DNA from: Candidatus Sulfotelmatobacter sp.
Lineage (GTDB): Bacteria; Acidobacteriota; Terriglobia; Terriglobales; Acidobacteriaceae
Reading direction: 5' to 3'
Assembly: GCA_030038255.1 (NCBI GenBank)
Contig: JASHPH010000249.1
Span: forward strand, 1 to 51,981
DNA: 51,981 nt
Positions 1 to 51,981 of this stretch are shown here, piece by piece (position 1 is the stretch's first letter; every line of letters starts with the position of its first letter). The notes under the pieces were generated by a model that saw only the letters and a program-made list of their open reading frames with translations, ran no database searches and was not told the origin of the DNA. Both the position numbers and the translations under genes were made by a program.

Positions 1-224
1 ATGCCGATGCCCTTCAGGGCCGCCTCAAACTGCTTGATGTTGTCCGGCATGAGCTGCTGCTTCAGCGCCATCGCGGTCGGCGAATCCTTCAGGGAGCGAT
101 AGTCCACCGAGATGACTTGCAGCACTTCGGCGGGGATGCACGCCCGCCCGGACGAGTTCAGCGGCACGGCATAGGCCATGCTCACCAGGAGAAGGGAAGC
201 CACGCACAGCTTTAAGAGTTTCAT
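1..224 (-). CDS. N-terminal part of a secreted hypothetical protein, truncated by the window edge
   Basis: Reverse-strand ATG at 224 gives MKLLKLCVASLLLVSMAYAVPLNSSGRACIPAEVLQVISVDYRSLKDSPTAMALKQQ..., open to the edge, with a signal peptide. The 25..207 ORF in the track is another frame. Confidence 0.6.
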   Translation of the reverse strand, partial: MKLLKLCVASLLLVSMAYAVPLNSSGRACIPAEVLQVISVDYRSLKDSPTAMALKQQLMPDNIKQFEAALKGIG

Positions 225-473
225 AGCACCTCGAAAGTCAGAGAACGCGAAATCCTGAACCGCTCAATTCTGAGAAATATGGGGAGCGAACGCACCGTTA
301 TCTTGGATGCGCGCTCAGGTTCTGTTGCCAGATCACTTTATTCTATTTTACTTGCAGCCTGAGATCGGAACAAAGGTACGATCGGAACAAAAGTACATAC
401 CCCGTTGACGGTTCGGGGGCAGGGAATCAGCCGCTGCATTTCCTACCGGATGCCACCAGATTCCAAGCCAATC

Positions 474-1907
474 CTAATCATCGTCCGGCCCGATGGGCGG
501 GGTTTTGTCGTTCAGAAAGTAGGCTGCGTTCTGCTTTGCATTAATGAATGTGAACTTCAACGGCGTCTGGCTCCAGTTGAAGCAGTCGGACAGAGCATCG
601 GCATGGGCATCGGCGTAGCCAAGCGAAGGCAGACGAAAGTTCTGCTCAATGAAGTTCAGGATGCTTCCGAAATCATGCGTCACGTGTGAGATGTACCCCG
701 CCTTGGCGTAGGGCGAGATCACAATCAGCGGTACGCGAAAGCCATAGACGTAACCCGATCCCCAGCTGGTGCCATTGGCGATGACTTGGGGCGGAGGAAC
801 GTGGTCGTACCAGCCTCCCCAATCGTCCCACGTGACGATGATTGCGGTATTCGACCAGTAAGCGCTGGTCCCGATCGCATTCACGATGGAGGCAACCCAG
901 GAGGGTCCACCCGTCGTGGCGGTGGATCCGGCATGGTCGGAGTTCGGGCCGGAAGGAATCACCCAGCTCACCGCGGCCAGTTGGTTATTCGCAATGTCGG
1001 TCAAGATAGGAGCAGGATTCTGCGTGGTATAGATGATGACGTTATTCAGCCAATCCGAACTCTGGCAACTGGTGGCGTTGGGAGGAGTGGCATTGGGACC
1101 GCAGAGGTGCTGGATCGCGTTGGGAGCAGTCCATATGGAGCCGGCGGTGGGAGTGTAATAACGCCAGGACAGTCCGGCGACGTCGAGTTCGTCGGTCAGG
1201 GAAGCGTGCTCGAAGCAAGGGTAGATAGGGGGATTGCTCGATTCGTTGCCGAATGGATCGATGACGGTAACGGTCTCGGCAGACGGGGCAGTGCAGCCTG
1301 TATTACCCGATGCATTTGAGACGCCGGAAGGGTTTTCGGAAACGAAGAGATTACTGCCTGTTGACGGCGCTGACGTGCCGGAGATGATGAACTGGTGCGC
1401 CGGCATGCTGGGTCCCTCGTTGGTTTGAAACATGTGATCGCCGAAGGTGTATTGCTCGGCCATTTGGAAGTATGGGCCGACATCGGAAGCCTGCACGTAG
1501 TAGAACTGCGCATTGGGCGGCGGGCAGTTCGGCGCGTTCTTGGAACAGGTGATGGGGATTTTGTCGGCGCCATCCATCTTGCCGCCGTCGTACATGTCGA
1601 CGAAGGCAGCATGCGCGTGGCTGAGATCGTAATCGATGCCGAGAGGCGTGGGCTGGAGCGTGATCGTGTTGCCCGAGGAGTCTGTGCCGGTGGAAGCAAT
1701 TTCGGCGCCGTTATCGATCAGCGTCTGGTCGTGAAACAGATTGTCGGGAGTGCGATTCTCCTGAAAGATAACGACGATGTGCTGGATGGTTCCCAGCGGG
1801 GGCGGTACAGACACAATGGTCGAACTGCTGCAGCCGTTCAGGCTGAACAGCAGCATAGCGGTGAATAGCAGCACGAGGGAGAGGAAGAGGAAGGCGGCTC
1901 GACGCAT
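474..1907 (-). CDS. Phosphoesterase / phospholipase C-acid phosphatase family lipoprotein
   Basis: Signal peptide with lipobox-like LNGCSSS; IQHIVVIFQENRTPDNLFHD and WDDWGGWYDHVPPP motifs typical of the PF04185-type phosphoesterase family. Confidence 0.88.
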   Translation of the reverse strand: MRRAAFLFLSLVLLFTAMLLFSLNGCSSSTIVSVPPPLGTIQHIVVIFQENRTPDNLFHDQTLIDNGAEIASTGTDSSGNTITLQPTPLGIDYDLSHAHAAFVDMYDGGKMDGADKIPITCSKNAPNCPPPNAQFYYVQASDVGPYFQMAEQYTFGDHMFQTNEGPSMPAHQFIISGTSAPSTGSNLFVSENPSGVSNASGNTGCTAPSAETVTVIDPFGNESSNPPIYPCFEHASLTDELDVAGLSWRYYTPTAGSIWTAPNAIQHLCGPNATPPNATSCQSSDWLNNVIIYTTQNPAPILTDIANNQLAAVSWVIPSGPNSDHAGSTATTGGPSWVASIVNAIGTSAYWSNTAIIVTWDDWGGWYDHVPPPQVIANGTSWGSGYVYGFRVPLIVISPYAKAGYISHVTHDFGSILNFIEQNFRLPSLGYADAHADALSDCFNWSQTPLKFTFINAKQNAAYFLNDKTPPIGPDDD

Positions 1908-2051
1908 AGGCGATTCACCTCCGATGGCAGCACATCAATTTGAACCCTGAGTCTGAGGTTTCCACTCGGTTGCAGGAAAATATTTTCCCTTGTGGTTTGG
2001 TTGCCATCCCGAAGCTAACAACGATGTTCGAGCACGCCGCCGTGGTCGCTA

Positions 2052-3527
2052 TTAAAGAGCCTTGGCCCGCTGGCGCACGCTGGTGGCAAAAGCCTGATCC
2101 TTCAGAGAATCCAAGTTGATCTCCACATTTGCCAGAGCGCCTTTCACGGCGGCCTGCGCTAGGGCCTCGGCGGTGGCCAGGTCGGATTTCATGTTTGGAT
2201 TGGTGATCGGCACGAGCGACTGTGTGATGGCGGCGATTTCGTGCGCTTTCTCGGCCACGCGTAGGGGAACGGACGTGGCCTCTTTCAACGCGGCCTCGAT
2301 CACAGCTTCCGCGGCTTGTTCATCGGTCGCGGCCTTGGCTTGCTTGTAGGCCTTCATCACGGAGTTGTAAGACTCGGCGTCGGCGTCAATGGCGGCTTTC
2401 AACTCTTCGCGCAGCGGTGTCAGCCGGGCAATGGCCGCGCTCAGCTGCGACTCATATTGCAGGTAGGCTTTCTTTCCGCGCGACATGGACGCCACCATCG
2501 TGGCCAATCCGGCAGCCATGGCAGCCGCTGCCGCCGAGGCGCTGCCGCCGCCGGGAGTGGCCGTAGGCGCGGCAAGTTGTTCGACAAAGGGCTCGACCCC
2601 GGCTCTCAACCCGCCAACCGCGACTTTGCCACCCATGACGGCTGCTAGGCGGTTCTCGAGAATTAACGACGAATCGAAATTCTCGACCTGCAGGAACCAC
2701 TCGGCGGCCTGTTCCAGCGCTTTCTTCGGGATGAGACCGACGATTTCGCTCGATACCGGCAGGACTCCATGCCGCGCCGCCTCACGCTTGACGAACTCGA
2801 AGACGCGGTGTATGGGCGTCTGCTCGAAGTCGGTGAGATTCATGGAAACCTGGGCGAGTCCGCGAACGAGAAAGCCGGCGCCTTTGACGAAGCGCAGTCC
2901 GCCGTTCGAGAAGCGCACAGCCTTGGCGACCTTCTTGGCGATCTCGACGTCCGGAGTGTTAAGAAAAACGTTGTAGGCGATAAGAAATTTGCGCGCGCCG
3001 ACGACCGTCGCGCCGGCCGTGGGATGGACGCGCGGCTCGCCAATGTCGGGGCGCCGGGCAGGGTTCGTGGCGATTTCGGCGCGGATGCCTTCGAACTGGC
3101 CGCGGCGAATGTTCTCAAGGCCTTGGCGTTCGGGAATTCTGGCCGCGGCCTCGTAGAGATACACGGGGATCTGGTACCGCTTCCAGATTTCTTCGCCGAC
3201 GTGATTCGCCATGGCGACGCAATCTTCGATGGTCACGCCGTTGATGGGAATGAAGGGCACTACATCGGCCGCGCCCATGCGCGGATGAGCGCCGGTGTGA
3301 ACGTTAAGATCGATCAGTTCAGAAGCCTTGCCGACGCCGCGAATCGCGGCTTCCTGAATCGCCTCGCGTTCACCGACCAGCGTGATGACGCACCGGTTGT
3401 GGTCGGCGTCCATCTCGCGGTCAAGCAGGTAGACGCCCGGCATCTTCATGGCGTCGACGATGGCGTCAACTTTGGCCTTGTCGCGGCCCTCGGAGAAATT
3501 CGGCACACATTCGACGAGCGTAGACAT
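2052..3527 (-). CDS. ftcD: Glutamate formimidoyltransferase fused to formimidotetrahydrofolate cyclodeaminase
   Basis: N-terminus MSTLVECVPNFSEGRD; C-terminal cyclodeaminase-like ATPGGGSASAAAAAMAAGLATMV. Confidence 0.92.
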   Translation of the reverse strand: MSTLVECVPNFSEGRDKAKVDAIVDAMKMPGVYLLDREMDADHNRCVITLVGEREAIQEAAIRGVGKASELIDLNVHTGAHPRMGAADVVPFIPINGVTIEDCVAMANHVGEEIWKRYQIPVYLYEAAARIPERQGLENIRRGQFEGIRAEIATNPARRPDIGEPRVHPTAGATVVGARKFLIAYNVFLNTPDVEIAKKVAKAVRFSNGGLRFVKGAGFLVRGLAQVSMNLTDFEQTPIHRVFEFVKREAARHGVLPVSSEIVGLIPKKALEQAAEWFLQVENFDSSLILENRLAAVMGGKVAVGGLRAGVEPFVEQLAAPTATPGGGSASAAAAAMAAGLATMVASMSRGKKAYLQYESQLSAAIARLTPLREELKAAIDADAESYNSVMKAYKQAKAATDEQAAEAVIEAALKEATSVPLRVAEKAHEIAAITQSLVPITNPNMKSDLATAEALAQAAVKGALANVEINLDSLKDQAFATSVRQRAKAL

Positions 3528-3621
3528 AACGGAGAAGAATAACGGTCGCTGGAGCGAGCGCGCAAGGTTTGGAGTGAACTAAGAGAATCCTCACCACGGA
3601 GGGCACAGAGAACCCAGAGGA

Positions 3622-4212
3622 TCAGTGTTTGTGACTGGAGAAGAACCTTCCCACGCCTAGCCGCACCTGCACCGTGTTCACTCCCGGGTTCAGATTGGCC
3701 AGGCCGGCGTTGGAGATGTGCATATAGCGCAGCTCGAGGCTGACGTTATGTCTTGGCCCCAGGATGTGCATACCGAGCGCGGCCTGGTCCATGAAGTTCA
3801 CGGTGTTGGTATACGTCGGGACGTTGTGGTCGGTGAAGAGCACACCGCCGGTGAGTTCAAGGAAGGGAGACAATCGGCCGCGACGCTGGAAATTCCATTT
3901 CAGGGCGAATGGGTCGAAGCCCACTCCGTAGGCGGTGTTCGCAGGCTGGAAGACCAGGAAAAGCGGCACGGCGTCGACCGCGTATTCGAAGCGCCCGCGC
4001 AGAAAGCCGGGCAGGTGCGGACCGGTGAGAATCCATCCGTAGCGAAGGCCGGCGTTGAAGGCGCCAGTATTGGCGGTTCCGCCGGGGACGGAATGACCTC
4101 CGCCCACCCAGATTTGCACTTCGTGACCGCCTTGCTCGGGAGCGGCTTGAGCGATGCACAAACTTCCCCAGGCTAAGAGAACAGCGGCAGTGATCCGGCG
4201 CAACGCGGTCAT
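3622..4212 (-). CDS. Acyloxyacyl hydrolase / PagL-like outer-membrane protein
   Basis: Signal peptide; ends in a PagL-like pattern (HNVSLELRYMHISNAGLANLNPGVNTVQVRLGVGRFF). Confidence 0.72.
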   Translation of the reverse strand: MTALRRITAAVLLAWGSLCIAQAAPEQGGHEVQIWVGGGHSVPGGTANTGAFNAGLRYGWILTGPHLPGFLRGRFEYAVDAVPLFLVFQPANTAYGVGFDPFALKWNFQRRGRLSPFLELTGGVLFTDHNVPTYTNTVNFMDQAALGMHILGPRHNVSLELRYMHISNAGLANLNPGVNTVQVRLGVGRFFSSHKH

Positions 4213-5276
4213 GAGGAGCGGTCGCGGCGCGGATGATCGGCGACGAGTTGCATCAGGTCCCGAGCGACTCGCGAGGTGTTGTGGCGGGCGACGCCGGCTT
4301 CCTCGAGATAATCACTGAGCACGGGAATCACGCCGAGCGCCTCGACGGCGTCGAGATCGTTGACGATCTGGCAGGCGCCTTCGCTCGCGTACTTGGCCTT
4401 GAGCTCGTCGGAAACCGGCGTGCGGTTGATGAGCGCGTAATCGAAAAGCGGTTTTTGCGCGTGACGGTTGAGAGCGCGGATGTGATCGGCTGCGCTGAGG
4501 CCCAGACTTTCATTGGCCTGAGTCATGAGATTGCAGATGTAAACCTTGGTGGCCGGCGACTCGACGATGGCTGCGGAGATGCCGTGCACCAGAAGATTGG
4601 GAATGAGGCTGGTAAAGAGCGAGCCGGGACCGATCGTGATCAGATCGGCCTTGGCAATGGCTTCGAGCGTCTGCGGCATGGGCTCGACGTTCGGTGGAAC
4701 AAGAAACAGTTCGCGAATGCGTCCCTTGCTGGCCGTGATTTTCGTTTCGCCGCGGACACGTGTGCCGTCTTCCATCAGGGCTTCGAGCTCGATGTTCGAC
4801 GTCGTGGCGGGATAGATGTGGCCGCGGGTGAGCAGAATTTCCGACGACAGCCGCACCGCCTCAGAAAAATCGGAAGTCAGAGAAGTGAGCGCGGCCAGAA
4901 AAAGATTCCCGAAGCTGTGGCCTTCGAGTCCGGAGCCCTTGTCGAAGCGATGGCGAAACAGCTTCGATAGCAGGGCCTCATCTTCGCTGAGGGCGACGAT
5001 GCAGTTGCGAATGTCGCCCGGTGGCAGCATGTTCAGTTCCTTGCGCAGGCGGCCACTTGATCCGCCGTCGTCACTGACAGTGACAACGGCGCAAAGATCC
5101 CGAATGACCGGCGAATCGGCTTTCGCCGTGAGCAGCTCCGCGGGCGAAAAAACGAAGCGTTTCAGGCCCTTCAGCAGCGTAGAAAGCCCAGTGCCGCCGC
5201 CGATGGCGACTACGCGCAGACCGGGCTCTCGCGCCGCCTTCTCAGGCGTCAAAAGGTCGATGGTCTTGGTTTCCAT
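4209..5276 (-). CDS. yvcK: YvcK/CofD-like protein (gluconeogenesis factor family)
   Basis: VVAIGGGTGLSTLLKGLKRF, AVVTVSDDGGSSGRLRKELNMLPPGDIRNCIVALS and GPGSLFTSLIPNLLV are signatures. Overlaps the next gene by 4 bp. Confidence 0.93.
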   Translation of the reverse strand: METKTIDLLTPEKAAREPGLRVVAIGGGTGLSTLLKGLKRFVFSPAELLTAKADSPVIRDLCAVVTVSDDGGSSGRLRKELNMLPPGDIRNCIVALSEDEALLSKLFRHRFDKGSGLEGHSFGNLFLAALTSLTSDFSEAVRLSSEILLTRGHIYPATTSNIELEALMEDGTRVRGETKITASKGRIRELFLVPPNVEPMPQTLEAIAKADLITIGPGSLFTSLIPNLLVHGISAAIVESPATKVYICNLMTQANESLGLSAADHIRALNRHAQKPLFDYALINRTPVSDELKAKYASEGACQIVNDLDAVEALGVIPVLSDYLEEAGVARHNTSRVARDLMQLVADHPRRDRSS

Positions 5277-5282
5277 GGGCTA

Positions 5283-5330
5283 CCTAGTATGGGTGGCCTC
5301 GTATAGGTTGCCTCGTATGGGCCGCCTCGT
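5283..5330. repeat. Short 14-bp tandem repeat, about 3.5 units
   Basis: cctagtatgggtgg / cctcgtataggttg / cctcgtatgggccg / cctcgtccc, directly upstream of the yvcK start. Confidence 0.65.
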
Positions 5331-5338
5331 CCCGAGGC

Positions 5339-5926
5339 CTACGCAGGCTCGTCCTCGTGGAGCACGCCGTCGGATGCACCCAATTCGAGTTCGGCGCCCG
5401 GATCCGGATACAGCAGTTCGGTAAAGCGCGGATCCTCGCTCAGATTCTGGAAGTCGGAATCGTTGCGTGCCTGAAAGCGCAGCTGCGGGTTCAGCCGCAG
5501 CGCAGCGTCCAGCCGCTTCAGAGAATCCTCGACGTGGCCAGTGAGGCAATCGAGCGCGGCCAGGCCGTAGATCACGAAGTCGGCCTTGGGAGACTGCTTG
5601 TGCAGTTTTTCCAGATGCTCGCGGGCCGTCACGTAGTCGCCCAGATTCATCAGCGAAACCGCGTAGTCAAAATGCTCCTCGGTGGTTTTGAACTGTGTGG
5701 CCGGTGTGCGTTCCAAATGCTGATTGCAGGCATTGAGATGGACGTTGGCGCGGTCAGCCAACTCCTTACTCGGACCCGCGACGACCTTCTGAAACAGAGG
5801 CTTCGCCTTGTCGAATTTATGCTCCTGCATGGCGCGCAGTCCGGCCTCGTAGCTCTGCAATGCCTGCGTGTAGCGCGGGTCTTCCGCCACAGACTTCTTC
5901 GCCGTAGGTTTCTGAGCCATGTGCAA
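5339..5926 (-). CDS. TPR-repeat protein
   Basis: Helical repeats (YTQALQSYEAGLRAMQEHKFDKAKPLFQKVV, FDYAVSLMNLGDYVTAREHLEKL). Confidence 0.75.
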   Translation of the reverse strand: MHMAQKPTAKKSVAEDPRYTQALQSYEAGLRAMQEHKFDKAKPLFQKVVAGPSKELADRANVHLNACNQHLERTPATQFKTTEEHFDYAVSLMNLGDYVTAREHLEKLHKQSPKADFVIYGLAALDCLTGHVEDSLKRLDAALRLNPQLRFQARNDSDFQNLSEDPRFTELLYPDPGAELELGASDGVLHEDEPA

Positions 5927-6104
5927 AATTCTTCCTGTACTTTTCGGAATAGGAGACTCCTTGGTGTGTCCAGGCTCGATTTCCGAGCAGTAAAGTATCG
6001 CCTAAAGAGCGGTTGGAGGGCAACGGCGGTGGACGATACTCAACAGGCAGCACTCAGAATTGGGACGAAGGTTCTTCTGAGAACTGCCTACTGGCCACGG
6101 AGTG

Positions 6105-6590
6105 TTAGTTGATCTCGGTGGCCGTGTCCAGATTGATCTGCTTCCAATCCCCCTTGATGATTCCGGCTCGAATCTGCTCGGCGATCTTGCCTTTCTTGTT
6201 CTGCTGGTAGGAGTAGTAAAGCTCCTTCATGCAGGTCGTGCAGCGGGCGCCGTGCGCCGTCTCGAAGCAGCTGTGCAGACTGTTGTGGCCCATGCGGTCG
6301 CAATAACAGTAGCAAGGTTGCTGGTGCAGCACGACCGGAATTTTCGCGGCCAGTTCATAGGCATGGAGTTGGTAGGGATGCTCGGCGTCTTTCTCCCAAA
6401 GTTCGCCCTTCGACATGATCGGGGGCAGCGTCGTCCCTTTCGGCGGGGGCGCGGCGTTATAGGCCGGGACCTCGTTGGCGTCGCCCTGCGGCGTGGCCCA
6501 CTGCGCCGACAGGCTCAGGGTGACAAAAAACACTAAAGCCAGCGTAAGGCCGCGATAGACGGGTTTGTTCAGCAACAGTCGGCGAGTCAT
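6105..6590 (-). CDS. Secreted CYCXC/PCYCGC-type cysteine-rich protein
   Basis: N-terminal hydrophobic segment; QPCYCYCDRMGHNSLHSCFE...CTTCMKE. Confidence 0.75.
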   Translation of the reverse strand: MTRRLLLNKPVYRGLTLALVFFVTLSLSAQWATPQGDANEVPAYNAAPPPKGTTLPPIMSKGELWEKDAEHPYQLHAYELAAKIPVVLHQQPCYCYCDRMGHNSLHSCFETAHGARCTTCMKELYYSYQQNKKGKIAEQIRAGIIKGDWKQINLDTATEIN

Positions 6591-6668
6591 CGTTCCCCCA
6601 GATTGCAGTATTGTAACCTGGCGCAGAGGCCGGCGAAGGCCTTGCTGGGAGCGGAGTCTCGGCGAATC

Positions 6669-7928
6669 TTACTCCAGCATCTTTCCCTTCGTTTCTGGTA
6701 GCTGTGTGGTAGTCAACGCGGCCAGCAGATATCCTGCGGCGCACAAGTAAAACGCCCAGCCCAGCCCTTTGGCTTGTCCAACGCGGCCGATGATCAGCGG
6801 AGCGAGCGCGCTCATCATGCGCGCCCCGTTGTAAGTGAAGCCGAGAGCGCGGGCGCGCACGGCCGTCGGAAAGATTTCGCTGCCCATGATTCCGGAGCCC
6901 GAAAAAGCTCCTGTGCCGAAAAACGCGACGACGGCGCCCAGCACGAGCAATGCGATCGGTGAGCGCGCCGCGGCATAAAGCGGAATCAGAAGAGATGCTG
7001 CAAACGTATAGATAAAAAAAGCTTTGCGCCGCCCAGCGTAATCGGCAACCCAGCCGAAGCTGACGTAGCCCGGGAACATGCCGAACAGGTTCAGGAGCAC
7101 CATCAGGGTGCTCATGCCCATGATGCCGAACCCGCGTCCACCCTGCTCGACGGGCAGCGCCAAGTAAGGCGGAAGCCAGGTAAACAATCCCCACCACGAA
7201 AACAGCAGGAAGAAATTGAACAGCAGCAGGGCGAACGTGTATTTCACGTAAGGAGCACGGAAAATCGTGGCGATTGAAGCTGGATCCTTCTCCTCAAGAG
7301 CGCTGCCAGTTTCGGGGCGTGATGCTTGCCACTGCCACATCTCCGACTCAGGAACTCTGCGCCGCATCCACAGCGTCACTAGTGCCGGCAGAATGCCGAC
7401 GAAGAAGACTGCTCTCCAGCCGAAATAATGCGCCACCGGCCCCGCCACAAGGGCGGCCACGGCGAAGCCCGGCGCCCAGGAGCTCTGCACCAGCGCGATG
7501 GCCTTGGCGCGGAATTCCGTGGGCCAGCTTTCGGCAACGAGCGTGGCGCCCGTGTTCCACTCGCCGCCCATGCCCAGCCCGAGCACGAACCGCGCCGCTG
7601 CCAACATGGCAACGCTGGTGGCCAGCCCCGAGGCAAACGAGCACACCGAGTACGTCAGGATGCTCGCCATCAGCGCCTGCTTGCGCCCGATCCGGTCGGC
7701 CAGGAACCCGAAGAGCATGCCGCCAACACCCGACGCCAGCAACGTGAGCGTCCCCAGAAAACCGGCGACGGTCTTGGTCATGCCCAGATCGCGCATGAGC
7801 AGCGCCAGAACCAGCGAGTAGAGCATGGCGTCGAAGGCGTCGAGCGCCCATCCCAGTGCAGCCGCCAGCAGCGTGCGCCGCTGGCCGGGCGTCGCCTGCC
7901 GGATCAGTTCCAGCGGACTGATAGCCAT
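6669..7928 (-). CDS. Major facilitator superfamily transporter
   Basis: About 12 hydrophobic segments; FGFLADRIGRKQALMASILTYSVCSFASG MFS loop motif. Confidence 0.9.
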   Translation of the reverse strand: MAISPLELIRQATPGQRRTLLAAALGWALDAFDAMLYSLVLALLMRDLGMTKTVAGFLGTLTLLASGVGGMLFGFLADRIGRKQALMASILTYSVCSFASGLATSVAMLAAARFVLGLGMGGEWNTGATLVAESWPTEFRAKAIALVQSSWAPGFAVAALVAGPVAHYFGWRAVFFVGILPALVTLWMRRRVPESEMWQWQASRPETGSALEEKDPASIATIFRAPYVKYTFALLLFNFFLLFSWWGLFTWLPPYLALPVEQGGRGFGIMGMSTLMVLLNLFGMFPGYVSFGWVADYAGRRKAFFIYTFAASLLIPLYAAARSPIALLVLGAVVAFFGTGAFSGSGIMGSEIFPTAVRARALGFTYNGARMMSALAPLIIGRVGQAKGLGWAFYLCAAGYLLAALTTTQLPETKGKMLE

Positions 7929-8140
7929 GGAGTTAGAAAGAGACTCGGCGGATTGTAAAGCCAGATGGGGAATTGTCCAACTTCGTTTTCGCCAATGATT
8001 CTTGGCCAGCCAGAGCCATTACCCTCTAGTTACCCCGGTGTTTCGATTTACACCTTTTTGACAACATGCCCGGGGCTGGTTGGTTAGGCTTTCCTTACCC
8101 CCGAAAGAAAATCAAAGGCAAAATCATCGAGGTCAGAGTT

Positions 8141-8584
8141 ATGAGAGTCCGCTTTGGGATCTGCGTGCTCGGATTTCTTTCAGTCTGTCTTACGCCGTGC
8201 TTCGCGCACCACACGGCCGTGGTCGTCAACAAGGATAACGCGGTCGAGAATCTCACTTCCGCCCACCTCGCCAAGATTGTGCGCGGGGAAGTGAAGAAGT
8301 GGCCTGACGGAAGAAGAATCCTGCTGGTGCTGCACAACGATTCTGTCGGTGAAACTGAAACGCTGGAGCGGCTGAACAAGATGACCGCCGCGGAGTGGAG
8401 AGCGTTTGTCGCGGCCCACAAAGAGTCGATCCTCTTCGTCGCGACTGATGCCGATGTTCTGAAGGTGGTACAGTCCCAACCCGGCGCGATCGGCATGATC
8501 GACGTGCATTCCGTCGACAACACCATCAACGTGGTTCACGTCGATGGCAAACTGCCGATGGAATTCGGCTACCTGCCCCATTGA
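8141..8584 (+). CDS. Small secreted periplasmic (phosphate-type) substrate-binding-like protein
   Basis: Start chosen at MRVRFGICVLGFLSVCLTPCFAHH (signal peptide); VVNKDNAVENLTSAHLAKIVRGEVKKWPDG resembles PstS-like folds. The track ORF starts upstream at 8066. Confidence 0.7.
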   Translation: MRVRFGICVLGFLSVCLTPCFAHHTAVVVNKDNAVENLTSAHLAKIVRGEVKKWPDGRRILLVLHNDSVGETETLERLNKMTAAEWRAFVAAHKESILFVATDADVLKVVQSQPGAIGMIDVHSVDNTINVVHVDGKLPMEFGYLPH

Positions 8585-8586
8585 GA

Positions 8587-8768
8587 CCTCATCCCGAAAG
8601 GCCCGCGTTTTAGGTAGACCCCCGACTTCAGTCGGGGGCGGCGAAGCCGCGGGCCGAGGGGTCTTCGGTGAAACGTCCGTTTGCGGGGGATCTTTCGCTC
8701 CCCCTCGCTCCGCTTGCCCCCGGCTAAAGCCGGGGGACTACGAAGAGCAGCTGCGCTCAGGATGACCT
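8587..8768. repeat. Dispersed palindromic intergenic repeat, copy 1
   Basis: catcccgaaaggcccgcg...gtagacccccgacttcagtcgggggcggcgaagccgcgggccgaggg...cccccggctaaagccgggggac...ctcaggatga; inverted ends. Confidence 0.85.
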
Positions 8769-9731
8769 CTAAGAATCGTTTCGATGAGGATTGATCCGTC
8801 CCAGCAAGTGAAAGTATCGGCGTGCTTTCTTGACATCGTGGGCAATCTGCTCGCGTAGCGCGTCCACCGAAGGAAACTTGATCTCATCGCGCAGCCGCTC
8901 CAGGAAACAGATTTCGACCTCGGTCTCGGGCGTCAGTTCGAGAGGATGAAAATTGAGCAAGTGGGTCTCAACAGCAAACAGCTCGTGGCCGAACGTTGGA
9001 CGATTGCCCACGTTGGTGACGGAGTCAAAGCGCTCCGCTGCTACGCGTGTACAGCTGATGTAAACGCCGTCTCTCGGGACCAGTTCTTCGTAGCGCGACA
9101 AATTGATGGTCGGAACGGTGTATTTGGAGCCGTAGCCCCGACCGCGTCCCGGCGTGCCGAGAATGCAGAACGGGCGTGCCAGAAGGTGCCGCGCCCGGCT
9201 GACCCGGCCCTCGGCAAGAAGCCGCCGAATCTGGCTGCTCGACACAGTCTCGCCGCGAAGCTTCATCTCGGGATAAACCTTCACCTCGAATCCCATCTCG
9301 CGTCCAAATTCGGCGAGCAGTTTGGTGTCTCCTGCGGCCTTGTGTCCGAAGCGGAAGTTGTACCCCTCATGCACCTCGCGCGCACGCAGCTTCTTATGAA
9401 GAATCCGATCGGCGAATTGCCGCGGCGTCATCAGCGAAAGATCGCGTCCGAACGGGAGCAAGAGAACAGCATCGATGCCGGTCGCTTCGAGCAGGCGGAG
9501 CTTTTCCGGCGTTGGAGTGAGCAGCTTCAATCCGGAGTCTGGGCGCAGAATCCGCGCCGGATGCGGCTCAAACGTGACCGCTACTGCCTTGGTCCCAGCG
9601 GCGCGCGCTCGCGCAACGATCTCATGCAAGACGTGCGCGTGCGCCCGGTGCACGCCGTCAAAATTGCCCACGCTGACCAGCGTGGAGCCCCAGCCGGCCG
9701 GAACGTCGTCGAGCTTGTGGAAGACTTGCAT
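8769..9731 (-). CDS. ribF: Bifunctional riboflavin kinase / FAD synthetase
   Basis: VSVGNFDGVHRAHAHVLHEIV, AVTFEPHPARIL, NVGNRPTF motifs. ATG chosen at 9731; the track uses TTG at 9746. Confidence 0.92.
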   Translation of the reverse strand: MQVFHKLDDVPAGWGSTLVSVGNFDGVHRAHAHVLHEIVARARAAGTKAVAVTFEPHPARILRPDSGLKLLTPTPEKLRLLEATGIDAVLLLPFGRDLSLMTPRQFADRILHKKLRAREVHEGYNFRFGHKAAGDTKLLAEFGREMGFEVKVYPEMKLRGETVSSSQIRRLLAEGRVSRARHLLARPFCILGTPGRGRGYGSKYTVPTINLSRYEELVPRDGVYISCTRVAAERFDSVTNVGNRPTFGHELFAVETHLLNFHPLELTPETEVEICFLERLRDEIKFPSVDALREQIAHDVKKARRYFHLLGRINPHRNDS

Positions 9732-9745
9732 CGAAAACAAGACCA

Positions 9746-9846
9746 AACCGCCGAGATCGCCGAACCCGCGGAGAAAAGTTGGGGATGTTCTTTCGGCACA
9801 TCTCAGATCCCCAAATTTCTCGGCGCGCTCAGCGTCCTCGGCGGTT
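9746..9846. repeat. About 100-bp imperfect palindromic element between ribF and the MBL-fold gene
   Basis: Outer arms AACCGCCGAG / CTCGGCGGTT are perfect; inner gagaaaagttggggat and atccccaaatttctc also pair. Confidence 0.8.
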
Positions 9847-9861
9847 AATACCTTTTCCGCC

Positions 9862-10635
9862 CTAGACTTCGAACTCCAGCTTCAACCCGTCGTATGCCAG
9901 CCGCACGTGCCGCGGAAGCGTAGCATTTGTAGCTTCGTGGGGCAGATCGTGGCAAATGTGGGTGAAGAAGGCGCGCTTCGGTTTCACGCGTTCCACAATT
10001 TCGAGCGAGTTCTTCACGGTTGAGTGAGTCGGATGCGGCTTGTGCCGCAGCGCATCCAGAAACAGTACATCCAGCCCCTCGAGTTGGTGAAACGTCGACT
10101 CGGGAATTTCGCTGTGATCGGTGAGATACGCGGCCTCGCCGAAGCGATAGCCGTAGATCTGAGTCTCGCCATGAATCAGAATCAACGGGTCGAAGCGCAC
10201 TCCAAATACGTCCACCGGGCCGTCGATGGGCCGCAACTCCAACTGGGGTAAGCCGCCAAACTTGTAATCTCCTTCGAAAATGTAGGCGAACATGCGGCGC
10301 AGAAAGGCGGCGGCGTCGGGCCGGGCGTAGACTGGCAGCTTCTCCGGCTTGTGACGGTAGCTCAGCGGGCGCAGGTCATCGATGCCCAGGATGTGGTCGG
10401 CGTGGGTGTGAGTGTAGAGTACTGCGTCCACCCGCGAAATGTTCTCGCGGATCGCCTGCATGTAGAAATCCGGAGTGGTGTCAATGAGCACGACCTTGCC
10501 GTCGTACTCGATCATGATGGACGGGCGCGTGCGCCGGTCGTGGGGGTCGCTCGAATGGCAAACGGCGCAATTGCAACCGAGAGTGGGCACGCCCATCGAG
10601 GTCCCACTGCCCAGCACGGTGATTGTCGCTTTCAT
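9862..10635 (-). CDS. MBL-fold metallohydrolase (PhnP-like)
   Basis: ITVLGSGTSMGVPTLGCNCAVC, LYTHTHADHILGIDDLRPL. Confidence 0.9.
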   Translation of the reverse strand: MKATITVLGSGTSMGVPTLGCNCAVCHSSDPHDRRTRPSIMIEYDGKVVLIDTTPDFYMQAIRENISRVDAVLYTHTHADHILGIDDLRPLSYRHKPEKLPVYARPDAAAFLRRMFAYIFEGDYKFGGLPQLELRPIDGPVDVFGVRFDPLILIHGETQIYGYRFGEAAYLTDHSEIPESTFHQLEGLDVLFLDALRHKPHPTHSTVKNSLEIVERVKPKRAFFTHICHDLPHEATNATLPRHVRLAYDGLKLEFEV

Positions 10636-10643
10636 CTTTCTCT

Positions 10644-11318
10644 TTAACGTCCGCTCGTTCCGGTAGCGGGTCCTGTCTGTGGTGGTCGCGTGAGGGCGTT
10701 GGTCACTTCGACGTATGCCATACGCAGCTCGTAAAGACTGTTTTGCAGGAAGTTGTCTTCACTTGGGGTGAGATTTCCCTTGGTCTTCTCCGCGATCAGG
10801 CTCAGCGTGTCGATGGTTTGCCGCGCTCCGATCATATCGACGCGAGGCTGTCCGCCCTGCTCGCGCATCAGCCCCAGTTGCAGCATCGCGGTCATATAGA
10901 GCGAAGCGAGGAAGCGTTCAAACGTCATTTCGAATTCTTTAGCCGAGTGCCCGCCGAGCTCGACTTGCGCATCGAGATCCTTGGACGACTGGCGATAGGC
11001 GGCCGCCTGCTCCTCCTGCTCTGCGCTCGTTGGCGGGGTGGGCATTTCGCGGTCGCTTGTGACCATCACGCTCGCGGACGATTGAGCCGCAGACTGTTCG
11101 GCGGAAGCGGCGCTCTTCGCGGCGACGTCAGCATCGGCTTTAGGGGGCTGAGCCTTGGCGGCAGGATTCTCCCGCACCTCCTCCTGCACATCTTCCTTGA
11201 CATCGGCCCGCAGCTCGCCGTCGGCGGTGAACAGCCGCCGGTCGGTTACCGTAAAGCCGGACTGCTCGTGTTTCTTCTCAGCCATAGTTCTTTCCCCACA
11301 AATCTCGTCTCTGCCCAA
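10644..11318 (-). CDS. DUF1844-domain protein
   Basis: FEMTFERFLASLYMTAMLQLGLM...ARQTIDTLSLIAEKTKGNLTPSEDNFLQNSLYELRMAYVEV is the DUF1844 pattern. Confidence 0.8.
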   Translation of the reverse strand: MGRDEICGERTMAEKKHEQSGFTVTDRRLFTADGELRADVKEDVQEEVRENPAAKAQPPKADADVAAKSAASAEQSAAQSSASVMVTSDREMPTPPTSAEQEEQAAAYRQSSKDLDAQVELGGHSAKEFEMTFERFLASLYMTAMLQLGLMREQGGQPRVDMIGARQTIDTLSLIAEKTKGNLTPSEDNFLQNSLYELRMAYVEVTNALTRPPQTGPATGTSGR

Positions 11319-11369
11319 CTTCCGTGAACCTGTTCCGCGAACCCGGAGCGGCGTCGGCAGATGCTCTCG

Positions 11370-12512
11370 TTACGCCCGGTGACGTTCGAGGGGCTCTTCT
11401 TCGCGAGCGGATTCCTGCGCCAAACGCGAAAGGTCGAACGGCAACTGGGTCACAGTCGCTGGCTGGCCCCCAATGGAGACCTGTCGTCCCGGCGTGCCCG
11501 CTTCTCGGCGGATGTAGCCCAGGGCAAGAGTCTGTGCCTCTCCTGCGATCTCCAGATCGGTCACGCTGGTGATTTCGCCGACTTCTTTTTCAGCGGCCAC
11601 AATCTTCGCGCCCGCCGCGATCTGCGCTGCGCCGTTCAGCACAAACCCGGTGAACTTCCGGTGCACGGCTCCGCGAGAACGAATGCGCTCCACGATCTCC
11701 TGCCCAACATAGCATCCTTTGTTGAAATTCAAAGCCCGCGCCTGCTCGGTTTCCTGCGGAAGATCGCGCTCGCGAATATCAACGCCATAAAGCGGAATTC
11801 CCGAGACGATGCGCTGCAATTCGAGCGCCTCAAAACCAACCGGAGCGGCGCCGGCCGCGACCAGTGCGTCCCACAACGGCCTTACGTGCGCGGGCGCGAG
11901 CCAGATTTCGTAGGACTCGGTGACATTGTCGCCACGCACGATGGTGCAGGTGAGGCAGCCACAATCGCAGTCACACTGGATCTCGTGAAACTGCAACGGC
12001 TGCAAGTCGGGAAACTTAATTCCTGCGTTCTCGAGCATCGAGTGCGCCGTCGGACCGGCAATCCCCAGGGCCGTAAGTTCGTCGCTTAAGTTCTTGACCT
12101 CAACATCATCCATGATGATGTAGTGATCGAAGGTGGCCAGAATTTTGTCCAACTGGCTCCGATCGGTGTCGACCAGTATTGAACTAGAGACGCCAGATTC
12201 GCCGCGATTGTAGGCGTAAAGATCACCCAGGATGTGCCCCTGCGGATTGAGCAGGAAAGCGTAGACGCCGTGCCCCGCAGCCAGATCGCGGATATTGTTG
12301 GTGACCATCCCGTTCAGCCAGCGCACCCGATCCCCGCCCGTCAGCGAGACCTTCGCGCGAAAGCCGAGGTCGTAGACTCCGCATGCGGTGTTCAAATGGG
12401 CCCATTCCTTCTGAGAGTCGCCGAAGTTGGCAGCCGTGGTCGCGCCGCGATATTCGCCGACACGGATTGCGCCTAAACCCTGGCCGTTCTGCTGGAGTGC
12501 GGTCAGCCCCAT
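11370..12512 (-). CDS. ygfZ: YgfZ/GcvT-like folate-binding protein
   Basis: RVRWLNGMVTNNIRDL and the signature FNKGCYVGQEIVERIRSRGAVHRKFTG. Confidence 0.92.
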   Translation of the reverse strand: MGLTALQQNGQGLGAIRVGEYRGATTAANFGDSQKEWAHLNTACGVYDLGFRAKVSLTGGDRVRWLNGMVTNNIRDLAAGHGVYAFLLNPQGHILGDLYAYNRGESGVSSSILVDTDRSQLDKILATFDHYIIMDDVEVKNLSDELTALGIAGPTAHSMLENAGIKFPDLQPLQFHEIQCDCDCGCLTCTIVRGDNVTESYEIWLAPAHVRPLWDALVAAGAAPVGFEALELQRIVSGIPLYGVDIRERDLPQETEQARALNFNKGCYVGQEIVERIRSRGAVHRKFTGFVLNGAAQIAAGAKIVAAEKEVGEITSVTDLEIAGEAQTLALGYIRREAGTPGRQVSIGGQPATVTQLPFDLSRLAQESAREEEPLERHRA

Positions 12513-12553
12513 AGCGGTAGTTCGATTATAGCGATTGTGTTACCTTTCCTGCC

Positions 12554-13669
12554 GTGAGCTCGACAAAGAAGGAAAAAAAGCAAGCGCCAAGCCCAAGGAA
12601 CGAAGGCAAGAAGCGCGTCGCCGTTATTCCGGGCGACGGGATCGGCCAGGAAGTTATCCCGCAGGCGGTCAAGGTCATTCAGGCCACGGGCGCGAATGTC
12701 GAACTGACGGAATTCGACTGGGGCGCCGACCGCTATCTCCGCGACGGGACGACCGTTCCCGCCGACGGCTTCGCCATGCTAGCCCGCGACTTCGACGCCA
12801 TACTTGTTGGCGCCTTCGGCGATCCACGTGTGAAGACGAACATTCATGCCAAGGAGATTCTGCTGGGCATGCGCTTCAAAATGGATCTCTACGCCAACGT
12901 CCGCCCGGTTCGCCTGCTCGACGCGGCGCTCTGCCCCCTGAAAGGAGTCGAGCCGAAAGACGTGGACTTTGTCGTCCTCCGCGAAAATACCGAAGGTGTC
13001 TATACCGATGCTGGAGGGGTCTTCAAGGGGGGAACTCCCGACGAAATCGCCACCCAGGAAGACATCAACACGCGCAAGGGCGTAGAGCGCATCATCCGCT
13101 ACGCGTTCCAATATTGTGAGCAACACACCAAGCTCGATGGCTCACCATGCAAGACCGTGCTGATGTGCGACAAGTCGAACGCTATGACCCATGCCGGCGG
13201 CTTGTGGCAGCGCGTGTTCAAAGAGGTCAGCGGGGAATACCCGCACATCACCGCGCAACACATGTACGTCGACGCGCTTTGCATGCAGATGGTGCGCGAT
13301 CCGCGCCAGTTCGACGTCATCGTAACGAACAACATGTTTGGCGACATCATCACCGACCTCGCTGCCGGCCTGCAGGGAGGCTTGGGCATGGCGGCCAGCG
13401 GCAACATTCATCCCGGCAGAACGTCGATGTTCGAGCCGGTGCACGGCTCGGCCCCGCCGATCGCAGGAAAGAATGTGGCGAATCCCTTTGGCGCGATCCT
13501 GACCGCAGCGATGATGCTGCGGCATCTGGAATTTGAGAAAGAGGCAGGGAAAATCGAAGCGGCGGTCCTCGCAGCCGTTCGCGAGAAGAAGACCACACAG
13601 GATATCGGCGGGAAGCTGGGGACGAAGGAAGCGGCGGAGTGGGTGGCCTTACGAGTCGGCCAAGGATGA
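12554..13669 (+). CDS. Isocitrate/isopropylmalate dehydrogenase family protein
   Basis: [67 protein letters not shown]. Confidence 0.9.
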
Positions 13670-13702
13670 ACGTCGGGCTCGCGACAGTATAGACTCAAAG
13701 CA

Positions 13703-15328
13703 ATGACTTCCTCGCGTAAGACTGCGTTCCTTTGCCGCCTGCGGCTGGCGGCAATCTTTTTTCTGGTCTTGTGCGCTGTAGCCTGCGCGGTACTCTGCGC
13801 TAGCCAGGTTTCAGAGGCGCAGACGGCGGCCGCGCAGCAGTCACCATCGACTCAACCGTCCAATACCGCTCCCTCGCCGCAGCCTTCTCTGTCATCAAAA
13901 GAAGATGAAGAAGTCAAAATCACTCCGCAGCAGGCTCAGGAACTTTTCCACTCCGTCGATGAAATCCTCGAATTCGACAGCCGGCAGACCGGCCTGCCCA
14001 TCAAGCGCGAAGTGAAGCGCCGGCTGACCAGCCGCGACGAGGTCGTCTCCTACCTCACTAAGCACGTCAACGATGAAGATACGAAGCGGCTCCGGCGATC
14101 GGAACTGGTGCTCAAGAAATTTGGCCTCCTGCCGCGCGACTTCAATCTTGAAACCTTTCTGGTCGCAATTCTGCGCGAGGAAATTGCCGGCTACTACGAT
14201 CCCAAAACCAAAACCGTGAATCTGCTCGACTGGGTGCCCATCCAGGAACAGGAGCCGGTGATGGCGCACGAATTGACTCACGCCCTGCAGGACCAGTCTG
14301 TCGGTCTGCAGAAGTGGATGAGGAAGGGCGAAAAGGATCTGGCCGAGATGAGAAGAGAGCCCACGCCGACAGATATTGAAAACGACGAAATGGACAACGC
14401 GCGCGAGGCCGTGGTCGAGGGCCAGGCCCAGGCCATGATGTTCCAGTACGCGATAGCCCCAACCGGGCACACGCTGACCGATTCGCCGGCATTAGTCGAG
14501 GCCATGGTTGAGGAAAGCTTGAGCGGTTCACCCAGCACGAGAGTGTTCAACGAAGCACCTATTTTCATGAAGGAGTCGCTGACCTTCCCCTACAGCTACG
14601 GCATGGAATTCGTCGTCAAGCTCATGGAGAAAGGCGGCAAGGAAAAGGCGTTTGCGTCATTGCTGCAGAATCCTCCTCATACCACGCGGCAGATCATGCA
14701 ACCGGAGACGTATCTTTCGGGTGAAAAGATCGAGCCCATGTCCGTGCCCGATTTCAAGCGCGACTTCAAGGACTACCAGAAGTTCGACATTGGCGCGATG
14801 GGCGAGTTCGATGTCGCCGTGCTGGTCGAACAATATGCTGGCAAGCCGCTTTCCAAGCGGCTCTATCCGGAGTGGCGCGGAGGATATTACTACGCAGTGA
14901 GGCCGAAGCAGAATACTGGTTCAGATGTGACCACGACCGGCCCGCTGGGACTGCTGTATGTTTCACGCTGGTCAAGTGCGGAAAAGGCGTCTGAGTTTGC
15001 CGACATCTATGCGCGCTCGTTGCAACAGCGCTACCAGAAAGTGCAGCCTGTTGGCGATTCTCCGTTGTCGGATCCGCCGGGCCCGCAAGAACAAGCCTCG
15101 CAAGAAAATTCGGAGAAGTCAGCGAAGTCAGCAAAGTCGGTGGAGAATCCCGAGTTCAAGATTGATCTGCTCAAAGGCCGCCACGTGTGGACCACCGAAG
15201 ATGGCGCGGTCGTAATCGAAGAGCAAGGCGACACCGTTTTCGTGAGCGAGAGCCTGGACGCAGCCACGACCGCAGCGCTGGAGAAAGAAGTGTTCGCTTC
15301 TGCAGCAGCTGCATCGGCCGCGAAGTAG
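13703..15328 (+). CDS. Secreted putative gluzincin-type zinc metalloprotease of uncharacterised family
   Basis: Signal peptide; VMAHELTHALQDQ (HExxH) followed by REAVVEGQAQAMM, a possible third ligand. Confidence 0.7.
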   Translation: MTSSRKTAFLCRLRLAAIFFLVLCAVACAVLCASQVSEAQTAAAQQSPSTQPSNTAPSPQPSLSSKEDEEVKITPQQAQELFHSVDEILEFDSRQTGLPIKREVKRRLTSRDEVVSYLTKHVNDEDTKRLRRSELVLKKFGLLPRDFNLETFLVAILREEIAGYYDPKTKTVNLLDWVPIQEQEPVMAHELTHALQDQSVGLQKWMRKGEKDLAEMRREPTPTDIENDEMDNAREAVVEGQAQAMMFQYAIAPTGHTLTDSPALVEAMVEESLSGSPSTRVFNEAPIFMKESLTFPYSYGMEFVVKLMEKGGKEKAFASLLQNPPHTTRQIMQPETYLSGEKIEPMSVPDFKRDFKDYQKFDIGAMGEFDVAVLVEQYAGKPLSKRLYPEWRGGYYYAVRPKQNTGSDVTTTGPLGLLYVSRWSSAEKASEFADIYARSLQQRYQKVQPVGDSPLSDPPGPQEQASQENSEKSAKSAKSVENPEFKIDLLKGRHVWTTEDGAVVIEEQGDTVFVSESLDAATTAALEKEVFASAAAASAAK

Positions 15329-16591
15329 CTATTTCTTCTTTTTCGTGTCACTGTCGTCCGGTAGCTCCGCGAGGAAGTGCCGCACGCTGGCGGCAACCAC
15401 AACCTGCTTCCCATCGTGTTCAATCGTCAATTTGCGTTCCTGTCGCGGCACTCCGCCCAGCATGGACCACACTTCCCCCATGGTCTCGCCTTGCACGGGG
15501 ATGTCGTCGACTGCGACGAGATGATCGCCGGGTTGCACGCCCTCAGGTCCGCTCGGCACCGACGGCTTTCCATCGAAGTCGGCAACGCCCAGAATGGTGA
15601 ACTTTCCGTCGTACTCCGCGTGTAAGATGAGCCCGATTACGTCGAAGTCAGGAAAGTTGAACAGGCGTCCGATGTCGAAATAAACCGTCGAGTGCGCGTA
15701 ATCGATCCCCACGCGATAGTTTTGCAAAGCCTCCGAGCCCAACAGCCCCGCGCCCGCTACGTCTACAACTCTCCCGGGCACCTCCATCCTGTCTTTCGCC
15801 AATGGCACAACAGCCACGTTGGTCAGAAACAGCGGGCCAAACTGCAAGCGATCAAGCCGCATTACCCTGCACTTGGTGCCTCCCACATTCACCGGGCCCA
15901 CGGCGCCGGTCATGTGCGGCCAATCCGGGTGCGCGGTTGCGAGCGCTCCAAATAAATCGGCCGACAGCGAACTCATCGGCGATCCTAGGTCGAGCTCCAG
16001 ATCATACTTCTTGTTGTCGATCTTGCTGGGCACAGTGATCACGCCCGTGTCGGGATTGATCTGCACCTTTGCAGGCACCCCGTTAAAGTGAATGCTTCCC
16101 GGCGTGCCGATCGTGAGTTTTCGCCCGGGAAAATCGATGAGCACATCGTAGTGTCGCAGTACGCTCGCGGGAAGGTTCATCTCGGCTTTGACCCCGGGGA
16201 TCACCACCTTCGTATCGGGGTAATCGAAATCCGGCCAGATTGGAACACCCGCACCCTTCACGCCATCGAACGAGATCTCCATATCGCCGATGATAATTCC
16301 CGTAGGCGCTTGCGCCCAACACGGTCCCGCGCACGTAACGCGCCCGCTTACGGTTGCAATGTGCCACGATTCGAAGAGGTTTGGATCGCCGGTGTCAATC
16401 CAGGCGCGGACCCGTTCTATAGTGCCGTTCAGCGTAGGGACGCCGACGTTGATGATCACCCGCTTGTGATCAATGACGGCAGGAACGGTGACGACCTTGC
16501 CTTCGGGCGGAGGCGCATGCTTGTTTTTGTCCTGCGCACGACCCAGACCGCAGAGCAATAGCAGAATTCCAACCGCGAAACAGAACCTCAT
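15329..16591 (-). CDS. Retropepsin-like aspartyl protease with C-terminal PDZ domain
   Basis: Start at MRFCFAVGILLLLCGLGRAQD; YDLELDLGSPMSSLSADLF; PDZ-like VQPGDHLVAVDDIPVQG. Confidence 0.72.
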   Translation of the reverse strand: MRFCFAVGILLLLCGLGRAQDKNKHAPPPEGKVVTVPAVIDHKRVIINVGVPTLNGTIERVRAWIDTGDPNLFESWHIATVSGRVTCAGPCWAQAPTGIIIGDMEISFDGVKGAGVPIWPDFDYPDTKVVIPGVKAEMNLPASVLRHYDVLIDFPGRKLTIGTPGSIHFNGVPAKVQINPDTGVITVPSKIDNKKYDLELDLGSPMSSLSADLFGALATAHPDWPHMTGAVGPVNVGGTKCRVMRLDRLQFGPLFLTNVAVVPLAKDRMEVPGRVVDVAGAGLLGSEALQNYRVGIDYAHSTVYFDIGRLFNFPDFDVIGLILHAEYDGKFTILGVADFDGKPSVPSGPEGVQPGDHLVAVDDIPVQGETMGEVWSMLGGVPRQERKLTIEHDGKQVVVAASVRHFLAELPDDSDTKKKK

Positions 16592-16629
16592 ACCAAAAAT
16601 TGTAGCCTTCGGAGGGATTCTTCTGCGAG

Positions 16630-16750
16630 GCGTTCGTCCCGAGCGGGGCCGTTTTTCAGGCGGAGCGAGAGATCTCGCGCGGGGTGCCAAAGAGATGCAC
16701 GCGAGATCCCTCGGCCCGCTGGTGAAGGCGCAGGCCTTCGGGATGACGCA
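16630..16750. repeat. Dispersed palindromic intergenic repeat, copy 2 (inverted orientation)
   Basis: cgttcgtcccgagcgg...gatctcgcgc...gcgagatccctcggcccgc...caggccttcgggatgacg. Confidence 0.8.
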
Positions 16751-16885
16751 AACGGTAGGGATGAAGATACGGGCCAGAATTCAAACTGGCCAGTGCCGGC
16801 GATCCGTATCACAAGGACCGCCGAAATTTCCCTCCTGTATAATCACGAGTTTGACTTGTGGGCGCGGACGCGTCCGGGAGGGTGA

Positions 16886-17749
16886 TTGGCACAGGCGGAG
16901 ATCGGAATCATTGGCGGCAGCGGGCTGTATTCCATGCCCGGCCTCGGGAAAGTGAAGGAGATCCGGCTGAAGACGCCGTTCGGCGCGCCCTCCGACGCTT
17001 ACGTTTGCGGTGTGCTCGAGGGTCGCAAGGTTGCCTTTCTGGCGCGCCACGGCCGCGGCCATCGCATTCTCCCCAGCGAGCTGAATTTCCGCGCCAACAT
17101 TCACGGATTCAAGCAACTCGGCGTCGAGCGCATTGTTTCGATTTCCGCCGTAGGCTCGCTCAAGGAAGAACACAAGCCGCTGGACTTCGTCATTCCCGAT
17201 CAGTTCTTCGACCGCACGCGCCATCGTATCGACACATTCTTCGGCAGCGGAATCGTCGCGCATATTGCCTTCGCCGAGCCGGTGTGCGGCGAGTTGTCAG
17301 GTGTGGTCGAAACTGCATGCCGGCAGGTCGGCGTGGTCGGGAAGCGAGGTGGAACATATCTGTGCATGGAGGGTCCCCAATTTTCCACCAAGGCTGAGTC
17401 CCACGTTTACCGCAGCCTAGGCATGGACGTCATCGGCATGACCAACCTGCAGGAAGCGAAGCTTGCGCGGGAGGCTGAGCTTTGCTACGTCACTATCGCC
17501 ATGGTCACGGATTACGATTGCTGGCATCCGCAGCACGATTCGGTCACCGTCGATCAGGTTGTAGCTGTTCTGCTGAAGAATGCCGAGAACGCGACAAAAG
17601 TCGTTCGAGCGACGGTGGCCGCCATGCCGCGCACGCGTGCCTGCAAATGCGGCTCGGCCGTGGCCCATGCGATCCTGACGGACCCCAAGAAAATTCCGGC
17701 AGCGACCAAAAAGAAACTGAAGCTGATCATCGGCAAGTACGTAAAGTAG
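16886..17749 (+). CDS. mtnP: S-methyl-5'-thioadenosine phosphorylase
   Basis: [57 protein letters not shown]. Confidence 0.92.
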
Positions 17750-17782
17750 CCACAAATCCCGCCCAGGAGCACGCCGCGCAAA

Positions 17783-18706
17783 ATGAGCATTCTGGTAGTC
17801 GGTTCGGTTGCATATGATGACATCACGTCGCCTTCGGGCAGCGTGAAAAATATTCTCGGCGGAGCAGCTACTTACTTCTCTCTGGCCGCCAGCTACTTCA
17901 CCAAAGTTCGCGTTGTCGCCGTTGTGGGCGACGACTTTGGCCCTGAGCAAGAGCGGGTGTTCCACAAGCGCGGCATCGACACGCGCGGCATCGAGCGCGC
18001 CAAGGGGAAGACATTCCGTTGGGGCGGTTCGTATTTCGATAATCTCAACGAAGCCAAGACTGATTTCACCGATCTCAACGTCTTCGAGACCTTCCAGCCG
18101 CGAATTCCGCAGGAGTACGAAGACACCGAGTTTCTGTTCCTCGCCAACATTCAGCCCACGCTGCAAGCGAATGTGCGGCGCAAGATGAACGGCGTTCGTC
18201 TGACCGGTTGCGACACAATGAATTACTGGATCAAAGGCACGCCCCGGGAACTCGCCGAAACGTTGAAGCTGGTGGACGTGCTGCTCATTAACGACACCGA
18301 AGCCAAGATGCTGGCCGGCGAGACCAATCTGCCGCGCGCCGCGCAGAAAATCCTCGCCATGGGCCCGAAGGCTCTGGTCATCAAGCATGGCGAGTACGGC
18401 GCTACGATTTTCTTCCGCGAAGGCGCGTTCGGCATCGGCCGGCATCCGTTTCGAGCGCCGGCACTGCCGATCGACGAAGTGAAAGACCCAACCGGAGCAG
18501 GCGACTCCTTTGCCGGCGGATTCATGGGGTACCTGGCTTCGCAAGAAGAGGTGAACCGCGAAGTGTTGAAACGCGCCCTGTTTTATGGAGGCGTGATGGG
18601 TTCGTTCGCCGTCGAGCGCTTCGGGACGGAGCGGCTGCAGTCGCTTAACCGCGAGGAAATCGACGCCCGCTTTCAGATTTTCCGCGAGCTGACGCACCTC
18701 GAATAA
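17783..18706 (+). CDS. PfkB-family carbohydrate/nucleoside kinase
   Basis: ILGGAATYFSLAASYF; VKDPTGAGDSFAGGFMGYLA PfkB signature. Confidence 0.92.
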   Translation: MSILVVGSVAYDDITSPSGSVKNILGGAATYFSLAASYFTKVRVVAVVGDDFGPEQERVFHKRGIDTRGIERAKGKTFRWGGSYFDNLNEAKTDFTDLNVFETFQPRIPQEYEDTEFLFLANIQPTLQANVRRKMNGVRLTGCDTMNYWIKGTPRELAETLKLVDVLLINDTEAKMLAGETNLPRAAQKILAMGPKALVIKHGEYGATIFFREGAFGIGRHPFRAPALPIDEVKDPTGAGDSFAGGFMGYLASQEEVNREVLKRALFYGGVMGSFAVERFGTERLQSLNREEIDARFQIFRELTHLE

Positions 18707-18743
18707 TCTCGGTCGGTTCCGTCTTTTCCTTTCTGTAGGGGCC

Positions 18744-20399
18744 ATGTCCAAGCCAACCAAGAATCCGCCTTCGAGCTCAAACATGGATTCCGGGGTCCGA
18801 CTGCTGGCGTGGCTGGCCACGTGTGTCGCGGTTCTCTCCTACCTGTTTTATTTTCGCAATGGCGAAACGATGTTGTATGGCGACGCGGTCGCTCATATCA
18901 ATATCGCGCGCCGTGTCCTCGATTCGAAAACGCCCGGTCTCCTGCAGCTTGGAACAGTCTGGCTGCCGCTTCCACACCTCCTGATGGTGCCGTTCCTCGT
19001 CTCGGACGAAATGTGGCGGCGCGGTGTGGGCGGTTCAATTCCTTCTCTGATCGCGTACGTATTCGGCGTAGTGGGGATGTTTCGGCTCACGCGCGGCCTG
19101 CTTTCACAGGCCGCCAAACCAGACGCGGCCGCTCGCATCGCGGCCTGCGGTGCAGCCCTGATCTATGCCGCGAATCCGAATCTGATCTACATGCAGACGA
19201 CAGCGATGGGGGAGTCGCTCTACCTGGCACTCTTCATCTGGACAGGCGTTTATTTCAGTGAATGGCTGCGGGGCGATGCGAGTGCTCTCAACAAATGTGG
19301 AATTTGCCTCACAGCGGCGTGCCTGACGCGCTACGACGCCTGGTTCCTCGCTGCCGCGATGTCGGTGGTTGTGATCGTCCTCGCATTCCGCTCACGCACG
19401 GAGAACGAAAAAATCGCACCGCCATTTTCGCGCACCGCAGCAATAAGGTTCGTCTTGATCGCCGCCCTCGCGCCGGGGCTCTGGCTCGCCTACAACGCCA
19501 TCATCTACCGCAATCCCGTGGAGTTTGAAAATGGCCCGTACTCGGCGAAGGCGATTGAGAAGAGAACAGAAAATCCCGCGCACCCCGGGCATCCGGGGTC
19601 GGGCAGCCCGCGCGTGGCGTCGCTTTACTTTTTCAAAGCCGCTCAGGAAAACATGGCTGACGGTGAACTCTTAGAGCACGCCGTTGCGGTTTGGTTCGTG
19701 GTGGGATGCCTGGGTATGTTCCTGGTTCGCCGAGTTCTGGTGTTTGCCTTGCTCCTTGAATCGGTGGCCTTTTACGCTTTGTCAATCGCCTACGGTGGCA
19801 TTCCTATTTTCGTGCCTGCCTGGTGGCCGTTCACTCACTATAACGTTCGGTACGGATTGCAGCTGCTGCCGGCGTTTGCCGTGGCTTTCGCGGTGGTGAT
19901 GTATCTCGGCATCAAGCCGCCCTGGCCAAACGGTAGCTGGCTCAGAGCTTTTCGCTGGACATCAATCGCGGGGACGATGGCCATCGTCGTCGTGAGTTAC
20001 GCGTCTGTTTGGCGCGCGACGCCCATTACCCTCGCCGAAGCGCAGATCAATATGCACAGCCGCAATCAGCTCGAGGCGCAACTGGCGGGCTGGCTCAGCA
20101 AGCTTCCGCCGGACTCGACCATTCTGATGTATCTCGGCGATCATGTCGGCGCCCTGCAGCAGGCGGCCATTCCGTTGCGGCGCGTGATCAACGAAGGCAA
20201 CCACCGCGTGTGGAAGCAACCGCAAGATCCGGAAGGCCTCTGGGAGCGCGCCCTGGCCGATCCCGCGGCCTATGCGGACTACGTGGTCGCTTTCGAAGGC
20301 GATCCAGTCTGGCAGGCCGTGCAGAAGAGTCATCTGCGCGAGCTCGTCGAAATTCACGTGACCGGCCAGGCGCGTGCGGTTCTTTATCGCATCCGGTAA
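18744..20399 (+). CDS. Polytopic membrane glycosyltransferase (GT39/PMT-like)
   Basis: Multiple TM segments with early YGDAVAHINIARRVLD and VWLPLPHLLMVPF, typical of GT-C proteins. Confidence 0.7.
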   Translation: MSKPTKNPPSSSNMDSGVRLLAWLATCVAVLSYLFYFRNGETMLYGDAVAHINIARRVLDSKTPGLLQLGTVWLPLPHLLMVPFLVSDEMWRRGVGGSIPSLIAYVFGVVGMFRLTRGLLSQAAKPDAAARIAACGAALIYAANPNLIYMQTTAMGESLYLALFIWTGVYFSEWLRGDASALNKCGICLTAACLTRYDAWFLAAAMSVVVIVLAFRSRTENEKIAPPFSRTAAIRFVLIAALAPGLWLAYNAIIYRNPVEFENGPYSAKAIEKRTENPAHPGHPGSGSPRVASLYFFKAAQENMADGELLEHAVAVWFVVGCLGMFLVRRVLVFALLLESVAFYALSIAYGGIPIFVPAWWPFTHYNVRYGLQLLPAFAVAFAVVMYLGIKPPWPNGSWLRAFRWTSIAGTMAIVVVSYASVWRATPITLAEAQINMHSRNQLEAQLAGWLSKLPPDSTILMYLGDHVGALQQAAIPLRRVINEGNHRVWKQPQDPEGLWERALADPAAYADYVVAFEGDPVWQAVQKSHLRELVEIHVTGQARAVLYRIR

Positions 20400-20511
20400 T
20401 CACGCCGGTAACGCGACCGGCGCTGCCGGCAGTGATAGAATCCCGCCATCTGAGACATGTCTGCCGGATTAATCGTATGAAGACGCCAAGGTTGACTTCG
20501 CCCTGCGTGGA

Positions 20512-21318
20512 GTGCGCGTGAACGGCAGCGGCCGCACTATCCCTTTTGTGAAAGCCAGCGCCTGCGGCAACGATTTTCTGCTGATCGATGGCGCGCTAGC
20601 TCCCGAAGATGTAGCCGCCTTCACGCGCCGCATCTGTGACCGTCACGAAGGCGTAGGCGCGGACGGTGTCGAGTGGATCTTGCCGCATTTTTCCGCGGAT
20701 GTTGAAATCCGGCTGATTAATGCGGATGGTTCAGCGGCGGAGATTTCGGGCAATGGCACGCGCTGCGTTGCGGCCTACCTTTGCGCTACGCGCGGGAAAG
20801 AGCGCATGTCGATTCTAACTGGTGCCGGCACCCGGATTTGTACGTTGACCGGACGTAAAGACTCGGAGTACGAGTTTGAAATGGAGATGGGCGCGGCCGT
20901 TGTTGAGAAGGAACTTGCGCTGCAAGTGGATGGCAAAGAAGTGCGCGGCATCCCGGTCTCCATGGGCAATCCGCACTTCGTTGTGTTTGTGCCGGACTTT
21001 GCGGTGAACTGGCAGGCCCGCGCCGCCGCCGTCCAGCGCAACCCGCAGTTCCCCAATGGAGTGAATATCGAACTGGTTTCTCCTCATGGCCGCCACGATG
21101 TGAAGGTCGTATTTTTTGAGCGCGGCGTGGGGGAGACGCGCTCTTCGGGCACCGGTTCCTGCGCTTCGGCGGCAGCTGCGATGGTCTCCGGCCGAGCGGA
21201 ATCGCCGGTTCGAGTGCATGCGCCAGGCGGAACGCAAACCGTACGCCAGGAGGGGAAAAATCTTTTTCTTCGCGGCCCGGCACGATTGGTGTGCCGGGGC
21301 GAATTTTTGCTGAGCTAG
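20512..21318 (+). CDS. dapF: Diaminopimelate epimerase
   Basis: FVKASACGNDFLLIDG; AEISGNGTRCVAAYL; RGVGETRSSGTGSCASAAAAM active-site motifs; GTG start. Confidence 0.93.
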   Translation: MRVNGSGRTIPFVKASACGNDFLLIDGALAPEDVAAFTRRICDRHEGVGADGVEWILPHFSADVEIRLINADGSAAEISGNGTRCVAAYLCATRGKERMSILTGAGTRICTLTGRKDSEYEFEMEMGAAVVEKELALQVDGKEVRGIPVSMGNPHFVVFVPDFAVNWQARAAAVQRNPQFPNGVNIELVSPHGRHDVKVVFFERGVGETRSSGTGSCASAAAAMVSGRAESPVRVHAPGGTQTVRQEGKNLFLRGPARLVCRGEFLLS

Positions 21319-21355
21319 AGCTGAGCTGATTCGGTACGCACATCGGCTTGGCGCA

Positions 21356-22348
21356 TTGGTCGTTGTGCGCAATGTGGTTCATAGAAGAATGTCATCCTCG
21401 AACGTTAAGCCTTCAACTTCGAAGCAGCAATGCATCAAGCCGCCGGCGCTTCGTCCCGGAGACACGGTTGGCATCGTCGCGCCCGCCAGCAACATTAAGC
21501 AGGCCGATCTCGAGGCGGGCTGCGAAGCCTTGCGTCGCGCGGGATACAAGCCGTTCTATTTTGACTCCATCCTGGAGCAAGATCTGTACTTTGCTGGATC
21601 GGCGAAGCGCCGTCTTCGCGAGCTGCAGGAAATGTTTTCGCGCTACGAAGTGCGCGCCATCATTTGCGCTCGCGGCGGTTATGGGGCGAATTACTTGCTG
21701 CCAGAGAAGCCCGTCGCGTCACGCCCGAAGATCCTTGTCGGTTACAGCGACATCACTTCGTTGCTCACTTATTTTTCAACTCCTGAAGGCTTCGTTACGT
21801 TTCACGGCCCCATGGCCGCCAAGGATTGGGCGCACAACGATGGCGTGCATCTTGCGTCCTGGCGGTCCGCGCTCTCTGGCGCCGAACCGTGGGATGTTCC
21901 CACAGGCGCGGGAGTCAGCGGACTGGTGGACGGAGAAGCGGAGGGCACACTCTATGGTGGATGCCTCTCTATTCTGGTGGCGTCGCTCGGCACACCGTAC
22001 GAAATTCAGACTGATGGCACGATTCTCTTTCTCGAAGACCTCGCGGCCAAACCCTATCAGATCGACCGCATGCTCATGCACTTGAAACTGGCGGGCAAGT
22101 TTGCGCGCGTGCGGGGCATCGTTTTCGGCGAAATGCTCGACTGCGTGCAGGCACCGGGCCAGGGATACACTTTGCAGGAAGTGGTGACGCGCATTGTGGG
22201 TGATCTCGAAGTCCCCGTTGCTTACGGGGTTCGCTCCGGCCACGTGATGGCCGAAAACATCACTCTGCCATTCGGAGTGCGAGCGAGGCTGACTGTGCGC
22301 GGCGGGCAGGTGGGACTGAGAATTCTCGAATCGGCGGTCACGCCCTGA
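21356..22348 (+). CDS. ldcA: LD-carboxypeptidase (peptidase S66 family)
   Basis: LRPGDTVGIVAPAS; AIICARGGYGANYLLP; LVGYSDITSLLTYF; VAYGVRSGHV. Confidence 0.92.
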   Translation: MVVVRNVVHRRMSSSNVKPSTSKQQCIKPPALRPGDTVGIVAPASNIKQADLEAGCEALRRAGYKPFYFDSILEQDLYFAGSAKRRLRELQEMFSRYEVRAIICARGGYGANYLLPEKPVASRPKILVGYSDITSLLTYFSTPEGFVTFHGPMAAKDWAHNDGVHLASWRSALSGAEPWDVPTGAGVSGLVDGEAEGTLYGGCLSILVASLGTPYEIQTDGTILFLEDLAAKPYQIDRMLMHLKLAGKFARVRGIVFGEMLDCVQAPGQGYTLQEVVTRIVGDLEVPVAYGVRSGHVMAENITLPFGVRARLTVRGGQVGLRILESAVTP

Positions 22349-22409
22349 CACGCCAATCAAACAAACTAAAACCAGACACGCTCGGTAGAGACACTCTCAA
22401 ACAAGAACG

Positions 22410-23849
22410 ATGGACGTAGCCAAACACATTCACCTGATCGGAATCTGCGGCACGGCCATGGCCTCGCTCGCTGGAATGCTCAACCAGCGCGGCTTTCGCG
22501 TGACCGGTTCCGACGCGGCCGCCTATCCGCCGATGTCGGATTTCCTGCGCGATCTGAACATTCCCGTGTCGCAGCCCTTCGATGCGCGAAATCTCGAACC
22601 GCGTACTGATCTGGTCGTAGTCGGCAACGCCATATCGCGAGGGAACGTGGAGGTCGAGCACGTCCTCGATCAGCGCATCCCCTTCTGCTCGCTTCCGCAA
22701 TTGCTGCACGACGAATTTCTGTGCGGAAAAGAAGTTCTGGTCGTGGCCGGCACTCACGGTAAGACGACAACAACTTCCATGCTCGCGTGGATCTTCTACT
22801 CCGCCGGCCTCGACCCGTCCTTTTTGATCGGAGGCATCGCCGAAAATTTCGGCTCGAGCTTTCATCTGGGTCAGGGGAAGCACTTCATCCTTGAAGGCGA
22901 TGAGTACGACACCGCCTTCTTTGATAAAGGTCCGAAGTTTCTGCACTACTTTCCTGACGCCGTGATCCTCACTTCGGTCGAGTTCGATCACGCCGATATC
23001 TACAAAGATCTCGACGCCGTGGAAACGGCTTTCAAGCGCCTGGTCAACCTCGTTCCTCGGCGCGGGCGCATCGTCGCCTTCGACGGCGCCTTCGGCGAAG
23101 CACCAGAAAGCCCAAGCCTGGAGCGCTGTCTCGCCAAGGCGTTCTGTCCTGTCGAACGCTACGGAGCGGGCCCGCGCGCGAACTGGCGAATCAGCAACCT
23201 GCACCTCGATCCCGGCCACACGCGCTGGACCGTCTTGCGCGGCGACGCGCCCTGGGCGGAATTCGACTTTGCGCTCCCCGGTGAATACAACGTCTGGAAC
23301 GCAACGGCCGCCGCGGCGCTGGCCGCCGGATACGGAATTCCGAAAGACGCTATTGCCTCTGCCTTGCAAACTTTCAAAAGCGTGAAGCGGCGCCTCGAAG
23401 TCAGGGCACAGGTGAACGGCATCACGGTCATTGACGATTTCGCGCACCATCCCACGGCCATCGCTGGCACGGTGAAAGCACTGCGCGCACGTTATCCCGG
23501 CGCGCGATTGTGGGCGATTCTGGAGCCCCGCTCCAATACCCTGCGCCGGCGTGTGCTGCAAAACGAGTTGGCACGCAGCCTTGCCCTGGCCGATGAGATT
23601 GTCGTTGCCAACGTGTTTCGCTCGGAGGCCGTTCCCGAAAGCGAGCGCATGCAACTGCCGGAGCTCGCCGCCGCGATACGCCGCCACGGAAAACAGGCGC
23701 GCCTGCTCGCGGACGCCGACGCCATTGTGCAAGCCGTGGCGCCCGAAATGCGCAGTGGAGATGTAGTCGCCATTCTTTCCAATGGCGGCTTTGGCGGCAT
23801 TTATGAAAAACTGCCTGCGCGTCTAAAGCAGCTGGCAGGTAGCAAATGA
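22410..23849 (+). CDS. mpl: UDP-N-acetylmuramate--L-alanyl-gamma-D-glutamyl-meso-diaminopimelate ligase
   Basis: HIHLIGICGTAMASLAGMLNQRGFRVTGSD; VVAGTHGKTTTTSMLAWI; DDFAHHPTAI. Confidence 0.93.
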   Translation: MDVAKHIHLIGICGTAMASLAGMLNQRGFRVTGSDAAAYPPMSDFLRDLNIPVSQPFDARNLEPRTDLVVVGNAISRGNVEVEHVLDQRIPFCSLPQLLHDEFLCGKEVLVVAGTHGKTTTTSMLAWIFYSAGLDPSFLIGGIAENFGSSFHLGQGKHFILEGDEYDTAFFDKGPKFLHYFPDAVILTSVEFDHADIYKDLDAVETAFKRLVNLVPRRGRIVAFDGAFGEAPESPSLERCLAKAFCPVERYGAGPRANWRISNLHLDPGHTRWTVLRGDAPWAEFDFALPGEYNVWNATAAAALAAGYGIPKDAIASALQTFKSVKRRLEVRAQVNGITVIDDFAHHPTAIAGTVKALRARYPGARLWAILEPRSNTLRRRVLQNELARSLALADEIVVANVFRSEAVPESERMQLPELAAAIRRHGKQARLLADADAIVQAVAPEMRSGDVVAILSNGGFGGIYEKLPARLKQLAGSK

Positions 23850-25708
23850 GTCCCTTCCCTCCGATCCGACGCGCGGCACACCTTGCGGTCGTTGCGGCAA
23901 TTCTGTTCACGCCGCTTGCGTTTGCGCAGTCGTTACCCGTCTCTTACACGATCACACTTGCGTCACCCGCTCAACATCTGGTCGAAGTGCAAATCACCCT
24001 TCCCGCCGGCACGCCGCAGCGAGAGCTGCAACTCCCCGTGTGGAATGCGCTTTATCAGGTTCGGGATTTCGCCCAGTACGTGAACTGGGTGCGCGCCAAA
24101 GACCGTTCCGGCAGGGAACTCGCAGTCCGCGTGGTTTCGAAAAGCTGCTGGCAAATTGAAGACGCTGCAGGCGGCGCAGTCGTCGATTATCGGATCTACG
24201 TCGATTCTCCCGGACCATTCGGCGCGCAATTTAACCCGCATCATGCCTTCTTCAACCTGGCGCAAATCCTGATGTATCCGGTGGACTCGCGCCGCGCGCC
24301 CATGCGTGTGCGATTCAGTCATGTTCCGGACACTTGGCGCATCGCCACGCCACTGTCGCAAGGCGCAGATGATCAATTTGAGGCGGACGACTATGACCGG
24401 CTGGTCGATTCGCCCGTGGAGATCAGCGGTTTTCGAGAGTCCGATTTCGACGAGGCCGGCGGGCACTTCCGCGTCATTGTCGACGCCGATGCCGCCGACT
24501 ACAACATGGAAAGCATCGTCGGCGAGTTGCACAAGATCGTGGCCGCTGCGACTTCATGGATGAACGACCGCCCCTTCGACACCTACAGTTTCATCTACCA
24601 CTTTCCCCACGGACCCGGCGGCGGCGGAATGGAACACTCCTTCTCGACTGCAATCGACATCAACGCGGAATCGCTCAAATCAAATCTCGAAACGCTCGCC
24701 GGAATCAGTGCCCATGAATTTTTCCATCTCTGGAACGTGAAGCGAATTCGCCCGCAGACGCTCGAACCAGTTGACTACACGAAAGAAAATTACACGCGCG
24801 CGCTGTGGTTCAGCGAAGGCGTGACCAGCACTGTCGATGGCATCATTCAGTTGCGCGCTGGATTGCTAGACGAGAAGCAGTACCTCAAGAGGTTGGGCGA
24901 GTTGATTGCTGAGTTGGAACGGCGTCCGGCCCATCTGACGCAGTCGGCGGAAGAATCGAGTCTCGACGCCTGGCTCGAGGGTGACGCCTACTATCGTCGT
25001 CCGGAGAGAAGCATTTCTTATTACAACAAGGGCGAACTGCTCGGCATCATGCTCGACCTGGCCGTACGCGAGGCCAGCCATGGGCAGGCCTCGCTGCGCG
25101 ATGTTTTCGAGTGGATGAATGTGAACTATGCCAAGAAGGGCAAATTCTTCAACGATAGCGAGGGAGTGCGGCAAGCTGCGGAAGCTGTCAGTCACTCCGA
25201 TCTCGGCGGGTTCTTCGCGAAGTATGTCGCAGGGACGGAGGAAATCCCGTGGAACGATTTTCTGCGCTCGGTCGGCCTTCGTGCCCAGGCAATCACCGTC
25301 TCCGTTGCAGACGCCGGATTTCTCGCCTCGCGCAACTTTGACGGACCAATGTCAGTGTTGGCCGTCACGCCGGGCAGCGACGCTGAGCGTGCGGGATTGC
25401 AGGTTGGCGACGTGATTGTGGAACTGCAGGGGAAGACCGCCGAACAGGATGCGCGGCAGGAGTTGGCGCGACTGAATCCAGGCGATACGCTAAGGCTGAA
25501 AGTCCGCGGCCGCCGCGGGGCTGAGCGCGAACTGAAATGGAAGATCGCCAGCCGCCAGGAAATTTCTTACGAGATAGGTGATCTCGATCATGTAACCGAT
25601 GCCCAGCACGCACGCCGCGCGGCGTGGATCCAGGGAGAAGACCAAAGTACCGCAAGCGGAGCAGGTGAAGCAGGAACCGCCGCGCGATCGGGGTCTCAAG
25701 AACAATGA
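23846..25708 (+). CDS. M61 family (glycyl aminopeptidase-like) peptidase with PDZ domain
   Basis: ISAHEFFHLWNVKRIRP (HExxH), WFSEGVTS, GGGMEHSFSTAID; C-terminal PDZ SDAERAGLQVGDVIVELQGK. Overlaps mpl by 4 bp. Confidence 0.92.
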   Translation: MSPFPPIRRAAHLAVVAAILFTPLAFAQSLPVSYTITLASPAQHLVEVQITLPAGTPQRELQLPVWNALYQVRDFAQYVNWVRAKDRSGRELAVRVVSKSCWQIEDAAGGAVVDYRIYVDSPGPFGAQFNPHHAFFNLAQILMYPVDSRRAPMRVRFSHVPDTWRIATPLSQGADDQFEADDYDRLVDSPVEISGFRESDFDEAGGHFRVIVDADAADYNMESIVGELHKIVAAATSWMNDRPFDTYSFIYHFPHGPGGGGMEHSFSTAIDINAESLKSNLETLAGISAHEFFHLWNVKRIRPQTLEPVDYTKENYTRALWFSEGVTSTVDGIIQLRAGLLDEKQYLKRLGELIAELERRPAHLTQSAEESSLDAWLEGDAYYRRPERSISYYNKGELLGIMLDLAVREASHGQASLRDVFEWMNVNYAKKGKFFNDSEGVRQAAEAVSHSDLGGFFAKYVAGTEEIPWNDFLRSVGLRAQAITVSVADAGFLASRNFDGPMSVLAVTPGSDAERAGLQVGDVIVELQGKTAEQDARQELARLNPGDTLRLKVRGRRGAERELKWKIASRQEISYEIGDLDHVTDAQHARRAAWIQGEDQSTASGAGEAGTAARSGSQEQ

Positions 25709-26475
25709 TCAGAACGCTCATCATGCTGACGTTCTGGGGCCTGGCAGCCCCGTTCGCCGCATTGATCGGCTTTCCGTGGACGTTCCTCACGGGCGACATC
25801 CGCCTTCTCTATCGCATGTTCAACTGGGGCGCATTCGCTGGGGTCCGCCTGGCCGGCGTTCGCGTGGAAATCGTGGGTCTCGACAAACTCGACCCTGCGC
25901 GGACCTACATCTTCATGTCGAATCACGCGTCGAACCTCGACCCGCCGATTCAAATTCCGCTGATCCCGCGCCGCACTTCCGTCATGGTGAAAAAGGAATT
26001 ATTCAAGACTCCCATTCTTGGGCCTGCGATGCGTATGGCGTCGCTGGTTCCAGTGGATCGCGGCAACCGCGACGCCGGCATTGAAGCGGTCGTGGTAGCC
26101 AAAGCGGTCATCCAGCAAGGAATCAACATGACGATTTACGTTGAGGGCCAGCGTTCCTTCGACGGTAAACTCCAGCCCTTCAAGAAAGGGCCGTTTTATC
26201 TCGCCATGGAGTGCGGCGTTCCGGTGGTGCCCATGACGATCGTCGGCACGCACTACGCCATGCCGAAAAAACGATTTGCCATCAAGCCGGGGTTGGTCAA
26301 GGTGATCTTCCATCCGCCGATCCGACCGAGAGATTTCGGGGATCGCGATGCGCTGATGGAAAAAGTGCGCGCCGTCATTGAGAGCAGCTTGCCGGAAGAA
26401 TACAAACAGCATTCATCAACCACAGAGGCACACAGGTTCACAGAGAAACCTAAGTTTCCCTGTGCTCCTCTGTGA
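25705..26475 (+). CDS. plsC: 1-acyl-sn-glycerol-3-phosphate acyltransferase
   Basis: FMSNHASNLDPPIQI; VEGQRSFDGKLQPFKKGPFYLAMECGVPVVPM. The extreme C-terminus is encoded by a palindromic repeat. Confidence 0.9.
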   Translation: MIRTLIMLTFWGLAAPFAALIGFPWTFLTGDIRLLYRMFNWGAFAGVRLAGVRVEIVGLDKLDPARTYIFMSNHASNLDPPIQIPLIPRRTSVMVKKELFKTPILGPAMRMASLVPVDRGNRDAGIEAVVVAKAVIQQGINMTIYVEGQRSFDGKLQPFKKGPFYLAMECGVPVVPMTIVGTHYAMPKKRFAIKPGLVKVIFHPPIRPRDFGDRDALMEKVRAVIESSLPEEYKQHSSTTEAHRFTEKPKFPCAPL

Positions 26476-26486
26476 CCTCTGTGGTT
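26418..26486. repeat. CACAGAGG-type palindromic repeat overlapping the 3' end of plsC
   Basis: aaccacagaggcacacaggttcacagagaaa ... tttccctgtgctcctctgtgacctctgtggtt, near-perfect inverted arms. Confidence 0.85.
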
Positions 26487-26619
26487 AAGGCCAATCCTTA
26501 AATGCATTCAAGTCGGTTTGCATGCCGTCGCACATCAGTTCCGGTTTGCCCGTGATCGGCCCGAATCCGCTCCGGCAGTAGAAGGCAAGCGCCTCTCGGC
26601 GTATGATGCTTTCGGCTTC
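26485..26619 (-). pseudogene. C-terminal remnant of a GNAT-type acetyltransferase
   Basis: Manual translation: EAESIIRREALAFYCRSGFGPITGKPELMCDGMQTDLNAFKDWP*, with the R.ALAFY...GF pattern of the GNAT C-terminus. There is an in-frame stop immediately upstream and no start. Confidence 0.5.
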
Positions 26620-26621
26620 TC

Positions 26622-27317
26622 ATGCGCCCCACAAAGACCATCACCGGGCTCTTGTTGGTGGCTGCCCCCGTCGGCATTCTAGGATTCGCGGCCCTGCTGC
26701 TATGGCTGTCGGGCGATTGGCGCTGGGTGGAGGGCTGGATCTTCGATGTCTGGTGGGTGTCCTTCATTGCCGCCATGTTCTTGTGGCTCCGCTACAAGGA
26801 TCCTGCGCTGATGTCTGAGCGCATGCGCATGCCGGGCAGCGGCGGTGAATCGCGAGCCGATATGGCTATCCTCATCGGGATAAAACTGGGCTTCCTCGCC
26901 TGGATCGTCCTATCGGCGTTGGACGTGCGTTTCGGCTGGCTGCCGCGCCTGCCGGTGTGGAGCGAGGTCTGCGGAGGCCTCCTGCTCTTCGGGGGCAGTT
27001 TTCCGTGCTTCCGCGCGCTCACCGAGAACACGTATGCGTCGCAGTTGGTGCGTATTCAGAGCGAGCGCGGCCAGCACGTCATCGATACCGGCGTCTACGG
27101 CTTTGTTCGCCACCCCATGTATCTTGGGGCAAGTCTATGGTTCCTAGGTGGCGCGTTGCTGCTCGGCTCCGTTTGTGGCCTTCTCGTAGGCCTGGCCGTG
27201 GTCGGGTTGATCATTGTGCGCATCTTTGGCGAGGAGAAGCTGTTGGCACGCGATCTGGAGGGCTACAAGGAATATCTCCAGAAGGTGCGTTACCGGTTGG
27301 TACCACACGTCTGGTGA
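26622..27317 (+). CDS. Isoprenylcysteine carboxyl methyltransferase-like membrane methyltransferase
   Basis: Several TMs; GVYGFVRHPMYLGASLWFLGGALLLGS; EEKLLARDLEGYKEYLQKVRYRLVP. Confidence 0.88.
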   Translation: MRPTKTITGLLLVAAPVGILGFAALLLWLSGDWRWVEGWIFDVWWVSFIAAMFLWLRYKDPALMSERMRMPGSGGESRADMAILIGIKLGFLAWIVLSALDVRFGWLPRLPVWSEVCGGLLLFGGSFPCFRALTENTYASQLVRIQSERGQHVIDTGVYGFVRHPMYLGASLWFLGGALLLGSVCGLLVGLAVVGLIIVRIFGEEKLLARDLEGYKEYLQKVRYRLVPHVW

Positions 27318-27473
27318 TCACCCCGTCAACGAATTTCCGCTCTCAATCAGACAGGTGTTGGCGGTATCCGACTCAACGGGCGGATCGTCGGCGATCCGGA
27401 AGCAATTTGGCGAACCTGTCATCGGCGCAGTGTTTCTCATTCCGGGCTTTGATGAGGTGGATCGATCGGTTTG

Positions 27474-28469
27474 CTAGTCTTTCTTTCGCACCGCCCGTGC
27501 GATGTCCGGTAACTTAGGAAGAATCGCGGAGTACTTCAGCCACAACTTGTGATCGACCGCCGGCGATCCGCTGACCAGTGTGCCCGCTGCAATGTCATTC
27601 GCCACACCGCTTTGCGGCGTCACGATCGCGTTGTCTCCCACCTTGCAGTGCCCGACCACTCCGACCTGACCAGTAAGAACGACTCTGTTGCCGATTTCCG
27701 TTGATCCCGCCAGCCCCACCTGCGCGCACAGCAGCGCATCTTCGCCCACTTGCGACCCATGCCCGACCTGCACCAGGTTGTCGATCTTCACGCCGCGGCC
27801 AATTCGCGTTTCGCCCACGCTCGCCCGGTCGATGCAGGAATTCGCCTGTATCTCGACGTCATCGCCGATTACGACCGGCGCGGGCTGTGGAATCTTGTGC
27901 CAGCGGCCGTCGGCCGTCTTGGCGAAGCCGAACCCGTCCGCTCCAATCACAACTCCATTCTGCAGAATCACGTTGCGGCCGATGCGGCAGTTCTCACGCA
28001 CGACCGAGTGGGCATGAGCGAAAAAGTTGTCGCCGATCTTCGCTCCGCGATAAATGACGACGTGCGCCAGCAGCACCGCGTTGGCGCCGATCTCGACATC
28101 CTCGCCAATCACGACGTACGGCCCAATGTGCGCGTCGGCCCCAATTCGTGCGCTGGCATGCACAACCGCGGTGGGATGTACGCCCGGTGCATAACGCATC
28201 GGCTGGTGAAACAATTCGAGTGCTCGCGCGAACGTCAGATAAGGATCTTTCGCGCGCAACATTGCCGCAGGAATGGCAGGGAAGTCCTCGGCCACAATGA
28301 CGGCTGAGGCCTTGGTCGTCCGCGCCGCCGCCGCGTATTTGGGATTGGAGACGAACGTCAGTTCTCCCGGGCCGGCGTGCTCAATTCCGTTGAGTCCCGT
28401 GATTTCAGTGTCAGGAGAGCCGTTTTCAAGGCGCAGGTTGAGGGCAGAAGCGATCACAGAGAGTTTCAT
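27474..28469 (-). CDS. lpxD: UDP-3-O-(3-hydroxymyristoyl)glucosamine N-acyltransferase
   Basis: Hexapeptide repeats; [42 protein letters not shown]. Confidence 0.94.
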
Positions 28470-28563
28470 TGTGATGATCGGAGACGCCAGTAAATCCTAC
28501 ACTAGCCCGCGACTCCGATCAGGGAGTGGCTGTTTGCGATGTGATCGGGCCGAGCCTTTGCGC

Positions 28564-31500
28564 TTATTGCACCACCAGCGTGAATGTGCCCGACTGGGAA
28601 GATGCTCCTGCGGTTGCCGTCACGGTCACAGTGTAGTTGCCAGTTGGCGTTCCCGAGCTGGGTGGCGGAGTTGTGGAGCCGCCCCCGCCCCCGCCGCAGC
28701 TTGGGACGAATACAAGCAACGCCACCACCAATCCCAGAAGCAACAGTCCGCGGCGATGCCGGGGCGCAGCCAACAGGACGATACCTGCCAGCGGTAGCGC
28801 GCCAATCGGAACCGCTATGAGGCTTGCTCGGTGCGAGGTAGTTGACGCAGCTGTGGTCGTAACGAGGATGTTGGCGGTTGCGACCGTGTTCGGTCCTTGT
28901 CCGGTCACACTGGCCTGGCCGCAAGAGGCTCCCGTCGGCAAGCCACTGCAAGTGAAGCTGACGGCGGTGGAGAATCCGGTGGACGCAATGATGCCTGCTG
29001 CCGCCGTGCCCGACATGCCAGGGCTCGCGATATTGACGTACGACGGAAGCGAGACGAAGGCAAAGCCGGGTTGAACGGTGAATGATACGGACTGCGTGCT
29101 GCTGCTTCCGTTAAAGCTGGCATCGCCGCTGTACACGGCGGAAATCGTGTGGTTGCCGGCATCGAAGCTGATGATCCCATCGCCAATCGACGTGTTGCCC
29201 TGGCTGTTGAGTGGCGGATTGTTCACGACTGCAACCGGAGGATTGATCTGTGCATTCGTCGTCGGCAGCGGGCCGAATGTGTCGGTAAACGTCACAGTCC
29301 CGGTAGGAATTCCTTGGCCAGACTTCCCGGCGATATTGCCCTGCACAAACACCAAACTGCCGAAGGCGTAGGGACTTGATAGCAGGTTGCCGGTGCTTAG
29401 GGAATTGGCTTGCAGGCTGAGAGTCGTTGTGCTCGGCTCGGGGTTTACGGTGACGTTAATACCGACGGAGCTGCTGGGAGCATAAGTGCCGTCGCCGCTG
29501 TAATGAGCCCAAAGGGAATAAAAAGTCCCTCCGCTGCCGGGCAAATTGCTGGTCGAAGCGATCGCCTGCCCGCCGCTCAAAGGCAATAGGTCCAGTGGGC
29601 TGGCCACTTGCCAGGTGGTTAATAGAGCAACGTTGCCTGTTGGGGTTGCGGTGCCCGAGTTCGGCGCAACCGTAGCTGCCACATTCACGGATTGTCCGTG
29701 CGTGATCGTGACGGTATCTGTACCGCCATTGAGGGTCAACGTGGTGGTTGTGGGGTTAAATGTGACCGAATTCCAATTGCTGACCAGATTAGCCACATTC
29801 GCCGACCCCAGTCCCGTGGTCAAGTCATATCCCGGACCCGCCTGATAGTCGTTCCCCGTTTCGCCGGGCACTACATTGTTCCCTACCGTCACGTCATGAA
29901 AGATGCAATCGCTCGCGGGAAGGGCAGACGTATTAGAACCATTACACTGCGAGGGATAAATCCCCTGTGTCGCTTGCGCCTGCGCGAGCGGATAAAGCAC
30001 GTAGTTTGCCTGTCCCTGTCGGCCGGTGTCCCAGGTCGCAACGCCGCCCTGGCTCTCCACTACAAGAGCCATGATGCCGGCGAAGGACGGCGCCGCTGCG
30101 GAAGTGCCGCTCACAAAGTACACGTAGAATTCCCCCTGATCGTTCGGGACGCAGGAACCCTCCAGGCAAAGCAAATATGGATCATGCGAAGCGGCTGTGA
30201 GGGCGATGTCCGGCAGGTCACGCACTCCGTCGGAAGGAATGTTCAGTAAAGTGCCCGATTGCCACGAGGGCTTCGGAACACCGGCTGTTGTCCCCGGCGG
30301 AGAGATTTGATTGTCTCCGATGTTCCCGGCGCTGGCTCCGCCGCTGCCCGACCAGAGACCGTTGCTCAGGCTGCTTTCATTCCACACGTCTTCAGGGATG
30401 TAAGATATCGCGGTCTCCGACATGGGCGGAGTCGACGTCCAGTACTCGCTCGTATCCCCGTTTTCGTTGAACTCCGTTCCCCCGACCGCGATATTGAATG
30501 CCGTCGAAGCCAGCGCGTTTACAGAGACTGGGCCTGTCGCCGGAGCGGTGCTGGGATCGTCGCAGCCCTCCGCGCCGTCATCTCCGGTCGAAACGAAATA
30601 TGTGATGCCTTGCGCCGCCGCCTGTTCCGCTAATGCGGTAATACCGGCAAGTTGTGCGTCGGTCGCATAGTACTCGCACGTGCTGAAGCTCTCCGTCATG
30701 ATGTCGGCGAGATCGTTCTCGACAATGTACTGCTCAGAGAGGGTGATGCCATCGGTGGTATTTGTCGTTCCTGAAACGACTAAGTAGACGGTTGCCCCCG
30801 GTGCGATGGCGCTGGACCATGTCGTATCCAGAGTGGCCTCCGCTTCCTCTCCGCCGCCAAGATCCCCCGGATCCGGGCCGTCATAGATGACATTGAAAAT
30901 GCCGAAGCCCGACTGAGTGTTTCCAACACCAATTGCACTGTAGAAGTTGGAAACATCTTGCCCGCCGTTATAGAGATCGCTGCGGCCAACGACGCCAATA
31001 GTTAAGCTGGCACCGGTAATCTGATTCGGTGAGTTGTAAACCGGCACAATGTTATAAATCACCGCAAAATCCTGCGGTGCGAGCGCGTTGATCGCGGGTT
31101 GGCCATTTTGCGGAGGAAAAGTGACTTGGGGCTTTTTACCTGGCACGATTCGCGCCAAAGCACGTTCCTTCGCCACATGTATCTGGGGTTTGCTAATGAA
31201 ATTGTGCAGCGTCAGCACTCCCTTTACCGCCGGCACTAGCGCGGTCGGAATCTGGGGATCGCTCGCGTTCGCCCAGTGCTGTTCGCCGTTCACGATGTAC
31301 TTGTGAATCGCCGTGTGAAACGCTTCCTGCACTTGGCTTGCTGATCCCGAGAACTCGAGCACGGTGCGGCCCTTGGTCGTCCCCACCTGAAATCCGTGCG
31401 ACTGCAGCCAGCCGGTGATGATTTGTATGTCGCTGTCGGTAGGGCCGAATTGTTTGCCGAATTGTTCCGGCGTCAGCCACTTGTGATAGCTGGGCGAATG

Positions 31501-31854
31501 CTTGTCCTGCTGATTGTCGAGCAGCGTGCGCAGTGCAGTCTCTTGCTCGGGGCTGCGTTTCAGCACCAGCAGCATGCGCTCCATGGGGAGGCTCGCCGGG
31601 GCCGTGCCCAGGTCGAACTGCGGCCGGGCCAGCGGATGCGTGTTTCCCCTCAGCGTTGTGAGCTGCGATTCGTCGATTGGCTGGGTGATCAGAGGCTGGG
31701 TAATCTGGGGCAGGGAAGTCCCTGCCGTTGCCGCATTCTGGCCCATGGCGTGAGTGCAGAGAATCGCGCTTATAAAAAGCACGGCGAAGATGTAGTTCGC
31801 GGTGCGAAAACGTGAGAAAACTGAAGGGGTCAGGGACACTCGTGCCGTGGGCAT
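28564..31854 (-). CDS. Secreted S53 (sedolisin/kumamolisin-type) peptidase with Ig-like repeats and C-terminal hydrophobic plus Cys-Gly module
   Basis: Pro-kumamolisin region (HKWLTPEQFGKQFGPTDSDIQIITGWLQSHGF); SGTSAAAPSFAGIMALV catalytic motif; Ig-like repeats. Start placed at MPTARVSL; the ORF extends to 32007. Confidence 0.9.
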   Translation of the reverse strand: MPTARVSLTPSVFSRFRTANYIFAVLFISAILCTHAMGQNAATAGTSLPQITQPLITQPIDESQLTTLRGNTHPLARPQFDLGTAPASLPMERMLLVLKRSPEQETALRTLLDNQQDKHSPSYHKWLTPEQFGKQFGPTDSDIQIITGWLQSHGFQVGTTKGRTVLEFSGSASQVQEAFHTAIHKYIVNGEQHWANASDPQIPTALVPAVKGVLTLHNFISKPQIHVAKERALARIVPGKKPQVTFPPQNGQPAINALAPQDFAVIYNIVPVYNSPNQITGASLTIGVVGRSDLYNGGQDVSNFYSAIGVGNTQSGFGIFNVIYDGPDPGDLGGGEEAEATLDTTWSSAIAPGATVYLVVSGTTNTTDGITLSEQYIVENDLADIMTESFSTCEYYATDAQLAGITALAEQAAAQGITYFVSTGDDGAEGCDDPSTAPATGPVSVNALASTAFNIAVGGTEFNENGDTSEYWTSTPPMSETAISYIPEDVWNESSLSNGLWSGSGGASAGNIGDNQISPPGTTAGVPKPSWQSGTLLNIPSDGVRDLPDIALTAASHDPYLLCLEGSCVPNDQGEFYVYFVSGTSAAAPSFAGIMALVVESQGGVATWDTGRQGQANYVLYPLAQAQATQGIYPSQCNGSNTSALPASDCIFHDVTVGNNVVPGETGNDYQAGPGYDLTTGLGSANVANLVSNWNSVTFNPTTTTLTLNGGTDTVTITHGQSVNVAATVAPNSGTATPTGNVALLTTWQVASPLDLLPLSGGQAIASTSNLPGSGGTFYSLWAHYSGDGTYAPSSSVGINVTVNPEPSTTTLSLQANSLSTGNLLSSPYAFGSLVFVQGNIAGKSGQGIPTGTVTFTDTFGPLPTTNAQINPPVAVVNNPPLNSQGNTSIGDGIISFDAGNHTISAVYSGDASFNGSSSTQSVSFTVQPGFAFVSLPSYVNIASPGMSGTAAAGIIASTGFSTAVSFTCSGLPTGASCGQASVTGQGPNTVATANILVTTTAASTTSHRASLIAVPIGALPLAGIVLLAAPRHRRGLLLLGLVVALLVFVPSCGGGGGGSTTPPPSSGTPTGNYTVTVTATAGASSQSGTFTLVVQ

Positions 31855-32065
31855 GGCGGATACCTCGACTCGGATGGACTTCACCTCGGAGGCGAATCGG
31901 CGCAGGAGGAAGGAACGGTTTTGCCGAATCGTCTCTCGCCCGGTTGTTCCGGGTGGCCTGACACAGTACATCAACGGCCGATCACTTGCAATGAATTTTG
32001 GGTGCAAGGGCTACCCCGGAACCGGACGGGGCCCAGTCCATGTGCGCCCGGTGGATAAGGGCGGA

Positions 32066-32542
32066 CTATTCCTCGAACATCGTTACCTGGCGCTGATCTT
32101 GCGCCCCGCGGCGCTGCCGGCGCGTCGCTCCGATCACGGCCAGCACGGTCAGCGACTCGAGCGCCGTCCTCGGAACGAAGATCCGCTGCGTGTTCGATCG
32201 CTGATCGGGCGGGGTGATCAGAAATCCTTCAGGCATCGTCTGGGCAAGGTCGGCAGGCATCAGACCTTCCAGCACTTCGTTGTCTTTGAAGCGCAGCCTC
32301 ACCCACAGCCCCTCCGACCGTGGCCGGGAGGTGAACGTCTTGCGGGTCAGCGATTCCGAATCGCCGAATTCGCGCACAAAATAAACGCCCTTGATCTCGC
32401 GCAGATCGATGGCAATGACCGTCCCGGAAGTATTCAGCAGCTCCAGCTTGCCCTCGTGCACAAACTGCGCCGGCGCCACATAGCCGGATACGGAGTCCCG
32501 GTCCATCTTGCGGACAATGACTTTCTTGTGCGTTGAAGGCAT
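32066..32542 (-). CDS. Conserved hypothetical protein (DUF-type)
   Basis: MPSTHKKVIVRKMDRDSVSGYVAPAQFVHEGKLELLNTSGTVIAIDLREIKGVYFVREF; compact single domain without stop interruptions. Confidence 0.65.
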   Translation of the reverse strand: MPSTHKKVIVRKMDRDSVSGYVAPAQFVHEGKLELLNTSGTVIAIDLREIKGVYFVREFGDSESLTRKTFTSRPRSEGLWVRLRFKDNEVLEGLMPADLAQTMPEGFLITPPDQRSNTQRIFVPRTALESLTVLAVIGATRRQRRGAQDQRQVTMFEE

Positions 32543-32957
32543 GGAAACGCGGGCCTCAGCCCCCGGACATCAGACCTGGTGTTTTGGATTCGGGCACCAA
32601 GCTCGATCCGAATCTCAATCGGCATTTCTCAACACCTGGCGACGAGCATCTGGCGCCTGACGTCTGCGATCAGACGCCTGATTTTCGCATTTTTCAGCAG
32701 AATTCTGCTGGAATCCGCCTATGCAGTAGCCAAAATGTAAACGTTGTGTTATTTTCTTTAGCTTGCCGCAAAAATTTTGCACCATCTAAATGCTTTATAT
32801 TAAGTCACTTGCAGGCGTATGTCTGGGGGCCGCATGAGCACGGCGGCCTTGACCTGTGGAAATCCTGTGTAAAGGCGGCTGGCAGCAAGGTCAGTCTTCA
32901 TCCGACAAAGCGGAGACGAAGGCAGCAACGTTGGCCTGAAAAGGCCGCTGAGAGCGA

Positions 32958-34547
32958 ATGGCTGATTACATTTACACCATGGAACTCCGGTTGACGCCGG
33001 ACCAGCTTAAAGGCGTCGGCCTGGTTCAGGACGTAGCCCGAGCCGCCGGGATGAATCTCTATCTGACCGGCGGTGCCATTCGTGACATCATCAGCGGCTT
33101 CAGCATTCGTGACCTCGACTTCACGGTTCAGGGCAATCCGCTCAAGCTGCAAAAAGATCTGGAAAAAGCCGGGGCACAGATCACGGCCGTCGAGGAAGAC
33201 GCCCGCACAATTTTCATTTCTCTACCCGGTAACGCTCGCGCCGAAATCAGCATGGCGCGCACTGAGCGCTATGAAAAGACGGGCAAGCCGCCGATCGTTA
33301 CGCCCGCCACGATCTACGAGGATCTCCGCCGCCGCGACTTCACGGTCAACGCCATGGCGCTGTCGCTGAACGAAGGTTCGCGCGGCCTGCTGCTCGACCC
33401 TTTTAACGGCGTTGCTGACATTGAAGCCAAGCTCATCCGGATTCTGCACAACTATTCGTTCCTCGAAGATCCCTCGCGCCTAATTCGCGCCACTCGATTT
33501 TCCGCACGCTTCCACTGGCCGCTTGAGGAGCGCACCCAGGCGCGCTACGACGCCGCCAAGGAAGGCAACTACATCGACCACATTCAGCGCGGCTCGATTG
33601 GCCACGAAATCGCCGCGCTCGCCCACGAGGACGATCCGCTGCATGTGGTGAAGATGCTGGAGAAGGAAGGCTGGCTCACCATTCTGCACGACCACTGGAC
33701 TTCGGCCAAGGTTGACAGCAATGGCCTGACGGCGTTGATGAAGACGCGCCAGCAGATGGTCGATCTGGGATACGCGCCCGATGCTGGCCCGGCCGTCATG
33801 TATTTCCTGACGGCGCGTCTTTCGAGCAAGGACATCGCCGATCTGCAACGGCTTATTCCGCGCAAAGACCTGGTCGAGGCCTGGCGCGACATTGAAGATC
33901 ACGCCAAAGAACTGGCCAAGCGGCTGATGGGGAAGGAAGCCGCCACTCCTTCGCGAACTTGGCAATTGCTCTCCAAGGCTCGGCCGGAGATGATTCTGTT
34001 CCTCGCCGTGACTGCGCGGCAGCAGTCGGTCGAGCAGAAGATCAAGAACTTCCTGACCAAGTGGCGCCAGGTGCAGCAGAAGATTCCGCTGCCCGAAATG
34101 ACAGAGCTGCTTATCACTCCGCAACTGCCCGAGTACCCCAAGATCGCGCACGACGTCTTTATGCTGCTGCTCGATGGCAGGCTGCGGTCACGCACAGAAA
34201 CGCTGAAGTTCCTGAAACCCTTCGCGCCGCCCCCACCTCCGCCACCACCGGTTCCACGCCGCGGACGCGCAGCGAAAGCTGCGGCCGTCGCGGCAGCGGC
34301 GACTGTTGCAGGTAGATTGGGCACCAGCAAGGCAGGTGCGAAAGGGAAGAAGGCAAAAGAAGCCGCCGCGAATCCGTCTACGCCGCCGGCAGTGCCAGCA
34401 CCCAAGCCGCAAGACCATCCTAAGTCGGCGCCTAAGGCAGCGCCGAAGGCGGCCGTGAAAGCGAAGCCAGCCAAGCCCGCTCCGAAAGCGGCAAAGAAGC
34501 CGGTCCACAAAACAGCTCCGAAAAAAGCCGCAAAGAGGAAAAAGTAG
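32958..34547 (+). CDS. CCA tRNA nucleotidyltransferase / poly(A) polymerase family protein with long basic Ala/Lys/Pro-rich C-terminal tail
   Basis: LTGGAIRDIISGFSIRDLDFTVQG; RRDFTVNAMALSL; FNGVADIEAKLIRIL...FLEDPSRLIRATRFSARF. Confidence 0.9.
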   Translation: MADYIYTMELRLTPDQLKGVGLVQDVARAAGMNLYLTGGAIRDIISGFSIRDLDFTVQGNPLKLQKDLEKAGAQITAVEEDARTIFISLPGNARAEISMARTERYEKTGKPPIVTPATIYEDLRRRDFTVNAMALSLNEGSRGLLLDPFNGVADIEAKLIRILHNYSFLEDPSRLIRATRFSARFHWPLEERTQARYDAAKEGNYIDHIQRGSIGHEIAALAHEDDPLHVVKMLEKEGWLTILHDHWTSAKVDSNGLTALMKTRQQMVDLGYAPDAGPAVMYFLTARLSSKDIADLQRLIPRKDLVEAWRDIEDHAKELAKRLMGKEAATPSRTWQLLSKARPEMILFLAVTARQQSVEQKIKNFLTKWRQVQQKIPLPEMTELLITPQLPEYPKIAHDVFMLLLDGRLRSRTETLKFLKPFAPPPPPPPPVPRRGRAAKAAAVAAAATVAGRLGTSKAGAKGKKAKEAAANPSTPPAVPAPKPQDHPKSAPKAAPKAAVKAKPAKPAPKAAKKPVHKTAPKKAAKRKK

Positions 34548-34715
34548 CGCGTTCTGAAGCAAGTAGGCAGACCGTTACTTATGTGCGGCGTCCCGTTCCA
34601 CTTGCTCACGTGCCAGTGTCGGGTTGGGCAGCCCTCCCTCGGCTCGGCGGTCAACAGACAGACTGTACGAAAAACCCGTGCCCCTCTTGCTTTTTGGAGT
34701 TATAATGACTTTGGT

Positions 34716-35528
34716 ATGCGCCGCCTGATATCCATCACGGCGTTCGCGCTCTTCCTCGCAGTACCCGTGTGGGCCCAGCATGGAGGAGGGGGTCACGGCG
34801 GTGGTGGTGGGCACGCCGGTGGTTTCGGTGGTGGCCACGGCGGCGGGTTTAGCGGTGGGCACGCAGGTGGCTTCTCCGGCCACAGCAGCGGCGGTTTCAG
34901 CGGATCTCATTCCAGTCCCAGCGTTCACGCCTACGGCGGACCGCTCTCATCTGCGGCACCACGCAGCTTCTCCGGCCGTACTTCCTTCTCGCAGCGGAAT
35001 TTCTCGCGCGGCCCCTTCCTGCATGAGCGTTTCCGCACCTATCGTTACAACCGCAATTGGTACTGGGGAGGCTACGGCTATCCGTGGTGGGGTTGGGGCT
35101 ATCCGTGGGGCTATTATGATCCTTGGTGGTGGTGGGGCGACGAATCCTATAACAACAACGAGTACGATCAGAACGTAGCCGCCGCTGCCGAGATGAACCG
35201 GGAGAACCTTGAAGAGCAGCGCATGTTGCGGCAGGAGGAAGCCGAAGGCGACCAGGATGTCTACGCTCCTTCGTACCGCGCACCGCGCGCCGCGCCCAGC
35301 GCGGAAGAACACGGCGTGGCCGTGATGCCGGCGACCGTGCTCGTTTTCCGCGATCAGCACAAGGAAGAAATCGAGAACTACGCCATCGTTGGCCAGACGC
35401 TGTGGAACTTCGCTCCCCAACACACCGAGAAAATTTCGCTGGCCGATCTCGACATTCCCGCCACGACCAAAGCCAACGCCGACCACGGCGTCACCTTCCG
35501 CGTCCCGGTCCCGGGCGAAGCCCAATAG
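34716..35528 (+). CDS. Secreted Gly/His-rich and Trp/Tyr-rich low-complexity protein
   Basis: Signal peptide MRRLISITAFALFLAVPVWAQ, then HGGGGHGGGGGHAGGFGGGHGGG..., then YWGGYGYPWWGWGYPWGYYDPWWWWGDE. Confidence 0.75.
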   Translation: MRRLISITAFALFLAVPVWAQHGGGGHGGGGGHAGGFGGGHGGGFSGGHAGGFSGHSSGGFSGSHSSPSVHAYGGPLSSAAPRSFSGRTSFSQRNFSRGPFLHERFRTYRYNRNWYWGGYGYPWWGWGYPWGYYDPWWWWGDESYNNNEYDQNVAAAAEMNRENLEEQRMLRQEEAEGDQDVYAPSYRAPRAAPSAEEHGVAVMPATVLVFRDQHKEEIENYAIVGQTLWNFAPQHTEKISLADLDIPATTKANADHGVTFRVPVPGEAQ

Positions 35529-35541
35529 GCAGAGGTGCGCG

Positions 35542-35766
35542 ATGATGGACCTAGATCGCAGAGACCCCGCCGCACCTCATCGGGGCATTACGATGCACAA
35601 ACTGCCGGTTGGGGGAGACCTCCCGGGGCTGGTGTTCGCTGTTGGAAGCGTGGCGATCTTCCTGATTGCGCTGCCGCCGCTGTGGTATTTCGTCGGGTTT
35701 GCTGTGCTCCTCGGGCTTGGCGTTGCGGCCTTATTGCGGTTTACTCGCCCATCAACGCACGGCTAG
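35542..35766 (+). CDS. Small membrane protein (74 aa)
   Basis: MMDLDRRDPAAPHRGITMHKLPVGGDLPGLVFAVGSVAIFLIALPPLWYFVGFAVLLGLGVAALLRF has two hydrophobic helices; start 13 bp after the preceding stop. Confidence 0.55.
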   Translation: MMDLDRRDPAAPHRGITMHKLPVGGDLPGLVFAVGSVAIFLIALPPLWYFVGFAVLLGLGVAALLRFTRPSTHG

Positions 35767-35822
35767 CGTTTGCCCGCCCCCCCAAAAATGATTGCTTAAA
35801 ACGGCATCAACACCTTTCCGAT

Positions 35823-35978
35823 GCGTCATCCCGAAGGCCCGCGCTTTCAGGTAGACCCCCGACTTCAGTCGGGGGCGGCGAAGCCGCGGGCCGAGGGATC
35901 TTGCGCGCACCGTCCGTGGCGCTACTCGCGAGATCCCTCGCTGCGGCTGAAGAAGACGCCTCCGCTCGGGACGACGCC
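35823..35978. repeat. Dispersed palindromic intergenic repeat, copy 3
   Basis: gcgtcatcccgaaggcccgcgctttcaggtagacccccgacttcagtcgggggcggcgaagccgcgggccgagggatc...cgagatccctcgctgcggctga...cgctcgggacgacgcc. Confidence 0.85.
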
Positions 35979-36075
35979 ATCTGAGCATGTGCAGGTGGAC
36001 AACGCTCAAACTGGCCCGAACCTCCCCAGCCAAGTCACTAACCCCATCCCGATGCTAAAATAAAAAATATTCAAT

Positions 36076-37545
36076 ATGCCTCTAAAAACACTGTTCTTAA
36101 ACCCCCCTTCATTTGAAAACTTCGACGGAGGCGCGGGCTCCCGTTGGCCCGCCACCCGCGAAATCGAAAGCTACTGGTACCCGGTATGGCTGGCGTATCC
36201 GGCCGGAATGCTGGAGGGCTCGCGCCTGCTGGATGCGCCTCCGCATCACGTTTCCGGCGAAGAGACCATCCAGATCGCCAAGGACTACGAATTTCTCGTC
36301 CTGTTTACCTCGACGCCCGGCTTCCCCGGCGATATTCGCCTCGCCCGCGCCATCAAAGAGGCAAATCCGAAGATCAAAATTGCCTTCGTCGGTCCGCACG
36401 TGACCGTGCTGCCAGAGAAGTCTCTGCGCGACTGCCCAGCCATCGATTTCGTCTGCCGTAAAGAATTCGACTTCGCCGTCGTCGACTACGCCAAAGGCAA
36501 GCCGCTCGAGGAAATCCCGGGAGTTTCTTTCCTGAAGGATGGCAAGATCGTGCACAATCCCGATCAGCCGCAAATCCAGGATCTCGACGCGCTGCCCCAC
36601 GTCACCGACGTCTACAAGCGTGACCTCGACGTCACGCGCTACACCGTGCCCTTCCTGCTTCATCCCTTTGTCTCGCTCTACACCACGCGTGGCTGCCCGG
36701 CGCAATGCACCTTCTGCCTGTGGCCGCAGACGCTCAGCGGACATCCCTGGCGCAAGCGCTCTACCGACGACGTAGCCCGCGAGATGGCCCGCGCCAAGCA
36801 GTTGTGGCCCGACGTGAAAGAATTCTTCTTTGACGACGACACCTTCAACATCCAGAAAGCCCGCACTATCGAGCTCTGCGGAAAACTCAAGCCGCTCGGC
36901 CTGACCTGGTCGTGCACATCGCGCGTTACCACCGACTTCGAAACGCTGAATGCGATGAAAGACGCTGGATGCCGGCTGCTGATCGTCGGCTACGAGTCGG
37001 GCGACCCGCAGATTCTCAAGAACATTAAGAAAGGCGCTACGGTCGAGCGCGCCCTCCAGTTCACCAAGGATTGCAAGAAGCTCGGCCTCGTCGTTCACGG
37101 CGACTTCATTCTGGGGCTGCCGGGCGAGACGCATGAAACCATCAACCGCACGATCGCTTTCGCCAAGGAATTAGACGTCGAGACCATCCAGGTCTCGGTC
37201 GCCCATGCGTATCCTGGCACCGAGCTTTACGACTACGCGGTGAAGAACGGATTCATGGTCGCGGGCAACAAGATGGTCGACGAGGGCGGCCACCAGCTCG
37301 CGCACATTCAGTATCCGGGCCTTCCTGCGGACGAAATTCTGGCCGCCGTCCACCGCTTCTACGACGAATATTACTTCCGTCCCAAGGCCGTGTACCGCAT
37401 TTTGCGCAAAGCGGCCTTCGATGGCTACGAGCGCAAGCGCCTCTATCACGGGGCGAAGACATTCCTCAAGCTGCGCGCTGCCCGTAACAAAATGATCAAG
37501 GAACACAACCAGGCAGCTGCCGCGGCTCAGCCCGCAAAAGCCTGA
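36076..37545 (+). CDS. hpnJ: Hopanoid-biosynthesis-associated B12-binding radical SAM protein HpnJ
   Basis: LKTLFLNPPSFENFDGGAGSRWPATREIESYWYPVWLAYPAGMLEGSRLLDAPPH; radical SAM TTRGCPAQCTFCLWPQTLSG. Confidence 0.88.
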   Translation: MPLKTLFLNPPSFENFDGGAGSRWPATREIESYWYPVWLAYPAGMLEGSRLLDAPPHHVSGEETIQIAKDYEFLVLFTSTPGFPGDIRLARAIKEANPKIKIAFVGPHVTVLPEKSLRDCPAIDFVCRKEFDFAVVDYAKGKPLEEIPGVSFLKDGKIVHNPDQPQIQDLDALPHVTDVYKRDLDVTRYTVPFLLHPFVSLYTTRGCPAQCTFCLWPQTLSGHPWRKRSTDDVAREMARAKQLWPDVKEFFFDDDTFNIQKARTIELCGKLKPLGLTWSCTSRVTTDFETLNAMKDAGCRLLIVGYESGDPQILKNIKKGATVERALQFTKDCKKLGLVVHGDFILGLPGETHETINRTIAFAKELDVETIQVSVAHAYPGTELYDYAVKNGFMVAGNKMVDEGGHQLAHIQYPGLPADEILAAVHRFYDEYYFRPKAVYRILRKAAFDGYERKRLYHGAKTFLKLRAARNKMIKEHNQAAAAAQPAKA

Positions 37546-37554
37546 CGAGTATGT

Positions 37555-37609
37555 GGAGGGCGGCCAGCCCTGCCTCCGGCCGCGACCGGAAGCAGGCTCC
37601 GCCGCCCCT
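37555..37609. repeat. Foldback element between hpnJ and the CoA-binding gene
   Basis: ggagggcggccagccctgcctccggcc-gcga-ccggaagcaggctccgccgcccct, long imperfect inverted repeat. Confidence 0.65.
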
Positions 37610-37725
37610 GAATCACCGCGGTCCACGCCTCGCTCCGCTCGCCGGTTAGCCTCTTGTTCCTCCGTGTTTTCGATCACAGAAACCGTCGGTCGAAACGATT
37701 ACAAGTCGAGGAAAGGAGGCGAGAC

Positions 37726-38226
37726 ATGCGCGACCACCACAAGGTATCACCTGAGACGATCCGCGATTTCCTGGCGCAGAAGCGCATCGCCCTCGTGGGA
37801 ATCTCGCGCGATCCTCATGACTTCAGCCTCACATTGTTCGAGGAGTTTTGCCGCCGCGGCTACGACATGGTCCCGGTGAATCCCGCGGTCGAGGAAGTGA
37901 TGGGACGGCCGTGTGCTATGCGCGTGCAGGACATTGACCCTCCCGTCGATGCCGCACTGCTCATGACCTCGCCGGCCGTTACCGAGACTGTCGTTCGCGA
38001 TTGCGCGCTCGCCGGCATCCGCCGCATCTGGATGTACCGCGCCCGCGGTCCAGGCGCAGTCAGCCCCGCCGCTGTCGATTTCTGCCGGGCCCATGGAATC
38101 GCTGTCGTGCCCGGCCAGTGCCCCTTCATGTTCTGGCGCGACGCCGCCAGCTTCCATCGCCTGCATGGCTTCATTCGCAAGATTACTGGCCGCTACCCGC
38201 GCCAAACTGAACGGCCTGCAGCCTAG
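37726..38226 (+). CDS. CoA-binding domain protein (YccU-like)
   Basis: IALVGISRDPHDFSLTLFEEFCRRGYDMVPVNPAVEEVMGRPCAMRVQDI; start at MRDHHKVSPETI after an AGGAGG-like RBS. Confidence 0.82.
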   Translation: MRDHHKVSPETIRDFLAQKRIALVGISRDPHDFSLTLFEEFCRRGYDMVPVNPAVEEVMGRPCAMRVQDIDPPVDAALLMTSPAVTETVVRDCALAGIRRIWMYRARGPGAVSPAAVDFCRAHGIAVVPGQCPFMFWRDAASFHRLHGFIRKITGRYPRQTERPAA

Positions 38227-38362
38227 GCTGATTCCAGGTGACCTGTAATTCCGCCCGGCTTCGTGCCGTTGCCCTGGTAACGGCGCTGAGGCCCCTAGTA
38301 CATTCCCCGCTTGCACAAAAGCGATCCCAGGCGCATACTTCCGCCCGTCTGGGGGTGCTCCT

Positions 38363-39082
38363 ATGCACAGAACGGCTTTGCTTTTGGCTGTCGCCCTGCT
38401 CGGTGTCAGCGCAGGACATTCCGCATCTCCTTCGCCGGACTGGGCCATCAACGCCACCGCCATCGAGGCATGCAGTTGTCCACACTTCTGCATCTGCTAC
38501 TTCAACCCGCATCCCGCGGGACACCACGAAAACGGCAAGGCAGAACACTTCTGCAAGTTCAACAACGCGTACAAGGTGAACAAGGGACATTACGGCTCCG
38601 TTGATCTGACCGGCGCCAAGTTCTGGATCAACGGCGACCTGGGCGGCGACTTCTCCCAGGGCCAGATGGATTGGGCTCAGGTGACGTTCGACAAGGCGAC
38701 CACCGCCGACCAGCGGCAGGCGCTCGGTGAAATCATCGGGCATGTATTTCCCGTGAAGTGGAAGTCGCTGCAGACCGCCGAAGGCGATATCGACACCTGG
38801 ACCTTCGACAAAGACCAGGCGCACGCCACGCTGAACGGCGGCAAGACTGCCGAGATCAAACTGAAACGCTTTCAGGGAATGACTGACGAGCCCGCGGTCC
38901 TGAAGAACGTCAAATACTGGGGCACGCCGCGTAACGACGGCTTCGTCATGATGCCCAACGAAATCGAGACCTACCGCGAGGGCCCCAAGCCGTATGAATT
39001 CAAGGGAACGAACGGGTTCATGCTCACGTTCGACATGACGTCGAAGGATGTGCCCGCGCCGAAAGGGACGTCGATGTACTGA
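38363..39082 (+). CDS. DUF1326-domain secreted protein
   Basis: WAINATAIEACSCPHFCICYFNPHPAGHH...FCKFNNAYKVNKGHYGSVDLTGAKFW; signal peptide. Confidence 0.82.
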   Translation: MHRTALLLAVALLGVSAGHSASPSPDWAINATAIEACSCPHFCICYFNPHPAGHHENGKAEHFCKFNNAYKVNKGHYGSVDLTGAKFWINGDLGGDFSQGQMDWAQVTFDKATTADQRQALGEIIGHVFPVKWKSLQTAEGDIDTWTFDKDQAHATLNGGKTAEIKLKRFQGMTDEPAVLKNVKYWGTPRNDGFVMMPNEIETYREGPKPYEFKGTNGFMLTFDMTSKDVPAPKGTSMY

Positions 39083-39104
39083 TGCGATTTTGCAGGTTCG
39101 CACG

Positions 39105-39133
39105 ATGCGCCGGAGTTTTCCGGCGCATTTTTG
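39105..39133 (+). terminator. Intrinsic terminator downstream of the DUF1326 gene
   Basis: Perfect 9-bp stem ATGCGCCGG-AGTTTT-CCGGCGCAT followed by TTTTTG. Confidence 0.8.
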
Positions 39134-39163
39134 TTGCAAAGGAGCTGGAAGAGTAGCACTGCG

Positions 39164-40582
39164 CTATGGGAACAATCGCATCAGCCCGGCCGGAGGTAAA
39201 TCTGGGGAGAGGAAGCGCACGTCCTTGCGGCCGGCAGCATGCGCCAGCGCCTCCGCCGCCAGATATCCGCTGCGCACGGCGCCCTCCATGGTTGCGGGCC
39301 ACTTCGTCGCTATCCAGTCTCCGGCAAGAAACACGCGCAGCCATGCCGTGACTGCTGACGGTCGATACATGTCGATCCCCGGACGCGGCGAGTAGGTGGC
39401 ATTCACCTCTTTGATCACAGTCGATTTCAGCAGATTCGCCCGACGGGCTGCCGGGAAAAATTCCCGCACTTCGCCGAGGGCGAGTTCGACAATCTCCGCC
39501 TTCGATTTCTCAATCAAGGTTTTCGACGAGCTGACGACGAGCTCGATATAGCTACCGGCGGCAGTTGCGTCGTTGGTACGCATGGGCTGCAGCCGCGACT
39601 TGTGGAACATCCACTGGATGGTTCGGTCGAGCAGCACGGCATGGTCGAAATCGGAAATCTGCCGGTCGAACCACAAATGAATGCCCGTGATGGGAGACGA
39701 TTCGAAATGAGCGAGCTGCTCGCGGATGGGAGCGCTTTCCGCCGCATCGGGCAATACGCGATCAAGTGCGTCGAACGGCAGCGCGACCACGAGATAATCG
39801 AACATTTCAACCTGACCGGCGACTCGTAACTGGACTCCTGCAGGGTCGGCCGCGAATCCCTCGATCGGACGCCGGAACTGCAACACGCCGCCGCGCGCGC
39901 GAATGTATTCGCCCGCTGCGTTGTAAAGGTCAGTGAGTGGAACCGTGGGCACGCCCATCCGGCCTGCCGCGGGAGACTTCAGGAACGACTCCCGGATCAC
40001 CTGCGCCGCGTAAGGCACAGCGATGCGGTCGAGATCCTCGTTCAGCGCGCTGACCAGGATTGTTTTCCAGAAGCGCTCGATCGCCGGCTCCGTCTGATGG
40101 TGACGGCGCAGCCAGGCAAGAAAATCCTCCTCAGAGCCTGCGTCGAGAGAGTTTGCCACCAGAATCATCATCGCCCAGGCAATGCTCAACTTGTCGCGCC
40201 ATCCCAGGCAGGCGGCACGCAGAAACGCCGGAGCAGTATGCAAGGGCGCCGGAAGAAACGAAGGCCCGATCGAGGACGCACGGCCGCCGGGCTCGAGAAA
40301 GGTCAGGGTGTCGTACCAGCGAATCTTGTCTTCGACGCCGGTGCGCCGGTAAAACTCAATCAGATTCGTGCAGCACCCCAGAAGCACGTGCTGGCAGTTG
40401 TCCACCACCTCGCCCGTTCCCGGATGCTCGTAGGATGACGCCCTGCCGCCAAGAAACGGCCGCTTCTCGAAGAGCGTGACGCGAAACCCCGCGTCGGCCA
40501 GGGCACAAGCCGCAGCCAGCCCGGCCAGACCGCCTCCGGCCACGGCGACCGTGGGTTGCAATGGGGATGAGGTTGGGGTCAT
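39164..40582 (-). CDS. hpnE: Hydroxysqualene dehydroxylase (squalene-associated FAD-dependent desaturase)
   Basis: VAVAGGGLAGLAAACALADAGFRVTLFEKRPFLGGRASSY; located directly after hpnC-hpnD. Confidence 0.9.
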   Translation of the reverse strand: MTPTSSPLQPTVAVAGGGLAGLAAACALADAGFRVTLFEKRPFLGGRASSYEHPGTGEVVDNCQHVLLGCCTNLIEFYRRTGVEDKIRWYDTLTFLEPGGRASSIGPSFLPAPLHTAPAFLRAACLGWRDKLSIAWAMMILVANSLDAGSEEDFLAWLRRHHQTEPAIERFWKTILVSALNEDLDRIAVPYAAQVIRESFLKSPAAGRMGVPTVPLTDLYNAAGEYIRARGGVLQFRRPIEGFAADPAGVQLRVAGQVEMFDYLVVALPFDALDRVLPDAAESAPIREQLAHFESSPITGIHLWFDRQISDFDHAVLLDRTIQWMFHKSRLQPMRTNDATAAGSYIELVVSSSKTLIEKSKAEIVELALGEVREFFPAARRANLLKSTVIKEVNATYSPRPGIDMYRPSAVTAWLRVFLAGDWIATKWPATMEGAVRSGYLAAEALAHAAGRKDVRFLSPDLPPAGLMRLFP

Positions 40583-40608
40583 CGAGCAGGATCTTCAGGT
40601 CATCTGCG

Positions 40609-41553
40609 TCAGGTGAGACGCATGACGAATCCCTTCCCCAGAATGCGCAGCTTTTCCCAGCGGCTCAACGCGATTTTGGCCGTGAAGACGTCGTATCGCT
40701 TCTCGGCAATTTTCTCGAGAAGGCGGCGGTAAATATTCAACAGCACCCAGAGCGCAGGCTGACTGTCTTCCGAAACATAGGGAATCAGCGCGTCTCCGGC
40801 GGCGTAGAACTCACGAGCTCGATCCGCCTCCAGGGCCAGCAGCGGCTGGAAGCGCGCGGGGTCCGGATTCGTCATGAGTTCTGAAGCGGTGAGGCCGAAG
40901 CGGGCGAGATCTTCTTCCGGCAGGTAGATCCTGCCCATGGCCGCGTCTTCCTTCACGTCGCGAAGAATGTTGGTCAGCTGGAAGGCGAGGCCGCAGCGCT
41001 CGGCCAGAATTTCCGCAGCCGGATCGCGATAGCCGAACACGTGGATGCAAACCAGCCCCACCACCGACGCCACGCGGTAGCAGTAGAGCTGCAGATCTTC
41101 AAAAGTCTTGTACTGCACCGTGAGGCCGGGAACCCCGGCGGTTTGCGCCGCAGGTTCGGTTTCTGCAACGTCCATCGCAGTACCATGGGCGAGTTCGTCG
41201 AGCAATCCGGCGGGAATCGCGTAACGCCGCTGCGCGTCGGTCAGAGCCAGCAGAATGGGATCGTCCGTGGGATGGCCCTGCTGCGCGCGGTGCAGGGCAT
41301 CAAGCCAGGTGTCGAGTTTCTGGCGCCGCGCGGGAAGGCTCAGCGTGGCGTCGTCGGTAATGTCGTCGCACGTGCGCATGAAAGCGTAAACAGCGCACAG
41401 CGCTTCGCGCTTGCGGTGCGGCAGAACGTGGAAGGCGTAATAAAAATTCTTGGCCGCCCGGCGTGTAATGCCCTTGCACACGGAGTACGCCATGACCAGT
41501 TGCGGCGGAGCCGGCGTCCAGGGGAGGGGAACCTGCTGTGCGCCGGCGCTCAT
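40609..41553 (-). CDS. hpnD: Presqualene diphosphate synthase
   Basis: AFMRTCDDITDD (DDxxD-like), LAFQLTNILRDVKEDAAMGRIYLPEEDLARFG. Confidence 0.92.
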   Translation of the reverse strand: MSAGAQQVPLPWTPAPPQLVMAYSVCKGITRRAAKNFYYAFHVLPHRKREALCAVYAFMRTCDDITDDATLSLPARRQKLDTWLDALHRAQQGHPTDDPILLALTDAQRRYAIPAGLLDELAHGTAMDVAETEPAAQTAGVPGLTVQYKTFEDLQLYCYRVASVVGLVCIHVFGYRDPAAEILAERCGLAFQLTNILRDVKEDAAMGRIYLPEEDLARFGLTASELMTNPDPARFQPLLALEADRAREFYAAGDALIPYVSEDSQPALWVLLNIYRRLLEKIAEKRYDVFTAKIALSRWEKLRILGKGFVMRLT

Positions 41554-42578
41554 TGCTTATTAACCCCGCTCTGCTGAGCCGCGCTGTGGTGAGTGCCACT
41601 TGCTCCTGCGACAGCCGATCCATTCCCGGTGCCACTCGAGAAAAGCTTGCCCAGCGCGGCGCGCGCCACAAGCGCGAGCTTGCGCGGCTTCGAAATGACA
41701 GGACGATTTCCCAGCACCGCATAGCCTTGCCGCTCAATCGCGCGCAGAATTTCTAATCCGCCGCGGCTGAACAGTTCGATATCGATGGCCAGCTCGCGGT
41801 CGACCCTTCCCACCAGCGGCAGGCCTTTGCGAAACCATTCGCGCGCGCGGTCGACTTCGAACTGCATCATGGCGCGGAAAGCCGACGTGTTCCGGCTGCA
41901 CAGGATGTCGTCTTCGCTCACATTGAACGCCCGCAGGTCCTCGATCGGCAGGTAGAGGCGGCCCTTGGCGTAGTCGCGCGTCACGTCTTGCCAAAAATTC
42001 GCCAGTTGCAGCGCCGTGCAGGTGTAATCGGAAAGCTGTTGCCGCTCGCTGTCCCGGTATCCGCAGAGATAGAGCACAAGATGCCCGACCGGATTCGCCG
42101 AGTAGCGGCAATAGGCGAGCACGTCCTCGAAAGTCTCAAAACGCGTGACGGTCTGGTCCTGGCGGAAAGCGATCAATAAATCCGAGAATTCGTGCTTGGG
42201 AATGTCGAACTGCCGCACCGTCTCAGCCAACGCTACAAACACTGGGTGCTTGGGCGCGCCATCATAGCAGGCGTCCAGTTCAGCCTGCCACTGATCTAAG
42301 AGTGCAAGCGAGGCGGCCTTGTCGCCGACTTCGTCGCCGAGATCGTCAGAAATGCGGCAATAGGCGTAGACGTTGCAGAAATGCTGTCGCAAGCGCTTCG
42401 GCAGAAACCACGTCGCAACCGAGAAATTTTCATAATGCGTGCGGGCGAGACGGGCACAGTATTCGCGGGCCTCTTCAAGCGCAGGCGCGGTCGCGGGAAT
42501 CCCGTACTCGGCAGGCAGACAGCTCCAGCCGCTGGCAGCGGCGGAAACGGCCGAATTCTGCGTGGCGAGTGGTGGCAT
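41550..42578 (-). CDS. hpnC: Squalene synthase HpnC
   Basis: HYENFSVATWFLPKRLRQHFCNVYAYCRISDDLGDE; ALQLANFWQDVTRDYAKGRLYLPIEDL; 4-bp overlap with hpnD. Confidence 0.92.
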   Translation of the reverse strand: MPPLATQNSAVSAAASGWSCLPAEYGIPATAPALEEAREYCARLARTHYENFSVATWFLPKRLRQHFCNVYAYCRISDDLGDEVGDKAASLALLDQWQAELDACYDGAPKHPVFVALAETVRQFDIPKHEFSDLLIAFRQDQTVTRFETFEDVLAYCRYSANPVGHLVLYLCGYRDSERQQLSDYTCTALQLANFWQDVTRDYAKGRLYLPIEDLRAFNVSEDDILCSRNTSAFRAMMQFEVDRAREWFRKGLPLVGRVDRELAIDIELFSRGGLEILRAIERQGYAVLGNRPVISKPRKLALVARAALGKLFSSGTGNGSAVAGASGTHHSAAQQSGVNKQ

Positions 42579-42581
42579 CCA

Positions 42582-43667
42582 TTAGTGTCCGGGAATGATC
42601 GCCGTCTTGATATCCCCTCCGCGGTTCAGCATGTGCCGCAGAACCTGTTGCAGGCGCGAAAGGGGCGCTTCGCCGGTGATGTAATCGGTAGGGCGAATCT
42701 TTTTCGCGGCGATCAGTCCGAAAGCTCGGCGCACAGTTTCCGGGGTGTGGTGGAAGGTGGCCTTTAGCGTGATTTCGGAATAGTGCAAGCGATTGGTATC
42801 GAGTTGTACCTTGGTTCCGCTGGCGCAGCCGCCAAAGAAATTGACTGTGCCTCCCTTGCGGACCATGTCCACGCCCCACTCCCAGGCCTCCGGCTTGCCC
42901 ACGGCTTCGATGACCACGTCGCAGCCGCGCTTTTGCGGCGTCAGCGCGCGCACGGCTTCGACTACGTCGGGCGTCTTTGTGGTTTGCACGATCTCGTGCG
43001 CGCCCATGTGTTTGGCCGCCGAGACCTGCTCGTCGCGCTTGACCACCGAAATGACATTGCACCCGATCGCCCTCGCCACCTGCACAAACATCAGCCCGAT
43101 CGGCCCTCCGCCCAGAATCGCCACCGTGTCGCCGATCTCGACCCCGGTTTCGTGCAGGCCGCGCAGCACGCAGGCGAGGGGTTCGGTCATCGCAGCTTCC
43201 TCGAAGCTGATATTCGGCGGAATGACCAGCATGTTCGCTTCAACAATGCGCCGAGGCACGCGAATGTACTCGGCATAGGCGCCGTTATTGAACAGCAGAT
43301 CTTCGCAGAGATTTTCCTGATGCTTGGAGCAGTAGAAACACATCTGGCAAGGGGCAGAGTTGAGGGCGACGACCCGCATGCCCTTCTTGAAACCGTTAAC
43401 GTTGGAGCCGACTTCCTCGATGACCCCTGCCAGTTCGTGGCCAAACAGCGCCGGAGGCACGATCATGCGGGCATGATAGCCGCGTTGGTAGACCTTCAGG
43501 TCCGTGCCGCAAGTCAGCGCCACCTGGACCTTGACCAGAACTTCGCCCTCACCCACGCGAGGGATCGGCACCTTTTCGATCTTGAGGTCTTCTTTGCCGT
43601 ACAGGACGGCAGCGGTCATTTTGCCATTCACTTCCGGTTCCCTCGCCCCCTCTACTTTCCCGCCCAA
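42582..43667 (-). CDS. Zinc-dependent medium-chain dehydrogenase
   Basis: CGTDLKVYQRGYH; FGHELAGVIEEVG; structural-Zn CQMCFYCSKHQENLC; Rossmann AILGGGPIGLM. Confidence 0.88.
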   Translation of the reverse strand: MGGKVEGAREPEVNGKMTAAVLYGKEDLKIEKVPIPRVGEGEVLVKVQVALTCGTDLKVYQRGYHARMIVPPALFGHELAGVIEEVGSNVNGFKKGMRVVALNSAPCQMCFYCSKHQENLCEDLLFNNGAYAEYIRVPRRIVEANMLVIPPNISFEEAAMTEPLACVLRGLHETGVEIGDTVAILGGGPIGLMFVQVARAIGCNVISVVKRDEQVSAAKHMGAHEIVQTTKTPDVVEAVRALTPQKRGCDVVIEAVGKPEAWEWGVDMVRKGGTVNFFGGCASGTKVQLDTNRLHYSEITLKATFHHTPETVRRAFGLIAAKKIRPTDYITGEAPLSRLQQVLRHMLNRGGDIKTAIIPGH

Positions 43668-44770
43668 ACACTGCCGGGTTGGATCATGACCTTCATCGAC
43701 GATGGCAGCGGATGAGCCGCCAAGTGCAGCGCCGCGATGCTCTCAGCCAGCGGAAAACGATGGCTGACCAATCGCTCCAGGTCCATCTCACGGTTCATCA
43801 CAAAGCGCACTGACTCCTCCTGCAAGTCCACCGAGGCGCTGTAAGACCCAACCAACGTCTTCTCGTCCACACAAATGGCTGCCGGGTCAATCACGGCTTC
43901 GCCGTGCTGGGTCTGCCCAAAAAGCAATACCCCTCCCCCCGGACGGGCTGCATCCATCGCGGTGCGAATCAGGGAATTGCCGCCGACAGCCAGAATCACC
44001 GCGTCGGCGCCACGCCCCTCGGTCAGTTCGCGGACCCGCTCCACCACGTTGGCCCGCGAAGCATCAATTGTAAGCGCTAGCCCGAAACTTGACCCTATTC
44101 TAAGCCGTTCGGCATGTAAATCGGAAGTAATTATGCTGGCCCCTGCCCGCCGGGCCAGTACGCTCAGTAAGATGCCGATGGGCCCCTGCCCGATAGTCAG
44201 CACTGTCTCGCCTTTTTGCAAGCGCAAAGCCTCGATCCCCTTCATGCAGGTGTTGACCGGCTCTACGGACGAAGCCTGCTCGAACGAAACGCCATCCGGG
44301 ATGCGAACCGTGCCGTGCTCCACGATCCAGTCCATTACGCGAACATACTCGGCGAATCCTCCGCCCGAGGGCTCAAATCCCGCAGTACAGCCGACTTTCT
44401 TGTAGGTCGCGCACTGGGCAAAGGTCTTGTTCCGGCAATAAAAGCACTCGCGGCAGGGAATGTGATGGAACACTACCACCCGGTCGCCAGGCCGCCAGGC
44501 TCGAACCTTTTCGCCAACCGCCGCAACCACCCCCGACGTTTCGTGGCCGAAGATGCGCGGGGCAGAGTGCGAGCCGGTCGAGATTTTCTTCAGATCGGTG
44601 CCGCAGACGCCGCAGGAATGCACCCGGACAAGTATCTCTCCCGGCGCGATTGTGGGGACGGGCACAGTTTCCAGTCGGACATCATCCACGCCGCGATAGA
44701 CCGCGGCCAGCATGGTTGCAGGAATGGATTGTGGGACAGCTTCGACCGCGTACGGTCCGGCAGTAGCCAT
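43652..44770 (-). CDS. Zinc-dependent medium-chain dehydrogenase (second, divergent paralogue)
   Basis: CGVCGTDLKKISTG; FGHETSGVVAAVGEKVRAWRPGDRVVVFHHIPCRECFYCRNKTFAQC; TIGQGPIGILL. Confidence 0.88.
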   Translation of the reverse strand: MATAGPYAVEAVPQSIPATMLAAVYRGVDDVRLETVPVPTIAPGEILVRVHSCGVCGTDLKKISTGSHSAPRIFGHETSGVVAAVGEKVRAWRPGDRVVVFHHIPCRECFYCRNKTFAQCATYKKVGCTAGFEPSGGGFAEYVRVMDWIVEHGTVRIPDGVSFEQASSVEPVNTCMKGIEALRLQKGETVLTIGQGPIGILLSVLARRAGASIITSDLHAERLRIGSSFGLALTIDASRANVVERVRELTEGRGADAVILAVGGNSLIRTAMDAARPGGGVLLFGQTQHGEAVIDPAAICVDEKTLVGSYSASVDLQEESVRFVMNREMDLERLVSHRFPLAESIAALHLAAHPLPSSMKVMIQPGSVWAGK

Positions 44771-44901
44771 GAAGTCAGTTTAGATGCGACTTTCGCTCAA
44801 TTCGCTTCTATTGCCTTGGATCGGGGCTATTGTAAAGCAGGGATCAGTCGGTGGGGGCCTTAATTGACTACCGGCCCTTCCACTCATAGCATGTTTCGCA
44901 C

Positions 44902-47553
44902 ATGATCGGCCGCGTCATCTCGCACTACCGCGTCATCGAGAAATTGGGTGGCGGCGGTATGGGCGTCGTCTACAAAGCGGAAGACACCGAACTGGGACGC
45001 TTCGTCGCGCTCAAATTCCTCCCTGCCGAAGTCGCCAACGATCCCCATGCTCTCGAACGCTTCCGCCGCGAGGCGCGAGCCGCCTCGGCGTTGAACCATC
45101 CCAACATCTGCACCATCTACGAAATCGGCAAGCACGAAGACGAATCGTTCATCGTGATGGAGTTCCTCGATGGGATGACGCTCAAACACCGCATTGCGGG
45201 GCGTCCCATGGAAATCGAGCCGTTGCTCGAGCAGGCGATCGAAATCGCCGACGCGCTGGACGCGGCCCACAATGGCGGCATCGTGCACCGCGACATCAAA
45301 CCCGCCAACATCTTCATCACGCGGCGCGGCCACCCCAAGATCCTCGATTTCGGTCTGGCGAAGCTGACACCGGGCGCCGCCGCGTCCGGCGCCCAGCCCA
45401 CACGGACCATCAGCGCCGAACAACTGACCAGCCCCGGCAGCGCCATGGGCACCGTGGCCTACATGTCGCCTGAGCAGGCGCTGGGCAAGGAGCTCGACGC
45501 CCGCACCGATCTTTTCTCCTTCGGCGCGGTGCTCTACGAGATGGCGAGCGGCGCCCTGCCGTTTCAGGGAGAGACGACTGCGGCCGTCTTTGACTCGATC
45601 CTGCACAAGCCCGCCACGTCGCTGGTCCGCGTAAATCCGCAAGCTCCGCCGGAACTGGACCGCATCGTCAACAAAGCGCTCGAAAAAGATCTCGATCTGC
45701 GCTACCAGAGCGCCGCCGAAATGCGCGCCGACCTCAAGCGCCTGAAGCGCGAAACCGACTCCGGCCGCTCGGCGGCTGCCGTTGCCGCGCCAGCGGCTGA
45801 CCGAAAAATTCGGCTCGCATACATGGCAGCGGCGGCGCTGCTCGTGCTGATCGTCGTCGCAGTAGCATTTTTCGCCTCGCGAGGCCCTTTGCCGCCGCCG
45901 CGCGTGATTTCGACCACGCAGCTCACCAGCGATAACCTGCCCAAAGATCTCGTCGTGACTGACGGCCCTCGCGTCTACTTCACCGAAACCGTCAACGAAC
46001 GGGTTCTGTTAAGCCAGGTCTCAGCCGGCGGCGGCGACATCAGCCACATCCCGACGCCCTTCGCCAACAGCTATATCAGCGATGTCTCTCCCGCCCGCTC
46101 CGAGCTTCTGGTCAATTCCTACAACGGGGAGGAAACGTTCCTCAGCTCTTACGATTCGCCGGTGTGGATCGTCCCGGTTCCCGCCGGATCACCACGCCGG
46201 CTCGGCGACATTCTGGCTACGGTTGCGGTTTGGTCGCGCGACGGGCAACGGCTGGCATTTGCGCGTGGTACCGACATCTACCTTGCCCAGTCGGACGGCA
46301 CGCAACCGCATAAGCTGGTCACGACGACCGGGAACTGCTTCTACATGCAGTTCTCGCCCGACGGAAAGCGATTGCGCTTCAGCGCGCGCGATGCCGATAG
46401 CTCCGATTCCCGTCTGTGGGAGGTTGCCCTCGACGGGACCGGCTTGCGCCAGGTGCTTCCGGAGAGTTTTCATCAGGACCCGGGTGAGTGTTGCGGCCGA
46501 TGGAACGCCGACGGCTCCTACTACTTCTTCAGCATCGCTCGCAACGGCCGCTACGATATTTGGGCGCTGCGCGAGAGTACAAGCCTGCTCCATCGCGCCA
46601 GCCCGGAGCCCCAGCCGGTTACTGCGGGTCCGTTATCGTACTTCAGTCCGGCCCCGGCCCTTGCCGGAAATCGCCTGTTCGTGATCGGCGAACAGCGGCG
46701 GGCGCAGTTGCAGCGTTTCGATGCCAAGGCGCAGCAGTTCGTTCCCTTCCTTGACGGCATCTCGGGCGGAGAAATTGAATTCTCCAGGGATGGGAAGTGG
46801 GTCACCTACGTGAGCTACCCCGACTCGCTACTATGGCGCAGCCGCGGTGACGGCAGCGACAAACTCCGCCTGACCTCCGCCCCGACAACTGTCTCTATGC
46901 CGCGCTGGTCTCCGGACGCAGCGCAGGTTGTTTACCTCTGCGGCCTTCCAACAAAACCTCCCAAGGTGTGCATCGTGTCCCGCGACGGGGGCGCAACCCG
47001 CGAGATCCCGCCACCAGATCCTCGCTGGCTCGACGATCCCCAATGGTCACCAGACGGCAAATCGCTCCTCGTTGCCTTGTACCCTCTGGGAATCGTCGGC
47101 AAACCGCAGGATTACTCCCTGACTCAATACGACTTGCAAACCGGGAAATTCACCCCGCTCGCGGGCAGCGAAGGGACGCTGGGTCCGCGCTGGTCTCCCG
47201 ATGGACGCTACATCGCTGCCTTCTCTGCCGACACAAAGAAGGTGATGCTGCTCGAAGTGACCGCAGGAAAATGGTCTGAGCTGGCGACGGCAACTGCCCT
47301 GCAATATCCCAACTGGTCGTCGGACAGCAGGTACGTTTATTTCGAAGACCTGGGGCCGGACGGCCCGGAGATCGACCGCGTTTCCGTCGCCACGCACAAG
47401 AAGGAGGGTGTTGTCTTGCTCAAGGGGATTTCGCGAGTGGCCATGCCGGAATCGTCCGTTCCCTGGAACGGCGTCGCTCCCGACGGCTCGCCCCTTATCA
47501 TGCGCGACGTGGGCAGCCGCGAGCTCTATTCGCTCGAATTGCAGTTGCCCTAG
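44902..47553 (+). CDS. Transmembrane Ser/Thr protein kinase with extracytoplasmic PD40/TolB-like beta-propeller
   Basis: Kinase motifs ([44 protein letters not shown]), TM segment [21 protein letters not shown], repeated WSPDG/SPDGK blades. Confidence 0.93.
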
Positions 47554-47588
47554 AAACTAGAATTGAAAGTCGAGGCTCGGAGGGCTTG

Positions 47589-48590
47589 GTGACTAAGCGA
47601 AGGTTGTTCCGGGTGGTGATCAGCCTGCTGTTGTATTTCGCTAGTTTCTCATCGGTGTGCCAGCAAAACCCGTCAACGAAAGATGAATCCGCCAAAACGG
47701 GGCCGAGCAGCCAGCCCGGGATTGATTACGTCCAGGAGGCAGCCGGAAGTTCGGTTTTTATCTATGCTGGCGACTCAAAACCGTGCGAGGACCCGCCGCA
47801 AGGTCAGCAACCCCTCACCCCCGCTGGAAGTGGGTTCTTCGTCGGACTGAGGGACGCATCTGTGCCCGTCACGCCGGGCAAGGTAGTGGCCTGGAGATTT
47901 CTGGTGACGGCCGGCCATGTATTGAAAGAGAGGAACTCCATCGTGATTCGACTGAATCGCGCATCACCGGCGTCAGGCTTTGTGTGCTTTCCAATCAGTC
48001 TCGTTCGTGACGGTCAATCCAAGACTGTGTACACATTGAAGGACGAGGATGCGGCGGACGTTGTGGCTGTGGACATCCCGATGCTGCCTGAAACGGATCC
48101 AGTGACTTTTTCTGCTTCGATGCTGATGGACCCGGAAGCAATGAAAAAGAATGAGGTCAAAGTTGGGACGAACGTGTTCACCGTAGGTTATTTCTTGGGC
48201 TACGCTGGCCAGAAGCAAAATTATCCCATTACTAAGTTTGGAAAGATATCAATTCTCACGCCTGAGCGGTGGTATTTCAACCCAGACTGGCGGCGGAACG
48301 AGGAAGCGTACGTAGTAGAAATGCAGAATACGCCTGGACTCAGCGGGGCACCCGTGATCACCTATGGCGTTGAGTTTCATGTTTCTCCATTCCAATATCG
48401 GGAATTAGGTCCAAATGTGGTTGGCCTTGTGAAAGGTTTAACTCTTGCACCTCTTCCGATCGGGCAAGGGAATGCGGTTCTGATCCCGCAAGGCGCTGCG
48501 GCAGTGGAACCCGCTGCGCACATCAAAAAGCTCTTTCAGTCGATTGCGACAGAGTATCGAAAGCGAGGGGCGCAAGTAGCTGAGGACTGA
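47589..48590 (+). CDS. Secreted trypsin-like serine peptidase-like protein
   Basis: Signal peptide; WRFLVTAGHVLKERNSIVIRL (His region), DAADVVAVDIPML, TPGLSGAPVITYG (Ser region GLSGAP); GTG start. Confidence 0.7.
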   Translation: MTKRRLFRVVISLLLYFASFSSVCQQNPSTKDESAKTGPSSQPGIDYVQEAAGSSVFIYAGDSKPCEDPPQGQQPLTPAGSGFFVGLRDASVPVTPGKVVAWRFLVTAGHVLKERNSIVIRLNRASPASGFVCFPISLVRDGQSKTVYTLKDEDAADVVAVDIPMLPETDPVTFSASMLMDPEAMKKNEVKVGTNVFTVGYFLGYAGQKQNYPITKFGKISILTPERWYFNPDWRRNEEAYVVEMQNTPGLSGAPVITYGVEFHVSPFQYRELGPNVVGLVKGLTLAPLPIGQGNAVLIPQGAAAVEPAAHIKKLFQSIATEYRKRGAQVAED

Positions 48591-48726
48591 GGGTGCTAGG
48601 CGCCAATTCTCGGCTTCTTGGGGGACAGTTCAACTCACTCGCGACCGATCCCTGATCCCTAACTCTCTAGCCCCGGCCTTTCATGCTATGCTGCGCAAAA
48701 CTATACTCTCAGGATGACGATGACCT

Positions 48727-50460
48727 GTGCTCACTGAGTTGCGCCTCGAAAACTACGCGGTAATCGACAACCTCGCGGTCGAGTTCGGGCCGGGGTTGAA
48801 TCTGCTGACGGGAGAAACCGGGGCGGGGAAGTCGATCCTGATTGACGCGCTCGCGCTGCTGTTGGGCGAAAAGGCGTCGAGCGACGTGATTCGCGGCGGG
48901 GCGGAGCGGGCGGTCGTGTCGGCAGTGTTCGAAGCCGAAGGCGCCGCGGAAAAGCCGCTGACGAAGATTCTCGAAGCGAACGGCTTGGGTAAAACAGCTG
49001 ACGACGAATCCGACGACGGCTCTCTCATCCTGCGGCGTGAAGTTTCCACCGGCGGCCGCGGACGCGTGTTTGTGAACAATCAGCCCGCGACGGTCGCCGT
49101 TCTGCGGCGGCTCGCGCCGCATCTGGCGACCATCCATGCGCAGAACGAATCCATTCTTTCCTTTGACGGCCCCGCGCGCTTGGCCCTGCTCGACGCCTTC
49201 GCTGGCAGCAGCCTGGATGCTGTCGAATCGGCGTTTGCTGCTTGGAAAGACATCCGCACGCGCATCGACGAATTGCAGCAAGGCGAACAGGACCGCCTGC
49301 GACTGGTGGATCTGTGGTCCTTCCAGCAGCGTGAGATTCAAGAAGCGCGCCTGCAGGAAGGCGAAGACGAAAAGCTGGAAGCGGAGAAGCGGGTTCTCGC
49401 CAACGCCGAGAAAATCTACAACGCCGCCATGAACGCCTTCGACCTGTTGTACGAAGGCAACGGTTCAACTGCGTCGTCGCTCCGCGCAGCGCACAAGCAG
49501 GTTGAAGAGCTGGCCCGCTACGAGCCCAAATTTCAGGAAGCTCTGGCCGCCCTCGAAACCGCGCGCATCAGTGTGGAGGATGTCGGTGCGACCGTCCGCG
49601 ATTATGCCGGAGGCATCCACGCCTCACCCGAGCATCTGGCCGAAGTCGAGGACCGCCTCGCGTTGCTCGACCGCCTGAAGCGCAAGTACGGGCCATCGCT
49701 CGCAGAAGTGATTCAGTTCGGCGCGGAGGTCTCGCGCAAACTTTCTGAGGTCGAGAACAAGGACGAAATTCTCCGCCAGCTCCAGGGCGAACTGGCCAAA
49801 GCCGCGACCGAATACCTGCAAGCCGCCCGCGCGCTGTCGAAAAAGCGCGCCGCGGCGGCGCGCCGGCTGGAGAAGTTGGTCGAGGCCGAGATCAACGACC
49901 TGGCCATGAAATCAACCTTCCGCATCGAGATCACCACGTCGGAAGAAGAAGGGAACTGGAACCCGGCGGGAATCGACGAAGTCGTCTACATGATTTCAAC
50001 TAATCCTGGCGAGCCGCTGCGGCAGCTGGAGCATATCGCTTCAGGCGGCGAGCTCTCGCGGGTCATGCTGGCGCTGAAGGCGAGTGTGGAAGCAGGAAAA
50101 ACCCCCACTTCTGGCAAAACCGGCCAGAAGTGGGGCACCCACACCGTTCAACGCACTCTTGTCTTCGACGAAATCGACACCGGCATCGGAGGGCGGGCTG
50201 CCGAATCCGTGGGCAAAAAGTTGAAGTCGCTGGCGCGTTCCAACCAGGTGTTGTGCGTCACGCACCTGCCGCAGATCGCCACCTTCGGCGACCGCCACTA
50301 CGTCCTCGAGAAGAAAGAGTCCGGCGGACGCACCCGCACCACCATTCGCTTTGTCACCGGCGACGAGCGCACCGAAGAAGTCGCCCGCATGCTGAGCGGG
50401 GCGAAGCTCACCGAAACTTCGCGCAAACACGCCGAGCAAATGATCAAAGCCAACGCGTAA
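48727..50460 (+). CDS. recN: DNA repair protein RecN
   Basis: LTELRLENYAVIDNLAVEFGPGLNLLTGETGAGKSILIDALALLLG; IASGGELSRVMLALK; LVFDEIDTGIGGRAAESVG; GTG start. Confidence 0.95.
   Translation: MLTELRLENYAVIDNLAVEFGPGLNLLTGETGAGKSILIDALALLLGEKASSDVIRGGAERAVVSAVFEAEGAAEKPLTKILEANGLGKTADDESDDGSLILRREVSTGGRGRVFVNNQPATVAVLRRLAPHLATIHAQNESILSFDGPARLALLDAFAGSSLDAVESAFAAWKDIRTRIDELQQGEQDRLRLVDLWSFQQREIQEARLQEGEDEKLEAEKRVLANAEKIYNAAMNAFDLLYEGNGSTASSLRAAHKQVEELARYEPKFQEALAALETARISVEDVGATVRDYAGGIHASPEHLAEVEDRLALLDRLKRKYGPSLAEVIQFGAEVSRKLSEVENKDEILRQLQGELAKAATEYLQAARALSKKRAAAARRLEKLVEAEINDLAMKSTFRIEITTSEEEGNWNPAGIDEVVYMISTNPGEPLRQLEHIASGGELSRVMLALKASVEAGKTPTSGKTGQKWGTHTVQRTLVFDEIDTGIGGRAAESVGKKLKSLARSNQVLCVTHLPQIATFGDRHYVLEKKESGGRTRTTIRFVTGDERTEEVARMLSGAKLTETSRKHAEQMIKANA
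50103..50135. repeat. Perfect palindromic element inside recN
   Basis: CCCCACTTCTGGC-aaaaccg-GCCAGAAGTGGGG: 13-bp perfect arms, 7-nt loop, in-frame. Confidence 0.9.
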
Positions 50461-50549
50461 CAGAGTTCCCGGGTCCCAGGAAAGAGAAGATTCCAAGGAA
50501 GTGGTACGTCAGGGAAGCGGGGTAATCAGAGGTTCTTGCTTGTGGATTT

Positions 50550-51428
50550 CTAGCCGGCCTTGACCGCGGAGTTGTCGCCAACCTTGATGGTGAAGTTCAC
50601 CGTGATGGTCGCCTTGGTCTCGACCGGCTGGCCATTCTGCAGGTAGGGCTTGAACTTCCACTCGCGCACGGCCTGCTGCGCCGCCGAAGCCAGGATGGCG
50701 GGGCCACTGACCACCTTCAGATTCTCGATCACACCATCGGCTCCGATGAACGCCTGCAGCACCACCGAGCCCTGCACTTTCATCTGCTGCGCCAGCAGCG
50801 GATACGATCCGTCACCCGATCCCAGAGTCGGCTGCAAGCCGTTCACGCGCTCCAGTTCGGCCGCATTCGTGGGAGCAGCCAGACGGGCGGTGTAGCTGGG
50901 CGTCTTCGAAGTAGGAGTGTTCAGCTCAACCTTCGTGGCTACGCTGCCGGGATGAACGGTACGGTGCGAGTCTCCCGCGACCACTTCCACATCCAGAGGA
51001 GCGACTGAAGTGCGATTGGTAGCGACAACAGGTGGCTCCGACGGCTTCGGCTGGGCAGCTTCGGCTGAGCCCTTGGCGGTGGAGACAGGCTTCTTCGCCG
51101 TAGTGGATGGCATGGTCCGCGCTTCGATTGCCGGAGCGGGCGCCGACTGCGTTGCCGCCTGCCGCGGCGCAGGCCGGGTGAATTCTGCCTCTTGCGACTC
51201 GTTGCTGCCGAACCAGAACTGGTGATCCTTGGCGATGATTCCGCCGAACGCCACCAGCAGGAGCACGAGCGCTAGCACCAGCCGGGCCGGCTGACGGCTT
51301 TCCGCAATGAGCTGAGCCTCGGTGAGCTGAACCGGGCGCTGCTGGAACCGGGTCTGCAGCCTGGCTGGCGGCACGGCCTGCGGCCTCAGTCTCTGCGTGG
51401 GTCTCGGTCTGGAGTTCGCCTGGGTCAT
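50550..51428 (-). CDS. Energy transducer TonB-like protein
   Basis: N-terminal TM (LVLALVLLLVAFGGIIA), Pro/Ala-rich linker, C-terminal TonB domain (VQGSVVLQAFIGADGVIENLKVVSGPAILASAAQQAVREWKFKPYLQNGQPVETKATITVNF). ORF extends to 51479. Confidence 0.88.
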   Translation of the reverse strand: MTQANSRPRPTQRLRPQAVPPARLQTRFQQRPVQLTEAQLIAESRQPARLVLALVLLLVAFGGIIAKDHQFWFGSNESQEAEFTRPAPRQAATQSAPAPAIEARTMPSTTAKKPVSTAKGSAEAAQPKPSEPPVVATNRTSVAPLDVEVVAGDSHRTVHPGSVATKVELNTPTSKTPSYTARLAAPTNAAELERVNGLQPTLGSGDGSYPLLAQQMKVQGSVVLQAFIGADGVIENLKVVSGPAILASAAQQAVREWKFKPYLQNGQPVETKATITVNFTIKVGDNSAVKAG

Positions 51429-51747
51429 TGTGTCGCTCACCTGGGACTTCTCGCGACCAACGCCCATAGCTTGCGTCACTTCGGGTTAGTTCACAATGGC
51501 ACAAGGTGGGGTAGGAGTGGCACGAGCGGGCCATATAACCATTTTGGTTAGTCCGGACGGTCCGTCAGGGCTTACGGAGAGCGAGCCCCGGGGTTGGGTA
51601 AAAAGGGGCGTGGGCTAAAAGCTTGTCAGGCCCCCTGAATCGAGCCGTTTTTCGCTAAGTCACACATCTGCAGGGAGATACATTTTTCCGAAAATTTCCG
51701 GTTTATCCTACTCAGCTTGCTATGCTGAAAGTAGAGAGTAGACCTCA

Positions 51748-51779
51748 AACGGCGCAGGCCATTAGCCCTGCGCCGTTTT
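51748..51779. terminator. Strong hairpin, terminator-like
   Basis: AACGGCGCAGG-ccattagc-CCTGCGCCGTT, perfect 11-bp stem followed by TTC. Confidence 0.55.
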
Positions 51780-51911
51780 CTAGCTACTTTCCGGTGCGAA
51801 ATTAAGCTTCAAGATGCAAATCCTGCCAATCCACAAGCTGGAGACCATCCTCAAATGCTGGTTTTCGCGTGCTTCCCATCGGGTTCGGCAACGCGTGAAC
51901 GGAGCGCAAAC

Positions 51912-51981
51912 TCACGCGGTTTGCGGTGCCAGGTAACGGCCGATGTTGATTAAGTTGTCGGCGATCACCCCCAGTCCTACC
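51912..51981 (-). CDS. C-terminal end of a probable transposase, truncated by the window edge
   Basis: Reverse translation VGLGVIADNLINIGRYLAPQTA* resembles the LG(L/W)GV(I/L)A.NL..(I/L)GR C-terminus common in some IS transposases. Confidence 0.4.
   Translation of the reverse strand, partial: VGLGVIADNLINIGRYLAPQTA

Follow-up and report, generated by a model that had tools for sequence, protein, structure and literature searches.

Bacteriohopanepolyols (BHPs), sterol-like hopanoid lipids whose side chain derives from a sugar, serve widely as biomarkers in sediments. In their biosynthesis, HpnH yields adenosylhopane and HpnG yields ribosylhopane, and the enzyme that converts ribosylhopane to bacteriohopanetetrol (BHT) was still unassigned in 2025 (PMC12583986). 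This reduction has been described in a cell extract of Methylobacterium organophilum (Bodlenner et al. 2015, as cited in PMC12583986). A known three-step route, HpnI-HpnK-HpnJ, leads to BHT cyclitol ether and requires no dehydrogenase (PMC12583986). For Acidobacteria, Sinninghe Damste et al. 2017 (PMC5462960) describe a BHP cluster A, ug2-hpnC-hpnD-hpnE, in which a zinc-binding alcohol dehydrogenase of ~350 aa (“ug2”) precedes hpnC, and a cluster C, hpnA-hpnG-ug1, in which “ug1” follows hpnG. According to the same paper, Acidobacteria make mostly plain tetrafunctionalised BHPs, Chloracidobacterium produces BHT without ug2, and Pan et al. 2015 showed that, in E. coli, HpnC, HpnD, and HpnE suffice for squalene formation. 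Since ug2 lies beside hpnC in that account, linkage of a dehydrogenase to hpnC was on record before the present analysis.

Here, we analyzed a 51,981-nucleotide stretch of Candidatus Sulfotelmatobacter DNA (“the window”), in which two zinc-dependent medium-chain dehydrogenases, designated MDR1 and MDR2, precede the squalene genes. We tentatively propose that the C35 side chain of hopanoids is the target of both enzymes and that one of them, more likely MDR2, is a ribosylhopane reductase.

Gene content of the locus

The relevant features of the window are as follows.

MDR1: 43652..44770, minus strand; zinc-dependent medium-chain dehydrogenase of predicted NAD type (D217), 372 aa, with PF08240 and PF00107
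MDR2: 42582..43667, minus strand; zinc-dependent medium-chain dehydrogenase of predicted NADP type (V209-K210-R211), 361 aa from a TTG start, with PF08240 and PF00107
hpnC: 41550..42578, minus strand; squalene synthesis, TIGR03464 at 350 bits (cut-off 250)
hpnD: 40609..41553, minus strand; presqualene diphosphate synthase, TIGR03465 at 252 bits (cut-off 279)
hpnE: 39164..40582, minus strand; hydroxysqualene dehydroxylase, TIGR03467 at 472 bits (cut-off 283)
DUF1326 gene: 38363-39082, plus strand; between hpnE and hpnJ
hpnJ: 36076..37545, plus strand; radical SAM protein of cyclitol-ether formation, TIGR03471 at 781 bits (cut-off 578)

The open reading frames (ORFs) of the window place MDR1, MDR2, hpnC, hpnD, and hpnE in a tight co-directional set running from 44770 to 39164 on the minus strand, which confirms the nearly contiguous five-gene set described in an earlier, sequence-only reading; the five are likely transcribed as one unit. 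HpnD scores just below the cut-off of TIGR03465, which is still its best family. The junctions, in order from MDR1 to hpnE, are a 16-bp overlap, a 3-bp gap, a 4-bp overlap, and a 26-bp gap; the last three agree with the earlier figures, and the first corrects an overlap given as 15 bp. This overlap hinges on the TTG start of MDR2. In at least 97% of 35 orthologues, the conserved N terminus of MDR2 begins at Met17 (ATG 43619). This codon is probably the true start and would leave a gap of ~32 bp to MDR1. The ~1.6 kb previously noted between hpnE and hpnJ stands, but hpnJ is ruled out as a member of the operon because it lies on the opposite strand in convergent orientation with the DUF1326 gene intervening. 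The same convergent hpnE/hpnJ layout occurs in loci L023, L025, L048, and L115.

Conservation of gene order within the class

After BLAST clustering and HMM annotation, the loci of relatives were seen to share the order recN-ispH-shc-hpnH-ug3-hpnA-hpnG-MDR1-MDR2-hpnC-hpnD-hpnE, whole or in pieces; the gene preceding shc in these loci scores as ispH. The window segment is the rear half of this acidobacterial BHP cluster, and a chance grouping is excluded because the identical order recurs in dozens of genomes. The dehydrogenases are conserved beside hpn genes, and the lack of synteny in relatives that had been proposed as a refutation of a hopanoid link did not materialize. By position, MDR2 would correspond to ug2 and MDR1 to ug1.

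In a family search, MDR1 immediately followed hpnG in 67 of the 70 genomes with both genes; it did not do so in the window's genome, in G010, where the two are on different contigs, or in the sister species G054, where 756 bp separate them. MDR1 and MDR2 are adjacent in 59/75 genomes, and MDR2 directly precedes hpnC in 67/78. Of the two dehydrogenases, MDR1 is the more closely linked to hpnG. Where the cluster has split in genus g4, MDR1 is kept with hpnG and MDR2 with hpnC; family f4 has both dehydrogenases with hpnG and hpnC elsewhere, and family f7 lacks MDR1 and has MDR2 directly after hpnG. The hpnJ gene is usually not adjacent to the pair, although the window and several family members have it within a short distance of hpnE. 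One genome (G009) has lost hpnA-hpnG-MDR1-MDR2-hpnC. As a functional co-loss this is weak, because relatives carry these genes contiguously and because the contig terminates in ORFs that, as read, look like transposases.

The window's own genome (G000) carries ispH-shc-hpnA-hpnG on contig C398, hpnH on C151, and MDR1-MDR2-hpnCDE on C401. The order ug2-hpnC-hpnD-hpnE is thus present in the window, and hpnA-hpnG-ug1 is not contiguous in this genome, with hpnA-hpnG on C398 and MDR1 on C401. On C398, hpnG is followed by ORFs that, as read, look like ExbB/TolQ and TonB types rather than by MDR1. The recN gene, which in relatives lies beside ispH, is near MDR1 in the window, in opposite orientation. 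The layout looks like a rearrangement, with a draft-assembly error as an alternative.

Co-occurrence across genomes

Among 121 genomes of the class, MDR1 was found in 75, MDR2 in 80, HpnH in 88, Shc in 90, HpnC in 93, HpnJ in 90, and HpnG in 80 (83 with three added by local HMM). Both dehydrogenases, usually single-copy, associated most strongly with hpnG (phi of 0.75 for MDR1 and 0.83 for MDR2) and least with hpnJ (0.59 and 0.62), with hpnC at 0.62 and 0.68 and with hpnH and shc between the hpnG and hpnC values; these statistics ignore ancestry and physical linkage, and several of the genes are physically linked. Co-occurrence with shc was strong (Fisher 1e-15 and 4e-18, uncorrected for ancestry). 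MDR2 is present in 77 of the 83 hpnG-positive genomes and missing from 15 that carry hpnJ. Neither dehydrogenase occurs in any of the nine genomes that have hpnC without shc. This last pattern and the phi ranking together indicate that the pair goes with hopanoid formation, closest to the side chain, and not with squalene in itself. In two draft genomes (G053 and G077), hpnG and hpnA are present and MDR1 and MDR2 were not found.

Two dehydrogenase types with opposite predicted coenzymes

MDR1 and MDR2 both match PF08240 (ADH_N) and PF00107 (ADH_zinc_N) above Pfam gathering scores. As the sequence-only reading had noted, each keeps the four-cysteine structural-zinc cluster (C106, C109, C112, and C120 in MDR1; C107, C110, C113, and C121 in MDR2) and the two diverge strongly, at 32% identity; the catalytic residues are likewise retained (C56, H76, and E77; C53, H77, and E78), and all these positions are at least 97% conserved. 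In Rossmann folds, the residue at the end of the second strand predicts coenzyme use. It is acidic in 66/66 MDR1 sequences and non-acidic, mostly followed by Lys or Arg, in 55/56 MDR2 sequences, so that MDR1 is predicted to be of NAD type and MDR2 of NADP type.

No named NCBIfam family takes in either protein, all scores being far under cut-off. The best match of MDR1 is scyllo-inosose 3-dehydrogenase IolM (157 bits versus a cut-off of 450) and that of MDR2 is threonine 3-dehydrogenase tdh (168.5 versus 458); neither identity was accepted, nor was galactitol-1-phosphate 5-dehydrogenase, for which scores were also far under the equivalog cut-offs. Structure models of the two (mean pLDDT of 91.0 and 85.1) matched polyol, ketose, butanediol, and threonine dehydrogenases, a generic result for such enzymes that does not narrow the substrate.

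Beyond the class, other families of the phylum, namely f37, f48, and f59, carry MDR1 orthologues of ~50% identity. The order in f37 is ispH-hpnA-MDR1-MDR2-hpnD, with shc-hpnH-hpnA-MDR1-MDR2-hpnC-hpnD-hpnE in one genome, and that in f59 is shc-hpnH-hpnA-hpnG-MDR1-MDR2-hpnCDE. An MDR1-MDR2 tandem in f48 sits beside proline dehydrogenase and QueF, with no hpn genes within the fetched stretch. MDR1-like proteins of 34 to 38% identity in f15, f60, and f74 were set aside, as no hpn genes were found in the stretches fetched. We also scanned 80 named HpnH loci from several phyla, with flanks of up to 10 kb. Outside Acidobacteriota, with phylum taken from record titles, which can err for draft genomes, the full pair was present in the two Rokubacteria loci among them, in the order hpnH-ug3-hpnG-hpnA-hpnD-MDR1-MDR2-ispH. 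The surroundings of the small number of proteobacterial hpnH genes in the sample contained no orthologue of either dehydrogenase. The record title of locus L126 reads Rhodanobacteraceae, but its cluster, which includes MDR1, is of the acidobacterial type, and the label is probably wrong. The Rokubacteria copies each group with their own MDR clade at high support and retain the coenzyme residue. The two dehydrogenases are probably ancient and distinct MDR subfamilies. A recent tandem duplication is unsupported, given the 32% identity and the separate clades, each with its own Rokubacteria counterpart.

A possible role in side-chain reduction and its alternatives

HpnH adds a deoxyadenosyl group to hopene and HpnG removes adenine to give ribosylhopane; under the proposed scheme, MDR1 and MDR2 would act after HpnG. 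MDR2, the likelier of the two, would reduce ribosylhopane in its open aldehyde form to BHT, and MDR1 would be a further oxidoreductase of polyol type working on this side chain; the substrate, direction, and division of labor are what we infer for the pair. A side-chain role, the best fit among the ideas raised by the sequence-only reading, is favored because MDR1 adjoins hpnG and both dehydrogenases track hpnG and hpnH. MDR2 is preferred as the reductase because an NADPH-type site is expected of a biosynthetic reductase and because f7 keeps this gene without MDR1. With a little more reserve, we suggest that MDR2, alone or with MDR1, may be the missing BHT-forming ribosylhopane reductase in both Acidobacteriota and Rokubacteria, with the NAD- and NADP-type enzymes together making up an undescribed redox module for maturation of the hopanoid side chain. 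Against the reductase reading, a single reduction leaves the second dehydrogenase to be explained, and the f48 tandem also counts against it. Given G053 and G077 and BHT in Chloracidobacterium without ug2 (PMC5462960), the enzyme would not be universal.

The most serious competitor, which we consider rather unlikely, is that the pair makes another side-chain change, such as inversion of a carbinol center or introduction of an extra functional group, and that an unlinked enzyme reduces ribosylhopane. Inversion would pass through a keto intermediate, formed by MDR1 with NAD and reduced by MDR2 with NADPH, HpnA perhaps taking part; linked dehydrogenases of opposite predicted coenzymes suit such an oxidation/reduction pair, and hpnA, a sugar-epimerase-like SDR gene, is a constant neighbor, including in f37, which has no adjacent hpnG. 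The existence of other BHT makers without the pair (PMC5462960) also agrees with it. However, the plain tetrafunctionalised BHPs reported there for most Acidobacteria leave a special product undocumented, and f7 retains MDR2 without MDR1.

The remaining explanations are improbable. That the dehydrogenases supply or modify a cyclitol or sugar head group for BHT cyclitol ether, alongside HpnI, HpnK, and HpnJ, draws on the closeness of hpnJ to hpnE in the window and on IolM being the best NCBIfam match of MDR1, weak as that score is. The absence of HpnK, used as an argument against a cyclitol route in PMC5462960, fails here, since G000 has an HpnK-like protein (210 bits, cut-off 232.6), with similar scores in many relatives. 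Yet hpnJ has the lowest co-occurrence and occurs in 15 genomes without MDR2, MDR1 remains with hpnG and not with hpnJ after cluster splits, and the HpnI-HpnK-HpnJ route has no step for a dehydrogenase; the earlier suggestion of a cyclitol precursor thus fits less well. About as improbable is that general-purpose dehydrogenases are hitch-hiking in the cluster with no hopanoid role. The f48 tandem away from hpn genes would agree with this, but the genes are usually single-copy, co-occur strongly with shc, stay adjacent through cluster splits, and recur as a pair in hopanoid clusters of another phylum. Least probable, by a small step, is early action with HpnC, HpnD, and HpnE on isoprenoid alcohols, as also suggested before, or on squalene intermediates: MDR2 does adjoin hpnC in most genomes, but the nine genomes with hpnC and without shc lack both dehydrogenases, the f4 pair sits with hpnG while hpnC is elsewhere, and the three squalene enzymes are enough in E. 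coli.

Comparison with known systems

A conserved, linked pair with opposite predicted coenzymes provides concrete candidates for the BHT step, and in metagenomes MDR1 and MDR2 could act as markers of side-chain capacity. NADP(H)-dependent ketose reductase and sorbitol dehydrogenase (1e3j and 1pl6) have the fold, zinc ligands, and polyol-type motifs in common with both proteins, although identity to these and related polyol dehydrogenases is only 25 to 28%. The activity in M. organophilum extract, as cited in PMC12583986, corresponds to the reaction that we suggest for MDR2 or MDR1; no gene is assigned to it there. Clusters A and C, as given in PMC5462960, have the same gene order as the loci described here, and the window's genome differs from cluster C in having MDR1 apart from hpnG. 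The text consulted there proposes no function, coenzyme type, or pairing for ug1 and ug2 and does not state the nature of ug1. New relative to it are the co-occurrence pattern, the adjacency of MDR1 to hpnG, the opposite coenzyme sites, and the recurrence of the pair in Rokubacteria.

The hopanoid cluster is split in the genome of the window. In relatives, recN, the ispH-to-hpnG genes and MDR1 (the first of two tandem Zn-dependent dehydrogenase genes) are contiguous, whereas here ispH-shc-hpnA-hpnG occupies a different contig (C398; L041, 6423-12706) from MDR1-MDR2-hpnCDE and recN, both in the window, where two further genes intervene:

Window 44770-50460: stretch from MDR1 to recN; the intervening genes encode a Ser/Thr kinase and a trypsin-like protein.

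The separation may reflect either rearrangement or misassembly. Another genome, G009, carries ispH-shc-hpnH-ug3 (L043:8813-10585) followed by transposase-like open reading frames at the end of the contig, and a search of that genome for hpnA, hpnG, MDR1, MDR2 and hpnC found none of them.

The small gene behind hpnH, ug3, had no Pfam or NCBIfam match:

L023:5999-6439: ug3, encoding ∼146 amino acids.

It also lies behind hpnH in L132, L134, L163, L165 and L170 and follows hpnH in many phyla, Burkholderiales and Nitrospira among them; its product is a candidate HpnH partner.

In family f48 (L084 and L085), a proline dehydrogenase gene adjoins the MDR1-MDR2 tandem, joined in L085 by a QueF-like gene, and the fetched stretches of both loci contain no hpn genes. 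Among the MDR2 sequences of the set, one has DKE at its coenzyme site.

HpnK-like proteins scoring just below the curated cut-off occur in many genomes, including that of the window:

G000:C184:10608-11471: HpnK-like protein, score just below the curated cut-off.

In some genomes (G019, G055, G061, G053 and G077), the gene adjoins hpnJ. These proteins are at odds with the reported absence of hpnK from SD1 and SD3 Acidobacteria (Sinninghe Damste et al., 2017; PMC5462960). In L030 and L034 of family f6, a single long open frame of about 650 to 870 amino acids covers hpnC and hpnD, an hpnCD fusion resembling the one reported in SD2 Acidobacteria.
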